From assembly GCF_020387415.1 (NCBI RefSeq), contig NZ_JAGWCB010000006.1:124001-188000 (forward strand): 64,000 nucleotides of DNA, given 5' to 3'. Position numbers and translations under genes: made by a program. This DNA comes from Ideonella benzenivorans. Lineage in GTDB: Bacteria; Pseudomonadota; Gammaproteobacteria; Burkholderiales; Burkholderiaceae_C. Each line of letters opens with the position of its first letter. The first letter of the stretch is position 1. The notes beneath the pieces were generated by a model. That model saw only the letters and a list, made by a program, of their open reading frames with translations. It made no database searches and had not been told where the DNA came from. Shown piece after piece: positions 1-64,000 of this stretch.

Positions 1-297
1 ATCGGTCACCTCGTCGGCCAGGTACTTGATGCGGTACTTGCCGATCTCGATCACGTCGTTGGGGGCCAGCAGCTGCTTCTTGATGGCCTTGCCGTTGATG
101 TAGGTGCCGTTGGTGCTGTTGAGGTCTTCGATGAAGACGTCATCGCCCACCGTCAGCAGCACGGCATGTTCGCCGCTCACGGCGAGGTTGTCGATGACGA
201 TGTCGTTGTAGGGGCGGCGTCCCAGCGTGGTCCGATCCTTCTGGATGGCCACTTCCTTGAGAACCACGTTGTCGAGTGAGACGACCAGCTTGCCCAT
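1..297 (-). CDS. FHA-domain protein (C-terminus outside window)
   Basis: Forkhead-associated domain, a phosphothreonine-peptide reader. The 99 visible residues begin MGKLVVSLDN and carry the family landmarks: LGRRPYNDIVID (the GR near residue 30), SGEHA (near 47) and the NSTNGTYING signature (near 68-77). The gene runs off the left edge, so total length and any further domains are unknown. It is the last visible gene of a leftward set in which a Hanks kinase and a PP2C phosphatase lie just upstream. That arrangement suggests it binds proteins phosphorylated by that kinase. The FHA identity is clear; the partner assignment is inferred from context. Confidence 0.9.
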   Translation of the reverse strand, partial: MGKLVVSLDNVVLKEVAIQKDRTTLGRRPYNDIVIDNLAVSGEHAVLLTVGDDVFIEDLNSTNGTYINGKAIKKQLLAPNDVIEIGKYRIKYLADEVTD

Positions 298-370
298 GAA
301 TACCCTCGTGTTGCCCGCGTCCGGGCTTGTGTCGCGCCGCCTCCGGGGGAATGCGGCGGAATCCTGATGA

Positions 371-1117
371 TCAGTGCAATTTGGCCAGGATGACGGAGAT
401 GTTATCCCGTCCGCCTGCAGCATTGGCGGCGTCCACCAAGGCCGCAGCCTGCTCGTCCAGTGTCTTGTTGATCTGCAACACGTGGGCCATCTGCGGGTCG
501 GTGAGCATGTCGGACAGCCCGTCCGAGCACAACAGGATCACGTCACCCACCTCGACATCATGGGGGTGGACCTCAAGAACCACCTCGGGTTCGACCCCGA
601 CGGCGCGTGTCACCAGATTGCGGTGCAGCGCGTAGGCGGCCTCGGCCGGCGTGATCAGACCGGCGTCGATCTGCTCCTGCAGCAGCGAGTGATCACGGCT
701 GAGCTGGGTCATCCGGCCGTTGCGCAGGCGATACGCTCGCGAATCCCCCAGGTGGCCGATCCAGACCCGGCTGCGCTCGAACAGCGCCGTCACCAGGGTG
801 GTGCCCATGCCGGCGTAGGCCGGCACGGTGCTGGCCGCGGTGAAGACCTGGCGGTTGGCCTCCTGGGCCGCGTCGATCAGGGCCCGGGTCACGGCGCCAT
901 CGTCGGGCGCGGCGCTCAGGCCTTGCAGCCACTGGCGGAAGTGTTCGCGCATGGCCTTGACCGCCATGTCGCTGGCCACCTCGCCGGCGTTGTAGCCACC
1001 CATGCCGTCGGCCAGCAGGCACAGGCCCAGGCCGGCGTCGATCAGGACGGCATCTTCGTTGTTCTGGCGCGCGCGGCCGACGTCGAGCGCGCTGCTGTAT
1101 TCAAGACGCAGTGACAC
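371..1117 (-). CDS. PP2C-family (PPM) Ser/Thr protein phosphatase
   Basis: Metal-dependent protein phosphatase of about 248 residues, expected to dephosphorylate targets of the adjacent kinase. Visible PPM motifs in order: RARQNNEDA near the N-terminus, LLADGMGGYN, GHLGDSRAY, LLCSDGLSD and GGRDNISVI near the end; their aspartates would bind two Mn2+ or Mg2+ ions. I chose the GTG start (VSLRLEYSS) at 1117 because the conserved domain begins there. A longer frame upstream only reads through the kinase gene. The start overlaps the kinase stop by 17 bases, suggesting translational coupling. No signal peptide or membrane segment, so cytoplasmic. Confidence 0.93.
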   Translation of the reverse strand: MSLRLEYSSALDVGRARQNNEDAVLIDAGLGLCLLADGMGGYNAGEVASDMAVKAMREHFRQWLQGLSAAPDDGAVTRALIDAAQEANRQVFTAASTVPAYAGMGTTLVTALFERSRVWIGHLGDSRAYRLRNGRMTQLSRDHSLLQEQIDAGLITPAEAAYALHRNLVTRAVGVEPEVVLEVHPHDVEVGDVILLCSDGLSDMLTDPQMAHVLQINKTLDEQAAALVDAANAAGGRDNISVILAKLH

Positions 1118-2132
1118 GGGGCTCGATCCTGCTGTTGTTCTTGTGGATGTCGGCATTGTCGCGGGATGCGGGCAGGGTGAACCCGTCGCAAGCACGGGCA
1201 ATGAGGCGCAATTCACGGGCCAGCGCATGGCCATCGGCGTGGCGGTCGGCGGGCGACTTGGCCATCATCCGTGCCAGCACATCGCCCAGCACCTCTGGCA
1301 GGTCGGGGCGCAGGCTGCGCAGCGGCGGGGCCGCTTCGCTGGCGATGGCGGCCAGGGTCTCGCCCATCGACGGCCGGTCGAAGGGGCGTTGGCCGGTCAG
1401 CAGCTCGAACAGCACGATGCCCAGCGCGTAGAGGTCGCAGCGGCCATCCAGCGGCACGCCACTGAGCTGTTCGGGGGCCATGTAGCAGGGGGTGCCCACC
1501 AGCAGGCCGCTCAGGCTGTAGCCATGGTCGTCCAGCCGGGCGCAGCCGAAGTCACCGACCTTGAGCGTGCCGCCCTCGGCCGGGTTGAACAGCAGGTTGC
1601 CGGGTTTGAGGTCGCGGTGCACCACGCCCTGGGCATGGGCGTAGGCCAGGGCCTCGGCCACCACGGCGCCCATGCGCAGCACCAGGCCTTCGGGCAGCAG
1701 GCGGCCGGGCTGGGTGTAGCGGGTCAGGTCGCTGCCGGGCACCCATTCCATGGCCAGCCAGCCGCAACGCTCGCCGTTCTGGGTCACGATGCCGGCGCCC
1801 AGCGTGTGGACGATCGCCGGGTGCTGCAGCCGGCCGGCGGCGGCGGCTTCGCGCAGGAAGTAGGTCGTCTGCTGGCCCTCGCGGAAGCGCACGACCTTCA
1901 GCGCGACGAGTTCATCGCTGCCGGCCACGCGGGCCTGGTAGAGCTCGCTTTGCGGGCCCTGGGCACAGGCGCGCAGGATGTGGAAGCCCTCGGTCGCGGC
2001 CGGCAGCACCGAGCTGTCGATCAGCGAGGAGGCGGGCTGGGTGCTGGGCACCGGCGTGGCCGCACCGGCCGGTGGGTCCGCGGGGGACGGCCGGCCCAGG
2101 AGGGTGCGCCAGAAGCGTGCCGCGCCGGCCAT
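1101..2132 (-). CDS. Hanks-type Ser/Thr protein kinase
   Basis: Soluble eukaryotic-like protein kinase of 343 residues. Seen in order: ALKVV (the ATP-binding lysine), HRDLKPGN catalytic loop, VGDFGCA (the DFG metal site), GTPCYMAPEQ activation segment and DLYALGIVLFELLTG. The glycine-rich loop is degenerate: CAQGPQSELYQA replaces the usual GxGxxG. There is no transmembrane helix or PASTA domain, unlike many bacterial Hanks kinases. The start has the purine-rich GGGAGA about ten bases upstream. It overlaps the PP2C gene and is followed by an FHA gene, a kinase-phosphatase-reader set. The terC gene ends 63 bases upstream on the same strand. Substrates are unknown. Confidence 0.93.
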   Translation of the reverse strand: MAGAARFWRTLLGRPSPADPPAGAATPVPSTQPASSLIDSSVLPAATEGFHILRACAQGPQSELYQARVAGSDELVALKVVRFREGQQTTYFLREAAAAGRLQHPAIVHTLGAGIVTQNGERCGWLAMEWVPGSDLTRYTQPGRLLPEGLVLRMGAVVAEALAYAHAQGVVHRDLKPGNLLFNPAEGGTLKVGDFGCARLDDHGYSLSGLLVGTPCYMAPEQLSGVPLDGRCDLYALGIVLFELLTGQRPFDRPSMGETLAAIASEAAPPLRSLRPDLPEVLGDVLARMMAKSPADRHADGHALARELRLIARACDGFTLPASRDNADIHKNNSRIEPRVTAS

Positions 2133-2164
2133 CGTTGTGCTTTCTCCCTGCGGTAGCTCGTCAC

Positions 2165-2170
2165 ATTATC
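2165..2170 (-). promoter_or_regulatory. possible extended -10 element before the kinase gene
   Basis: On the minus strand TGTGATAAT matches an extended -10 (TGn followed by a TATAAT-like hexamer). It would give a start point about 25-30 bases before the kinase ATG. No good -35 is visible in the GC-rich run upstream. If real, the kinase/phosphatase/FHA genes have their own promoter in addition to any read-through from terC. Confidence 0.3.
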
Positions 2171-2195
2171 ACAGGGGGGCGCGGCGCTCGGGCGC

Positions 2196-2885
2196 TCAGG
2201 CGGCATGGGCCGACCGGGCTCTCTGGCGCCCCATCCACCAGCCGGCGGCCAGCACGCCAGCCACCACCACGGCCTGCACCAGCCAGCCGGCCCAGGGGCG
2301 CGGGTCCAGCACCGGGTCCAGCACCGGCTCGCCCACCATCATCTTGGCGGCCGTCCAGGCCAGCACGCCCGCGCCCAGGTAGGTGATGGACGGGAAGCGG
2401 TCCACCAGCTTGAGCACGATGCTGCTGCCCCAGACCACGATGGGCACGCTGATCAGCAGACCGATCACGACCAGGTCGAAAGCACCGTGTGCGGCGCCGG
2501 CCACGCCCAGCACGTTGTCCACGCCCATCAGCGCGTCGGCCACGATGATGGTCTTGAGCGCGCCCCACAGCGTGGTGGCGCTGCCGCCTTCGTGGCCTTC
2601 GCCACCGTCGCCCGGCACCAGCAGCTTGTAGGCGATCCACACCAGGCCCAGGCCGCCGACCAGCATCAGGCCGGGGACCTTCAGCAGCCAGACCACCACC
2701 ATCGTCATCAGTGCGCGGATGCCGATGGCCCCGACCGTGCCCCAGACGATGGCCTTGCGCTGCAGGTGCGTGGGCAGGCTGCGGGCGGCCAGCGCGATGA
2801 CGATGGCGTTGTCGCCGGCCAGGATCAGGTCGATCAGGACGATGGCCGCAAGGGCCGAGAACCATTCAGGGGAAAACAGCGGCAT
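2196..2885 (-). CDS. TerC-family membrane protein under a Mn riboswitch
   Basis: Polytopic inner-membrane protein of 229 residues in the TerC/YjbE family, whose members are linked to metal-ion (often Mn2+) export or metalation of secreted proteins. It has about seven hydrophobic helices. The two family signatures with membrane-embedded aspartates are present: ILAGDNAIVIAL near residue 22 and DALMGVDNVLG in the middle. The leader upstream is a yybP-ykoY riboswitch, the class that usually controls manganese exporters, which supports a role in Mn2+ efflux. The kinase gene follows 63 bases downstream on the same strand. The exact transported ion is inferred from the riboswitch. Confidence 0.92.
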   Translation of the reverse strand: MPLFSPEWFSALAAIVLIDLILAGDNAIVIALAARSLPTHLQRKAIVWGTVGAIGIRALMTMVVVWLLKVPGLMLVGGLGLVWIAYKLLVPGDGGEGHEGGSATTLWGALKTIIVADALMGVDNVLGVAGAAHGAFDLVVIGLLISVPIVVWGSSIVLKLVDRFPSITYLGAGVLAWTAAKMMVGEPVLDPVLDPRPWAGWLVQAVVVAGVLAAGWWMGRQRARSAHAA

Positions 2886-2957
2886 GTCGGTCTTTCGAGG
2901 TGTCGCAGGGATGTGGAGAACACCCTGGCGGACGGACGGGACATGCCGGGAGGAATG

Positions 2958-2993
2958 CCTTCGAACCGCCCGCCAGGGGGCGGGGTTCGAAGG
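2958..2993 (-). promoter_or_regulatory. expression-platform hairpin of the Mn riboswitch
   Basis: On the minus strand CCTTCGAACC is followed 16 bases later by GGTTCGAAGG, a perfect 10-bp stem extended by a GC-rich inner part. The left arm contains the CCTTC that closes the aptamer with GAAGG at 3076-3080, so aptamer closure and this hairpin are mutually exclusive. No U-run follows, so it is not a standard intrinsic terminator. Control of translation, or of Rho access, is more likely. Confidence 0.7.
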
Positions 2994-3080
2994 TCTGGCT
3001 CGGCCACCGGATGGTGGCTGGCGGGCCGGAGGCTTGCGCCTCGTACTGACGACCCGACCGGAAGTGAGCTACTCCCCTTC
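2989..3080 (-). promoter_or_regulatory. yybP-ykoY manganese riboswitch aptamer
   Basis: On the minus strand the leader carries the conserved blocks of the yybP-ykoY class in the right order: GAAGGGGAGTAGC (loop 1 region), GTCAGTACG (loop 3 region), the paired GGCGCAAGCC element, and CAGACCTTC, which closes the first helix by pairing CCTTC with GAAGG. This class senses Mn2+ and often sits before terC/alx/mntP-like genes, as here. It starts about 34 bases after the stop of the upstream terC paralogue. The aptamer call rests on direct motif matching; the ligand is from knowledge of the class. Confidence 0.9.
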
Positions 3081-3088
3081 AGGCCGCG

Positions 3089-3117
3089 AGTATGCCATGG
3101 CGGCCTGAAAACCTCAC
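3089..3117 (-). promoter_or_regulatory. candidate promoter for the riboswitch transcript
   Basis: On the minus strand CATACT (3089-3094) lies 17 bases after GTGAGG (3112-3117). The predicted start point falls just before GAAGGGGAG, so the aptamer would be at the very 5' end of the RNA, as is common for this class. The -35 matches poorly. The same segment forms a 9-bp inverted repeat, TCAGGCCGC/GCGGCCTGA (3079-3108). Confidence 0.4.
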
Positions 3118-3854
3118 TGGCCGCGGGCCCGCAGGGTGCTCACCGTGCGGCCGATCACCAGCACCAGCAGCGCCCCGATGGCGCCGGCGGCGTAGTGCAC
3201 CGCCGGGATCACCTCCACCGTGGCGCCGGCATGGCTGGCCGCCTGGGTGGGCAGGCGGTGCAGCAGCGACGGATCCGTCACCGCCATGCTGCCGGCAATC
3301 CAGCCCAGCAGCATGCCGCCCAGTGTGATGACGACCGGGAAGCGATCCATCAGCTTGATCACCAGCTGGCTGCCGCTGACGATGATGGGGATGCTGACCA
3401 GCAGGCCCAGGATGACCAGCGGCATCTGGTGCTGCCCGCCCACGGCCTGGGCGGCGCCGGCGATCGCGATCACGTTGTCCACGCTCATCACCAGGTCGGC
3501 CACGATGACGGTCTTGACCGCGCCCCAGAGCTTGTCGCTGCCTTCGATCTTGCCGTGCTCGTCCTCTTCATCCGGGGCCAGCAGCTTGACACCGATCCAC
3601 ACCAGCAGCGCGGCGCCGGCCAGCTTCAGATAGGGAATGGCCAGCAGTGTGAGGGCGAAGAAGATCAGCACCACGCGCAGCGCGATGGCGCCGGCCGTGC
3701 CCCAGAGAATGCCCTTGAGGCGTTGATGTTCGGGCAGTTTGCGGCAGGCCAGGGCGATGACGACGGCGTTGTCGCCGCCCAGCAGGATGTCGATCAGGAT
3801 GATCTGGCCCACCCCCAGCCAGAAGGGCAGATGCAGCAGGGATTCCAATTCCAT
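3114..3854 (-). CDS. TerC-family membrane protein (second paralogue)
   Basis: A 246-residue TerC-family protein with the same architecture as its neighbour. Both signature aspartate motifs are present, ILLGGDNAVVIAL near residue 22 and DLVMSVDNVIAI in the middle, and several hydrophobic helices span the inner membrane. The start MELESLLHLP is chosen because the family alignment begins there; the open frame further upstream is mostly non-conserved and crosses the sucD terminator. It precedes the riboswitch, so it is not under that element unless through a shared upstream promoter. Probably a metal transporter or metal-loading factor; specificity is unknown. Confidence 0.9.
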   Translation of the reverse strand: MELESLLHLPFWLGVGQIILIDILLGGDNAVVIALACRKLPEHQRLKGILWGTAGAIALRVVLIFFALTLLAIPYLKLAGAALLVWIGVKLLAPDEEDEHGKIEGSDKLWGAVKTVIVADLVMSVDNVIAIAGAAQAVGGQHQMPLVILGLLVSIPIIVSGSQLVIKLMDRFPVVITLGGMLLGWIAGSMAVTDPSLLHRLPTQAASHAGATVEVIPAVHYAAGAIGALLVLVIGRTVSTLRARGQ

Positions 3855-3926
3855 TGGGTTGGTGCGTGTCGTGGGTGAAACAGTGGCCACGGGTGTGGCT
3901 GCCAATCCAACAGTGTAGGCGCCCAT

Positions 3927-3951
3927 GAAAAAGGCCGCCCGAAGGCGGCCT
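3927..3951 (-). terminator. intrinsic terminator of sucCD
   Basis: On the minus strand AGGCCGCC-TTCG-GGCGGCCT is a perfect 8-bp stem with a stable tetraloop, followed directly by a run of T. It lies 22 bases after the sucD stop and separates sucCD from terC. Confidence 0.93.
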
Positions 3952-3972
3952 GGGGATGGCAACGGGCCGTGC

Positions 3973-4866
3973 TTACAGCAGGGCCTTCAGCAGCTTGCCC
4001 ATCTCGGACGGGTTGCGGGTCACCTTGAAACCGCACTCTTCCATGATGGCCAGCTTGGCGTCCGCCGTGTCGGCGCCACCGGAGATCAGCGCACCTGCGT
4101 GGCCCATGCGCTTGCCCGGAGGGGCGGTGACCCCGGCGATGAAGCCGACGATCGGCTTCTTCATGTTGGCCTTGCACCAGCGGGCGGCTTCGGCCTCGTC
4201 CGGGCCGCCGATCTCGCCGATCATGATGACCGCGTCGGTGTCCGGATCGTCGTTGAAGGCCTTCATCACGTCGATGTGCTTCAGGCCGTTGATCGGGTCG
4301 CCGCCGATGCCCACGCCAGTGGATTGGCCCAGGCCGATCTCGGTCAGCTGCGCCACGGCTTCATAGGTCAGCGTGCCCGAGCGGGACACGACGCCGATGC
4401 GGCCCTTGCGGTGGATGTGGCCCGGCATGATGCCGATCTTGATTTCTTCCGGGGTGATCAGGCCGGGGCAGTTCGGGCCCAGCAGCAGGGTCTTCTTGCC
4501 ACCGGCGGCCTCCTTGGCCTTCATCTTGTTGCGCACCATCAGCATGTCGCGCACGGGGATGCCTTCGGTGATGCAGATCGCCAGGTCCAGGTCGGCTTCG
4601 ACGGCTTCCCAGATCGCGTCGGCGGCGCCGGCGGGCGGCACGTAGATCACCGAGACGGTGGCGCCGGTCTGGCTGGCGGCCTCCTTGACGGTGGCGTAGA
4701 TGGGGATGTCGGAGAACTTCTCACCGGCCTTCTTCGGGTTCACGCCGGCGACGAAACAGTTCTTGCCGTTGGCATAGGCCTGGCAGCCCAGGGTGTGGAA
4801 CTGGCCGGTCTTGCCGGTGATCCCCTGGGTGATGACCTTGGTGTCCTTGTTGATGTAGATCGACAT
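3973..4866 (-). CDS. sucD: succinyl-CoA synthetase alpha subunit
   Basis: Alpha subunit (297 residues, typical length) of the TCA-cycle enzyme that converts succinyl-CoA to succinate with NTP formation. It starts [18 protein letters not shown], the usual N-terminal CoA-binding segment. LLGPNCPG is in the middle, and [10 protein letters not shown] near residue 245 holds the catalytic histidine that is phosphorylated. It lies 23 bases downstream of sucC in the same transcript, and a strong terminator follows. Cytoplasmic alpha2beta2 or alphabeta complex with SucC. Confidence 0.98.
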
Positions 4867-4889
4867 GACTAGATTCCTTCTGGGCGTGC

Positions 4890-6050
4890 TTACTTGACGG
4901 CGGCCACGATCTTGGTGGAGGCGTCGGCCATGGTGTCGGCCGAGATGATGGGCAGGCCGGATTCGGCCAGCATCTTCTTGCCCAGTTCTTCGTTGGTGCC
5001 CTTCATGCGCACGACCAGCGGCACGCTCAGGTTCACGGCCTTGCAGGCCGCGATCACGCCTTCGGCGATGGTGTCGCAGCGCATGATGCCGCCGAAGATG
5101 TTCACCAGAATGCCCTTGACCTTGGGGTTCTTGAGCATCAGCTTGAAGGCTTCGGTGACCTTCTCGGTGGTGGCGCCGCCGCCCACGTCCAGGAAGTTGG
5201 CCGGCTCGCCGCCGAACAGCTTGATGGTGTCCATCGTCGCCATGGCCAGGCCGGCGCCGTTGACCAGGCAGCCGATGTTGCCGTCCAGGCTGATGTAGGC
5301 CAGGTCGAACTTGGAGGCCTCGACTTCGGCCGGATCCTCTTCGTCCAGGTCGCGGTAGGCCACGATCTCGGGGTGACGGAACAGCGCGTTCGCGTCGAAG
5401 TTGAACTTGGCGTCCAGCGCGATCAGGTTGCCCTTGCTGTCACGGTTGAGCGGGTTGATCTCGACCAGCGAGGCATCCGTCTCCATGTAGCAGCGGTACA
5501 GGTTCTTGAACAGCGTGACGGCCTGGTCGACCGTGTGGCCTTCCATGCCGATGGCCTGGGCCACCTTGGCCGCTTGCGCGTCGGTCAGGCCGACCAGCGG
5601 GTCGATGTATTCGGTGACGATCTTCTCGGGCGTCGAGTGGGCGACTTCCTCGATGTCCATGCCGCCCTCGGAGGAGGCGATCAGCGCCACCTTCTGGGTG
5701 CCACGGTCCGTCACCAGGGAGACGTAGAACTCCTTCTGGATGTCGGCGCCTTCTTCGATGTAGAGGCGGCGGACCTTCTGGCCTTCCGGGCCGGTCTGGT
5801 GCGTGACCAGCTGCATGCCCAGGATCTGCTCGGAGAGCTTCTTCACGTCGTCCAGGGTCTTGGCGACCTTGACGCCACCGCCCTTGCCACGGCCACCGGC
5901 GTGGATCTGGGCCTTCACCACCCACACCGGGCCGCCCAGCTTCTGGGCAGCTTCCACCGCCTCTTGCACGTTGAAGGCCGGAATGCCCTTGGGCACCGGG
6001 ACGTCGAACTGGCGCAGGATTTCCTTGCCTTGGTATTCGTGAATCTTCAT
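4890..6050 (-). CDS. sucC: succinyl-CoA synthetase beta subunit
   Basis: Beta subunit (386 residues) with an N-terminal ATP-grasp domain and a C-terminal CoA-ligase domain. It begins [18 protein letters not shown], the canonical start of SucC; an upstream in-frame ATG would add 19 unrelated residues and is rejected. [14 protein letters not shown] is the nucleotide-binding loop. LVEINPL and FLDVGGGA are further family landmarks, and [11 protein letters not shown] lies in the C-terminal domain. First gene of the sucCD transcript. Confidence 0.98.
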
Positions 6051-6336
6051 GGGTGGTCTTTTCGTGAGTTCAGGACGAAAGAGAGGAGCGGAATCCGCGG
6101 CCAGCACATCGACGAATGGGCTGACGGCATCTTCAGGGGCGCCATTCTGCAGGACGGTCGGGCCAACTTTCTGGCCAAAACCCCCAAGGTGCTCGGAGCA
6201 TCAGCCGCAGCGCTTGCAGTCGACTGACAAAGCCCGGCGCACCAGGGAAAGCCCTGATTCAGGCAGCTTTTAAGGCAGCCTATGACCGTAGCATGGCGTG
6301 CTGCACTGCAGCAGCGGGGAAACCCTTGGTGACGGG
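6051..6336. other. intergenic region upstream of sucC
   Basis: 286 bases between recX (which ends at 6337 reading leftward) and sucC. It should hold the sucCD promoter, but I cannot point to convincing -35/-10 boxes. A short inverted repeat, TGCTGCA-C-TGCAGCA, lies at about 6299-6313 just beyond the recX stop. No convincing open frame or RNA is visible. Confidence 0.5.
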
Positions 6337-6945
6337 TCAGAACAGGTCGTCGTCGGCGCTGCCGCCCAGAACCTTGCGCACCACCTCCCCGCTGAACCCG
6401 CGGGCGGCCAGAAAGCGCATCTGCCGCGCGCGTTCGCTGGCGTCGGCCGGCAGGTGGTCGAAGCGCTTGCGCCAGACGTCGCGGGCGCGCTGCACCTCTG
6501 TCTGCCGCAGGCTCTGCACGGTCTCGGCATCCAGGCTGACGCCGTGGCGGGCCAGGTCCTGCCGCAGCCGGGCCAGGCCCTGGCGCGGCGCCCGGCTGTT
6601 CAGCCGGCTTTCGATGAAGCGTTCATCGCTCTGGTAGCGCTGGGTCTGCAGCCAGTCGAGCACGGCATCGACTTCGGCCAGCAGCGCCTCGGTGGCGGCC
6701 GACCGGCTGGCGCGGTCTTCGGTCACCACCGCCGGTGGGGCGATGGCGGCGTCCGGTGCTTCACCGAACGGGTCCCCCTCCCAACCACTGCCCCAGCCAC
6801 TCGGCGGCGCGGTGGCCTCGGCCTCGAAGGCGGCGCGCTTGCGGGCATGGGCCAGCAGCTTGGTGCGCAGCTCGGCCCGGCTGTGCTCGCGCCGGGACTG
6901 CAGGGCCAGGGCCTGCGCCTTGAGACTGAGCGGAGCGCGTTTCAT
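6337..6945 (-). CDS. recX: regulatory protein RecX
   Basis: RecX (202 residues), a modulator that binds the RecA filament and restrains its activities. The sequence is alpha-helical with the three-helix repeats of the family: SRREHSRAELRTKL near the N-terminus, YQSDERFIESRLNSR in the middle and AARGFSGEVVRKVLGG at the end. Residues about 40-75 are a Gly/Pro/Ala-rich insertion not seen in short RecX proteins. It follows recA by 61 bases on the same strand across a strong hairpin, the usual recA-recX arrangement. Confidence 0.95.
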   Translation of the reverse strand: MKRAPLSLKAQALALQSRREHSRAELRTKLLAHARKRAAFEAEATAPPSGWGSGWEGDPFGEAPDAAIAPPAVVTEDRASRSAATEALLAEVDAVLDWLQTQRYQSDERFIESRLNSRAPRQGLARLRQDLARHGVSLDAETVQSLRQTEVQRARDVWRKRFDHLPADASERARQMRFLAARGFSGEVVRKVLGGSADDDLF

Positions 6946-6955
6946 GGGCTGGATG

Positions 6956-6987
6956 TGCCACCGGGCGGCCTGGGCCGCCCGGTGGCA
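6956..6987 (-). terminator. recA-recX intercistronic stem-loop
   Basis: A 15-bp perfect inverted repeat, TGCCACCGGGCGGCC/GGCCGCCCGGTGGCA, fills most of the gap between recA and recX. No T-run follows. A hairpin at this position is known in E. coli to let only a small fraction of recA transcripts reach recX. The same attenuating or mRNA-stabilising role is inferred here. Confidence 0.6.
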
Positions 6988-7006
6988 GGGGGACGAGAAC
7001 TGCGGT

Positions 7007-8077
<1,071 letters not shown>

Positions 8078-8100
8078 GCAAATCTCCTCAGATGGCAGCC

Positions 8101-8129
8101 ATTATGGCAGAGGCTGGATATTCGTACAG
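8101..8129 (-). promoter_or_regulatory. recA promoter with LexA (SOS) box
   Basis: On the minus strand CTGTACGAATATCCAG (8114-8129) fits the LexA consensus CTG-N10-CAG. A promoter fits around it: CTGTAC (8124-8129) as -35, a 17-base spacer and CATAAT (8101-8106) as -10. LexA would therefore cover the -35 region and block recA. The 3' half-site is less perfect than ACAG. Confidence 0.8.
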
Positions 8130-8217
8130 TACTTTTTGAGGAGGGCGATGGTGAGCAGGGTTGTCCTGCGCGGGGCGGCGTGGGTGGCTGCCTAAAATCC
8201 CCCTCAGGAGAGAGATC

Positions 8218-8889
8218 ATGCGTATCCTGATTGCCGAAGATGACCAGGTGCTGGCGGACGGCCTGTTGCGTTCGCTGCGCGGAACGGGCTATGCGGTCGA
8301 TCAGGTCGGTACCGGCTCCGAGGCAGATGCCGCGCTGGCGGCGCACGAGTTCGATCTCGTGATCCTGGACCTGGGCCTGCCCAAGCTGCACGGGCTGGAG
8401 GTGCTGCGGCGCATGCGCGCGCGGGGTTGCGCCACGCCGGTGCTGATCCTCACCGCGGCCGATTCGGTCGAGCAGCGGGTCAAGGGCCTGGACCTGGGCG
8501 CTGACGATTTCATGGCCAAGCCTTTCTCGCTGCAGGAGCTGGAGGCGCGGGTGCGCGCCCTGACCCGGCGCGGGCTGGGCACGGCCTCCAGCATCATCAA
8601 GCACGGGCCGCTGTCCTTCGATGCCACCGGCCGCGTGGCCTACCTGAACGACCAGATGATCGACCTCTCGGCGCGCGAGATCAGCCTGCTGGAGGTGTTG
8701 TTGCAGCGGGCTGGGCGGCTGGTCAGCAAGGACCAGCTGGTGGCCCGTCTGTGCGAGTGGGGCGAAGAGGTGAGCAACAACGCCATCGAGGTCTACATCC
8801 ACCGCCTGCGCAAGAAGATCGAGCATGGCCCGGTGCGCATCGCCACGGTGCGCGGGCTGGGCTACTGCCTGGAAAAGATTCCCGGTTGA
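8218..8889 (+). CDS. OmpR-family response regulator
   Basis: Two-component response regulator of 223 residues. The N-terminal receiver has the acidic pair EDD at 7-9, the phospho-acceptor Asp51 in VILDLGLPK, and a conserved lysine in FMAKPF. The C-terminal winged helix is of the OmpR/PhoB type (LSAREISLLEVLLQ ... VEVYIHRLRKKI-like segment). A ribosome-binding site, CAGGAGAGAG, precedes the ATG. The cognate kinase follows 55 bases downstream. Sequence flavour is QseB/TctD-like. This pair beside recA is common in Burkholderiales; the signal is unknown. Confidence 0.93.
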   Translation: MRILIAEDDQVLADGLLRSLRGTGYAVDQVGTGSEADAALAAHEFDLVILDLGLPKLHGLEVLRRMRARGCATPVLILTAADSVEQRVKGLDLGADDFMAKPFSLQELEARVRALTRRGLGTASSIIKHGPLSFDATGRVAYLNDQMIDLSAREISLLEVLLQRAGRLVSKDQLVARLCEWGEEVSNNAIEVYIHRLRKKIEHGPVRIATVRGLGYCLEKIPG

Positions 8890-8944
8890 GCGCCCGCCAC
8901 GGTGCCAGCGCGGCGTCAGCCGGCTCCCCTAGGCTGCGCCCACC

Positions 8945-10435
8945 ATGAAGTTGCTCACGTCCGCCCGTCCCGCCAGCGCCCCGCGCGAGCAGCGTTCGCT
9001 GTTCGGCGAGATCCTGGATTGGATGCTGGCGCCACTGCTGCTGCTGTGGCCCATGAGCGTTGCGCTGACCTGGCTGGTGGCGCAGAACATCGCCGCCCGT
9101 CCGTACGACCGCGATCTGGGGCAGTTGGCGCGGGTGGTGTCGCGTCAGATCGCGGCCGAGCTGGCCGTTCACCCGGAGGAGCTGCCGGCCCGTCTGCCCG
9201 AATCCACTGCGGTGCTGCTGCGCAGCGACGAGGTGGACAGGGTGTACTTCCAGGTGCTGGATGCGCAGGGCCGCCTGCTGGCCGGCGACGGCGAGATCCC
9301 GGTGCCGCTGGGGGAGCCTTCGCCGCTGGGCGAGTTGGTCTGGCGTGACGCCGAGGTGTTCAGCGAGCCGGTCCGGGTGGTGGCGGTGCGGCCCACCTTG
9401 CCGGAAGGGGTGGTTTCGCCGATCGCGCTGGTGCAGGTGGCGGAGACCCTGGGCAAGCGCTCGCGCCTGGCCACCGAGATCATCAAGGGCGTGATCCTGC
9501 CGCAGTTCGTGATCCTGCCGGTGGCGGTGCTGCTGGTGTGGTTCGCGCTGGCGCGCGGCATTGCGCCGCTCAACGAGTTGCAGCAGCGCATCCGCCGCCG
9601 CGAGAGCCACGACCTCAGCCCGATCGATGAGCTGGAGGCGCCCGAGGAAGTGGCGCCGCTGGTGCGCTCCATCAACGACCTGCTGGCCCGGCTGGACCAG
9701 TCGGTCGGGGCGCAGAAGCACTTCCTGGCCGATGCGGCGCACCAGCTCAAGACGCCGCTGGCCGGGCTGCGCATGCAGGCCGAGCTGGCCCAGCGCGAGA
9801 TCGATGCCGGCGGCGACACCCGCACCGTGCGGCGTTCGCTGGAGCAGATCGCGCTGTCCAGCCAGCGCGCGGCGCACATGGTCAATCAGCTGCTGTCGAT
9901 GGCCCGGGCCGAGGACGAGGAGCAGGCGCGGCGTCAGCAGCCCTTCGACCTGGCCGAGATCGCCACCGAGACGGTGCAGGACTTCGTGCCCAAGGCGCTG
10001 GAAAAGCGCATCGACCTGGGCTACGAAGGGCCGGCGCCGGGCGAGCCGATGCTGCCGCTGGTGGGCCAGCCGCTGCTGGTGCGCGAGCTGGTGCGCAACC
10101 TGGTGGACAACGCCTTGCAGTACACCCCGGCCGAGGGCACGGTGACCGTGCGCGTGGTGCCCGACCCCTTCGGCCAGGTGGTGGCGCTGCAGGTGGAGGA
10201 CAACGGCCCGGGCATCCCGGCGGCCGAGCGCGAGCAGGTGTTCCAGCCCTTCTACCGCGCCCTGGGGACCGATGTGGACGGCAGCGGCCTGGGCCTGGCC
10301 ATCGTCAAGGAGATTGCCGAACGGCATGGCGCGACGGTGGACATCGACACCGCCCGCGGCGGTGCGCCGGTGCCGCCGGGCGAGCGGCCCGGCACCTTGT
10401 TCACGGTGCGCTTTCCGGTGCTGCCGCCCGCCTGA
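8945..10435 (+). CDS. sensor histidine kinase, TctE/QseC type
   Basis: Membrane sensor kinase of 496 residues. The first transmembrane helix is at about 28-48, followed by a periplasmic sensor region of about 130 residues that resembles the TctE N-terminal domain. The second helix is at about 184-204, followed by a HAMP-like linker. The phospho-acceptor is His266 in DAAHQLKTPL. The HATPase domain has the N box LVRNLVDNALQYT, VEDNGPGIP and GSGLGLAIVKEI. It follows its response regulator and converges on rodA. The stimulus is not predictable from sequence. Confidence 0.93.
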   Translation: MKLLTSARPASAPREQRSLFGEILDWMLAPLLLLWPMSVALTWLVAQNIAARPYDRDLGQLARVVSRQIAAELAVHPEELPARLPESTAVLLRSDEVDRVYFQVLDAQGRLLAGDGEIPVPLGEPSPLGELVWRDAEVFSEPVRVVAVRPTLPEGVVSPIALVQVAETLGKRSRLATEIIKGVILPQFVILPVAVLLVWFALARGIAPLNELQQRIRRRESHDLSPIDELEAPEEVAPLVRSINDLLARLDQSVGAQKHFLADAAHQLKTPLAGLRMQAELAQREIDAGGDTRTVRRSLEQIALSSQRAAHMVNQLLSMARAEDEEQARRQQPFDLAEIATETVQDFVPKALEKRIDLGYEGPAPGEPMLPLVGQPLLVRELVRNLVDNALQYTPAEGTVTVRVVPDPFGQVVALQVEDNGPGIPAAEREQVFQPFYRALGTDVDGSGLGLAIVKEIAERHGATVDIDTARGGAPVPPGERPGTLFTVRFPVLPPA

Positions 10436-10454
10436 GGGCGGCCCACGCAGACCC

Positions 10455-11609
10455 TCAGGTCTGGATGATGCGGCGGCTCTTGGCGATGGACATCAGCATG
10501 CCCAGCGCCAGGCCCAGCGTCACCATCGCGGTGCCGCCGTAGCTGATGAAGGGCAGCGGGATGCCCACCACCGGCAGGATGCCGCTGACCATGCCCATGT
10601 TCACCATCGCGTAGGTGAAGAAGCTCATCGTCAGCGCGCCCGCCAGCAGCCGCGAGAACACGGTGGGCGCCTGGTTGGCGATCACCAGCCCGCGGGCGAT
10701 CACGAAGGTGAAGGCGCCGATCAGCGCCAGCGCGCCGATCAGCCCGAACTCTTCGGCGAAGGCGGCGAACACGAAGTCGGTCGTGCGTTCGGGGATGAAC
10801 TCCAGGTGGGTCTGCGTGCCCTGCATGAAGCCCTTGCCGGTGACGCCACCCGAGCCGATCGCGATCATGCCCTGGATGATGTGAAAGCCCTTGCCCAGCG
10901 GGTCGGTGGTCGGGTCCAGCAGGGTGCAGACGCGGTGCTTCTGGTACTCGCGCAGCAGCGGCCAGGTCACGTCGTCCTGGCAGATGGCGTCGGCCGACAG
11001 CACGATGGCGGTGACCGCGACCGCGCCGGCCAAGAGCACCGGCAGGATCAGCTTCCATGACAGGCCGGCGAAGTAGATCACGTACAGCCCGCCCGAGAGG
11101 ATCAGGATCGCGGTGCCCAGGTCCGGCTGTTTGACCACCAGGCCCACCGGCACCAGCAGCAGCAGCCCGGCCACCACGAAGTCCAGCGGGCGCAGCTGGC
11201 CCTCGCGTTTCTGGAACCACCAGGCCAGCATCAGCGGCATGGCGATCTTCATCAGCTCGCTGGGCTGGATGACCACGCCCACGTTGAGCCAGCGGGTGGC
11301 GCCCTTCTTGGTGATGCCGAACAGCGCGGTGGCCACCAGCAGGGCCAGCCCCAGGCTGTAGAGCGGCACCGCCAGCTGGGCCAGGCGTTGTGGCGGCACC
11401 TGGGCCACGATGAACAGGATGCCCAGGCCCAGCAGCATGTTGCGGCCGTGGTCGCCAAAACGGTTCCCGTTGTCATAGCCGGCCGAGTACATCGTGACCA
11501 GGCCCATCGCGCCCAGCACCAGCAGCCCGGCCAGCAGCGGCAGGTCGAAGCCGCCGAAGATGGGCAGCAACCGGCGCCACAGCGAGGGACGTTCGTAGAC
11601 GACGCTCAT
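10455..11609 (-). CDS. rodA: rod-shape protein RodA (SEDS glycosyltransferase)
   Basis: Peptidoglycan polymerase of the elongasome (384 residues), a SEDS-family membrane protein with about ten helices. Family landmarks: FGDHGRN near residue 50, WLNVGVVIQPSELMKIAMPL, LVVKQPDLGTAILI, AIGSGGVTGKGFMQGTQT and, near the C-terminus, PLPFISYGGTAM. It polymerises lipid II and works with PBP2 (mrdA), whose stop overlaps its start by 4 bases (ATGA). Last gene of the leftward mreBCD-mrdA-rodA operon. Confidence 0.98.
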   Translation of the reverse strand: MSVVYERPSLWRRLLPIFGGFDLPLLAGLLVLGAMGLVTMYSAGYDNGNRFGDHGRNMLLGLGILFIVAQVPPQRLAQLAVPLYSLGLALLVATALFGITKKGATRWLNVGVVIQPSELMKIAMPLMLAWWFQKREGQLRPLDFVVAGLLLLVPVGLVVKQPDLGTAILILSGGLYVIYFAGLSWKLILPVLLAGAVAVTAIVLSADAICQDDVTWPLLREYQKHRVCTLLDPTTDPLGKGFHIIQGMIAIGSGGVTGKGFMQGTQTHLEFIPERTTDFVFAAFAEEFGLIGALALIGAFTFVIARGLVIANQAPTVFSRLLAGALTMSFFTYAMVNMGMVSGILPVVGIPLPFISYGGTAMVTLGLALGMLMSIAKSRRIIQT

Positions 11610-13711
11610 CGGGAGGCTCCTGAGGACATGGGGGCCGCCGGGTGCCGTGGCCCGGCGGCGGCCGAGGGCGCCGCCGCGCTGGCCGCGGCCGACGCGGGTG
11701 TCGAGGCCGCCAGCGCGGCATCAGGGGCGCCCGCCAGCCCCAGCGGCAGGTCCACCGGGTTGGTGCTGGGCAGGGGCACGTCCACCGCGCGGCGCGGCGT
11801 GCCCACCGGCGGGCCGCTGGCCTTGCCCTCGCGCACCAGGGCGATGTCTTCCTCGCTCGGGTACTGGCCCTGCAGCACGTAGTCCAGCACGCGGCGGGCG
11901 ATCGGCGCTGCGGCGGCCGCGCCCCAGCCGGCGTTCTCGACGATCAAGGCCAGGGCGACCCGTGGGTTGTCGCGCGGTGCGAAGGCGATGTAGAGCGAGT
12001 GGTCGCGCTGGTGTTCGACCACCCGGGCGGCACTGTACTTCTCGTTGCCCCGCATCGTGACGGCCTGGGCCGTGCCGGTCTTGCCGCCGCTGATGTACGG
12101 GGCGCCGGCAAAGACCCGCGACGAGGTGCCGGCCTGGGCCACGCCCACCATCGCGTCCAGCACCAGCGCGACGTCCTGCGGCTTGAGCGGCAGCGGCGGC
12201 AGGGCCTTGGACGAGACGATGCGCTTCTCGTGGGTGACCAGGTCCTCGACCTCGCGCACCAGCCGGGGCTCGAAACGCTGGCCGCCGGAGCTGAGCGTGG
12301 CCATGGCCGTGGCCAGCTGGGTCATCGTGAAGTTGTTGTAGCCCTGGCCGATGCCCAGCGACACCGTCTCGCCGGGGTACCACTTCTTCTGCTCGGGGCG
12401 CTTGTAGGTGCGCCGTTTCCAATCGGTGGAGGGCAGCACGCCGGTGACCTCGCCCTCCAGGTCGATGCCGGTCTTGCGGCCGAAGCCGAAGGGTTCGAGC
12501 TGGTCGTGGATCAGGTCCACGCCCATCTCCACCGCCAGGCTGTAGAAGTAGACGTTCGACGAGGTGACGATGGCCAGCCGCATGTCCTTGGGGCCGGCTC
12601 GGTCGGTTTCCGGGCTGCCGAAGGTGTGGCCGCCGAAGGTGTAGCTCAGGTTGTCCTGGATCACCAGATGCGGGTCGCGCTTGCCGGTGGTGAGTGCCGC
12701 CACCGCCATGTAGGGCTTGAAGGTGGAGCCCGGCGGGTAGGTGCCGCGCAGCGCGCGGTTGAGCAGCGGCTTGTCGATCGATTCGTTCAGCTCGCGCCAG
12801 CTGTCGAAGTCGATGCCATCGACGAACAGGTTGGGGTCGAAGGTGGGCTTGGAAACGAAGGCCAGCACTTCGCCATTGCGCGGGTCGATGGCCACCAGCG
12901 CGCCGCGGCGGTTGCCGTAGAGCTGTTCCACCAGGTTCTGCAGCTTGATGTCGATCGACAGGTGCAGCTCGTTGCCCGGCGTCGGGGGGTGGCTGTTCAG
13001 GCGCCGCACGGCGCGGCCGCTGGCGGCGGTCTCCACCTCCTCGTAGCCCGTCTGGCCGTGCAGCTCGGCCTCGTAGGCCTGCTCCAGCCCCAGCTTGCCG
13101 ATGTACTCGGTGCCGCGGTAGTTGGCCTGGCGGTCTTCGTCCCAGTCCTCCATCGCGGTCTTCTCGGCCTGGTTGATGCGGCCGATGTAGCCCAGCAGGT
13201 GGCTGGCCGTGTCGCCCAGCGGGTAGTTGCGGAACAGCCGGGCCTTGATGTCCACGCCGGGGAAGCGGAAGCGCTGCGCCAGGAAACGGGCCACCTCCTC
13301 GTCGGTCAGCTTGGTGCGGATGGGCAGGCTCTCGAAGCTCTTGCCCTCCTCCATCGCCCGCTTGAAGCGCTTGCGGTCGCGCGGCTGGATGTCGATCAGC
13401 TGGGCCAGCTGGCCGATCGTCTCTTCCAGGTTGGCCACCTTGGAGGGGGTGATCTCCAGCGTGTAGGCGGTGTAGTTGTTGGCCAGCACCACGCCGTTGC
13501 GGTCCAGGATGCGGCCGCGCTGCGGCACGATGGGCAGCACCGCGATGCGGTTGGCCTCGGCCCGGGTGGAGAGTTCGGCGTGCCGCGCCACCTGCAGCAC
13601 CACCAGCCGGGTGATCAGCAGCCCGAAGCACAGCAGCACGAAGGCGGCCGCCGCGATCGAGCGGAAGCGGAAGCGCTCCAGTTCCCGCTGGATGTTGCGC
13701 AACTCGGTCAT
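11606..13711 (-). CDS. mrdA: penicillin-binding protein 2
   Basis: Class B transpeptidase that crosslinks peptidoglycan during elongation (701 residues, somewhat longer than the usual 630-650). One N-terminal membrane helix at about 19-38, then the pedestal dimerisation domain, then the transpeptidase with Ser329 in GSTFK (SxxK 329-332), SSN at 384-386 and KTG at 544-546. Extra length comes from an Ala/Pro/Ser-rich C-terminal tail beyond about residue 645. It starts 13 bases after mreD and overlaps rodA. Confidence 0.98.
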   Translation of the reverse strand: MTELRNIQRELERFRFRSIAAAAFVLLCFGLLITRLVVLQVARHAELSTRAEANRIAVLPIVPQRGRILDRNGVVLANNYTAYTLEITPSKVANLEETIGQLAQLIDIQPRDRKRFKRAMEEGKSFESLPIRTKLTDEEVARFLAQRFRFPGVDIKARLFRNYPLGDTASHLLGYIGRINQAEKTAMEDWDEDRQANYRGTEYIGKLGLEQAYEAELHGQTGYEEVETAASGRAVRRLNSHPPTPGNELHLSIDIKLQNLVEQLYGNRRGALVAIDPRNGEVLAFVSKPTFDPNLFVDGIDFDSWRELNESIDKPLLNRALRGTYPPGSTFKPYMAVAALTTGKRDPHLVIQDNLSYTFGGHTFGSPETDRAGPKDMRLAIVTSSNVYFYSLAVEMGVDLIHDQLEPFGFGRKTGIDLEGEVTGVLPSTDWKRRTYKRPEQKKWYPGETVSLGIGQGYNNFTMTQLATAMATLSSGGQRFEPRLVREVEDLVTHEKRIVSSKALPPLPLKPQDVALVLDAMVGVAQAGTSSRVFAGAPYISGGKTGTAQAVTMRGNEKYSAARVVEHQRDHSLYIAFAPRDNPRVALALIVENAGWGAAAAAPIARRVLDYVLQGQYPSEEDIALVREGKASGPPVGTPRRAVDVPLPSTNPVDLPLGLAGAPDAALAASTPASAAASAAAPSAAAGPRHPAAPMSSGASR

Positions 13712-13724
13712 GCGGTCACCCGGG

Positions 13725-14249
13725 TCACAGCGGGCGGTTCTTGTCGGGGTCCGGCGGGCGGCGCTGCGGGGCCAGCAGCACCGCGCTGGCCACCGGCCAC
13801 AGCAGGGTTTCGGCCAGCGGGGCGATCAGGAAGCTCCAGCCGGGCAGGCCGTCGCCGGCCACCAGGCGCACCAGCAGCGTCACCAGCGCGCCCAGGAAGA
13901 AAGCGGGCGCTACCTGCGGCATCTGGCCCGAGGGGCCGAACCACAGGGCCCGGCGGTGGATGGCGATGCCGAAGAAGCTCTGCAGGCTGTAGGCCAGCGC
14001 ATGCTGGCCCAGCAGCGAGCCGTGGTGCACGTCGATCAGCAGGCCGAGCACGAAGGCGGTCGTGATGCCGACCCGGCGGGGCTGGTGCACGCTCCAGAAC
14101 ACCAGCACCAGGGCCAGGAAGTCGGGCATCCAGGGCAGCGGGCCCAGGGGCAGCAGGTTCAGCACCAGGGCCACCAGCAGCGAGGTCCACAGGAACCAGG
14201 GGTTGACGGGCAGCAGCAGCTGGTCCGCCGCGCGCGGCATGATGCTCAT
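13725..14249 (-). CDS. mreD: rod-shape-determining protein MreD
   Basis: Small inner-membrane protein (174 residues) of the elongasome with five or so hydrophobic helices. It begins MSIMPRAADQ followed by WFLWTSLLVALVLNLLPLG, has the family stretch PDFLALVLVFWSVHQPRRVG, and a LGLLIDVHHGSLLGQHALAY segment. The start overlaps the mreC stop by 4 bases (ATGA), indicating coupling. It works with MreC to link cytoplasmic MreB to RodA/PBP2. Confidence 0.96.
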   Translation of the reverse strand: MSIMPRAADQLLLPVNPWFLWTSLLVALVLNLLPLGPLPWMPDFLALVLVFWSVHQPRRVGITTAFVLGLLIDVHHGSLLGQHALAYSLQSFFGIAIHRRALWFGPSGQMPQVAPAFFLGALVTLLVRLVAGDGLPGWSFLIAPLAETLLWPVASAVLLAPQRRPPDPDKNRPL

Positions 14250-15196
14250 TTCGGCGCGCTCCCGAACTCGTTGGCACTGGCGGCGGAGGCGGCCGAGGCC
14301 GCGGCGCTGGCGGCGGCCACCGCGGCGGCCACGGCCGTGTCGGCCTGGGTGTTGACCGGGCCCAGCAGCAGCACGAAGCGCAGGCCGCCGGTCTTGGCTG
14401 CCGGTGTCAGGCTGATGTGGGCGAAGCCGCCTTCGCCCTGGCGGTTGACGCTGTTCACCTTGGCCACCGGCACGCCGGCGGGGTAGAGGCCGTCGATGCC
14501 GCTGGTCAGCAGCAGGTCACCGGGCTTCACATCGTCGTTGGTGGCCACGAAACGCAGTTCCATCTGGGCCTCGTCCCCGGTGCCGAAGGCGGCGCTGCGG
14601 TGCTGGGTGCGGGCGTTCAGCACCGGGATGGTCGCGTCCCGGTCGGCCAGCAGCGTCACCTCCGAGGACAGCAGGTAGGTGCGGGTGACCTGGCCGAGGA
14701 TGCCGTGCTCGTTCATCACCGGCGCCCCGGCCACCACGCCCTGGCGGGTGCCGCGGTCGATGAAGATCTTGTGCACATAGGGGTCGGGGGCCTCGTACAG
14801 CACCTCGGCCACCTGGCTGTGCGGCGGTACGGCCGGCCGCAGGTCCAGCAGGGCGCGCAGCTGCGCGTTCTCCTGCGCCAGGCGGTCGGCGCGGGTGGCC
14901 TGTTCGGCCTGGGCCGTCAGCTGGTGTTGCAAGGCCTCGTTGCGGGCCAGGGCCTGGCGCAGGCCGCCCACGTAGTCGGCGCTGCCCGCGGCCAGCTCCA
15001 CCGGCAGGCCCACGGCCTGCACGACGGGCACCAGCGCCGTGGCCAGCCCGTTGCGCAGGGGCTGGATCAGGGCAAAACGGTGATCTGCGGCCATCAGGAA
15101 GATGGCCAGGGCCGCCGCCAGCAGCAGCCTCGACAGGGCCGAGGGGCCCTGGTGGAAGAACGGCGGCGGGTTGCGGTCGAGCGTGCCGAGCGGCAT
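14246..15196 (-). CDS. mreC: rod-shape-determining protein MreC
   Basis: Periplasmic elongasome scaffold (316 residues): a short cytoplasmic N-terminus with RNPPPFFHQGPSAL, a membrane helix at about 22-40, a coiled coil at about 75-115 (LARNEALQHQLTAQAEQA), then the beta-barrel domain containing DRGTRQGV, NEHGILGQV and DLLLTSGIDGLYPAGVPV. The last 35 residues are a low-complexity Ala/Ser tail. Second gene of the operon, 39 bases after mreB. Confidence 0.97.
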   Translation of the reverse strand: MPLGTLDRNPPPFFHQGPSALSRLLLAAALAIFLMAADHRFALIQPLRNGLATALVPVVQAVGLPVELAAGSADYVGGLRQALARNEALQHQLTAQAEQATRADRLAQENAQLRALLDLRPAVPPHSQVAEVLYEAPDPYVHKIFIDRGTRQGVVAGAPVMNEHGILGQVTRTYLLSSEVTLLADRDATIPVLNARTQHRSAAFGTGDEAQMELRFVATNDDVKPGDLLLTSGIDGLYPAGVPVAKVNSVNRQGEGGFAHISLTPAAKTGGLRFVLLLGPVNTQADTAVAAAVAAASAAASAASAASANEFGSAPK

Positions 15197-15235
15197 GGGT
15201 GTCGTCCCGGGGCGCGCCAGGCGCCCGCCGAAGTC

Positions 15236-16669
<1,434 letters not shown>

Positions 16670-16969
16670 ATGGCCCTGACCCCTGCGGACGTGAGCCGCA
16701 TTGCCGAGCTGGCACGCCTGGAACTCTCCGGCGCCGAGGCCGACGCAATGCTGGTCCAGCTCAACGATTTCTTCGGCATCGTCGAACAGATGAGCGCCGT
16801 CGACACCTCTGGTGTCGAACCTTTGTACACCCCGCTGTCGGCGGTGATGGACGTGCAGCTGCGCCTGCGCGAGGACGCCGTCACCGAAGGCAATGACCGT
16901 GAGCGCAACCAGCGCAGCGCCCCGGCCGTCGAGGGCGGCCTGTTCCTCGTGCCCAAGGTGATCGAATGA
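16670..16969 (+). CDS. gatC: Asp-tRNA(Asn)/Glu-tRNA(Gln) amidotransferase subunit C
   Basis: Small subunit (99 residues) that clamps GatA to GatB in the tRNA-dependent transamidation complex. Family sequence: [17 protein letters not shown] at the N-terminus and a C-terminal half containing [13 protein letters not shown] and [16 protein letters not shown]. The start MALTPADV is the conserved one; the frame extends 18 codons upstream without similarity. Its stop overlaps the gatA start by 4 bases (ATGA). Confidence 0.97.
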
Positions 16970-18459
16970 GCGCGGACCTGCACACCCTGGGCGTGGCCGC
17001 CGCCGCCCGCGCCCTGGCCGACAAGACCGTCTCCAGCGTCGAGCTGACCCAGGCCCTGCTGGCCCGGGCCGAGGCCCATGCCGCGCTGGGCGCCTTCCTG
17101 CACCTGGACCGTGACGGCGCCCTGGCCGCCGCCCAGGCCGCCGATGCCGCCCGCGCCGCCGGCCAGGCCGGCGTGCTGACCGGCGTGCCGCTGGCGCACA
17201 AGGACATCTTCGTCACCACCGATGCCCCGACCACCGCTGGCTCCAAGATGCTGGCGGGCTACCAGAGCCCCTTCGACGCCACCGTGGTGGCGCGGCTGAA
17301 GGCGGCCGGCACGGTCAGCCTGGGCAAGCTCAACTGTGACGAGTTCGCGATGGGCTCGGCCAACGAGAACTCGGCCTACAGCCCGGTGCAGAACCCCTGG
17401 GACCGCAGCCGGGTGCCCGGCGGCTCCTCCGGCGGCTCGGCCGCCGCGGTGGCGGCGCGCCTGGTGCCGGCGGCCACCGGCACCGACACCGGCGGCTCGA
17501 TCCGCCAGCCGGCCAGCTTCTCGGGCCTGACCGGCATCAAGCCCACCTATGGCGTCTGCAGCCGCTACGGCATGATCGCCTTCGCCTCCAGCCTGGACCA
17601 GGCCGGCCCGATGGCCCGCTCGGCCGAGGACTGCGCGCTGCTGCTGTCGGCCATGAGCGGCTTCGACGAGCGCGACAGCACCAGCGCCCAGCGCCCGCCG
17701 CAGGATTTCCATGCCCAAATGCTGGCCCCGCGCGAGGGCGCCAGCGCCGCCAAGCCGCTGCAGGGCCTGCGCATCGGCCTGCCCAAGGAGTTCTTCCCGA
17801 CGGCCCTGGCCGCGGACGTGGACGGCGCGGTGCGTGCCGCCCTGGCCCAGCTGGAGTCCCTGGGCGCCACGCTGGTGGAGGTCAGCCTGCCGCGCACCGA
17901 GCTGTCCATCCCGGTGTACTACATCATTGCCCCGGCCGAGGCCAGTTCCAACCTGAGCCGCTTCGACGGCGTCAAGTTCGGGCACCGCGCGGCGCAGTAC
18001 ACCGACCTGCTGGACATGTACAAGAAGACCCGGGCCGAAGGCTTTGGCCCCGAGGTCAAGCGTCGGATCATGATCGGCACCTATGTGCTCTCGCACGGCT
18101 ACTACGACGCCTACTACCTGCAGGCGCAAAAGCTGCGCCGCATGATCGCCGACGACTTCCAGCGCTGCTTCCAGCAGTGCGACGTCATCGCCGGCCCGGT
18201 GGCACCGACGGTGGCCTGGCAGATCGGCGCCCAGGGCGACGACCCGCTGCAGGCCTATCTGGCCGACATCTTCACGCTGCCCGCCAGCCTGGCCGGCCTG
18301 CCCGGCATGAGCGTGCCGGCCGGCTTTGGCGCCCACGGCATGCCGGTGGGCCTGCAGCTGATCGGCAACTACTTCCAGGAAGGCACTCTGCTGCAGGCCG
18401 CGCACGCGCTGCAGCAGGTGACCGACCACCACCTCCGCACCCCGGAGGGTTACCTGTGA
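16966..18459 (+). CDS. gatA: Asp-tRNA(Asn)/Glu-tRNA(Gln) amidotransferase subunit A
   Basis: Amidase-signature glutaminase (497 residues) that releases ammonia from glutamine for conversion of Glu-tRNA(Gln) or Asp-tRNA(Asn). The Ser-cisSer-Lys triad is visible at Lys79 (AHKD), Ser154 (GGSSGGSAA) and Ser178 (TGGSIRQPA), the numbering I recall for the S. aureus enzyme. Translationally coupled to gatC and followed after 81 bases by gatB. Confidence 0.98.
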
Positions 18460-18540
18460 GCCCCCTGGCTTGCGGCTGCGCCGCAGCGCGACCCCCCTTG
18501 GGGGCGCGTTTTCCTTGGGGCGGCCCGGCGGAAAACTGAC
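18460..18540. repeat. GC-rich intergenic element between gatA and gatB
   Basis: The spacer contains GCCCCCTGGCTTGCGGCTG, then a palindromic core CCCCCCTTGGGGGCGCG and CTTGGGGCGGCCCGGCGGAAAA. It resembles the spacer at 42618-42690 (CCCCCCTGGGGGCGCC ... AGCCCGGCC). From memory, intergenic elements of this type are dispersed in Comamonadaceae and related genomes; I could not count copies. No ribosome-binding site for gatB is obvious in it. Confidence 0.5.
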
Positions 18541-19995
18541 ATGACAACAAGCGCTTCCCAACTCGTGCGTGGCTACGAGGTCGTGATCGGCCTGGAAAAC
18601 CACGTCCAGCTCTCCACCCAGTCCAAGATCTTCAGCGGCGCTTCGACCGCCTTCGGCGCCGAGCCCAACACCCAGGCCTGCCCGGTGGACCTGGCCTTGC
18701 CCGGCACGCTGCCGGTGCTCAACCGCGCCGCGGTGGAGCGGGCCATCCGCTTCGGCCTGGCGGTGGGTGCCAAGGTGGCGCCGCTGTCCATCTTCGCCCG
18801 CAAGAACTACTTCTACCCGGACCTGCCCAAGGGCTACCAGATCTCGCAGTTCGAGATTCCGGTGGTGCAGGGCGGCCTGATCGAGTTCTTCGTCGGCGAG
18901 CAGAAGAAAACCGTGCGCCTGACCCGCGCCCACCTGGAGGAAGACGCGGGCAAGAGCCTGCACGAGGACTTCAGCGGCATGTCGGGCATCGACCTGAACC
19001 GGGCCGGCACGCCGCTGCTGGAGATCGTCTCCGAGCCGGACCTGCGCTCGGCCGAGGAAGCCGCCGAATACGCCAAGACGCTGCATGCGCTGGTGATGTG
19101 GCTGGGCATCTGTGACGGCAACATGCAGGAGGGCTCCTTCCGCTGCGACGTCAATGTCTCGGTGCGCAAGCCGGGCCAGCCCTATGGCACGCGGCGCGAG
19201 ATCAAGAACCTCAACAGCTTCCGCTACCTGGTGGACGCGGTGCACTACGAGGTGAACTGGCAGATCGACCAGATCGAGGACGGGCTGCCCATCCACCAGG
19301 CCACGGTGCTCTACAACCCCGACCGGGGCGAGACCCGGGCCATGCGCAGCAAGGAAGACTCGGCCGACTACCGCTACTTCCCCGATCCGGACCTGCCGCC
19401 GCTGGTCATCGCCCCCGAGTGGGTCCAGCGGGTGAAGGGCGAGATGCCCGAGCTGCCGCGCGCGATGGCCGATCGTTTTCAGCAGGCGGACGGCCTGCCG
19501 GCCTACGACGCGACGATGATGACCCAGTCGCTGGCCTTCGCCCGCTACTACGAGGCGGCGCGCGAGGCCTGCGGCCAGCCCAAGCTGGTGGCCAACTGGC
19601 TGATGGGCGAGGTGAGCAAGCGCCTGAACAGCGAAGAGCGGACCATCGAGGCCGCGCCGGTGACGCCGGCCCTGCTGGCCCAGCTGATCGGTCGCATCCA
19701 GGACGGCACCATCTCCAACGCCGCCGCGCGCCAGGTCTTCGACGCGCTGTGGACCGGTGAGGGCAGCGCGGTGGACGCGCTCATCGAGGCCAAGGGCCTC
19801 AAGCAGATGAACGACGCTGGCGCGCTGGAGAAGATCGTCGACGACGTGCTGGCGGCCAACGCCAAGTCGGTCGAGGAGTACAAGTCCGGCAAGGACAAGG
19901 CCTTCAACGCCCTGGTCGGCCAGGTGATGAAGGCGTCCAAGGGCAAGGCCAACCCCGGCCAGGCCAGCGAGCTGCTGAAGAAGAAGCTCGGTTGA
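18541..19995 (+). CDS. gatB: Asp-tRNA(Asn)/Glu-tRNA(Gln) amidotransferase subunit B
   Basis: Kinase/transamidase and tRNA-binding subunit (484 residues). It activates the misacylated tRNA with ATP and receives ammonia from GatA. Landmarks: [18 protein letters not shown] at the N-terminus, [42 protein letters not shown] and [11 protein letters not shown]. The helical C-terminal domain ends in the YqeY-like [16 protein letters not shown]. Last gene of gatCAB; the full trio implies indirect synthesis of Gln-tRNA and/or Asn-tRNA. Confidence 0.98.
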
Positions 19996-20003
19996 GACCG
20001 CGG

Positions 20004-20023
20004 GCGGCCCTGGGAAGGGCCGC
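20004..20023. terminator. stem-loop between gatB and a convergent gene
   Basis: GCGGCCCT-GGGA-AGGGCCGC is a perfect 8-bp stem 8 bases beyond the gatB stop, in the 33-base gap before the convergent MliC-like gene. It has no T-run, so it may act as a 3'-end stabiliser or a weak terminator. Confidence 0.4.
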
Positions 20024-20028
20024 GCCGC

Positions 20029-20394
20029 TCAGTGGGCCGGTGCCGAGGGCGCCGGCCGCCCGCCGCCCTGCAGCGCCTCGGGCGCCAGCGGGCCGACCAC
20101 TTTGCGGCAGGCCAGTTCGGCCTCGCCGGCGCGCAGCCAGCGGGCCTGGCTGCCGGCCAGCACCAGCGTCAGGCCGTCCTGCCGGTTCACGAAACGGGCT
20201 TCGCCGCTGTCGCGCACCCGGCGCAGCGTGTGGCGCTGGCCGTCAAAGGTCACGTTCGCATCGCGCGGCGTGAAGGTGGCGCTCAGCGTGTGCGGCGGCG
20301 GGCAGTCGTAGCGGGCCGGTCCGGCCAGGGCGGCGCAGGGCAAGGCCCCGCAGAGCACGGCCCAGCGGGCCGGGCGCAGCAAGACAACAGACAT
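20029..20394 (-). CDS. MliC/PliC-like secreted protein (putative lysozyme inhibitor)
   Basis: A 121-residue protein starting MSVVLLRPARW with a signal peptide that should be cleaved after about LAGPA (near residue 26). The mature part fits the MliC pattern of C-type lysozyme inhibitors: YDCPPPHTLSATF at the start, a central SGEARF, and LVLAGSQARWL ... ELACRKV with the second conserved cysteine. The residue before the signal-peptide cysteine is proline, so a lipobox is not supported and the product is probably periplasmic. A Pro/Ala tail follows the domain. The family call is moderate; the activity is untested. Confidence 0.65.
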   Translation of the reverse strand: MSVVLLRPARWAVLCGALPCAALAGPARYDCPPPHTLSATFTPRDANVTFDGQRHTLRRVRDSGEARFVNRQDGLTLVLAGSQARWLRAGEAELACRKVVGPLAPEALQGGGRPAPSAPAH

Positions 20395-20410
20395 GGGTTG
20401 GGTCGACGGG

Positions 20411-21115
20411 TCAGTGCGGCGCCGTGGGCGTGGCGCTGTCCAGCTGGCCGCCCAGCGGCAGGCCGGCCAACAGCAGCTGCAGGCGTTGGCGCTCAATGTC
20501 GAACTGCTGGTTGAGCCGGGCGCGCTCGGTTTCCTGGTCGCGCAGGATGGTGCGCTGGGCCTCCAGGCTGCCATCGTTGCCGTTGGTGCGCAGCTTCAGG
20601 TCTTCGGGCACCGGCTTGAAGCCGAGCGCGGAACGCTCGTTGATCAGCGCCAGGCGCTCGGTCTCCAGCCGGGCGATGCGCACGCGGATGGTGTCGATGG
20701 CCTTTTGCACCGGCTCCAGGGCGCGCTGGCGGGCGGCGTCATGGGCAGCCAGCGTCGGATAGCGCGAGAGCAGCAGCCGGTCGCGTCGCACGGCGTCGTT
20801 GCGGGCGGCCTGGGCCCGCTCCTGGGCCTTGCGTTCGGCATCGCGCTGCGCCTGCTGCTCGGGCGACAGCAGCGGTGGCACCGTGCGGCGCACCGTGCCG
20901 TCCCGGCCCAGCATGCGCTGCTCCTGGCTCAGGCACTCGGGGATGGGGCGGTCGGAGCTCAAGCGCCGGCCGTTGGCGTCCACACAGCTGTAGATCGGGG
21001 CCGAGGCTGCTCCGGCAGGCGGGGCCGCCTGGGCGGCCGGCGTCAGTCCACCGGCCAGCGCGGCGGCCAGCGCAGCCACCCCAGGACGGCAGATCATCCG
21101 GGCCGGCCGTGCCAT
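20411..21115 (-). CDS. DUF4124-type periplasmic protein with coiled coil
   Basis: A 234-residue secreted protein. The signal peptide runs to about AAQAA (near residue 30). It is followed by the short DUF4124-like module IYSCVDANGRRLSSDRPIPEC, then a long charged helical region (about 80-220) rich in Arg, Glu, Gln and Ala that should form a coiled coil (EQQAQRDAERKAQER; RIARLETERLALINER). The function of this family is unknown. It lies 16 bases upstream of the MliC-like gene on the same strand and just downstream of pyrE, so all three may be co-transcribed. Confidence 0.75.
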   Translation of the reverse strand: MARPARMICRPGVAALAAALAGGLTPAAQAAPPAGAASAPIYSCVDANGRRLSSDRPIPECLSQEQRMLGRDGTVRRTVPPLLSPEQQAQRDAERKAQERAQAARNDAVRRDRLLLSRYPTLAAHDAARQRALEPVQKAIDTIRVRIARLETERLALINERSALGFKPVPEDLKLRTNGNDGSLEAQRTILRDQETERARLNQQFDIERQRLQLLLAGLPLGGQLDSATPTAPH

Positions 21116-21117
21116 GT

Positions 21118-21792
21118 TCAGACCCCGTAGCGCTGACGGTAGGCCGCGACCTTGTCGCGGTTGACGGCCAGGGCGGGGTCGCCGGTGGTGTCCAGAAACT
21201 GCATCAGGTCGGCCAGCGTGGCGATGGACAGCACCTTCAGCCCCAGCTCCTGCTCGACGTACTGCACGCCCGATCGCGTGTTGGCCGGGTCGTCGCTGGC
21301 GCGTTCCTGGCGGTCCATCGTGATGGCCACGCCCACCGGGGTGGCGCCGGCCGCGCGGATCAGCTCGGCCGCCTCGCGCTTGGAGGCGCCGTCGGTGATC
21401 ACGTCGTCGATGATCAGCACCCGGCCCTTCACCGGCGCGCCCACCAGCGTGCCGCCTTCACCGTGGTCCTTGGCTTCCTTGCGGTTGTAGGCGTAGGGCA
21501 CGCTGCGGCCCTCTTTGGCCAGGCCGATGGCCACCGCGGCGGCCAGCGTGATGCCCTTGTAGGCCGGGCCGAACAGCATGTCGAATTCGAGGCCCGAGGC
21601 CAGCAGGCGGCGTGCATAGAATTCGCCCAGCCGCATCAGCTTGGCGCCGTCGTCGAACAGGCCCGTGTTGAAGAAGTACGGCGACTTCCGGCCGGCCTTG
21701 GTCGTGAACTCGCCGAAGCGCAGCACCCCCGCGTCCACCGAGAACTTCACGAAGTCCTGGGCCAGCGGGTCGGTGTGGGTGGTGTTCGTCAT
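21118..21792 (-). CDS. pyrE: orotate phosphoribosyltransferase
   Basis: Converts orotate and PRPP to OMP in pyrimidine synthesis (224 residues). It has the type I PRTase loop VLIIDDVITDGAS with the two aspartates that bind PRPP, KAGRKSPYFFNTGLF near residue 28, and LFGPAYKGITLA. The start MTNTTHTDPLAQDFVKF is chosen because the longer frame upstream is antisense to the xth gene. The start codon lies only 13 bases from the divergent xth ATG, so its promoter must lie within the xth coding region. Confidence 0.96.
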   Translation of the reverse strand: MTNTTHTDPLAQDFVKFSVDAGVLRFGEFTTKAGRKSPYFFNTGLFDDGAKLMRLGEFYARRLLASGLEFDMLFGPAYKGITLAAAVAIGLAKEGRSVPYAYNRKEAKDHGEGGTLVGAPVKGRVLIIDDVITDGASKREAAELIRAAGATPVGVAITMDRQERASDDPANTRSGVQYVEQELGLKVLSIATLADLMQFLDTTGDPALAVNRDKVAAYRQRYGV

Positions 21793-21805
21793 GGAAGGGA
21801 CTTCA

Positions 21806-22600
21806 ATGGGATTCAGACTGGTCACGCTCAACCTGAACGGCATCCGTTCGGCGGCCAGCAAGGGCTTCATGCCCTGGTCGGAGAGTATCGCGCCCGATTG
21901 TATGGGGGTGCAGGAAGTCAAGGCCCAGGCGCCCGACGTGCAGGGGAAATACGACACGGTGGCCGGCATGGTGGGGCATTTCCACTATGCCGAGAAGAAG
22001 GGCTACTCCGGTGTCGGCATGTACAGCCGCCACGAGCCCAGCGACGTGATCGTCGGCCTGGGCGAGCCCGAATTCGATGCCGAGGGCCGCTACGTCGAGT
22101 TGCGCTTTGACAAGCCAGGTCGCCAACTGAGCCTCATCAGCTGCTACTTTCCCAGCGGTTCCTCGGGCGAGGAGCGCCAGCAGGCCAAGTTCCGCTTCCT
22201 GGACCTGATCTACCCGCACCTGCACGCGCTCAAGGGCACGCGCGAGTTCATCCTGGTCGGTGACGTGAACATCGCCCACCGGGAGATCGACCTGAAGAAC
22301 TGGAAGGGCAACCAGAAGAACAGCGGCTTCCTGCCCGAGGAGCGGGCCTGGATGACCCGGCTGCTGGACGAGGCTGGTCTGGTGGACGTCTACCGTCGCC
22401 TGCACCCGGAGACCACCGGCGAGGCCTACACCTGGTGGAGCAACCGGGGCCAGGCCTGGGCGAAGAACGTGGGCTGGCGGCTGGACTACCACCTGGCCAC
22501 GCCGGCCCTGGCCGAGCAGGCCCGCCAGGCGGCCATCTACAAGGATCAGCGTTTCTCCGACCACGCGCCGCTGACCATCGATTACGGTTTCTCGCTTTGA
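21806..22600 (+). CDS. xth: exodeoxyribonuclease III (AP endonuclease)
   Basis: ExoIII-family Mg2+-dependent 3'-5' exonuclease and AP endonuclease (264 residues) for base excision repair. Landmarks: VTLNLNGIRSAASKG, GVQEVKAQ with the metal-binding Glu, FILVGDVNIAH with the catalytic Asp and Asn, WWSNRG and the C-terminal SDHAPLTIDY with the catalytic His. The start MGFRLVTLNLNG follows GGAAGGGA at good spacing. An upstream in-frame ATG at 21791 shares bases with the pyrE start and is less likely. Divergent from pyrE. Confidence 0.95.
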   Translation: MGFRLVTLNLNGIRSAASKGFMPWSESIAPDCMGVQEVKAQAPDVQGKYDTVAGMVGHFHYAEKKGYSGVGMYSRHEPSDVIVGLGEPEFDAEGRYVELRFDKPGRQLSLISCYFPSGSSGEERQQAKFRFLDLIYPHLHALKGTREFILVGDVNIAHREIDLKNWKGNQKNSGFLPEERAWMTRLLDEAGLVDVYRRLHPETTGEAYTWWSNRGQAWAKNVGWRLDYHLATPALAEQARQAAIYKDQRFSDHAPLTIDYGFSL

Positions 22601-22628
22601 ACGGGGGCCCTTCGGTCCATTTCCGGCC

Positions 22629-22655
22629 TTGACGGGATAACAGTCCGCGTATTCT
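22629..22655 (+). promoter_or_regulatory. weak candidate promoter for the MASE1 kinase
   Basis: TTGACG at 22629-22634 and TATTCT at 22650-22655 lie 45 bases before the kinase ATG, but the spacer is only 15 bases, so this is tentative. Confidence 0.25.
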
Positions 22656-22699
22656 TGCCGCAGGGCAGCAACGGGGCCTGAGCCCCAGGAGGGGGCGCC

Positions 22700-25114
22700 A
22701 TGTCGGTGGGCGTGCGGGACCCGTCTGCGGCGGTCGAGCCAGATGGCGTGTGGGGCCGCCGCGCGTGTTCACCCGTGTTCGTGCTGGGGGGCTGGGGCGC
22801 GTATTACCTGCTGGCGCTGGGCTGCATCGTGCTGTCCCGCCTGCCGCAAGAGATCTCCACCCTTTGGCTGCCCGACGCCCTGGCCGTGCTGTGGCTGCTG
22901 ATGTTGCCGGCCCATCAGCGTCGCTGGCCCCTGCTGGGTCTGGCGCTGGTGATCCCGGCCGCCAACCTGAGCTATGGGGATCCCTGGCGGTTGGCCGTGT
23001 CCTTCACGCTGGCCAACCTGTCGCAGATCGCCTTGGCGGTGTGGCTGCTGGAGCGCCACGTGCAGCCTCGGCGGGCGTTGACCGAGCCGGCCCATCTCTT
23101 GCGGGCCATGGCGCTGGGCGGCGCGGTGCCGGCCGCTTTCGGGGGCGGCGTGGCCAGCCTGATCGTGCCGGTGGTTGCGGGGTCGCCGCTGGGGCCTTCG
23201 GTGGCCCAGCTGTGGTGGTCCTGGGTCGTGAGCACCTTCTTTGGCGCGGCCACCCTGCTGCCCCTGGGGCTCTGGGTGCTGGTGCACGGTTCACCCTGGC
23301 GCCGCCTGCAACGGCCCCGGGTGCTGGCGGCGCTGGCCGGGGTTGCCCTCTGCTGCTGGTTCGTGCCGCAGTTCGTGTTCATGCCCTTCCTCTACCTGAT
23401 GGTGATGTTGGGGGCGGTGGCCCTCGCCGGCGGCTTTCTGCTCGCCGCGGTGGCGGCCATCCTGGCGTCGGTGCTGCTCAATGCCCAGTTCGCACTCGGG
23501 CTGACGGCGCTGCAACAGGCCCATCCCGGCGCGGCGGCCATGGTCGTGACGGCGATGCTGGTCACGGTCATTCCAACCGTGTTGATCGGGGCCGTGCGCG
23601 AACGTCTGCAACTCCAGTTGCGCCAGGTGCAGGATGGCGAGGCCTTGCTGCGCTCGATGGCCGATGCCACGCCGGTGCTGCTGTGCCTGGTGGACGCGCA
23701 GGAACGCATCGTCCAGCTGAACCCGGCCGGGGCTCGCCTGCTGGGCGCCAGCTCGCCACAGGAGCTGCAGGGGCGTCCGCTGGGCGACCTGCTGCCCGTG
23801 CGGGTGGCCCGTGACGGCCAGGGTGTGCTGACCCGCCTGGCGCTGTCCACCGGCCCCGCACGACATGGGATGCTGTACCGCGTGCCGGTGGCGGGCACCC
23901 AGCAGGGCGGAGCGGTCTATTCGCTGCTGGATGTGACCGATCAACTGGAGGCCGAGCAGTGGCGCGCGCAGGCCGCCCAGGCCGAGGCCCGCAGCCAGGC
24001 CAAGAGTGCGCTGCTCTCGCACATGAGCCATGAACTGCGCACCCCGCTCAACGCGGTGCTGGGTTTTGCCCAGCTGCTGCAGACTGAACTGGGCCAGGCG
24101 CCGGTGGCCCGCCAGCAGGAGCGGCTGCGGCATGTGCTGCAGTCGGGCTGGCACTTGCTGGGCATGATCGACGAGTTGCTGGACCTCTCCCGCATCGAGG
24201 CGGGCCAGCTGGCCTTGGACTGCCGGCCCGTGGCGCTGGCGTCCCTGCTGGGCGAGGCCCTGGCCATGGTGCAGGCCGATGCGGCCCGGCGCCAGATTCT
24301 GGTCCAGACCCCACCGGCGCTCGGGGCCCACCATGTGCACGCCGATCCGCTGCGCCTGCGCCAGGTGTTGATCAATCTGCTGAGCAACGCCGTCAAGTAC
24401 AACCGCGAGGGTGGTCGGGTGCGCGTCGAGGTGACGGCCGAGGCCGGGCACTGGACCGTGGCGGTATCGGACACGGGCTTGGGCATCCGGGCTGCCCAGC
24501 AACCCCATCTGTTCGAGCCGTTCAACCGGCTGGACCAGGCCCGCTCCGCGGTGCCGGGCACCGGCATCGGGTTGACCATCACCCGGCGCCTGGTGGAGGC
24601 CATGGGGGGGCGACTGGGCTTCACCAGCGAGGCCGGGGTGGGGTCCACCTTCTGGGTCTCGCTGCCGGCGGCCGAGGCCCCGGTCCAGGGGCCGGTGGGA
24701 GGCCGCTCGTCCGAACTGCTGCAGGTGCGGCCGGCGCGGGTGCTGTGCGTGGAGGACGATCCGGTCAGCGCTCTGCTGGTCAGCCAGGCGCTGGCGCTGG
24801 ATGGCCACCAGGTGCAGGTGGCGGGCAGCGCCGGTGATGCGCTGCGCCTGGCGCAGGCGGCGCCCCCTGAATTGATGCTGATCGACTTCCGCCTGCCGGA
24901 TTTCAGCGGCCCGGCGCTGCGCCAGCGCCTGGGTGACGATCCCCGGCTGGCCGAGGTGCCGTGCATTGCGCTGACGGCGCAGGCCACCGATGACGACCGT
25001 CGTGCGGCCGGCCCGGGGTGGGCGGCCTTTCTGGCCAAGCCGGTGGACTTGTCCGTGCTGCGCCATGCGGCGGCCGCGGCGTTGCGCGAGAGCGGAGGGC
25101 GGCCGCGCGCCTGA
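22700..25114 (+). CDS. hybrid histidine kinase with MASE1-like membrane sensor
   Basis: Signal-transduction protein of 804 residues. Residues about 30-300 form eight or so membrane helices resembling the MASE1 sensor (TLWLPDALAVLWLL near 53; VSTFFGAATLLPLGLWVL near 175). A PAS domain follows (about 315-410). The kinase core has phospho-acceptor His444 in SHELRTPLN, VLINLLSNAVKYN, DTGLGIR and GTGIGLTITRRL. A C-terminal receiver has Asp729 in LMLIDFRLPD. No separate output regulator lies next to it, so the partner and signal are unknown. It ends 6 bases before the convergent acyl-CoA dehydrogenase gene. Confidence 0.92.
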   Translation: MSVGVRDPSAAVEPDGVWGRRACSPVFVLGGWGAYYLLALGCIVLSRLPQEISTLWLPDALAVLWLLMLPAHQRRWPLLGLALVIPAANLSYGDPWRLAVSFTLANLSQIALAVWLLERHVQPRRALTEPAHLLRAMALGGAVPAAFGGGVASLIVPVVAGSPLGPSVAQLWWSWVVSTFFGAATLLPLGLWVLVHGSPWRRLQRPRVLAALAGVALCCWFVPQFVFMPFLYLMVMLGAVALAGGFLLAAVAAILASVLLNAQFALGLTALQQAHPGAAAMVVTAMLVTVIPTVLIGAVRERLQLQLRQVQDGEALLRSMADATPVLLCLVDAQERIVQLNPAGARLLGASSPQELQGRPLGDLLPVRVARDGQGVLTRLALSTGPARHGMLYRVPVAGTQQGGAVYSLLDVTDQLEAEQWRAQAAQAEARSQAKSALLSHMSHELRTPLNAVLGFAQLLQTELGQAPVARQQERLRHVLQSGWHLLGMIDELLDLSRIEAGQLALDCRPVALASLLGEALAMVQADAARRQILVQTPPALGAHHVHADPLRLRQVLINLLSNAVKYNREGGRVRVEVTAEAGHWTVAVSDTGLGIRAAQQPHLFEPFNRLDQARSAVPGTGIGLTITRRLVEAMGGRLGFTSEAGVGSTFWVSLPAAEAPVQGPVGGRSSELLQVRPARVLCVEDDPVSALLVSQALALDGHQVQVAGSAGDALRLAQAAPPELMLIDFRLPDFSGPALRQRLGDDPRLAEVPCIALTAQATDDDRRAAGPGWAAFLAKPVDLSVLRHAAAAALRESGGRPRA

Positions 25115-25120
25115 ACCGCC

Positions 25121-26785
25121 TCAGGCCTGGGTGGGCAGCGCCCGTTCCAGCAGCGCGTCCACGTCCAGCGCCGCCGGGGCCAGCGCGCCGAAGATGCCGG
25201 CGGTGTCCGGCCCGAAGCGGGTCGCCAGAAAGCCCTCGGTCACCGCGGCGGGCGCATGGCGGCGCAGCAGCACCGCCTGGGCCAGCAGCACCAGGCGTTG
25301 GGCGATTCTCCGGGCCTGGCCTTCCGCCGCGTCGGTGGGGCGCTGCCAGACCGGCGCCAGCGCGGTCAGCGCTGCGCGCAGCCGCGGCTCGTCGCCGCAG
25401 CCCTCGGCCAGGTCGTCCCACAGCCGCTGGGTCGCCTCGCGCTCGCGGCCCAGGGCGCGCAGCAGGTCCAGGGCCATCACATTGCCCGAGCCTTCCCAGA
25501 CCGAGTTGACCGGTGCCTCGCGGTACAGGCGGGCCAGGCTGCTCTCCTCCACATAGCCGTTGCCGCCCAGCACCTCCAGCGCTTCGCCGGCCTGGGCCAC
25601 CGCGCGCTTGCACACCCACAGCTTGGCCGCGGGCGTCATCAGCCGCTGCCAGGCGCGGGCCAGCGGGTCGGGCGCCGGGCCCTCGGCGTCCTCGAAGGCC
25701 TGGGCCAGGCGCAGAGCCAGCACCAGCGCGGCCTCGCTCTCCAGCGCCAGGTCGGCCAGCACGCTGCGCATCAGCGGCTGCTGGGCCAACGGCCGGCCGA
25801 AAGCCTGACGCCCACGCGCATAGGCCAGGGCCTGGACCAGGCCGGCGCGCATCAGCGCGGTGCTGCCCAGCACGCAGTTCAGCCGGGTGTGGGTGGCCAT
25901 CTCCAGGATGGTGGGGAGGCCGCGGCCGGGCTCGCCCACGCGCAGGCCCCAGGCGTCTTCGAACTCCACCTCGCCGCTGGCGTTGCTGCGGTTGCCCAGC
26001 TTGTCCTTCAGGCGCTGGATGCGCACCGCGTTGCGCTGGCCGTCGGGTCGCCAGCGCGGCACCAGGTAGCAGGACAGGCCGCCCTCGGCCGCGCGCGCCA
26101 CCACCAGGTGGGCGTCGCTGCTGGGGGCCGAGTAGAACCACTTGTGGCCGCGCAGCAGGGCCTCGGCGCTGTCCGGGCCGCCGATGGGCGTGGCGGTGGT
26201 GGTGTTGGCCCGCACGTCCGAGCCGCCCTGCTTCTCGGTCATGCCCATGCCCAGCCAGATCGACGGCTTGGCGTCGATCGGCCGGTCGCTCGGGTCGTGC
26301 CGTGGGTCCAGCAGGCGCTCGCCCAGCCAGGCCCACAGCGCTGGGTCGCGCCGCAGCACCGGGATGGCGGCCTGCGTCATGGTGGCCGGGCACAGGGTGC
26401 CGGCCTCCACCTGGCCGTGCAGCAGCATGCCGGCCGCGGCGGCGGCCCAGCGGCCCGGGCGGTGGTCGGCAAAGGGCCGGGCCATCCAGCCCTGGCCGCG
26501 CAGCAGGGTCAAGAGGGCATGCCAGTCGGGATGGAAGCGCACGTCGTCGATGCGCCGGCCACGCGCATCGAAGCGTTGCAGCACCGGGCCTGCGGCATTG
26601 GCCTGGGCGGCCTGCTCGAAGGTCTCGCGGCGGCCCAGGGCCGTGCCGTAGGCGTGCAGGCCGGGCAGGGCCCAGTCGGCGCCCAGGCGCTGCAGGTGCT
26701 GTTGCAGCGCCGGGTCGAGGGCCAGCAGGTCCGCGTCGCGCAACTCGTCGACCTGGTTCGTGACGGTGTGGGTGTTCCAGTCCAT
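25121..26785 (-). CDS. AidB-like acyl-CoA dehydrogenase
   Basis: Flavoprotein of 554 residues, close in length to E. coli AidB (about 540), a DNA-associated acyl-CoA dehydrogenase homologue of the alkylation response. Family landmarks: HTVTNQ at the start, MGMTEKQGGSDVRANTT near residue 185-200 (the FAD-binding region), KWFYSAPSSDAHLV, KLGNRSNASGEVEF, and EVLGGNGYVEESSLARLYREAPV with NSVWEGSGNV. The AidB extension at the C-terminus is present. It lies 91 bases downstream of the LysR gene on the same strand. Whether it has a protective or metabolic role cannot be told from sequence, so I assign no symbol. Confidence 0.88.
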   Translation of the reverse strand: MDWNTHTVTNQVDELRDADLLALDPALQQHLQRLGADWALPGLHAYGTALGRRETFEQAAQANAAGPVLQRFDARGRRIDDVRFHPDWHALLTLLRGQGWMARPFADHRPGRWAAAAAGMLLHGQVEAGTLCPATMTQAAIPVLRRDPALWAWLGERLLDPRHDPSDRPIDAKPSIWLGMGMTEKQGGSDVRANTTTATPIGGPDSAEALLRGHKWFYSAPSSDAHLVVARAAEGGLSCYLVPRWRPDGQRNAVRIQRLKDKLGNRSNASGEVEFEDAWGLRVGEPGRGLPTILEMATHTRLNCVLGSTALMRAGLVQALAYARGRQAFGRPLAQQPLMRSVLADLALESEAALVLALRLAQAFEDAEGPAPDPLARAWQRLMTPAAKLWVCKRAVAQAGEALEVLGGNGYVEESSLARLYREAPVNSVWEGSGNVMALDLLRALGREREATQRLWDDLAEGCGDEPRLRAALTALAPVWQRPTDAAEGQARRIAQRLVLLAQAVLLRRHAPAAVTEGFLATRFGPDTAGIFGALAPAALDVDALLERALPTQA

Positions 26786-26876
26786 GGCGGCCTCCCGGGG
26801 GGACTCCCATCAGGCCACACCGGCGCCGGCCGGGGTATCGACACAAGTCCCGATGGGCGACGGGGCGCGCGGGCGC

Positions 26877-27734
26877 TCAGGCCGTGGGCAGCAGCGCCTG
26901 CGCCAGGGCTTCGAAGGCCTGGGCCACCGGGCTGGGGCGGGGGCGGTCGTGCGCCAGCACGATGCCCAGCGTGGGCAAGGGGGGCAGGCCGGCCTCGTCG
27001 CCCAGGATGCTCAGGTCGGTGGGCACGGCCGTCTGCGTCAGCACGCTGAGGGCCTGGCCCGAGCGCACGACGGCCAGCAGGCCGGCCAGGCTGCTGCTGG
27101 CATAGGCCAGGCGGTGGCGCCGGCCGGCCCGGTTCAAGGCGGCCAACGCGGCCTGGTGGTCCTCGGTCTCGGGCCCGGAGAGCGCCAGCGGCAGCGGGTC
27201 GGCCTGCAGGGCCTCGCCGCCGGGGGCGCCGACCCAGACCAGGGGTTCGGTGCGCAGCACGCCGTGCGCGCCGGCCGGGTCCTTCACCGAGACCAGGGCC
27301 AGATCCAGCTCGCGCCGCGCCAGGGCCTGGCGCAGCTGCGGCGTGGGGGCGCACACCACCTCCACCAGCACCCGCGGGTGGCGCCGCGCGAAGCCGCGCA
27401 GCAGCGGAGGCAGGAAGCGCACCGCGTAGTCGTCTGGGCAGCCAAAGCGCAGCACGCCACTGAGCGGGTCCTCGGCCAGGTCGGCCAGGGCCTGGTCGTG
27501 CAGGGCCAGCAGACGCTGGGCATGGTCGCGCAGCCGTTCGCCGGCCGGGGTCAGGCGCACGCCGCGCCCGGTGCGCAGCAGCAGCGGCTGGCCCACCACG
27601 GCTTCGAGCCGCTGCATCTGCATGCTCAACGCGGACTGGGTGCGATGCACCCGCTGGGCGGCCCGGCTGAGCGCGCCGGTCTCGGCCACGGCCAGCCAGC
27701 TGCGCAGCAGGTCGATGTCCAGGGAGGCGGGCAA
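26877..27734 (-). CDS. LysR-family regulator, likely controls dgdA
   Basis: LysR-type transcription factor of about 285 residues. The N-terminal winged helix-turn-helix is DIDLLRSWLAVAETGALSRA followed by AQRVHRTQSALSMQMQRLE. The C-terminal periplasmic-binding-like effector domain begins LSGVLRFGCPDDYA. I prefer a TTG start at 27734 with AAGGAAG eight bases upstream; an ATG at 27800 would add 22 residues of non-family sequence. It is divergent from dgdA, as DgdR is in Burkholderia cepacia, where a LysR protein represses dgdA without 2-methylalanine. The DgdR role is inferred from this arrangement. Confidence 0.85.
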   Translation of the reverse strand: MPASLDIDLLRSWLAVAETGALSRAAQRVHRTQSALSMQMQRLEAVVGQPLLLRTGRGVRLTPAGERLRDHAQRLLALHDQALADLAEDPLSGVLRFGCPDDYAVRFLPPLLRGFARRHPRVLVEVVCAPTPQLRQALARRELDLALVSVKDPAGAHGVLRTEPLVWVGAPGGEALQADPLPLALSGPETEDHQAALAALNRAGRRHRLAYASSSLAGLLAVVRSGQALSVLTQTAVPTDLSILGDEAGLPPLPTLGIVLAHDRPRPSPVAQAFEALAQALLPTA

Positions 27735-29165
<1,431 letters not shown>

Positions 29166-29177
29166 GGCCGCCGGCGC

Positions 29178-30797
29178 TCAACCGCCGTACTGCTGACGCA
29201 GCGCCCGCTTGTTGAGCTTGCCCACGCTGGTGCGGGCCAACTGCTCGACAAACAGCACCTGGTCGGGCACGCCGAACTTGCTGATCAGGCCCTCTTTCAC
29301 GGCGGCCAGCACATGGGCGGTGATGTCCTGCGGCGTGCAGGCCACGCCGGGCTTGGGCACCACCAGGGCCAGCGGGCGCTCGCTCCACTTCGGGTCCTTC
29401 ACGCCCACCACCGCCACCTCGCTGACGGCCGGATGGCGGGCGATGATCTCCTCGATCTCCAGCGAGGAGACCCATTCGCCACCGGTCTTGATCACGTCCT
29501 TGATGCGGTCGGTCACCTGCAGGTAGCCGCGCACGTCGATGTGGCCGATGTCCTGGGTGTGCAGGTAGCCGCCGTGCCACAGCTCGGCCGACGCATCGGG
29601 GTTGTGCAGGTAGCCCTGGGTCAGCCAAGGGGCGCGCACCACCACCTCGCCGGTGGACATGCCGTCGCGCGGCACGTCCTGCATGTCCGGGTCCACGGTG
29701 CGCAGATCCACCAGCGGCACCGGGCGGCCGGTCTTGATGCGGGTGGGCAGGTCGCGGTTCGTGCCCACGTCGGCTGCGTCGACCTGGGCCACGGTCAGGA
29801 TCGGGCAGGTCTCGGACATGCCATAGGCGGTGAACACGTCGATGCCGCGCTCGCGGGCGGCCATCGCCAGGCCGGAGTTCAGCGCCGAGCCGCCGATGAT
29901 CACCTTCCAGTGCGACAGGTCCACCTCCTTCGAGACGGGCGACTGCAGCAGCATGTGGAGGATGGTGGGCACGCAGTGCGAGAAGGTGACCTGCTCGCGC
30001 GCGATCAGCTTCAGCAAGGTGTCGGGCTGGTAGCGGCCCGGGTAGACCTGCTTGAGCCCCGCCAGCGTGGCCGCGTAGGGCATGCCCCAGGCGTGCACAT
30101 GGAACATCGGCGTGATGGGCATGTAGACATCGCCGCGGTGCACGCCGCCCTGGTCGCGCGCCAGCGCCAGGGTGGTCAGCACGCCCATCGTGTGCAGCAC
30201 CAGCTGGCGGTGGCTGAAGTACACGCCCTTGGGCAGGCCGGTGGTGCCGGTGGTGTAGAAGGTGGTGGCGCGGGTGTTCTCGTCGAAGTCCGGGAAGTCG
30301 CAGTCCACCGCGGCGCCGGCCAGCAGGGCCTCGTACTCGCCGGCAAAGCCCTCGGGCAGGGCGGTGCCGTCGTCGGTCAGCAGGATGAAGGTCTTGACGC
30401 TGGTGAGCTCGTGGCGGATCTGGGCCAGCACCGGCAGGAACTCGCTGTTGACCAGCAGCACGTCCACCTGGGCGTGGTTGAGGGTGTAGACGATCTGCTC
30501 GGGCGCCAGCCGCACGTTGACCGTCATCAGCACGCTGCCCAGCATCGGCACCGCGAAGAAGGACTCCAGGTAGCGGTGCGAATCCCAGTCCATCACGCCC
30601 ACCGTGCGGCCCAGGCCGGCGCCGTGCGCCCGCAGCACATTGCCCAGCCGGCCGATGCGCTGGAACAGATCGGCATAGCTCAGCCGGACCTTGTCGGCAT
30701 AGACGATCTCCTGCTTCAGCGCGGTGGCCCGTGGCGTGTGCAGCAGTTGCTTGATCAGCAGGGGGTAGGCATAGGCTTCGGGCGTGCGGTCGATCAT
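29178..30797 (-). CDS. acyl-CoA ligase (AMP-forming, AlkK/FadD-like)
   Basis: Adenylate-forming fatty acid-CoA ligase of 539 residues. It has the phosphate loop TTGTTGLPKGVYFSHRQ near residue 185-200, the adenine motif FTAYGMSETCPI, the hinge TDRIKDVIKTGGEWVSS, and the catalytic lysine near the C-terminus in TSVGKLNKRALR. It most resembles the medium-chain AlkK branch. Cytoplasmic or membrane-peripheral, feeding beta-oxidation. A perfect TetR-type palindrome overlaps its predicted promoter. Convergent with dgdA, 12 bases apart. Chain-length preference is not visible. Confidence 0.92.
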   Translation of the reverse strand: MIDRTPEAYAYPLLIKQLLHTPRATALKQEIVYADKVRLSYADLFQRIGRLGNVLRAHGAGLGRTVGVMDWDSHRYLESFFAVPMLGSVLMTVNVRLAPEQIVYTLNHAQVDVLLVNSEFLPVLAQIRHELTSVKTFILLTDDGTALPEGFAGEYEALLAGAAVDCDFPDFDENTRATTFYTTGTTGLPKGVYFSHRQLVLHTMGVLTTLALARDQGGVHRGDVYMPITPMFHVHAWGMPYAATLAGLKQVYPGRYQPDTLLKLIAREQVTFSHCVPTILHMLLQSPVSKEVDLSHWKVIIGGSALNSGLAMAARERGIDVFTAYGMSETCPILTVAQVDAADVGTNRDLPTRIKTGRPVPLVDLRTVDPDMQDVPRDGMSTGEVVVRAPWLTQGYLHNPDASAELWHGGYLHTQDIGHIDVRGYLQVTDRIKDVIKTGGEWVSSLEIEEIIARHPAVSEVAVVGVKDPKWSERPLALVVPKPGVACTPQDITAHVLAAVKEGLISKFGVPDQVLFVEQLARTSVGKLNKRALRQQYGG

Positions 30798-30849
30798 GGC
30801 AGTCAGGCTGGTTCAGCCAGCTCGGAGTGGATGGACTCAATTCATTTCT

Positions 30850-30868
30850 GAACGATCGTTCGATCCTA
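30850..30868 (-). promoter_or_regulatory. TetR-type operator over the acyl-CoA ligase promoter
   Basis: GAACGATCGTTC (30850-30861) is a perfect 12-bp palindrome. On the minus strand TAGGAT (30863-30868) directly precedes it as a possible -10, so the operator would cover the transcription start of the ligase gene. Palindromes of this shape are typical of TetR/AcrR repressors of fatty-acid catabolism. No TetR gene is in the window. Confidence 0.6.
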
Positions 30869-30980
30869 GGCGGCGCTGTCGGCGCCGGAGCTCCGGGTTT
30901 GCCCTAGTCCGTCCCGCCGCCAGCGCGGCGGGATGCCGGCATCGGATAACCTGCCCCGAGATGACAGAAGAGGACAGCCC

Positions 30981-32081
30981 TTGGAACAGATGGATTGCAT
31001 CGTGGTCGGCGCCGGCGTGGTCGGCCTGGCCGTGGCCCGGGCGCTGGCCCAGCAGGGCCGCGAGGTGGTGGTGCTGGAGGCCGAACGCGCCATCGGCACC
31101 GGCACCAGTTCCCGCAACAGCGAGGTCATCCACGCCGGTCTCTACTACCGACCGGGGTCGCGCAAGGCGCGGCTGTGCGTGCAGGGGCGGGAGATGCTGT
31201 ATGCGTTTTGTGCCTCGCACGGCGTGGCCCACCGGCGTTGCGGCAAGCTGATCGTCACCACCGACGCCGGGCAGGAAGATGAACTGGCGGCCCTGCAGCG
31301 CAATGCCCAGGCCTGCGGCGTCGATGACCTGCAGTGGCTGGACGCGGCGGACCTGGCCCGCCGGGAGCCGGCCCTGCGCGCCCGGGCCGCGCTGCTCTCG
31401 CCCTCCACCGGCATCGTGGACAGCCACGGCCTGATGCTGGCGCTGCAGGGCGATGCGCAAGCCGCGGGGGCCATGGTGGGGGTGGATTCGCGCGTGGTCC
31501 GCGGGGTGGCGGTCGATGGCGGGATCGAACTGGAGGTGCGCAGCGGTGGCGAAACCACCTGGCTGCGGGCCCGCACCGTGGTGAACAGCGCCGGCCTGGC
31601 CGCGGTCGCGCTGGCCCGCCGGCTGGAGGGCCTGCCAGCCGGGCAGGTGCCGACGCCTTACCTGGCCAAGGGCAGTTACTTCTCGTGCACGGTGCGCGCC
31701 CCCTTCCAGCACCTGGTGTATCCGGTGCCGGAGCCGGGCGGGCTGGGGGTGCACCTCACGCTCGACCTGGGCGGTCAGGCCCGCTTCGGGCCCAATGTCG
31801 AGTGGGTGGAGGCCGAGGACTACCAGGTGAATCCACGCGACGGGGATGCCTTCTACGCGGCGGTGCGCCGCTACTGGCCCGGCCTGCCCGATGGCGCGCT
31901 GCAACCCGGTTACGCCGGCATCCGGCCCAAGATCGTCGGGCCGGGCGAGCCGGCGGCGGACTTCTGGATCGCCGGTCCCGCTGAGCATGGCGTGCCCGGG
32001 CTGGTGAATCTGTTCGGCATCGAGTCCCCGGGGCTGACGGCCTCGCTGGCCATTGCCGCCGAGGTGGCCTGCCGGGTCTGA
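30981..32081 (+). CDS. FAD-dependent oxidoreductase, L-2-hydroxyglutarate dehydrogenase-like
   Basis: DAO-superfamily flavoenzyme of about 366 residues. The N-terminal Rossmann motif is [18 protein letters not shown], followed by the family segment [14 protein letters not shown], then [18 protein letters not shown] and, near the end, [19 protein letters not shown] and [17 protein letters not shown]. These segments most resemble LhgO/L2HGDH-type enzymes. Two starts are possible: TTG at 30981 with AGAGGA six bases upstream (preferred), or ATG at 30990. Convergent with the AhpD-like gene. The substrate is inferred only at family level. Confidence 0.85.
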
Positions 32082-32094
32082 GGCAGGGGCCCGG

Positions 32095-32664
32095 TCAGCG
32101 GCCCATCGCGTAGAACGCGTCGTTGGGCCGCATGCCGGTCACGTTGGCCATGCGGTTGGACAGGCCGAAGAAGGCGCTGATCGCGGCGATGTCCCAGGCG
32201 TCCTCGTCGCTGAAGCCATGGGCGTGCAGGGCCGCGAAGTCTGCCTCGCCCACCGCGTGCGCGGCGCTCGAGACCTTCAGCGCGAAGTCCAGCATGGCCT
32301 TCTGGCGTTCGCTGAGGTCGGCCTTGCGGTAGTTGATGGCCACCTGGTCGGCAATCAGTGGGTTCTTGGCCCGGATGCGCAGGATCGCCCCGTGCGCCAC
32401 CACGCAGTACTGGCACTGGTTGGCCTGGCTGGTGGCCACGACGATCATCTCCCGCTCCGCCTTGCTCAGCGCGCCGGGCTTGTCCATCAGTGCATCGTGG
32501 TAGGCGAAGAAGGCCCGGAACTCCTCGGGCCGGTGCGCCAGCACCAGGAACACGTTGGGCACGAAGCCGGCCTTCTCCTGCACGGCCAGGATGCGTTCGC
32601 GGATGTCGGCCGGCAGGTCGGCCAGCTCGGGGACGGGAAAGCGGCTGATGGCGGGCAGGGTCAT
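32095..32664 (-). CDS. AhpD/carboxymuconolactone-decarboxylase-family protein
   Basis: A 189-residue peroxidase-related protein. The redox centre CQYCVVAHG near residue 82-90 gives the CxxC...H pattern of AhpD-like alkylhydroperoxidases. EREMIVVATSQANQCQYC and the preceding ALMDKPGALSK fit the peroxidase-related subfamily. All-helical and cytoplasmic, with no signal peptide. The partner reductant and substrate are unknown. It lies alone between a convergent oxidoreductase gene and the WcbI-like gene upstream. Confidence 0.85.
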   Translation of the reverse strand: MTLPAISRFPVPELADLPADIRERILAVQEKAGFVPNVFLVLAHRPEEFRAFFAYHDALMDKPGALSKAEREMIVVATSQANQCQYCVVAHGAILRIRAKNPLIADQVAINYRKADLSERQKAMLDFALKVSSAAHAVGEADFAALHAHGFSDEDAWDIAAISAFFGLSNRMANVTGMRPNDAFYAMGR

Positions 32665-32724
32665 GGTGTCTCCGTGTCGTGGGGTGCGTTCTCCATGATG
32701 CCAGCCGGGGCTGGGCGTGCGGGT

Positions 32725-33606
32725 TCAGGCCCGCTGGCCCGTGGGGGGGCTGTGGTCGAACACCCGGTAGAAGGTCTCGAACAGGGTCTGCGGGGTGTAG
32801 TGCTGAGCCTCGCCCAGCACGATCTCCGGCCCCAGCTGGACCGATTGGCCCAGGCTGTCCACCTCCGGCGGGAAGGCCAGGGCCCGCCGGCGCACGACCC
32901 AGGGGGACAGCCCCAGGACGATGCCGCCCAGGGGTTCCCGCGGCCCCTGGCGCCAGGCCTCGGGGTCGGGCACCGGCCAGCGGCAATGGGCCGCGATGCG
33001 CAGCGCCAGCTGGTGCAGCAGGGCGCGGCTGGGGTGGTTGAAGGTCATGAAGAGCCGCTGCCGCCACAGGTGTTCGGCGATCCAGTCGCTGATGCGGATG
33101 TCGGTGTGCTGTTCGCGGCGGGCCTCCTCGGCCAGCGCGGCCTCGGTGGCCTGGGCGTGCCGTTCGTGCTGGAAATCGTCGTCCGCGAGGCGGGCCAGGG
33201 CCTGGTCGACGCTCAGCCCGGCCTGCCAGGCCTCGTAGGCCCAGGCGTCCTGGTAGTCCCCCAGCGGGCCCTTCAGCCGCCGGCCGTTGGCCGCGGCCAG
33301 GTGGCAGGCGTCCGGGAAGTAGGCCTTGTTGTAGAGGTTGGGGATCACCACCACCTTGTCGCCGTAACATTGGCGCAGCTGGCGGGTCGCGACGAAAGCG
33401 CAGCCGTAGCCATCCTGCACCGGCTGGGTCAGCAGCAGATCGGCCTCGGCCAGCACCGGTTGCCAGCGGGCCTCGTCTGCCGGGCGGGCCAGATGGACGA
33501 TCAGCGGCGGCGAGACCTGCAGCGACGGCGACAAGGCCGCCAGGGCCTTGCCCAGCGGGGCGGCTTGGCAGTTGCCGATGAGGATGATGCGGGGAGAGGT
33601 GGGCAT
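32725..33606 (-). CDS. WcbI-family putative polysaccharide acetyltransferase
   Basis: About 293 residues, similar to WcbI, a capsule-biosynthesis protein proposed to acetylate polysaccharide. The signature IILIGNCQAAPLGKAL is at the N-terminus (GNCQ), with VIPNLYNKAYFPD, DIRISDWIAEHLW and FMTFNHPSRALLHQL further on. Start chosen at MPTSPRIILIGNC; an alternative ATG lies 30 bases upstream. It is divergent from rlpA with 28 bases between starts. No glycosyltransferases or export genes are nearby, so it is an orphan. Function is tentative. Confidence 0.78.
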   Translation of the reverse strand: MPTSPRIILIGNCQAAPLGKALAALSPSLQVSPPLIVHLARPADEARWQPVLAEADLLLTQPVQDGYGCAFVATRQLRQCYGDKVVVIPNLYNKAYFPDACHLAAANGRRLKGPLGDYQDAWAYEAWQAGLSVDQALARLADDDFQHERHAQATEAALAEEARREQHTDIRISDWIAEHLWRQRLFMTFNHPSRALLHQLALRIAAHCRWPVPDPEAWRQGPREPLGGIVLGLSPWVVRRRALAFPPEVDSLGQSVQLGPEIVLGEAQHYTPQTLFETFYRVFDHSPPTGQRA

Positions 33607-33634
33607 GCCGGGTTCCGAAAAGCAGAGGAAGACC

Positions 33635-34606
33635 ATGTCGACAGGACATTGTGAACACCTGCGGCGTGGGCGCAGGCCGCAGCGCCTGACGACGGGCGGG
33701 CTGCTGCTGGCGGTGGTGCTGGCCCTGGCCGCCTGCTCATCCACCCCGCGGCGGGATGGCCCCCCCCCGGGCGGCGCGGTGAGCGGGCCGGATGCCGTGC
33801 CCCGGGTCGACCCGATCCGGGTGGGCGGGCCCAACAAACCCTACACGGTGCTGGGACGCAGCTATGTGCCGATGACGGCCGACCTGCCGCTCTACGAGGA
33901 GGGCCTCGCCTCTTGGTATGGCACCAAGTTCCACGGCGCCAGCACCGCCAGCGGCGAGCCCTACAACATGAACGCGATGACGGCGGCGCACCGCACGATG
34001 CCGATCCCCAGCTATGCGCGGGTGCGCAACCCGGCCAATGGCCGCGAGGTGATCGTGCGGGTCAACGACCGCGGGCCTTTCGTGTCCGGGCGGGTGATCG
34101 ACCTGTCCTATGCCGCGGCGGTGAAGCTGGGGGTGCAGAACGGGGTGGCTCCGGTGGAGGTGCAGCGCATCACCCATGACGAGATCCGCACCGGCGCCTG
34201 GCGCACCGACGCCGCCACCGCGCTGGCGGCAGCCCGCCCGGCGGCCCCTGCGGCAGCGCCGGTGGCTGTGGCGCCCACTCCGGTTCCGCTGCCGGCACCG
34301 ATGACGCCGGGCGTTGCCGACAGGCGGGCCGAGACCCCGACCGCCGCCGACCCTGCTGGCGCACAGGCCGCCGGTTTCTGGCTGCAACTGGGGGCCTTCA
34401 GCCGCAGCGATGGGGCCGACAGCTTCCGTCGGCAGGTGGCGACCACGCTGTCCTGGCTGTCGCCCCAGCAACTGGCCATCTTTGCGGAAGATGGCTTGCA
34501 CCGCTTGCAGGCGGGGCCGTATGCCTCGCGGCAGCAGGCCAGCATGGTGGCCGAGCGGGTGCGCGACGCGCTGCAGCTGGTGCCGGTGATCGTCGAGCGT
34601 CGCTGA
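33635..34606 (+). CDS. rlpA: RlpA-type lipoprotein (septal ring lytic transglycosylase)
   Basis: Outer-membrane lipoprotein of 323 residues. The N-terminal signal ends in the lipobox LAAC (LALAACSSTP). The double-psi beta-barrel domain at about 85-180 contains ASWYGTKFHG, TASGEPYNMNAMTAAHRTMP and VRVNDRGPFV. An Ala/Pro linker (about 190-245) leads to a C-terminal SPOR domain (AAGFWLQLGAF to the end) that binds denuded septal glycan. AGAGGAAG before the ATG supports the start. Divergent from the WcbI-like gene. Confidence 0.94.
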   Translation: MSTGHCEHLRRGRRPQRLTTGGLLLAVVLALAACSSTPRRDGPPPGGAVSGPDAVPRVDPIRVGGPNKPYTVLGRSYVPMTADLPLYEEGLASWYGTKFHGASTASGEPYNMNAMTAAHRTMPIPSYARVRNPANGREVIVRVNDRGPFVSGRVIDLSYAAAVKLGVQNGVAPVEVQRITHDEIRTGAWRTDAATALAAARPAAPAAAPVAVAPTPVPLPAPMTPGVADRRAETPTAADPAGAQAAGFWLQLGAFSRSDGADSFRRQVATTLSWLSPQQLAIFAEDGLHRLQAGPYASRQQASMVAERVRDALQLVPVIVERR

Positions 34607-34740
34607 GCCGCCGACGCCGGTCGCGGCGGGCTGCAGCCTGTCGCGTTCCCAGGGCCGCGTGTCGCATGCCCGCAGGCGCCGGGGCGGGGCTTGGCTACAG
34701 TGCGTCACATGGCCGATCCGGGCCATGCCGAGCCTTTCCG

Positions 34741-36180
34741 ATGAGCACCTCCTCTCCCGACCCCTCGTCCGACCTCTGGCTGCAGCGCTGGCAGCGGTTC
34801 GCCGCTGCCGCTGTGCGTGCCTTCCATGCCTATGGCACCTGGCTGGCCAGCATCAGCTGGAAGCGTTTTGCGCTGCTGGCGGTGCTGTTGATGATCGTGG
34901 TGTCGCTGCTGCAGAAGCTGCCCCCCTTCACCTGGACGATCACCGAATCGGTGGTCGCACCGCAGGCCTCGCGCACCCCCGTGCCACCGCTGCCGCCCTT
35001 GCCACCGCTGCCCCAGGGGGCGGTGCCGGACGTGCACATCGAGGTGCCGGCCTCGCCCGGCGCTGCCGCCAGTGCCGGGGCCCGTGGCTTCGAGCTGTCG
35101 ATCGACGAGCATGGCGTGCGCTTGCTGTCGAAGGGGGCGTCCGGTGCCCCGGCCAGCGCGGCGTCGGCGCCGGCGGAGGTCGCCTCCATCCCCGATGGGG
35201 CCCGGGTCGTGATCCAGGCCGGGGACCAGAAGGTGGCGGTGAAGCTGCCGCCTGGCGCCCGCGCCGACGAGGTGCGCGATGCGATCGAGGAGGCCAAGCA
35301 GGAAGTCGTGGACGCCATGCAGGAGGCCCGCGATGCCGCCCAGGAGGCGCGGGATGCGGCCCAGGAGGCCGCGGACGAATCCACCGCCGTGCGCACGCGC
35401 AAGATCCATTTCGGCGACTTCCTGACCGACCTGGCGGCGCTCTGGATCGTGGCCTCCGCGATCATCAAGATCACCTACAAGGGCCGCATGCAGGCCGAGG
35501 TCAAGGCCGCCCAGGCCACCGAGACGGCCGAGGCCGAATCGCTCAAGCGGCAGGTGGTGGAGGCCCGCATGGCCGCGATGCAGGCCCAGGTCGAGCCGCA
35601 CTTTCTGTTCAACACGCTGGCTTCGATCGACCATCTGATCGAGACCGACCCGCCGCGCGCCAGCCAGATGCAGAAGAACCTGATCGCGCTGCTGCGGGCC
35701 AGCATGCCCTCGATGCGCGAGACTGCCGACGCGGCCAGCCGCGACCTGGGCCGTGAGCTGGCGGTGGTGCGGCCCTACATCGAGATCCTCAAGGTGCGCA
35801 TGGAGGAACGGCTGGACGCCCGGATCGATGTGCCGGATGGGCTGCTGTCGGCCGAGTTCCCGGCCATGATGATCCAGACCCTGGTCGAGAACGCGATCCG
35901 CCACGGCCTGGAGCCCAAGCCCGAAGGCGGCCAGCTGCGGGTCAAGGCCGAGATCGTGCATGGCAAGCTGCAGGTCTCGGTGGCCGACACCGGCGTGGGC
36001 TTTGGTGCCGCCGCCACCGCGGGCACCGGGGTGGGTCTGGCCAACATCCGCGAGCGTCTGCAGCTGCTGCACGGCCCTCAGGCCAGCCTGACCGTGACGG
36101 CCAACCAGCCTTGCGGTACCGTCGTGACCATCACCGTGCCCTACCGCACCGTGGCCGGGGCGGGGGACACCACCGCCTGA
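34741..36180 (+). CDS. LytS/YehU-type sensor histidine kinase
   Basis: Membrane kinase of 479 residues. Helix 1 is at about 43-60. The extracytoplasmic region (about 61-225) has a VPPLPPLPPLP stretch (81-91), a small beta-like part and a helical heptad repeat, EARDAAQ twice (195-208), leading into helix 2 at about 228-246. The His_kinase domain has QVEPHFLFNTLASI with His287. The ATPase domain has LVENAIRHGLEP and GTGVGLANIRERL. It precedes its LytTR regulator by 41 bases. The repeat-rich sensor has no recognised family. Confidence 0.92.
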   Translation: MSTSSPDPSSDLWLQRWQRFAAAAVRAFHAYGTWLASISWKRFALLAVLLMIVVSLLQKLPPFTWTITESVVAPQASRTPVPPLPPLPPLPQGAVPDVHIEVPASPGAAASAGARGFELSIDEHGVRLLSKGASGAPASAASAPAEVASIPDGARVVIQAGDQKVAVKLPPGARADEVRDAIEEAKQEVVDAMQEARDAAQEARDAAQEAADESTAVRTRKIHFGDFLTDLAALWIVASAIIKITYKGRMQAEVKAAQATETAEAESLKRQVVEARMAAMQAQVEPHFLFNTLASIDHLIETDPPRASQMQKNLIALLRASMPSMRETADAASRDLGRELAVVRPYIEILKVRMEERLDARIDVPDGLLSAEFPAMMIQTLVENAIRHGLEPKPEGGQLRVKAEIVHGKLQVSVADTGVGFGAAATAGTGVGLANIRERLQLLHGPQASLTVTANQPCGTVVTITVPYRTVAGAGDTTA

Positions 36181-36221
36181 CCCTGACTTGTGTTTCCTTC
36201 CTCTTCGCAGTGACCCTTCCG

Positions 36222-37073
36222 ATGAGTGCTTCCCCCGACACCGCCCCGAACCGTGTGCGCGCCGTGCTGGCCGACGACGAACGCCTGATGCGCGAGCAGT
36301 TGCGCGCCCGCCTGGCCGAGGCCTGGCCCGAGCTGGAAATCGTGGCCGAGGCGCGCCATGGTGCCGAGGCGGTCGAGCTGGTGCAGCAGCACCGGCCGGA
36401 CGTGGTGTTCCTGGACATCCGCATGCCGGGCATGACGGGGGTGGAGGCGGCGCGCGAGATCGCCCAGCTGGATGTCGGCGAAGACGGCTGGCTGCCGGAG
36501 ATCGTCTTCATCACCGCCTACGACCAGTACGCCGTGGAGGCCTTCGAGCAGGGGGCGGCCGACTATGTGCTCAAGCCGGCCGAGCGGGAGCGGCTGCAGC
36601 GCACGGTGCAGCGGCTGCGCCAGCGTCTGGCTGCGCGCCAGCAGCTGGAAGCCGGCCAACCGGTGTCGGCGGAGGACCTGCCGTCGTCGGCCTCGCTGCA
36701 GCAGTTGCTGCACCGGCTGGCCGGCGCGGGTGAGGCCGGGCGCCCGGCCTATCTGCAATGGATCCAGGCCTCGGTGGGGCAGAGCATCCAGATGATCCCG
36801 GTCGACGAAGTGCTGTTCTTTGTCAGCGATGAGAAGTACACCCGGGTGCAGACCCCCACGGTGGAGGCGCTGATCCGCAAGCCCATCAAGGAGCTGGTCG
36901 ACGAGCTCGACCCCCAGAAGTTCTGGCAGATCCACCGTTCCGCGCTGGTCGCCGTGAATGCGATCGCCGCGGTCACGCGGGATTTCCGGGGCCGTCAGAT
37001 CGTCAGTGTGAAGGGGCATCCGCAGAAGCTGGAGGTCAGCCGCAGCTACACCCACCTGTTCAAGGGGATGTGA
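36222..37073 (+). CDS. LytTR-family response regulator
   Basis: AlgR/LytR-type transcription factor of 283 residues. The receiver (about 12-130) has LADDERL, phospho-acceptor Asp65 in VFLDIRMPG, and YVLKPAER. The C-terminal LytTR DNA-binding domain contains EVLFFVSDEKYTRV, QIHRSALVAVNAI and the closing LEVSRSYTHLF. It is paired with the LytS-type kinase just upstream and followed after 10 bases by the SMP-30 gene. Its direct-repeat targets cannot be picked out by eye. Confidence 0.94.
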   Translation: MSASPDTAPNRVRAVLADDERLMREQLRARLAEAWPELEIVAEARHGAEAVELVQQHRPDVVFLDIRMPGMTGVEAAREIAQLDVGEDGWLPEIVFITAYDQYAVEAFEQGAADYVLKPAERERLQRTVQRLRQRLAARQQLEAGQPVSAEDLPSSASLQQLLHRLAGAGEAGRPAYLQWIQASVGQSIQMIPVDEVLFFVSDEKYTRVQTPTVEALIRKPIKELVDELDPQKFWQIHRSALVAVNAIAAVTRDFRGRQIVSVKGHPQKLEVSRSYTHLFKGM

Positions 37074-37083
37074 GGTCGCGGGC

Positions 37084-37995
37084 ATGCACACTGAGGCCTT
37101 GTTCGAGCCCCTGCCGCTGCCGGTGGCGCCTTCGCTGCTGGGGGAGTCTCCGTTCTGGCATCCGTCCGAGCGTGTGCTGTACTGGTGCGACATCCCCGGC
37201 CGGCGCCTGAACCGCTTTGCCCCGCAGGCCTTGCGCCACGACTGCTGGGACTTCGACACCGAGCCGGCCTGCTGCATGCCGGCGCTGGGCGGCGGGCTGG
37301 TGCTGGGCATGCGCGATGGCCTGTGGTTCTACCGCCCCGAAGCCCATGAGCGCACGCGCCTGGTGCCGCCGCCCTATGACCCGGCCTGCGAGCGCTTCAA
37401 CGATGGCAAGGCCGATCCCCAGGGGCGCGTCTGGGTCGGCACGCTCTATGAGCCCAAGGACCGGCCGGCGGCGGCCCTCTACCGCTGGAGCCGGGGCGCG
37501 CTGGATCGGGTGGCGGGCGACATCACCGTCAGCAACGGCCTGGCCTGGAGCCCCGACGGCCGCACGCTGTACTGGAGCGACACCACCAGCCACACCATCA
37601 TGGCGCTGGACATGGATCCACAGGACGGATCACTGTCGCGTCGGCGGGTGCTGCAGCAGTTCCCGCTGAAGACGCCCGGGCAAGCACTCGAGACCTACGG
37701 CGGTCGGCCCGACGGGGCTGCCGTCGACAGCGAGGGCTGTTACTGGGTCGCGATGTTCGAGGGCCAGCGCCTGCTGCGCCTGTCGCCTGACGGGGCGGTG
37801 CGGCAGGAGGTGCCCCTGCCGGTGCGCTGTCCAACCATGCCCTGTTTCGGAGGCGATGACCTGCGCACGCTCTACCTGACCACGGCCCGCCACGGCCGGC
37901 CGGCGGCGGAACTGGCGCGTCAGCCCTGGGCGGGCTGCGTGCTGGCCATGCGGGTGGCCGTGCCCGGCCTGCCTGTCAACCTGGCCCAGGTCTGA
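37084..37995 (+). CDS. SMP-30/gluconolactonase-family lactonase
   Basis: Six-bladed beta-propeller sugar lactonase of 303 residues. Family metal ligands can be placed: Glu21 (LLGESPFW), Asn106 (ERFNDGKADPQGRVW), Asn151 (ITVSNGLAWSPDG) and Asp210 (GRPDGAAVD). No signal peptide, so cytoplasmic. Its ATG is 10 bases after the response-regulator stop, so it is probably co-transcribed with the two-component genes. The actual lactone substrate is not predictable. Confidence 0.9.
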   Translation: MHTEALFEPLPLPVAPSLLGESPFWHPSERVLYWCDIPGRRLNRFAPQALRHDCWDFDTEPACCMPALGGGLVLGMRDGLWFYRPEAHERTRLVPPPYDPACERFNDGKADPQGRVWVGTLYEPKDRPAAALYRWSRGALDRVAGDITVSNGLAWSPDGRTLYWSDTTSHTIMALDMDPQDGSLSRRRVLQQFPLKTPGQALETYGGRPDGAAVDSEGCYWVAMFEGQRLLRLSPDGAVRQEVPLPVRCPTMPCFGGDDLRTLYLTTARHGRPAAELARQPWAGCVLAMRVAVPGLPVNLAQV

Positions 37996-38003
37996 GCCCC
38001 CGA

Positions 38004-38021
38004 ACCAAGCGCGTTCTTGGT
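38004..38021. repeat. inverted repeat upstream of the atp operon
   Basis: ACCAAG-CGCGTT-CTTGGT is a 6-bp inverted repeat between the lactonase stop and the atp promoter. It could be an operator or a weak 3' hairpin; nothing distinguishes these. Confidence 0.3.
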
Positions 38022-38079
38022 GCGGCGTGCACCACCGTCTGGCGACGGCAGCCCCAATTCAAAGAGAAACGGGGGGGTG

Positions 38080-38110
38080 TTGCTGTTTCATCCGGGTTAC
38101 TTCGTATAAT
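38080..38110 (+). promoter_or_regulatory. promoter of the ATP synthase operon
   Basis: A perfect TATAAT (38105-38110) lies 37 bases before the atpI ATG, with TTGCTG (38080-38085) upstream at a long 19-base spacing. The local AT-rich dip supports a promoter here. Confidence 0.65.
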
Positions 38111-38146
38111 CATCGGGTTTTGCCAGCACCGCTAAGCCCTCCAGCC

Positions 38147-38665
38147 ATGACTCCCACCCCCGATCATGGCGCGCCGCAGGCAGGCGCAGCCCTCCCGCCA
38201 CCGCATCGGTGGGTGGAGGACAGTGAGGACGCAGGTGGTGATGGTGAACCGGATTTCAAGCCCCTGTCGGCCGAAGAGGCTCAGGCGCTGAGAGCCAAGT
38301 TCCCGCCCTTGTCGCCTTGGCGGGTGGTCATGGTTCAGGCTGTGACTGGTCTGGTGGCGGCGGCCCTCTTTGGGTTGCTGTCGTCAGGGGCGGCCGGCTG
38401 GTCCGCGCTGTATGGCGCGGCCGCCGTGGTCCTGCCGCAGGCCGTGTTGGCCCGTGGCATGGGTCGGCTTCCAGGGGCGAATCTGGGCGCTGCGGCGCTC
38501 GGCTTCATGGTCTGGGAGTTTGTGAAGGTTGCTCTGGCGATCGGGATGCTGGTCGCCGCACGGTATGTGGTGCACGACCTCCGCTGGCTGGCCTTGCTGG
38601 TCGGGGTGGTGGTGTGCCTGAAAGCGAATTGGCTGGCGCTGTGGCTGCAGCGCCGGGTTGGTTAA
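38147..38665 (+). CDS. atpI: ATP synthase subunit I
   Basis: Small membrane protein (172 residues) that helps assemble the c-ring. After a hydrophilic N-terminus of about 55 residues there are four helices: WRVVMVQAVTGLVAAALFGLL, ALYGAAAVVLPQAVLAR, a segment ending FVKVALAIGMLVAARYV, and LALLVGVVVCLKANWLAL. First gene of the atp operon, 22 bases before atpB. The family is fast-evolving, so the call leans partly on position. Confidence 0.88.
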   Translation: MTPTPDHGAPQAGAALPPPHRWVEDSEDAGGDGEPDFKPLSAEEAQALRAKFPPLSPWRVVMVQAVTGLVAAALFGLLSSGAAGWSALYGAAAVVLPQAVLARGMGRLPGANLGAAALGFMVWEFVKVALAIGMLVAARYVVHDLRWLALLVGVVVCLKANWLALWLQRRVG

Positions 38666-38687
38666 ACGGTTAGACGAAACGGACACC

Positions 38688-39566
38688 ATGTCGAGCGAAG
38701 CGCACGGGCCTACCGCAGGTGAGTACATCACCCACCACCTGCAGCACTTGCAGAAGGACTTCTCGCTGCAGAGCGTCAAGCAGTCCCATATCGTCGACTT
38801 CAGCCTGTTCAACCTGGACTCGCTGGTCTTCTCCATCGTGCTGGGCGCGCTGGCATGCTTCTTCATGTGGCGTGCGGCTCGCAAGGCCACCTCCGGCGTG
38901 CCGGGCCGCTTCCAGGCCGCGGTGGAAATCCTGGCCGAGATGGTGGACAGCCAAGCCAAGGGCGTGATCCACAACGTCACCAGCCGCAAGCTGGTGTCGC
39001 CGCTGGCGCTGACGGTGTTCGTCTGGATCTTCCTGATGAACGCGATGGACATGCTGCCGGTTGACCTGCTGCCGGCCGCCTGGGGCCAGGCCTACGCCGC
39101 CGCTGGTCACGACGCACACCACGCCTACCTGCGGGTGGTGCCGACAGCCGACCTTTCGACCACGCTGGGCCTGTCGACCAGCGTGCTGCTGCTGTGCCTG
39201 TTCTACAACATCAAAATCAAGGGCCTGGGCGGCTGGGGCCACGAACTGATCTCGGCGCCGTTCGGTGCGCACCCCCTGCTGTGGCCGTTCAACTTCCTGA
39301 TGCAAATGATCGAGTTCATCGCCAAGACCGTCTCCCACGGTATGCGGCTGTTCGGCAACATGTTTGCCGGTGAACTGGTCTTCATGCTGATCGCGCTGAT
39401 GGGCGGTGCGTTCACGCTGTCGGTTACCGGCATCGGTCTGGCCATCGGCCACGTCGTTGCCGGCACTGTGTGGACCCTGTTCCACATCCTGGTGATCACG
39501 CTGCAAGCATTCATCTTCATGATGCTGACGCTGATCTACGTCGGTCAGGCGCACGACGCTCACTGA
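38688..39566 (+). CDS. atpB: ATP synthase subunit a
   Basis: Fo stator subunit a (292 residues) providing the proton half-channels. The essential arginine is in SHGMRLFGNMFAGEL, with the Glu of the same helix. The final helix contains QAFIFMMLTLIYVGQAH. Start MSSEAHGPTAGEY chosen; ten codons upstream are non-conserved. It sits between atpI and atpE. Confidence 0.97.
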   Translation: MSSEAHGPTAGEYITHHLQHLQKDFSLQSVKQSHIVDFSLFNLDSLVFSIVLGALACFFMWRAARKATSGVPGRFQAAVEILAEMVDSQAKGVIHNVTSRKLVSPLALTVFVWIFLMNAMDMLPVDLLPAAWGQAYAAAGHDAHHAYLRVVPTADLSTTLGLSTSVLLLCLFYNIKIKGLGGWGHELISAPFGAHPLLWPFNFLMQMIEFIAKTVSHGMRLFGNMFAGELVFMLIALMGGAFTLSVTGIGLAIGHVVAGTVWTLFHILVITLQAFIFMMLTLIYVGQAHDAH

Positions 39567-39869
<303 letters not shown>

Positions 39870-39906
39870 TTCCCGACGAACCTTTCACGAGCGAAAGGAT
39901 CGAGCC

Positions 39907-40377
39907 GTGAACATCAATGCAACGCTGTTCCTGCAAGCGATCGTCTTTGCGATCCTTGTCTGGTTCACGATGCGCTACATCTGGCCGCCGCTGACCAAGG
40001 CGCTGGATGAACGCGCACAGAAGATCGCCGATGGCCTGGCCGCTGCCGACCGGGCCAAGGCGGATCTCGCCTCCGCCAACAAGCGGGTGGAAGCACAGCT
40101 GGCTCAGACCCGCGACGAAACGACCAAACGTCTGGCCGATGCTGACAAGCGCGCCCAGGCCATCGTCGAAGAGGCCCGGGGCCGTGCCAACGAGGAAGCG
40201 GCCAAGATCATTGCCGCCGCCAAGGCCGATGCCGACCAACAACTGACCCAGGCGCGCGAAGCGCTGCGGGAAGACGTTGCGACGCTGGCCGTCAAGGGCG
40301 CGGAAGCGATCCTGCGTCGCGAGGTCAATGCCGGCGTCCACGCCGAGCTGCTGGCCCGTCTGAAGACGGAGCTCTGA
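39907..40377 (+). CDS. atpF: ATP synthase subunit b
   Basis: Peripheral stalk subunit b (156 residues): one N-terminal helix ([18 protein letters not shown]), then a long charged coiled coil rich in Ala, Lys and Glu through the C-terminus. Two bases separate its stop from atpH. Confidence 0.97.
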
Positions 40378-40379
40378 CC

Positions 40380-40913
40380 ATGGCTGAGCTTGCCACCATC
40401 GCACGTCCCTATGCGGAAGCTGTCTTTCAGGTGGCCCGCAAAGGCGACCTGAAGGGCTGGCTGGACCAGATCGAGGCGCTGGGCTTGGTTGCCCAGGACG
40501 CACAGCTGCGCCAGTTTGCCGAGGACCCCAAGGTCACGCCCGAGCAGGTGCTGGACGTCATCGTCGCGGCCCTCAAGGCGCCGGCGCTCGACGGCGTGCG
40601 CAACCTGTTGCGCACGCTGGTCGAGAACGGCCGCCTGGCGGCGCTGCCCGACATTGCCGCGCAGTTCCGTGCGTTGGTCAATGCCGAGGGCGGTGTGTCC
40701 GATGCCGTGATTCAGAGCGCCTATCCGATCGATGCCGGGCAACTGGCCGAGATCGTGGCGACCCTGGAGAAGCGATTTGGGCGCAAGCTGTCGGCCAGTG
40801 TCGCGCTGGACCCCGAGCTGATCGGGGGGATCCGGGTGGTAGTGGGCGATGAGGTGCTGGACACCTCCGTCAAGGCCCGCCTCGAACAGATGAAGGTCTC
40901 GCTCACCGCCTGA
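40380..40913 (+). CDS. atpH: ATP synthase subunit delta
   Basis: F1 delta subunit (177 residues) that joins the b stalk to the top of F1. It begins [17 protein letters not shown], the standard start, and has the C-terminal [20 protein letters not shown] family block. The 144-base gap to atpA holds no supported gene. Confidence 0.97.
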
Positions 40914-41057
40914 TGCCGCTTCGGTCCGGCCCGGTCGTGTCTTCGGACGCGCCGTGCCGGCCCGGGCAACCCGCCATGAACAGTCCCTGCGTCAACCCGA
41001 CGACCACCGCGCCGAGGCTCGTGCCGGGGGCCGCCTGACCAGATTGGGAGTACCGCA

Positions 41058-42611
<1,554 letters not shown>

Positions 42612-42617
42612 ACATGA

Positions 42618-42690
42618 ACGCCCCCCGTAGCGCCACCGGTGCTCCCCCCTGGGGGCGCCACCAGCAGCCCGGCCAAGCCGGTATTGCGGT
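42618..42690. repeat. GC-rich intergenic element between atpA and atpG
   Basis: The spacer holds GCCCCCCGTAGCGCC, a palindromic core GCTCCCCCCTGGGGGCGCC and AGCCCGGCCAAGCCGG. It resembles the gatA-gatB spacer at 18460-18540 in core and in the trailing GCCCGGC. Probably copies of one dispersed family; only two are noted in this window. Confidence 0.45.
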
Positions 42691-42720
42691 GGCCTGCGGG
42701 TCAAATGCAAGGAGCAAGTA

Positions 42721-45058
<2,338 letters not shown>

Positions 45059-45138
45059 GCCGAGGCGCGGCGGGACGGACGCACGCCGTCTGCCCGCTGC
45101 CTTCTGTCTGACCCATCTTCAAGTCAAGGAACCCGACC

Positions 45139-45558
45139 ATGGCAACCATTCACGTCGACGTCGTCTCCGCCGAAGAGAGCATCTTCTCGGGCGAGGCGAA
45201 GTTCGTCGCGCTGCCGGGCGAGGCGGGCGAGCTGGGCATCCTGCCGCAGCACACCCCGCTGATCACCCGCATCAAGCCGGGCGCGGTGCGCATCGAGCGG
45301 GCTGACAACGGCCAGGAAGAGTTCGTCTTCGTGGCCGGTGGCATCCTGGAGGTGCAACCCCACTGCGTGACCGTGCTGGCCGATACCGCCATCCGTGGCC
45401 ATGACCTCGACGAGGCCAAGGCCAGCGAGGCGAAGAAGCTGGCCGAAGAGGCGATGAAGTCCGCCAAGAGCGACATCGACTTTGCCCGTGCGCAGAGCGA
45501 GTTCGCGATGATGGCCGCCCAGTTGGCCGCCATCCAGAAGCTGCGCAAGACCCGCTGA
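45139..45558 (+). CDS. atpC: ATP synthase subunit epsilon
   Basis: Regulatory F1 subunit (139 residues): an N-terminal beta sandwich ([30 protein letters not shown]) and a C-terminal helical hairpin. Last gene of the operon, with an intrinsic terminator 27 bases beyond. Confidence 0.98.
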
Positions 45559-45585
45559 CCCGCGGGCCGAGTCCCGGCACCGAGC

Positions 45586-45620
45586 ACCCGCCACACCCCG
45601 TCAGGGGCTGGCGGGTTTTT
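45586..45620 (+). terminator. intrinsic terminator of the atp operon
   Basis: ACCCGCCA (45586-45593) pairs with TGGCGGGT (45609-45616), extended inside by CCCC/GGGG, and is followed by TTTTT. A convergent gene ends 6 bases further on. Confidence 0.9.
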
Positions 45621-45625
45621 CGTTG

Positions 45626-46156
45626 TCAGGTCAGCAACGGAGCATCGGGCAGTTCGTTGTCCTGGGCCTCGCCGGGTTGGCGCGGCACCTCCTGGCGCAG
45701 CAGCGCATCCACGGCATCTACGGCGGCCAGCAGGCCGGCTTCGAACTGGCCACCGGCAAACGCCTGCCCCATCTGCTGGGCCAGGGCCGCCCACTGGGCC
45801 TCGCTGACACGCTGGCGCAGCCCACGGTCGGCGACGATCTCCACCGCCCGGTCGGCCAGCAGCAGGTAGATCAGCACGCCGACGTTGGTCTCGGTGTCCC
45901 AAACCCCCAGGTGGGCGAAGCGGTCCAGGGCCCGGGCGCGTGGCGTCATGCCGGCCCACACCGCTGCCACCGGCAGGCTGGATTCGACGCACAGCCGGAT
46001 CTGACCGCGGTGGCCGGCCTCGCTGAGGCGCACCCGCTCGGTCAGGCGTGTCAATGCCGCCGCGGGCAGGCAGCGCCGGGTGTCGGTCTCGTCGTGCCAG
46101 AAGTGGCGCCACAGCCGGGTCAGGCGCGCGCCTGTGGAAGAGAAGGGCATGTCCAT
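45626..46156 (-). CDS. TPM-domain protein (YgcG/Psb32-related, soluble)
   Basis: A 176-residue protein with a single TPM-type fold and no signal peptide or obvious helix. Landmarks: RLSEAGHRGQIRLCVESSL, VWDTETNVGVLIYLLLADR and AVEIVADRGLRQRV. The start overlaps the stop of the upstream TPM gene (TGATG), so the two are translationally coupled. TPM proteins are often encoded with LemA, as here. Biochemical role unknown. Confidence 0.88.
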   Translation of the reverse strand: MDMPFSSTGARLTRLWRHFWHDETDTRRCLPAAALTRLTERVRLSEAGHRGQIRLCVESSLPVAAVWAGMTPRARALDRFAHLGVWDTETNVGVLIYLLLADRAVEIVADRGLRQRVSEAQWAALAQQMGQAFAGGQFEAGLLAAVDAVDALLRQEVPRQPGEAQDNELPDAPLLT

Positions 46157-47088
46157 CACCAGCGCCCCGAGGCGCCGCCGCCGCCAAAGTCGCCCCCACC
46201 GCCGGAGGAGAAACCCCCTCCGCCACCGCCGCCGCCCCAGGAGCCGCCACCGCCACCACCGCCCCAGATGATGGGCGGACCGCCGGAGCCCCCACGTCCG
46301 CCACCACCGCCCATGACCCCGGCGAAGAGCCAAGCCAGCAGGCCCGCCCCCAGGCCGATCAGCCAGTTGGCGGCCAGCCAGCCGGCCAGGGTGCCGGCCC
46401 CCAGGCCCGTGAGGAACCCTCCGGCACGCCGGCCCAGCAGGGCCGACAGCACCGAGCCCACGATGGGCACGCCGACGAAGAAGAACAGGCCCAGCCCTTG
46501 CCAGTCCGGACCGGCGGCCGGGCGGTTGCGGGCGGTGGGGGCGGGCAGGGCTTCGCCGCGGATGCGCGCCGCCAGCTGATCCACGGCGGCATTGAGCCCC
46601 CCGGCATAGTCGCTGGCCTTGAAGGCGGGCATGATGGCGTTCTGGATGATCTGACTGGCGGCCAGGTCGGGAATGGCGCCTTCGAGCGTCTTGGCCACCT
46701 CGATGCGCACGGCGTGGTCCTGCTGGGCCACCAGCAGCAGTACACCATCGCCGACGTCCTTGCGGCCGATCTTCCACTGGTCGGCGACCCGCCAGCTGTA
46801 GGCGGTGATGTCCTCGGGCGCGGTGCTGGCCACGATCAGGATCACGACCTGCGCACCGGTCGATTGCTCCAGGGCCGCCAGCTTCTGTGTCAGGGCCTGG
46901 GTCTGGGCCGGGGTCAGCGTGCCGGTCTGGTCCATCACCCGCGCGTTCAGCGCCGGAATGGGCTGCTCGGTGGCCTGGGCATGCGCGAGCGTGCCGATCC
47001 AGGCGAAGCAGAGCGCCAGCAGCAGCCAGCCGCGGCGCCACCCCATGGTCATGCCGACTCGGCCGAGTGACGCGGCGTACCCGGTCAT
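46156..47088 (-). CDS. TPM-domain membrane protein YgcG-like
   Basis: Exported, membrane-anchored protein of 310 residues. A signal peptide (GWLLLALCFAWIGTLAHA) is followed by a TPM domain (about 45-185) with ARVMDQTGTLTPAQ, QVVILIVASTAPED and VGDGVLLLVAQQDHAVRIEV. Hydrophobic helices lie around 205-260. The Gly-rich tail of about 45 residues has only Gly, Ser, Trp, Phe and a few others. I kept the ATG at 47088, with GAGG five bases upstream overlapping the lemA stop; ATGs at 47052 or 47046 are alternatives. Confidence 0.88.
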   Translation of the reverse strand: MTGYAASLGRVGMTMGWRRGWLLLALCFAWIGTLAHAQATEQPIPALNARVMDQTGTLTPAQTQALTQKLAALEQSTGAQVVILIVASTAPEDITAYSWRVADQWKIGRKDVGDGVLLLVAQQDHAVRIEVAKTLEGAIPDLAASQIIQNAIMPAFKASDYAGGLNAAVDQLAARIRGEALPAPTARNRPAAGPDWQGLGLFFFVGVPIVGSVLSALLGRRAGGFLTGLGAGTLAGWLAANWLIGLGAGLLAWLFAGVMGGGGGRGGSGGPPIIWGGGGGGGSWGGGGGGGGFSSGGGGDFGGGGASGRW

Positions 47089-47095
47089 GCCGGCC

Positions 47096-47719
47096 TCAGC
47101 GCGAGGCGGCCGGAGTCGGCGAGCCGCCGAAATCCACCTTGGGCGGTTCGGCCAGGGCCTTCTCGTTGTCCACCGTGAAGTTGGGCTTGACCTCGTAGTG
47201 GAACGCCATCGCCGTCAGGTTGGTCGGAAAGCTGCGGGTCAGCGTGTTGTAGTCGGCCACCGTCTTGATGTAGCGGTTGCGGGCCACGGTGATGCGGTTC
47301 TCGGTGCCTTCCAGCTGCACCCGCAGGTCCTGGAAGCCCTGGTTGGCTTTCAGGCTGGGGTAGTTCTCGCTGACCACCAGCAGGCGGCTGAGCGCACTGC
47401 TCAATTCGCCCTGGGCGGCCTGGAATTTCTGGAAGGCCTGCGGGTCGTTGATCAGCTCCGGCGTGGCCTGGATCGAGGTGGCCTTGGCGCGGGCTTCGAC
47501 CACCTTGGTCAGGGTGTCCTGCTCGAAGTTGGCCTCGCCCTTCACGGTGGCCACCAGGTTGGGCACCAGATCGGCCCGGCGCTGGTACTGGTTCAGCACC
47601 TCGGACCAACTGGCCTTGACGGCCTCGTCCTGGCGCTGGAACTCGTTGTACCCGCAGCCCGACAGGCTCAGGCTGGCGGCCAGCAGCAGGGCGGCGGCTC
47701 CAAGACGGCGGGTGTTCAT
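47096..47719 (-). CDS. lemA: LemA-family lipoprotein
   Basis: A 207-residue lipoprotein. The signal peptide ends in the lipobox LSGC (SLSLSGCGYNEFQ), then the helical LemA domain: VKASWSEVLNQYQRRADLVPNLVATVKG, EARAKATSIQ, LLVVSENYPSLKANQGFQDL and ENRITVARNRYIKTVADYN. The C-terminal extension ends TPAASR. First gene of the lemA-TPM-TPM set. The family function is unclear; it is commonly paired with YgcG-like proteins. Confidence 0.93.
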   Translation of the reverse strand: MNTRRLGAAALLLAASLSLSGCGYNEFQRQDEAVKASWSEVLNQYQRRADLVPNLVATVKGEANFEQDTLTKVVEARAKATSIQATPELINDPQAFQKFQAAQGELSSALSRLLVVSENYPSLKANQGFQDLRVQLEGTENRITVARNRYIKTVADYNTLTRSFPTNLTAMAFHYEVKPNFTVDNEKALAEPPKVDFGGSPTPAASR

Positions 47720-47827
47720 TGCAACAGTTCTCCTCGGATTCAGGGGCCCCCATGATGGCGGGCAAACGTTTCGGAAAATGGGGGCGGTGCCGGGCGCTTC
47801 AAGCGGGGCGCCTGGGATAATTGCACC

Positions 47828-48922
47828 ATGTTCGCACCGCTGCTCAATGACACCTTCCTGCGCGCCTGTCTGCGCCAGCCGACTTCCCACACGCCGGTCT
47901 GGCTGATGCGCCAGGCCGGCCGCTATCTGCCGGAGTATTGCGCCACGCGTGCCAAGGCGGGCAGTTTCATGGGTCTGGCCACCAACGTGGACTTTGCCAC
48001 CGAAGTGACGCTGCAGCCGCTGGAGCGCTTTCCGCTGGATGCGGCCATCCTGTTCTCGGACATCCTGACCGTGCCCGACGCGATGGGCCTGGGCCTGTCC
48101 TTCCAGCAGGGTGAAGGGCCGCGCTTTGCCAAGGTGGTGCGCGACGAGGCCGCGGTGCGTGAGCTGGCCGTGCCGGACATGGAGAAGCTGCGCTATGTCT
48201 TCGACGCCGTCACCTCGATCCGCAAAGCCCTGAACGGCCGGGTGCCGCTGATCGGCTTCTCGGGCAGCCCCTGGACGCTGGCCTGCTACATGGTCGAGGG
48301 CGGCGGCTCGGACGACTACCGCCAGGTCAAGACCCTGCTCTACAGCCGCCCGGACCTGATGCACCGCATCCTGCAGGTGAACGCCGACGCGGTGGCGCTC
48401 TACCTCAACACCCAGATCGAAGCCGGCGCCCAGGCGGTGATGGTCTTCGACAGCTGGGGCGGCGTGCTGGCCGATGGCGACTTCCAGGACTTCTCGCTGG
48501 CCTACACCCGGCGCGTGGTGCAGCAGCTGCGGCGCGAGAAGGACGGCCAGCGCATCCCGGTGATCGTCTTCACCAAGGGCGGCGGCCTGTGGCTGGACGA
48601 GATCGCCGAGGTCGGCGCCGACGTGGTCGGGCTGGACTGGACGGTGGATCTGGCCCGCGCGCGCGCGCAGGTCGGGCAGAAGGTGGCCTTGCAAGGCAAT
48701 CTGGACCCGACCATCCTGTTCGCCCCGCCGGCGGTGGTGCAGGCCCAGGCGGTGCGCCTGCTGGACCGCTTTGGCCGGCCGCAGCGGGCCGATGGCACCT
48801 GGGATGGGCATGTCTTCAACCTGGGGCATGGCATCAGCCAGTTCACCCCGCCGGAGCATGTGGCCGCGCTGGTCGAGGCCGTGCACGCCCATTCGCGCAC
48901 CTTGCGGGCGCCCGCTGCCTGA
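47828..48922 (+). CDS. hemE: uroporphyrinogen decarboxylase
   Basis: Haem-pathway enzyme (364 residues) that decarboxylates uroporphyrinogen III to coproporphyrinogen III. Family signatures: [16 protein letters not shown] near residue 20-35, [14 protein letters not shown] with the catalytic Asp, [23 protein letters not shown] and NLGHGI near the C-terminus. Cytoplasmic, cofactor-free. Divergent from lemA, with priA downstream. Confidence 0.98.
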
Positions 48923-49056
48923 AAACAGTGCCTCACGGCCTTTGCTTCAGGGCAAACCCGGACGCTTCTTCGCCCCAAATTGGTGGGGTGAGTGCTTGCT
49001 CAGTGCTTGACTTATCCCCATCTTCGACGCAGCGAGAGATCAGGATCTGCTTGTTG

Positions 49057-49075
49057 CGGCGCAGCGCCGGTTTTT
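49057..49075 (+). terminator. candidate hemE terminator
   Basis: CGGCG-CAG-CGCCG is a 5-bp stem with a three-base loop, followed one base later by TTTTT. The stem is short, and it lies 134 bases beyond the hemE stop. Confidence 0.45.
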
Positions 49076-49202
49076 GTCGGCGTGCCGTTGCAAGTGATTG
49101 TTTTGAAACGGAAGTTTCCAATCTGGTCGCAAAGGGCCGCTGGCTGACCCGCCTGGCCCTGCCCCTCTTGAACCACCCCTCTTCTGCCGGTTTCTCACAA
49201 AG

Positions 49203-49211
49203 TTATCCACA
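49203..49211 (+). promoter_or_regulatory. consensus DnaA box
   Basis: TTATCCACA is an exact match to the high-affinity DnaA box, 100 bases before priA. A box-like TTATCCCCA with one mismatch is at 49012-49020. A lone box can occur by chance, but it sits in an AT-rich island before a replication gene. Confidence 0.5.
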
Positions 49212-49310
49212 GAGTGATGAACAAGTGGAAAAGCGCCCTCCAATCATGGATTTAGCGCCACTTCTTCATCTGAACTGGGCGATCTGCCCGCACCCGTCGG
49301 AGGCCGTTCG

Positions 49311-51473
49311 ATGATCCGATTGGGCGTGGCCGTCGATGCGCCCCAGTACGCCGCCCTGGGGGACGTGCTGCACTACACCGCCGACCGGCCCCAGCCGACC
49401 GGCAGCCTGCTGCGCGTGCCGCTGGGCCGGCGTGACACGCTGGGCCTGGTCTGGGAACAGGTGCCGGAGGACGCACCCCTCGATCCGGGCGTGACCCTGC
49501 GCCCGGTGGGCGAAGCGCTGGACTGCCTGCCCCCGCTGGGCCCGGCCTGGTGCCGGCTGGTGGCGTTCACCGCGCACTACTACCAGCGCGCCATCGGGGA
49601 GGTGGCGCTGTCGGTGCTGCCGCCCGAACTGCGCAAGCTGGACAACACCGCGCTGGGCAAGCGCCTGAACCGCTTGCGCCGCCAGTGGGGGTTGCCCCTG
49701 CCCGAGGGGGATGCGGCCCCGAAGCGCCGGCGCCGCGCCGCGCCGGCGACCGAGCCGGCTGCGGAAGCGCCACGACCCGAGCCGGAGCGGCCGCCGCTCA
49801 CCGACGACCAGACCCAGGTGCTGGCCGCCATCGACGCCCAGTTCGCGGCCGAGACGCCGACCTGCCAGCTGCTGCATGGCGTCACCGGCAGCGGCAAGAC
49901 CGAGGTCTACCTGCGCGCCGCCGAGGCCGCGCTGGCCGCCGGCCGGCAGGCCCTGGTGCTGGTGCCGGAGATCAACCTCACACCGCAGCTGGAAGCCCGC
50001 TTCGCCGAGCGCTTCCCCGGCCGGCGGCTGGTGTCGCTGCACAGCGGCCTCACGCCGGCGCAGCGCCTCTTGAACTGGCTGGGCGCCCACCTGGGCCATG
50101 CCGACCTGGTGCTGGGCACCCGGCTGGCCGTCTTCTGTCCGCTGCCCCGCCTGGGCCTGATCGTGGTCGACGAGGAGCACGACCCCAGCTACAAGCAGCA
50201 GGATGGCGCCCGCTACTCGGCGCGCGACCTGGCGGTCTACCGCGGTCATCTGGAAAAGGTGCCCGTGCTGCTGGGCTCGGCCACGCCCTCGCTGGAAAGC
50301 TGGCAGCAGGCCCGCACCGGCCGCTACCAGCTGCTGGCCATGCCCAACCGGGTGGGGCAGGGCGAACTGCCCAAGGTGCGCGTGGTGGACATGGCGCAGC
50401 AGCCCAAGCCGCCGCAGGGGCGCGAGCCCTCGCCGCTGTGCCCGCCGGTGCTGGCCGCCGTGCAGGAGCGGGTCAGCCGCGGCGAGCAGAGCCTGCTGTT
50501 CCTGAACCGGCGCGGCTTCGCGCCGGTGCTGCACTGCGCGGCCTGCGGCTGGAAGAGCGGCTGCCCGCACTGCAGCGCCTGGCGTGTCTTCCACAAGTTG
50601 GACCGCACGCTGCGTTGTCACCACTGCGGCTTCACCGAACGGGTGCCCACCGCCTGCCCCGATTGCGGCAACCAGGACATCGAACCGATGGGCCGCGGCA
50701 CCGAGCGGCTGGAGGAACAGATGGTGGCCTTGCTGGAGGGCGTGCAGCGCCCAGACGGCAGCCCGGCCCGGGTGGCCCGCATCGACGCCGACACCACCCG
50801 CCTGAAGGGCAGCCTGGAGCAGCAGCTCGCGGCCGTGCACGCGGGCGAGGTGGATGTGCTGGTGGGCACGCAGATGATCACCAAGGGCCACGACTTCCGC
50901 CACGTGACCCTGGTGGTGGCGGTCAACCCCGACAGCGCGCTCTACGCGGCGGATTTCCGCGCGCCCGAGCGCCTGTTCTCCTCGCTGCTGCAGGCTGCCG
51001 GCCGGGCCGGCCGCGACGCGGAAGTGGCCGCCCGCAGCGAGATGTGGATCCAGACCTGGGCGCCGGGCCATGCCCTGTTCGCCGCGCTGCGCCAGCACGA
51101 CTACGCCGCTTTCGCGGCCAGCCAGTTGGAGGAGCGCGAGATGGCCGGCCTGCCGCCCTTCAGCCACCTGGCCCTACTGCGGGCCGAGGCCCGCGACCCG
51201 TCGGTGGCCGAAGCCTTCTTGCGCGCGGCCCGCGAGACGGCCCGGGCCTGGCTGGCCGAGCACGGCGAGCCGCCGGTGATGCTCTACGCGCCGGTGCCGC
51301 CACAGATCGCCAAGGTGGCCGGGCTGGAGCGGCGCCAGATGCTGCTGGAGGCCAGCCACCGTGGCGCCCTGCAACATCTGCTCGCCGACTGGGTGCCGGG
51401 GCTGCATGCGCTGCGTGCGGCCCACCGCGGCCTGGCGCGCTGGGCCATCGACGTGGACCCGCTCGCCATCTGA
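49311..51473 (+). CDS. priA: primosomal replication protein N' (PriA helicase)
   Basis: Replication-restart helicase (720 residues). Order: N-terminal 3'-end-binding domain, helicase lobe 1 with Walker A VTGSGKTEVYL and DEEHD, a zinc-binding insert with eight cysteines (CAACGWKSGCPHC, CHHCGFTERVPTACPDCG), lobe 2 with TQMITKGHDF and QAAGRAGRD, and the C-terminal domain. A Pro/Ala/Arg-rich stretch (about 130-165) links the first two domains. Upstream is the DnaA-box region, and rep follows 63 bases after. Confidence 0.97.
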   Translation: MIRLGVAVDAPQYAALGDVLHYTADRPQPTGSLLRVPLGRRDTLGLVWEQVPEDAPLDPGVTLRPVGEALDCLPPLGPAWCRLVAFTAHYYQRAIGEVALSVLPPELRKLDNTALGKRLNRLRRQWGLPLPEGDAAPKRRRRAAPATEPAAEAPRPEPERPPLTDDQTQVLAAIDAQFAAETPTCQLLHGVTGSGKTEVYLRAAEAALAAGRQALVLVPEINLTPQLEARFAERFPGRRLVSLHSGLTPAQRLLNWLGAHLGHADLVLGTRLAVFCPLPRLGLIVVDEEHDPSYKQQDGARYSARDLAVYRGHLEKVPVLLGSATPSLESWQQARTGRYQLLAMPNRVGQGELPKVRVVDMAQQPKPPQGREPSPLCPPVLAAVQERVSRGEQSLLFLNRRGFAPVLHCAACGWKSGCPHCSAWRVFHKLDRTLRCHHCGFTERVPTACPDCGNQDIEPMGRGTERLEEQMVALLEGVQRPDGSPARVARIDADTTRLKGSLEQQLAAVHAGEVDVLVGTQMITKGHDFRHVTLVVAVNPDSALYAADFRAPERLFSSLLQAAGRAGRDAEVAARSEMWIQTWAPGHALFAALRQHDYAAFAASQLEEREMAGLPPFSHLALLRAEARDPSVAEAFLRAARETARAWLAEHGEPPVMLYAPVPPQIAKVAGLERRQMLLEASHRGALQHLLADWVPGLHALRAAHRGLARWAIDVDPLAI

Positions 51474-51536
51474 AGCCCCTGGGCCCGTGCCGTCTGGCGG
51501 GCTTGTCTATCATCGCCGCCCCAACCTCCGCTGCCC

Positions 51537-53603
51537 ATGTCCTCTTCCGGTCCCGCCACCCTCAACCCCGCCCAGATGGAAGCGGTCAATTACCTCAAGG
51601 GGCCCTGCCTGGTGCTGGCCGGGGCGGGCTCGGGCAAGACGCGGGTGATCACGCACAAGATTGCACGCTTGCTGCAGGAGGGCCTGAGGCCCAAGCAGAT
51701 CGCGGCCATCACCTTCACCAACAAGGCCGCGCGCGAAATGCGCGAGCGGGCGCAGTCGCTGGTGGGGCCGCGCGCGGCCAAGGACCTGGCCATCAGCACC
51801 TTCCACTCGCTGGGCGTGCGCATGCTGCGCGAGGACGGCACCAAGCTGGGGCTGAAGGAGCAGTTCTCCATCCTGGACGCCGACGACGTGCTGGGCGTGC
51901 TGCGCGATGCCGGCAGTTGCACCGACAACAAGATCGCTCGCCAGTGGCAGTGGACCATCAGCCTGTGGAAGAACCAGGGCATCAACAGCAGCAGCGCGTT
52001 GTCGGTGGCCAAGGACGACAACGAGCTGGTGGCCGCCAAGGTCATGCGGCTCTACGAGGAGCGGCTGGCGGCTTACCAGGCGGTGGATTTCGACGACCTG
52101 ATCAGCCTGCCGCTCAAGCTGCTGCAGACGAACGACGAGGCCCGCGCCAAGTGGCAGAACCAGTTCGGCCATGTGCTGGTGGACGAGTACCAGGACACCA
52201 ACGCGGTGCAGTACGAGCTGCTCAAGGCCCTGGTGGAACACCCCGACGAACGCCGGCACGGCCTGTTCACCGCGGTGGGCGATGACGACCAGAGCATCTA
52301 CGGCTGGCGCGGCGCGACCATCGAAAACCTGAAGCGCCTGCCCGAGGAGTTCCCCAACCTCAAGGTCATCCCGCTGGAGCAGAACTACCGCTCCACCAGC
52401 GCCATCCTGCGCGCGGCCAACGAGGTGATCGGCCTGAACCCCAAGCTGTTCCCGAAGAAGCTGTGGAGCGACCTGGGCGAGGGTGAGCCGGTGCGGGTGG
52501 TCGAGTGCGACGGCGAGGAGCACGAGGCCGAGCGGGCCGTGACCCGCATCCAGGCTCTGCGGGCGCAGGATCCGCGCATCCAGTTCGCCGACTTCGCCAT
52601 CCTCTACCGCGCCAACCACCAGGCCCGCATCTTCGAGCAGAAGCTGCGCATGGCGCAGATTCCGTACAAGGTCTCGGGCGGGCAGAGCTTCTTCGACAAG
52701 GCCGAGATCAAGGACCTGTGCGCCTGGCTGCGCCTGTTGGTGAACCAGGACGACGACCCGGCCTTTCTGCGGGCGGTGACCACGCCCAAGCGTGGCATCG
52801 GCCACCAGACGCTGGGCGCGTTGGGGGAGTTCTCCGGGCAGTGGAAGATGTCCATGTACGAGGCCTTGTTCGCGCAGAGCCTGGGCACCAAGCTCTCGGC
52901 CAAGGCCATCGGCTCACTGCACGAGTTCGGCCGCTATGTGAACGACCTGGAGTACAAGGCCCGCCACACCGTCGGCGCGGAGGATGCCAAGGCGCTGCTG
53001 CTGGAATGGCTGGGCGACATCGGCTACGAGCAGCACCTCTACGACCACGAGGACAACGAGAAGGTCGCGCTGGCCCGCTGGACCAACGTGCTGGACTTCG
53101 TCGACTGGGTGGCCAAGCGCTGCGGCGGCCAGATCCTGCAGGAAGGCGGCACCTTCGAAACCGAGAAGAAGAGCGTGCTGGAGGTGGCCCAGAGCATCAG
53201 CGTGATCCTCAGCCTGGCCGAGCGCGACGAGGGGCAGGACCAGGTGGTGCTGACCACGCTGCACGCCAGCAAGGGCCTGGAGTGGCCGCACGTCATCCTG
53301 GCCGGCGTCAACGAGGGCCTGCTGCCCTTCAAGGCCGACGAGGAGCAGATGACGCCCGAGCGGCTGCAGGAGGAGCGCCGCCTGATGTACGTGGGCATCA
53401 CCCGGGCCCAGCGCTCGCTGGTGGTCAGCACGCTGCGCCGGCGCAAGAAGGGCCGCGAGACCATCGCCGGCATCCCCAGCCGCTTCATCGCCGAGATGAA
53501 GCTGCACGAGGCCGCTGGCCGCGAGGACCCCAAGGACCGTTTGAAGCGATTGCGCGCCGAGCTGGCCGCCAAGGCGGCCAGCGCACCGCCGGCAGCGGCC
53601 TGA
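51537..53603 (+). CDS. rep: Rep/UvrD-family DNA helicase
   Basis: Superfamily 1A 3'-5' helicase (688 residues), closest to Rep in pattern. LNPAQMEAVNYLKGPCLVLAGAGSGKT contains Walker A, then TFTNKAAREM, DEYQDTN (Walker B), GDDDQSIYGWRG, EQNYRS, VLTTLHASKGLEWPHV and EERRLMYVGITRAQ. Rep clears proteins ahead of forks and works with PriA in restart, which suits its place directly after priA. Rep rather than UvrD is a judgement from N-terminal sequence and length. Confidence 0.92.
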   Translation: MSSSGPATLNPAQMEAVNYLKGPCLVLAGAGSGKTRVITHKIARLLQEGLRPKQIAAITFTNKAAREMRERAQSLVGPRAAKDLAISTFHSLGVRMLREDGTKLGLKEQFSILDADDVLGVLRDAGSCTDNKIARQWQWTISLWKNQGINSSSALSVAKDDNELVAAKVMRLYEERLAAYQAVDFDDLISLPLKLLQTNDEARAKWQNQFGHVLVDEYQDTNAVQYELLKALVEHPDERRHGLFTAVGDDDQSIYGWRGATIENLKRLPEEFPNLKVIPLEQNYRSTSAILRAANEVIGLNPKLFPKKLWSDLGEGEPVRVVECDGEEHEAERAVTRIQALRAQDPRIQFADFAILYRANHQARIFEQKLRMAQIPYKVSGGQSFFDKAEIKDLCAWLRLLVNQDDDPAFLRAVTTPKRGIGHQTLGALGEFSGQWKMSMYEALFAQSLGTKLSAKAIGSLHEFGRYVNDLEYKARHTVGAEDAKALLLEWLGDIGYEQHLYDHEDNEKVALARWTNVLDFVDWVAKRCGGQILQEGGTFETEKKSVLEVAQSISVILSLAERDEGQDQVVLTTLHASKGLEWPHVILAGVNEGLLPFKADEEQMTPERLQEERRLMYVGITRAQRSLVVSTLRRRKKGRETIAGIPSRFIAEMKLHEAAGREDPKDRLKRLRAELAAKAASAPPAAA

Positions 53604-53611
53604 GCGCCGGC

Positions 53612-54103
53612 TCAGCCCAGCTCGGCCTTCAGGTAGTGGGCGCCGGGCAGCGGGTTGAAGTAGTAGGGCGGAATTTCGTCGAAGCCCAGCGAGGCGTAGA
53701 GCTCGCGCGCGGCCTCCATCTCGTCCAGCGTGTCCAGCAGCATGGCCGAGTAGCCGGCCTGGGTGGCCTGGTCCATCAGCGTCTGGGCCAGCAGCCGGCC
53801 CAGGCCGAAGCGGCGAAACGGGCGGCGCACGAACAGCCGCTTCATCTCGCAGGCGTTGGCGTAATCCACGTCGGCGCGTGGGCGGAAGGCACCGCAGCCG
53901 GCCACCTCGCCGTCCACATAGGCCAGCAGCAGCAACCCGTGCGGCGCGGCGTAGTGGCCGGGCAGGCTGGCCAGCTCGGCCTCGAAACCCTGGAAGCCCA
54001 GGTCCACGCCCAGGGCCTGGGCGTACTCGGTGAAGAGGGTCCGGGTGTGGGCCAGGGCGGCCTCGTCCTCGGGCGATTTCAGCTGTATCTCGGGGGTGTC
54101 CAT
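53612..54103 (-). CDS. GNAT-family N-acetyltransferase
   Basis: A 163-residue acetyltransferase. The acetyl-CoA-binding motif is in MKRLFVRRPFRRFGLGRLL (R-R-x-x-G-x-G pattern), followed by SAMLLDTLDEMEAARELYASLGF and a GAHYLK end. Substrate unknown. Convergent with rep, 8 bases apart. Confidence 0.9.
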   Translation of the reverse strand: MDTPEIQLKSPEDEAALAHTRTLFTEYAQALGVDLGFQGFEAELASLPGHYAAPHGLLLLAYVDGEVAGCGAFRPRADVDYANACEMKRLFVRRPFRRFGLGRLLAQTLMDQATQAGYSAMLLDTLDEMEAARELYASLGFDEIPPYYFNPLPGAHYLKAELG

Positions 54104-54161
54104 CGCCGTGGGGCGAAGTCGCGGGGACCGTCAGTCTAGCGGCTGTCGGCCGATCGCGGGT

Positions 54162-54863
54162 TCAGCCCCCCAGCCGGGCCACCCACACCGCACCGGCCAC
54201 GCACAGCCCCAGCAGCAGCAGCGCCGCCAGCCGTGTCAGTGCGCTGTCGCGGCTGGGCGGGGTGTCGGCCGGCAGGGCCTGGTCACCCGTCAGCATCGGC
54301 CGCACCAGGTTGTGCTTCTTGACCAGGCCGTGGAACCCGATGGCCGCCACATGCAGGCCCACCAGCACCAGCAACAGGGTCTGGCCCGGGCCTGTGTGCC
54401 AGCGCGTGCCCCAGCTGGCCCAGTCTTCCGGCACCAGGGCATTGAGCGGACCGACGGTGGCGATCTCGTCATCGGCCACCAGGCCGGTGGCCACCTGCAG
54501 GGCCAGCACGGCCAGCAGGGCCAGCACCGACAGCGCGCCCAGCGGGTTGTGGCCGGCGGGGGCCGGCAGCTGGCCCCGCAGGTAGCGCCAGACGGTGACC
54601 GGCCCGCGCACGAAGCTGGCAAAGCGCGACCAGCGGCCACCCACCAGGCCCCAGACCAGCCGGAAGGCGATCAACGCCCCGGCGGCCAGGCCCAGGCGCA
54701 CATGCCAGTCCATCGCGTTGCCGCCCACCTTGCCGCTCACGAACAGCGCCACCACCCCCCCCAGCAAGGCCCAGTGGAACAGGCGGGTGGGCAGGTCCCA
54801 GACGCGGACCGGGTTGGTCGCGGCGGGGCTGGGGCGGGACGGCGTGACGGGGGGAACCGGCAT
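54162..54863 (-). CDS. cytochrome b561-type membrane protein
   Basis: Di-haem b-type cytochrome of 233 residues with about five helices. Haem-ligand histidines appear in LPTRLFHWALLGG, DWHVRLGLAAG, RWHTGPGQTLL and GLHVAAIGFHGLVKKHNLV. A clear AGGAG lies seven bases before the ATG. It is divergent from the cytochrome c' gene; the two are commonly paired, with the b-type protein thought to pass electrons to the periplasmic c'. Confidence 0.93.
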   Translation of the reverse strand: MPVPPVTPSRPSPAATNPVRVWDLPTRLFHWALLGGVVALFVSGKVGGNAMDWHVRLGLAAGALIAFRLVWGLVGGRWSRFASFVRGPVTVWRYLRGQLPAPAGHNPLGALSVLALLAVLALQVATGLVADDEIATVGPLNALVPEDWASWGTRWHTGPGQTLLLVLVGLHVAAIGFHGLVKKHNLVRPMLTGDQALPADTPPSRDSALTRLAALLLLGLCVAGAVWVARLGG

Positions 54864-55052
54864 CTGTGAACTCCTGGGCAGCGGTCGTGTCAATCCCTGC
54901 ACCATACCGTGTCCCGCCGTGGTGTGTGTGCGGCTGGATACACCGCGGCGCAGGGCTTGCCTACACTGGGCCCATCGCCCGGGCGCTGTGCCCCAGGGCG
55001 GTATCCCTTGATCTCACGGGCCCAGACCGGCCCATTCACCTGGAGGAATTGC

Positions 55053-55499
55053 ATGAAACACGCCGTCGCTGCCGCCACCCTGGCCCTGTTCGCTGCCTTT
55101 CCCGCGGCCGCCCAGTTTGCGAAGCCGACCGATGCGGTCAAGTACCGCGAATCGGCCTTCAAGCTGATGGCCACCCACTTCGGCCGCATCAACGCCATGG
55201 CCCAGGGCAAGGTGCCGTTTGACGCCAAGGCGGCCCAGGCCAATGCCGAGGTGCTGAGCGTCCTGGCCAAGCTGCCCTGGGACGCCTTCCCGGCCGGCTC
55301 CAACGTGGGCAACACCGAGGCCAAGCCGGAAGTCTGGAGCCAGCCCGACAAGTTCAAGACCGGTGCCCAGCAGTTGATGGACAACGTGGCCAAGCTGGAC
55401 GCGGCCGCCAAGGCCGGCAGCCTGGATCAGCTCAAGGCCGCGGCCGGGGCGGTGGGCAAGTCCTGCAAGTCCTGCCACGAGGCCTTCAAGAAGGACTGA
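55053..55499 (+). CDS. cytochrome c'
   Basis: Periplasmic class II c-type cytochrome (148 residues) that binds NO or CO at a five-coordinate haem. Signal peptide to about AAAQ (residue 21). Four-helix bundle with the C-terminal haem motif CKSCH (Cys138, Cys141, His142) followed by EAFKKD. TGGAGGAATTGC before the ATG is a strong ribosome-binding site. Probably protects against nitrosative stress; divergent from cytochrome b561. Confidence 0.95.
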   Translation: MKHAVAAATLALFAAFPAAAQFAKPTDAVKYRESAFKLMATHFGRINAMAQGKVPFDAKAAQANAEVLSVLAKLPWDAFPAGSNVGNTEAKPEVWSQPDKFKTGAQQLMDNVAKLDAAAKAGSLDQLKAAAGAVGKSCKSCHEAFKKD

Positions 55500-55510
55500 T
55501 CAGGCCTGCA

Positions 55511-57403
55511 TCAGGCCCGTTGGCCCAGCACCTCCCAGCGTTCGAGCAAGGCCATCAGTGCCTCCTCGATCTGGGCATGGCGCTGGGTCACCTCGGCCAC
55601 CCGCCGGGGTGGCTGGGCGTAGAAACCGCTGTCGGCCAGCAGAACGGCCAGCTCGGCCTGTTCGGCCTCCAGCGCCTCGATCTTGCCGGGCAGTTCGTCG
55701 AACTCGCGCTGCTCCTTGTAGCTGAGCTTGCGCTTGGGTTCGGCCGGTGCGGCGGCCGGGGTCGGGGCTGAAGCGGGCGCGGGCGCCGACTCGGCCTTGG
55801 CCGCGGCCTTCTGCGCAGCCTCTTGGGCGGCGGCGCTGCGGGCGGCCTGGGCCTGCCAGTCGCTGATGCCGCCCTCGTACTCGCGCCACAGGCCGTGGCC
55901 CTCGGCCACCAGGGTGCTGGTCACCACGTTGTCGACGAAGCGCCGGTCGTGGCTGACCAGGAAGACGGTGCCGTCGTAGTCCTGCAGCAGCTCTTCCAGC
56001 ATCTCCAGCGTCTCGATGTCGAGGTCGTTGGTGGGTTCGTCCAGCACCAGCACATTGGCCGGGCGGGCGAACAGCCGGGCCAGCAGCAGACGGTTGCGCT
56101 CGCCGCCCGACAGGCTCTTGACCGGCGAATGGGCCCGGGCCGGCGAGAACAGGAAGTCGCCCAGGTAGCTCATCACGTGCTTGCGCTGGTGGCCGATCTC
56201 GATCCACTCGCTGCCGGGGCTGATGGTGTCGGCCAGCGTGGCCTCGGGGTTGAGCACCTCGCGCATCTGGTCGAAGTAGGCCACCTCGATGCGGCTGCCC
56301 TGGCGCACCGTGCCGCTGTCGGGCGCCAATTGGCCGAGGATCAGCTTGAGCAGCGTGGTCTTGCCCGCGCCGTTCGGGCCAATCAGGCCGATCTTGTCGC
56401 CGCGCAGCACCGTGGTGGAAAAGTCGCGCACGACCACCTTGTCGCCAAATGCCTTGGTCACATGCTCCAGCTCCGCCACGATCTTGCCGCTGGCGCTGCC
56501 CGTGTCCACGTCCAGGCGCACCTTGCCGACCACGTCGCGCCGCGTGGCGCGGGTCTCGCGCAGCTTCTCCAGCCGGGCGATGCGGGCCACGCTGCGGGTG
56601 CGGCGGGCCTCCACGCCCTTGCGGATCCAGACCTCCTCCTGGGCCAGCAGCTTGTCGGCGCGGGCGTTCTGCAGCGCCTCGGCCTCCAGCTCGCGCTGCT
56701 TGGCGGCCTCGAAGGCGGCGAAGTTGCCGGGGTAGCTGCGCAGCTGACCACGGTCGAGCTCGATGATGCGGGTGGTCACCGCGTCCAGGAAGGCGCGGTC
56801 GTGGGTGATCAACAGCAGCGCGCCGCGGAAGTTGTTCAGCAGCCCGGCCAGCCAGTCGATGGCGTCCAGGTCCAGGTGGTTGGTGGGCTCGTCCAGCAAC
56901 AGCACGTCGGGCGTGGCCACCAGGGCGCGGGCCAGGGCCACGCGCTTGCGCCAGCCGCCCGAGAGCGAATCCACCGGGGCCTGCGGGTCCAGTTCCAGGC
57001 GCTGCAGGGCCTCGTCGACCCGCTGCTCCCAGTTCCAGCCATCCAGAGCCTCCAGCCGGGTCTGCAGCGCGTCCAGGTCCTCGCCGGGGGCGTGGTTCTC
57101 GTAGCGCTCGCGCAAGGCCTTGGCCTCGGCCACGCCCTCGCTGACCACCTGGAAGACGGTGGCGCCCGGTTGCAGGAAGGGCTCCTGCGGCACGTACTCG
57201 CGGCGCAGCCCGCCCTGCACCTGCAACAGGCCGTCGTCGGGCTTCTCCAGCCCGGCCAGGATCTTCAGCAGCGAGCTCTTGCCGGCGCCGTTGCGGCCGA
57301 TCAGGCCGATGCGTTCGCCGTTGTCGAGCGAGAGGTCCGCCCCGTCGAGCAGGGGCACGTGGCCGAAGGCGAGGTGGGCTTGGGTGAGGGTGAGCAATGC
57401 CAT
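55511..57403 (-). CDS. uup: ABC-F ATPase Uup
   Basis: Soluble ABC-F protein (630 residues) with two ATPase cassettes and no membrane domain, of the ribosome-associated type. Walker A motifs GRNGAGKSS and GPNGAGKTT, signatures LSGGWRKRVALARAL and LSGGERNRLLLARL, Walker B LLLDEPTNHLDLD and LVLDEPTNDLDIE. An Ala/Pro-rich linker leads to the C-terminal coiled coil (about 560-630) typical of Uup. The start MALLTLTQAHLAFG is the conserved one. Convergent with cytochrome c'. A perfect FNR-type box lies 60 bases upstream of its start. Confidence 0.95.
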   Translation of the reverse strand: MALLTLTQAHLAFGHVPLLDGADLSLDNGERIGLIGRNGAGKSSLLKILAGLEKPDDGLLQVQGGLRREYVPQEPFLQPGATVFQVVSEGVAEAKALRERYENHAPGEDLDALQTRLEALDGWNWEQRVDEALQRLELDPQAPVDSLSGGWRKRVALARALVATPDVLLLDEPTNHLDLDAIDWLAGLLNNFRGALLLITHDRAFLDAVTTRIIELDRGQLRSYPGNFAAFEAAKQRELEAEALQNARADKLLAQEEVWIRKGVEARRTRSVARIARLEKLRETRATRRDVVGKVRLDVDTGSASGKIVAELEHVTKAFGDKVVVRDFSTTVLRGDKIGLIGPNGAGKTTLLKLILGQLAPDSGTVRQGSRIEVAYFDQMREVLNPEATLADTISPGSEWIEIGHQRKHVMSYLGDFLFSPARAHSPVKSLSGGERNRLLLARLFARPANVLVLDEPTNDLDIETLEMLEELLQDYDGTVFLVSHDRRFVDNVVTSTLVAEGHGLWREYEGGISDWQAQAARSAAAQEAAQKAAAKAESAPAPASAPTPAAAPAEPKRKLSYKEQREFDELPGKIEALEAEQAELAVLLADSGFYAQPPRRVAEVTQRHAQIEEALMALLERWEVLGQRA

Positions 57404-57462
57404 GGGGCGATTGTCCGTCGGCGGGCGGGCGTGGCGCCGACGGAACACCGTTCGGTGCAAAC

Positions 57463-57476
57463 TTGATGCGAATCAA
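57463..57476. promoter_or_regulatory. FNR/CRP-family box between uup and the export operon
   Basis: TTGAT-GCGA-ATCAA is an exact match to the FNR/Anr consensus TTGAT-N4-ATCAA. The symmetry extends to GCAAACTTGAT/ATCAAGTTTGC (57457-57482), an 11-bp inverted repeat. The centre is 66 bases from the uup ATG and 122 from the adaptor ATG. A second small palindrome, CACCG-TT-CGGTG, abuts it at 57446-57457. An RNA hairpin is the alternative reading. Confidence 0.65.
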
Positions 57477-57591
57477 GTTTGCGGGCGCGGGTGTCGTGCC
57501 GCCCTGGCTGGCCCGGGGCATGCTTGCGCTTGGCTTCGACAAGCGCCCGGAGGGCGAACCGTTCCATGCTGGTTGGCAAGGCTGATTTCCG

Positions 57592-58833
57592 ATGACCGAC
57601 ACGACCGCGTCCCCCCTTCCTGTCTGGCGGCAGCGCAGGACCTGGCTGCTGCTGGGCGTGGCCATCGCGCTGGGCCTGGGGTGGTGGCTGCTGCGCCGGG
57701 GCCCGTTGCTGTCGGTGCATGCCGTGCAGCAGCGGGACTTTGTGCAGACCGTGGTCGCCAGCGGCCATGTGGAGGCCCCGCACCGGGTGGACATCGGCGC
57801 CCAGGTGACCGGCACCGTGGTGGCGGTGCCGGTGGCCGAGGGCGCCACCGTGAAGGCCGGCGAGGTGCTGGTGCGGCTGGATGACACCGAGGCGCGGGCC
57901 AGCCTGCGTCAGGCCGATGCGGCGGTGGCGCAGGCCGAGCAGCAGCTGCGGCAACTGGGTGAGGTGCAGCTGCCGGTGGCGGACCAGAGCCTGCGCCAGG
58001 CCCAGGTCACGCGCGACAACGCCCGGGCCCAGTGGCAACGCCAGCAGGATCTGTTCAACCAGGGCTTCATCGGCCAGGCGGCGCTGGACGATGCCCGCAA
58101 GGCGCTGGACCTCGCCGAGTCCCAGTGGCGTGCCGCCCAGGCGCAGGCCGCGGCCGTCGCCACGGGCGGCAGCAACCGTGCGGGCACCGAGCAGGCCCTG
58201 GTCCAGGCCCGGGCCGCTGCCGCCGCCACACGGGCCCGGCTGGGCTACACCACGCTGGTGGCGCCGGAAGCCGGCGTGCTGATCGACCGCAGCGTCGAGG
58301 TGGGCAGCGTGGTGCAGGCGGGCAAGACGCTGCTGACCCTGTCGCCCGCGGGTCCGACCCAGCTGGTGTTGTCGGTGGACGAGAAAAACCTGCGCCTGCT
58401 GGCGCTGGGCCAGACCGCGCTGGCGTCGGCCGACGCCTATGCGCGCCAGCGTTTCCCGGCCCGGGTGGCCTACATCAATCCGGGGGTCAATGCGGCCACC
58501 GGCGCGGTGGACGTCAAGCTGGACGTGCCCGAGCCACCGGCCTATCTGCGGCAGGACATGACGGTGTCGGTGGACATCGAGGTGGCCCGCCGTCCCCGGG
58601 CCGTGCTGGTGCCCACCGAAAGCGTGCAGGATCTGGACAGCGCCCAGCCCTGGGTCTGGCGCGTGCAGGGCGGGGTGGTGACCCGCCAGCCGGTGCACCT
58701 GGGCCTGCGCAGCCCGAGTTGGACCGAGGTGCGCGATGGTCTGAAGCCAGGCGACCAGGTGGCCGCCGCTGGCACCGTGCTGCAGGAGGGGCAGCGGGTG
58801 CGGCCGGTGGCCCTGGCCGCCTCGGCTCCTTGA
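57592..58833 (+). CDS. MacA/HlyD-type periplasmic adaptor
   Basis: Membrane-fusion protein of 413 residues for a tripartite ABC exporter. An N-terminal helix (WLLLGVAIALGLGWWLL, about 17-33) anchors it. A biotinyl-lipoyl domain (HRVDIGAQVTGTVVAVPV), a long helical hairpin (about 100-205, rich in Ala and Gln) and beta-barrel and membrane-proximal domains follow. It is 10 bases before the permease gene. The substrate is unknown. Confidence 0.93.
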   Translation: MTDTTASPLPVWRQRRTWLLLGVAIALGLGWWLLRRGPLLSVHAVQQRDFVQTVVASGHVEAPHRVDIGAQVTGTVVAVPVAEGATVKAGEVLVRLDDTEARASLRQADAAVAQAEQQLRQLGEVQLPVADQSLRQAQVTRDNARAQWQRQQDLFNQGFIGQAALDDARKALDLAESQWRAAQAQAAAVATGGSNRAGTEQALVQARAAAAATRARLGYTTLVAPEAGVLIDRSVEVGSVVQAGKTLLTLSPAGPTQLVLSVDEKNLRLLALGQTALASADAYARQRFPARVAYINPGVNAATGAVDVKLDVPEPPAYLRQDMTVSVDIEVARRPRAVLVPTESVQDLDSAQPWVWRVQGGVVTRQPVHLGLRSPSWTEVRDGLKPGDQVAAAGTVLQEGQRVRPVALAASAP

Positions 58834-58843
58834 GTGTCCGACC

Positions 58844-60761
<1,918 letters not shown>

Positions 60762-60774
60762 GCCGGCGTGTTCC

Positions 60775-61746
60775 TCAGGCTGCGCGGCGGGCCGCCACCG
60801 CGGCCTCCAGCGCGTCGACGAAGCGGGCGGCCACGTCGAAACCGGTCTGGTCGGTGATTTCCTGGAAGCAGGTCGGGCTGGTGACGTTGATCTCGGTGAG
60901 GCGGTCACCGATCACGTCCAGACCCACCAGCAGCAGGCCGCGGGCGGCCAGCACCGGGCCCAGGGCCTCGGCGATGGCGCGGTCGCTGTCCGAGAGTGGC
61001 TGGGCCACGCCCTTGCCGCCAGCGGCCAGGTTGCCGCGGATCTCGCTGCCCTGCGGGATGCGTGCCAGGCAGTAGGGAACGGGCTGGCCGCCGATCACCA
61101 GCACCCGCTTGTCGCCCTGCACGATCTCGGGCACGTAGCGCTGCACCATCACCGTCTGCGCGCCGTCGCGGTTGAGGGTTTCGATGATGCTGCCCAGGTT
61201 CAGACCGTCCTCGCGCACCCGGAAGATGCCCATGCCGCCCATGCCGTCCAGGGGCTTGAGGATGATGTCCCGGTGCTCGGCGTGGAAGGCGCGGATGTCG
61301 TCCGGCTGGCGGGTGACCAGCGTGGGGGCGGTGAACTGCGGAAATTCCAGGATGGCCAGCTTCTCCGGGTGGTCGCGCAGCGCCTGCGGCGCGTTGAACA
61401 CCCGCGCGCCCTCGGCTTCGGCGCGGCCCAGCAGGTGGGTGGCGTAGAAGTACTCGCTGTCGAAGGGCGGGTCCTTGCGCATGATCACCGCGTCGAAGTC
61501 GGCCAGGGCCTCGCGGCCCTCGGCCTGCACGCTGTACCAGTCCTTCACCCCGGGGCCCGAGCGGCCCGTCAGCGCCAGGGTCTGGACGTGGGCGCTGATC
61601 TTCCCACCGCTGACCCAGGACAGGTCCTGCGGGCCGCAATGGGCCAGCGTGTGGCCGCGCCGGGCGGCCCCGCGCATCATCGCGAAGGTCGAGTCCTTGT
61701 GGGTCTTGAAGGTGGACAAGGGGTCGGCAACGAACAGCAGTCTCAT
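60775..61746 (-). CDS. gshB: glutathione synthetase
   Basis: ATP-grasp enzyme (323 residues) joining gamma-glutamylcysteine and glycine. It begins MRLLFVADPLSTFKTHKDST. Landmarks: MRKDPPFDSEY, ILKPLDGMGGMGIFRV (ATP loop), VPEIVQGDKRVLVI, GNLAAGGKG and EINVTSPTCFQEI with the metal ligands. The long frame upstream of this ATG is antisense to the next gene and is rejected. Convergent with the exporter operon. Confidence 0.98.
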   Translation of the reverse strand: MRLLFVADPLSTFKTHKDSTFAMMRGAARRGHTLAHCGPQDLSWVSGGKISAHVQTLALTGRSGPGVKDWYSVQAEGREALADFDAVIMRKDPPFDSEYFYATHLLGRAEAEGARVFNAPQALRDHPEKLAILEFPQFTAPTLVTRQPDDIRAFHAEHRDIILKPLDGMGGMGIFRVREDGLNLGSIIETLNRDGAQTVMVQRYVPEIVQGDKRVLVIGGQPVPYCLARIPQGSEIRGNLAAGGKGVAQPLSDSDRAIAEALGPVLAARGLLLVGLDVIGDRLTEINVTSPTCFQEITDQTGFDVAARFVDALEAAVAARRAA

Positions 61747-61943
61747 GGCGCGGGCGACAGTCTGAAAACCGCAGTGTGCCCTGAAGCCAGGACCTGCGCT
61801 GGCGGTGGGGCGACACAGGGTGTCACATCTGAGGGGGGCCGACGTCAGCGCCGTGCACGGCGGCCGCGTTACAGAAGCATCGGTCGGCCTTTCGCTTTCT
61901 CCCTTTTGGGGAGGCCGCCGCAGATACCGACACAGGAATGGCC

Positions 61944-62726
61944 ATGAACGCACCCTTGCCCTCGTCTTCGACCTCGCTGTCCGGCACCCCGTCCGGTCGC
62001 CGGCCTTCTCCCGTGCTCTGGGCCGGGGCCGGCTTGGCGGCGGGGGTGGTGGCCGCCGCGGCGGGGGCTCTGGTCTGGCAGAAGGTCGCCACCCCCGCGG
62101 CACCGTCGGCCCCCCTGCCGCTGCTGGCCGCTTCTGCGGTGGCCGGGCCGGCCCCTGCCGCGGCCTCAGGCGCTGCGTCGGCCGCCGCCGCGTCGGTGGC
62201 CGGGGTCGCCTCTGCGGTGCCGGCCCCGGCCCCTGTCGTGCACCCGGCGCACAAGGTGGCCTCGCACAAGCCCGCCGCGCCGGCCAAGACACCGGTGGCC
62301 CCGGCCGAGCGACCGGCCTCTTCGGTGACAGCGGCCCCGGTGGCCACGGTGCAGGCGCCACCCGCCTCCGCCACGCGGGCGGTCTGTACCAACTGCGGGG
62401 TGGTCGAATCCGTGCAGGAGGTCAAGGAGAAGGGCCACGGCACCGGCCTCGGGGCGGTGGCCGGCGGGGTGGTCGGCGGCGTCGTCGGCAACCAGTTTGG
62501 CAAGAACTCCCGCATCATCGGGGCGATCGGCGGGGCCCTGGTCGGCCACCAGATCGAGCGCGACGTGCGCTCGACGGTGGATTACAAGGTGGTGGTGCGG
62601 ATGGAGGATGGCAGCCGCGAGACCGTGACCCAGGCCCAGAGCGTGCCGGTGGGCACCCCTGTCACGGTGCACAACGGCGTGCTGCGGGTGAACAACGGCA
62701 CCGGCGATACCGGCGCGTCGAACTGA
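61944..62726 (+). CDS. glycine-zipper 2TM-domain surface protein
   Basis: A 260-residue protein. An N-terminal membrane anchor (SPVLWAGAGLAAGVVAAAAGALVW, about 22-45) is followed by a long Ala/Pro/Val-rich low-complexity linker (about 50-145), a CTNCGVVESVQEV segment, and the glycine-zipper block GTGLGAVAGGVVGGVVGNQF to IGAIGGALVGHQIE. The C-terminal SlyB-like part follows (YKVVVRMEDGSRETVTQ). I chose ATG 61944, six bases after AGGA; ATG 61938 is the alternative. Probably an envelope-structure protein; role unknown. Confidence 0.88.
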   Translation: MNAPLPSSSTSLSGTPSGRRPSPVLWAGAGLAAGVVAAAAGALVWQKVATPAAPSAPLPLLAASAVAGPAPAAASGAASAAAASVAGVASAVPAPAPVVHPAHKVASHKPAAPAKTPVAPAERPASSVTAAPVATVQAPPASATRAVCTNCGVVESVQEVKEKGHGTGLGAVAGGVVGGVVGNQFGKNSRIIGAIGGALVGHQIERDVRSTVDYKVVVRMEDGSRETVTQAQSVPVGTPVTVHNGVLRVNNGTGDTGASN

Positions 62727-62749
62727 GCGGGCGCGTGGCCGGGCGCGCC

Positions 62750-63913
62750 TCAGGCCCGGCGCTGGCTGGCCAGCAGGGCCAGCGCGCCGACCACCACGCC
62801 CCAGAAGGCCGAACCGATGCCGGCCAGGCTGATGCCCGACAGCGTCACCACGTAGGTCAGCAGGGCAGCGTCGCGGTGGCGTTCCTGCTGCAGCGCGCTG
62901 GCCAGACCGCCGCCGATCGTGCCCAGCAGGGCCAGGCCGGCGATGCCGATCACCAGCTCCTTGGGAAAGGCGCCCAGCAGGCCGGCCACCGCACCACCGG
63001 CCAGGCCCAGCAGCAGGTAGAAGACCCCCGCCGACACGGCCGCGGTGTAGCGGCGTTCGGGCTGTTCATGGGCCTGTGGACCCATGCAGAGGGCGGCGGT
63101 GATGGCCGCCAGGTTCAGAGCGTAGCCACCGAAGGGGGCCAGCAGCAGCGAGGCCAGGCCGGTGGCGCCGACCGTGGGCGAGACCGGCGTGTCGTAGCCG
63201 GCGCCGCGCTGCACGGCCACGCCGGGCAGGTTCTGCGAGGCCATCGTGACGACGAACAGGGGCAGGCCCAGGCCGATCACGGCATGCCAGCTGAAATGCG
63301 GCGTGACCCATTCGGGGCGGGCCCAGTCCAGGTGGATCTGCCCGGGCTGCAGCAGGCCCAGTGCGGCCGCCAGCACGGTGCCGGCCACCAGCACGCCCGG
63401 CACCGCATAGCGCGGCCACCAGCGTCGCCCGGCCAGGAAGGCGACCACCATGCCGATCACCAGCCCGGGCTGGCTGCGGGTCGACAGCGCGGCATCCAGC
63501 GCGAAGCGGGTCAGCACGCCAGCCAGCAGGGCCGAGGCGATGGCCATCGGGATGCGGTCCATCAGCCGCGCGAACAGGCCGCTGTAGCCGGCCACGGTGA
63601 TCAGCACCGCGCAGACGACGAAGGCCCCGACCGCGTCGGCCATCGGAATGCCCTGGGTGGCGGCGATCAGGGCTGCGCCAGGGGTGGACCAGGCGGTCAG
63701 CACCGGCTGGCGGTACCAGAGCGACAGGCCCAGCGTGAGCACCGCATTGCCCAGGCCCAGGGCCCAGATCCACGAGGCCGTCTGCCCCGGTGTGGCGCCA
63801 ACCGCCTGGGCGGCGGCGAACACGATGGCGATCGAGCTGGTGACACCCACCAGCACCGCGACAAAGCCGGCCACCACGGCCGACACCGAAACGTCTTGCC
63901 AGAAACTGCGCAT
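62750..63913 (-). CDS. BenE-family (benzoate/H+ symporter-like) transporter
   Basis: Polytopic inner-membrane protein of 387 residues with about 12 helices. Family segments: SFWQDVSVSAVVAGFVAVLVGVTSS at the N-terminus, QPVLTAWSTPGAALIA and TVGATGLASLLLAPFGGYALNLAAITAAL. BenE members are linked to benzoate uptake, but no benzoate catabolic gene is near, so the substrate is open. It starts 12 bases after the kup stop, on the same strand. Confidence 0.9.
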   Translation of the reverse strand: MRSFWQDVSVSAVVAGFVAVLVGVTSSIAIVFAAAQAVGATPGQTASWIWALGLGNAVLTLGLSLWYRQPVLTAWSTPGAALIAATQGIPMADAVGAFVVCAVLITVAGYSGLFARLMDRIPMAIASALLAGVLTRFALDAALSTRSQPGLVIGMVVAFLAGRRWWPRYAVPGVLVAGTVLAAALGLLQPGQIHLDWARPEWVTPHFSWHAVIGLGLPLFVVTMASQNLPGVAVQRGAGYDTPVSPTVGATGLASLLLAPFGGYALNLAAITAALCMGPQAHEQPERRYTAAVSAGVFYLLLGLAGGAVAGLLGAFPKELVIGIAGLALLGTIGGGLASALQQERHRDAALLTYVVTLSGISLAGIGSAFWGVVVGALALLASQRRA

Positions 63914-63925
63914 GGGGGAGAGGGG

Positions 63926-64000
63926 TCAGATTTCGACCTTGGCGCCCAGCTCGACGATGCGGTTGGTGGGCAGGTTCAGGAAGTCGGCCATGTCGGTGGC
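63926..64000 (-). CDS. kup: potassium uptake protein Kup (C-terminal fragment)
   Basis: Only the last 24 codons and the stop are in the window, reading ATDMADFLNLPTNRIVELGA then KVEI. The ending PTNRIVELGAKVEI closely matches the conserved C-terminus of Kup low-affinity K+ transporters as I recall it (PPNRVVELGTQVEI in E. coli). The rest of the gene lies beyond the right edge. Confidence 0.8.
   Translation of the reverse strand, partial: ATDMADFLNLPTNRIVELGAKVEI

Follow-up and report, generated by a model that had tools for sequence, protein, structure and literature searches.

The window analysed here, a 64-kb stretch of Ideonella benzenivorans DNA taken as a whole, carries near one end a compact group of genes on the minus strand. 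Read 5' to 3', these are sucC, sucD, a first terC gene (terC2), an RNA element, a second terC gene (terC1), and genes for a Hanks-type serine/threonine kinase, a PP2C phosphatase and an FHA-domain protein. An earlier note on this DNA had described a leftward order of riboswitch, terC, Hanks kinase, PP2C phosphatase and FHA gene, and all of these pieces are present at the locus. The terC2 gene (3114-3854), which lies upstream of the RNA and is not itself led by one, was absent from that description.

The kinase gene (1101-2132) encodes a 343 aa protein that matches Pfam Pkinase at 137.8 bits and contains the HRDLKPGN and DFG motifs. The start of the phosphatase gene (371-1156) is uncertain; its product scores 241.4 bits against NF033484 (cut-off 230), which places it in the Stp1/IreP family. 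The kinase stop (1101-1103) overlaps the phosphatase frame for each of the candidate starts (ATG at 1234, ATG at 1156 and GTG at 1117), and the previously noted overlap of the two genes therefore holds for all three. The FHA gene (1-297; Pfam FHA, 68 bits) runs past the window edge; in full it encodes 212 aa, and its stop is overlapped by a CHASE2-cyclase gene beyond the window. The cassette has in common with Stp1/PknB-type pairs that the kinase and PP2C genes are adjacent and that the phosphatase exceeds the NF033484 cut-off. It differs in its kinase, which has 343 aa and at 191.4 bits is well under the PASTA-kinase cut-off of 450, and in its setting, with sucCD-terC on one side and the FHA and CHASE2-cyclase genes following. 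PP2C phosphatases require Mn2+ or Mg2+, a property that is uninformative about transcription.

Both terC products are members of the TerC family (Pfam TerC, 156.7 bits for terC1, at 2196-2885, and 171.3 bits for terC2) and of its YjbE subfamily, with scores of 218.1 and 238.3 bits respectively against NCBIfam TIGR03717 (cut-off 134.8). The name of this model, 'R_switched_YjbE', already records the link between riboswitch and TerC. In a TerC tree, terC1 falls into a clade in which 16 of 17 rows are RNA-led according to a motif script, and the seven Ideonella terC1 genes that precede a kinase group together on a single branch (support 91/91). Most genes in the clade containing terC2 are without RNA, but it includes the RNA-led gene of genome G011 and several from other genera; a third clade has no RNA.

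The aptamer of the RNA element leading terC1 lies at 2985-3084 (minus strand), and this region folds with z=-4.25 relative to shuffled sequences. A DNA search of 60 relatives recovered this leader in congeners and, in recognisable form, in other families of the order; among the remaining weak matches, many were short and had no relation to it. When 22 Burkholderiales elements, including that of the window, were aligned, GGGGAGUA, CGUCA and AGACC were invariant, and 12 of the 25 pairs in the consensus structure showed compensatory change on both sides. The covariation score is 0.400, as against 0.177 for shuffles and no more than 0.119 for slid pairings, although the bare count of 12 covarying pairs is also reached by 49 of 500 shuffles. 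A separate alignment of short elements (A2) gave a poorer structure than the main one. A conserved L1 (GGGGAGUAG...AGACC) together with covarying junction stems is characteristic of yybP-ykoY riboswitches, and both are found here.

Rfam at its gathering thresholds reported no family in the whole window; with the limit relaxed to E≤10, the region 2850-3200 gave two families and no more, neither of them related (E 0.7 and 3). The element does not reach the RF00080 gathering score (45 bits), and two versions of the leader from relatives scored 30.4 and 18.3 bits, both below it. At gathering, cmscan also fails to call two leaders from E. coli, those of alx and mntP; for this reason we did not treat that score as defining, and we rejected the notion that lack of an Rfam match means lack of a riboswitch. 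The genome's single RF00080 match (E≤0.001) is elsewhere, before a Gdt1/UPF0016-type gene. We rely instead on a covariance model, R1, built from the 22 Burkholderiales elements without any E. coli sequence; it gives 92.2 bits for the window's element, which is part of its training set. Scored with R1, the alx and mntP leaders of E. coli reach 50 bits (E=6.5e-11) and 28 bits (E=3.5e-5) respectively, both E-values being rough, and the canonical RF00080 copy in the window's own genome reaches 30.3 bits. The alx match provides homology to a characterised member.

With the canonical RF00080 yybP-ykoY RNA the window's element shares, besides the homology detected by R1, the L1 sequences GGGGAGUAG and GCAAGACC. 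It is set apart by its L3 segment, CGUCANYACG, which departs from the canonical CGUCAACAUACUUGG and matches the subtype of the E. coli alx leader, whereas the canonical copy in the same genome has CGUCAACAcACUUGG; moreover, it goes unreported in an RF00080 search. The alx leader has the loops, the L3 subtype, a candidate P1-competing hairpin and a downstream TerC-family gene in common with the window RNA. However, E. coli alx belongs to TerC subfamily TIGR03718 while the window's terC genes are YjbE, and no kinase cassette lies downstream of alx, whereas in the window the cassette is next after the RNA-terC1 pair. The manganese riboswitch that had been suggested before terC is supported as an alx-like yybP-ykoY RNA leading terC1, and the aptamer is an addition to the known yybP-ykoY family with an ordinary coupling to terC.

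Two other accounts of the element deserve consideration. One is that there is no riboswitch and that the GC-rich intergenic DNA folds by chance. In its favour, Rfam gives no match and folding is generally good in GC-rich regions; given the z-score relative to shuffles, the invariant loops, the stems that covary over many genera and the significant match to E. coli alx, we regard the chance of this as negligible. An RNA related to the Mn2+ riboswitch might also, through its shorter L3, sense mainly some other signal such as pH or another metal. Its L3 is indeed unlike the canonical one, and according to one report (PMC9603457) the alx and mntP reporters respond to alkaline pH as well as to Mn2+. 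The same L3 subtype is nonetheless present in E. coli alx, whose reporter is Mn2+-activated in that report, and the downstream genes are of the TerC family, so that we find sensing of mainly another signal very improbable.

A -10-like sequence directly ahead of the aptamer, TGGCATACT (3089-3097, minus strand), may serve as promoter for the riboswitch and terC1; among the 20 RNA-kinase loci, 13 as a raw count have a loose pattern, TGnnnn[AC][AC]T, placed 20-22 nt ahead of GGGG. An exact 7-nt complement to CCUUCGA, the P1 3' strand, lies downstream; it would compete with P1 and could form a hairpin (CCUUCGA...UCGAAGG, 2958-2993, minus strand) acting as the expression platform. Of 19 elements scanned, 15 have such P1 complements, of 5-9 nt, and the alx leader of E. 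coli folds into an equivalent hairpin; the minimum-energy fold of the isolated tail in the window is another hairpin, not the P1-competing one. Scanning of the window revealed no intrinsic terminator-like site between the aptamer and terC1, and control of terC1 is thus probably translational, and presumably on at high Mn2+.

In a panel of 60 genomes the order sucCD-terC-kinase-PP2C-FHA, or variants of it, recurs without the RNA, and in the panel's genera other than Ideonella RNA-terC1 is situated away from the kinase. Within Ideonella a strong RNA match (at least 75 bits) is found in 8 of 16 genomes, each time before a kinase-adjacent terC, and five weaker matches (30-40 bits) are in front of genes of the alx or Gdt1 type. 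The panel suggested that the linkage is confined to Ideonella, a view that we reject, as 12 further genomes in nine other genera have it. These came from a sample of 250 genomes of the family, 129 of which have a kinase match; the 12 candidates were obtained by cross-matching, by eye, the listed RNA matches with the listed kinase matches, and were examined with other kinase loci, mostly ones with short kinase frames, to a total of 60. The RNA-terC pair stands before the kinase in 12 of these 60, a selected sample from which no unbiased rate follows, and does not do so in the remaining 48; in five of those the stretch contains no terC. Counting the window's genome, at least 13 genomes of the 250 are linked, and the total among the matches listed is at least 20 genomes in 10 genera. 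RNA presence in the locus tables was scored by a motif script that may miss diverged copies, and one set of RNA loci ended ~1.6 kb past the RNA, where linkage to a kinase would be invisible. Comparison of gene order had been proposed as a check on the linkage, and with 8 of 16 Ideonella genomes and 12 genomes elsewhere it is seen to be kept in relatives.

Of the 12 loci with the linkage in other genera, ten carry a gene of about 150 aa between terC1 and the kinase, and the intervening protein (~149 aa) matches no Pfam or NCBIfam family. In RNA-free relatives the kinase and terC2 are often almost fused. The cassette is part of a sucCD-terC-kinase-PP2C-FHA neighbourhood that is widespread and, for the most part, has no RNA.

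Between terC1 and the kinase there are 63 bases (2133-2195) with no terminator-like site in the window, in agreement on both points with the earlier note, and readthrough is therefore possible. A script scan likewise found no intrinsic terminator in the terC-kinase gap of any of the 20 RNA-linked loci. The possible extended -10 that had been pointed out before the kinase corresponds to TGTGATAATGT (2163-2173, minus strand), the sole match to TGTGNTAANGT in the 64 kb (0.01 expected). It agrees with an extended -10 in part only (TGnTAAnGT); we found no -35 element for it, and a general promoter scan of 1-6000 returned no sigma-70-like site.

In the initial panel this motif was found in 13 of 17 terC-kinase gaps, against 0.002 expected, at eight RNA-linked and five RNA-free Ideonella loci; the gaps without it are those of G022, G028 and G026, from other genera, and of G003, from the same genus, which has a weak kinase match and a gap of 8 nt. 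In the wider set the strict form occurs in 12 of 20 RNA-linked gaps, and a looser form, GTGnTA[AC]n[GT]T, picked after inspection of the gaps, in all 20 (0.04 expected). Among RNA-free gaps of at least 45 bases the looser form is present in 8 of 36 and absent from 28; 16 further RNA-free gaps are shorter than 45 bases. The motif is probably a promoter of the kinase, kept wherever a riboswitch unit lies upstream and hence serving as insulation.

The explanation that we consider likely is that the locus consists of two adjacent transcription units that are started separately, one comprising the riboswitch and terC1 and the other kinase-PP2C-FHA(-cyclase) with its own promoter. It draws directly on the alx homology, the covariation, the competing complement, the conservation of the pre-kinase motif and the gene order; Mn2+ binding, the direction and level of control, and promoter activity are steps that we infer. 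The alx-type yybP-ykoY riboswitch unit would be transcribed from a promoter directly after terC2, and binding of Mn2+ would stabilise P1 of the aptamer and block the P1-competing hairpin, favouring translation of terC1, such that high manganese would lead to production of the TerC protein, a metal exporter or one acting in metalation. The second unit would start at the extended -10 promoter inside the terC1-kinase gap and would not be primarily under the riboswitch, although some additional message may come from leaky terC1 readthrough. Translational control of terC1 would hardly affect a kinase with its own promoter. The linkage of RNA and kinase is real, and the cassette probably insulated.

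This differs from the earlier proposal that the riboswitch leads a phosphosignalling operon, namely a single Mn2+-controlled transcript of terC1, kinase, phosphatase and FHA gene such that the transporter and a metal-dependent phospho-switch would both be expressed according to manganese. The short, terminator-free gap speaks for such a transcript, as does the recurrence of the linkage across 10 genera (20 genomes). It would, however, be expected to have no separate promoter between terC1 and the kinase, and the looser motif places a conserved putative one there at every one of the 20 linked loci. The further gene at 10 of the 12 linked loci outside the genus and the retention of the cassette without RNA at 48 of the 60 examined also argue against Mn2+ co-control of the cassette, and the aptamer lacks a terminator, so that translation of terC1 is probably what the switch controls. 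We consequently think a single transcript unlikely, and it is improbable that manganese control through the RNA is the main mode by which Ser/Thr phosphorylation is governed. The linkage might instead be kept in at least 10 genera since readthrough at high Mn2+ tops up the kinase and phosphatase over a basal gap promoter; this we view as unlikely. As a counterpoint to two separately started units, we note that the linkage of RNA-terC and kinase in 10 genera could mean that co-control has been selected.

In a search of open-licence literature we found no report of an Mn2+ riboswitch with a kinase-phosphatase operon, which is weak evidence of absence. If readthrough at high Mn2+ does add to a basal gap promoter, the two promoters together would couple manganese status to Ser/Thr phosphorylation, tying metal status to protein phosphorylation. 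The locus also illustrates that gene order and the conservation of promoters can serve to test an idea as plausible as that of a 'riboswitch-led signalling operon'. The alx-type Mn2+ riboswitch itself falls below Rfam's cut-off, and in the 250 family genomes the subtype model R1 has matches in 114, some of the weak ones being canonical or alx-gene copies as seen within the genus, and RF00080 exceeds its cut-off in 121. In the 19 genomes with both on one contig, compared by eye, the places matched by R1 and RF00080 never coincided.

Alx-type elements, that is, yybP-ykoY (Mn2+) riboswitches with the L3 loop segment of the E. coli alx leader, lie back to back, two to a locus, in six Burkholderiales genomes (loci L126, L132, L135, L137, L138 and L153; L132 and L138 also carry the handles L114 and L115, respectively, each pair denoting one locus). 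One element of each pair precedes a TerC gene and the other precedes the gene of a LysR-like regulator, with the L3 of the latter element frequently being CGUCAAUUCG. The LysR identity of the regulator at L132 was established by a Pfam match, and those at L126, L135, L137, L138 and L153 appear LysR-like, as judged by similarity at their N-termini. At L144, a LysR-like gene is accompanied by one element rather than a pair.

Neither the alx (L022) nor the mntP (L023) leader of E. coli K-12 was called by the Rfam model RF00080 using cmscan at the gathering score. The genome containing the window also carries a canonical Mn2+ riboswitch (L001, G000:C16:492435-492606; 104.7 bits), which is followed by a gene of the Gdt1/UPF0016 type.

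At loci L320-L322, L331, L332, L337, L340, L346, L369 and L370, the RNA-led terC1 and the kinase gene are separated by a gene whose product is roughly 150 aa long (MEKIAVFVNDAEHA...); searches of Pfam and NCBIfam with the L320 copy of this protein matched no family. In the window's own genome, the kinase-PP2C-FHA cassette continues past the window start (5342-7300 in the oriented locus L084) into a gene for a CHASE2-cyclase, and the stop codon of the FHA gene lies in the overlap between the two genes.
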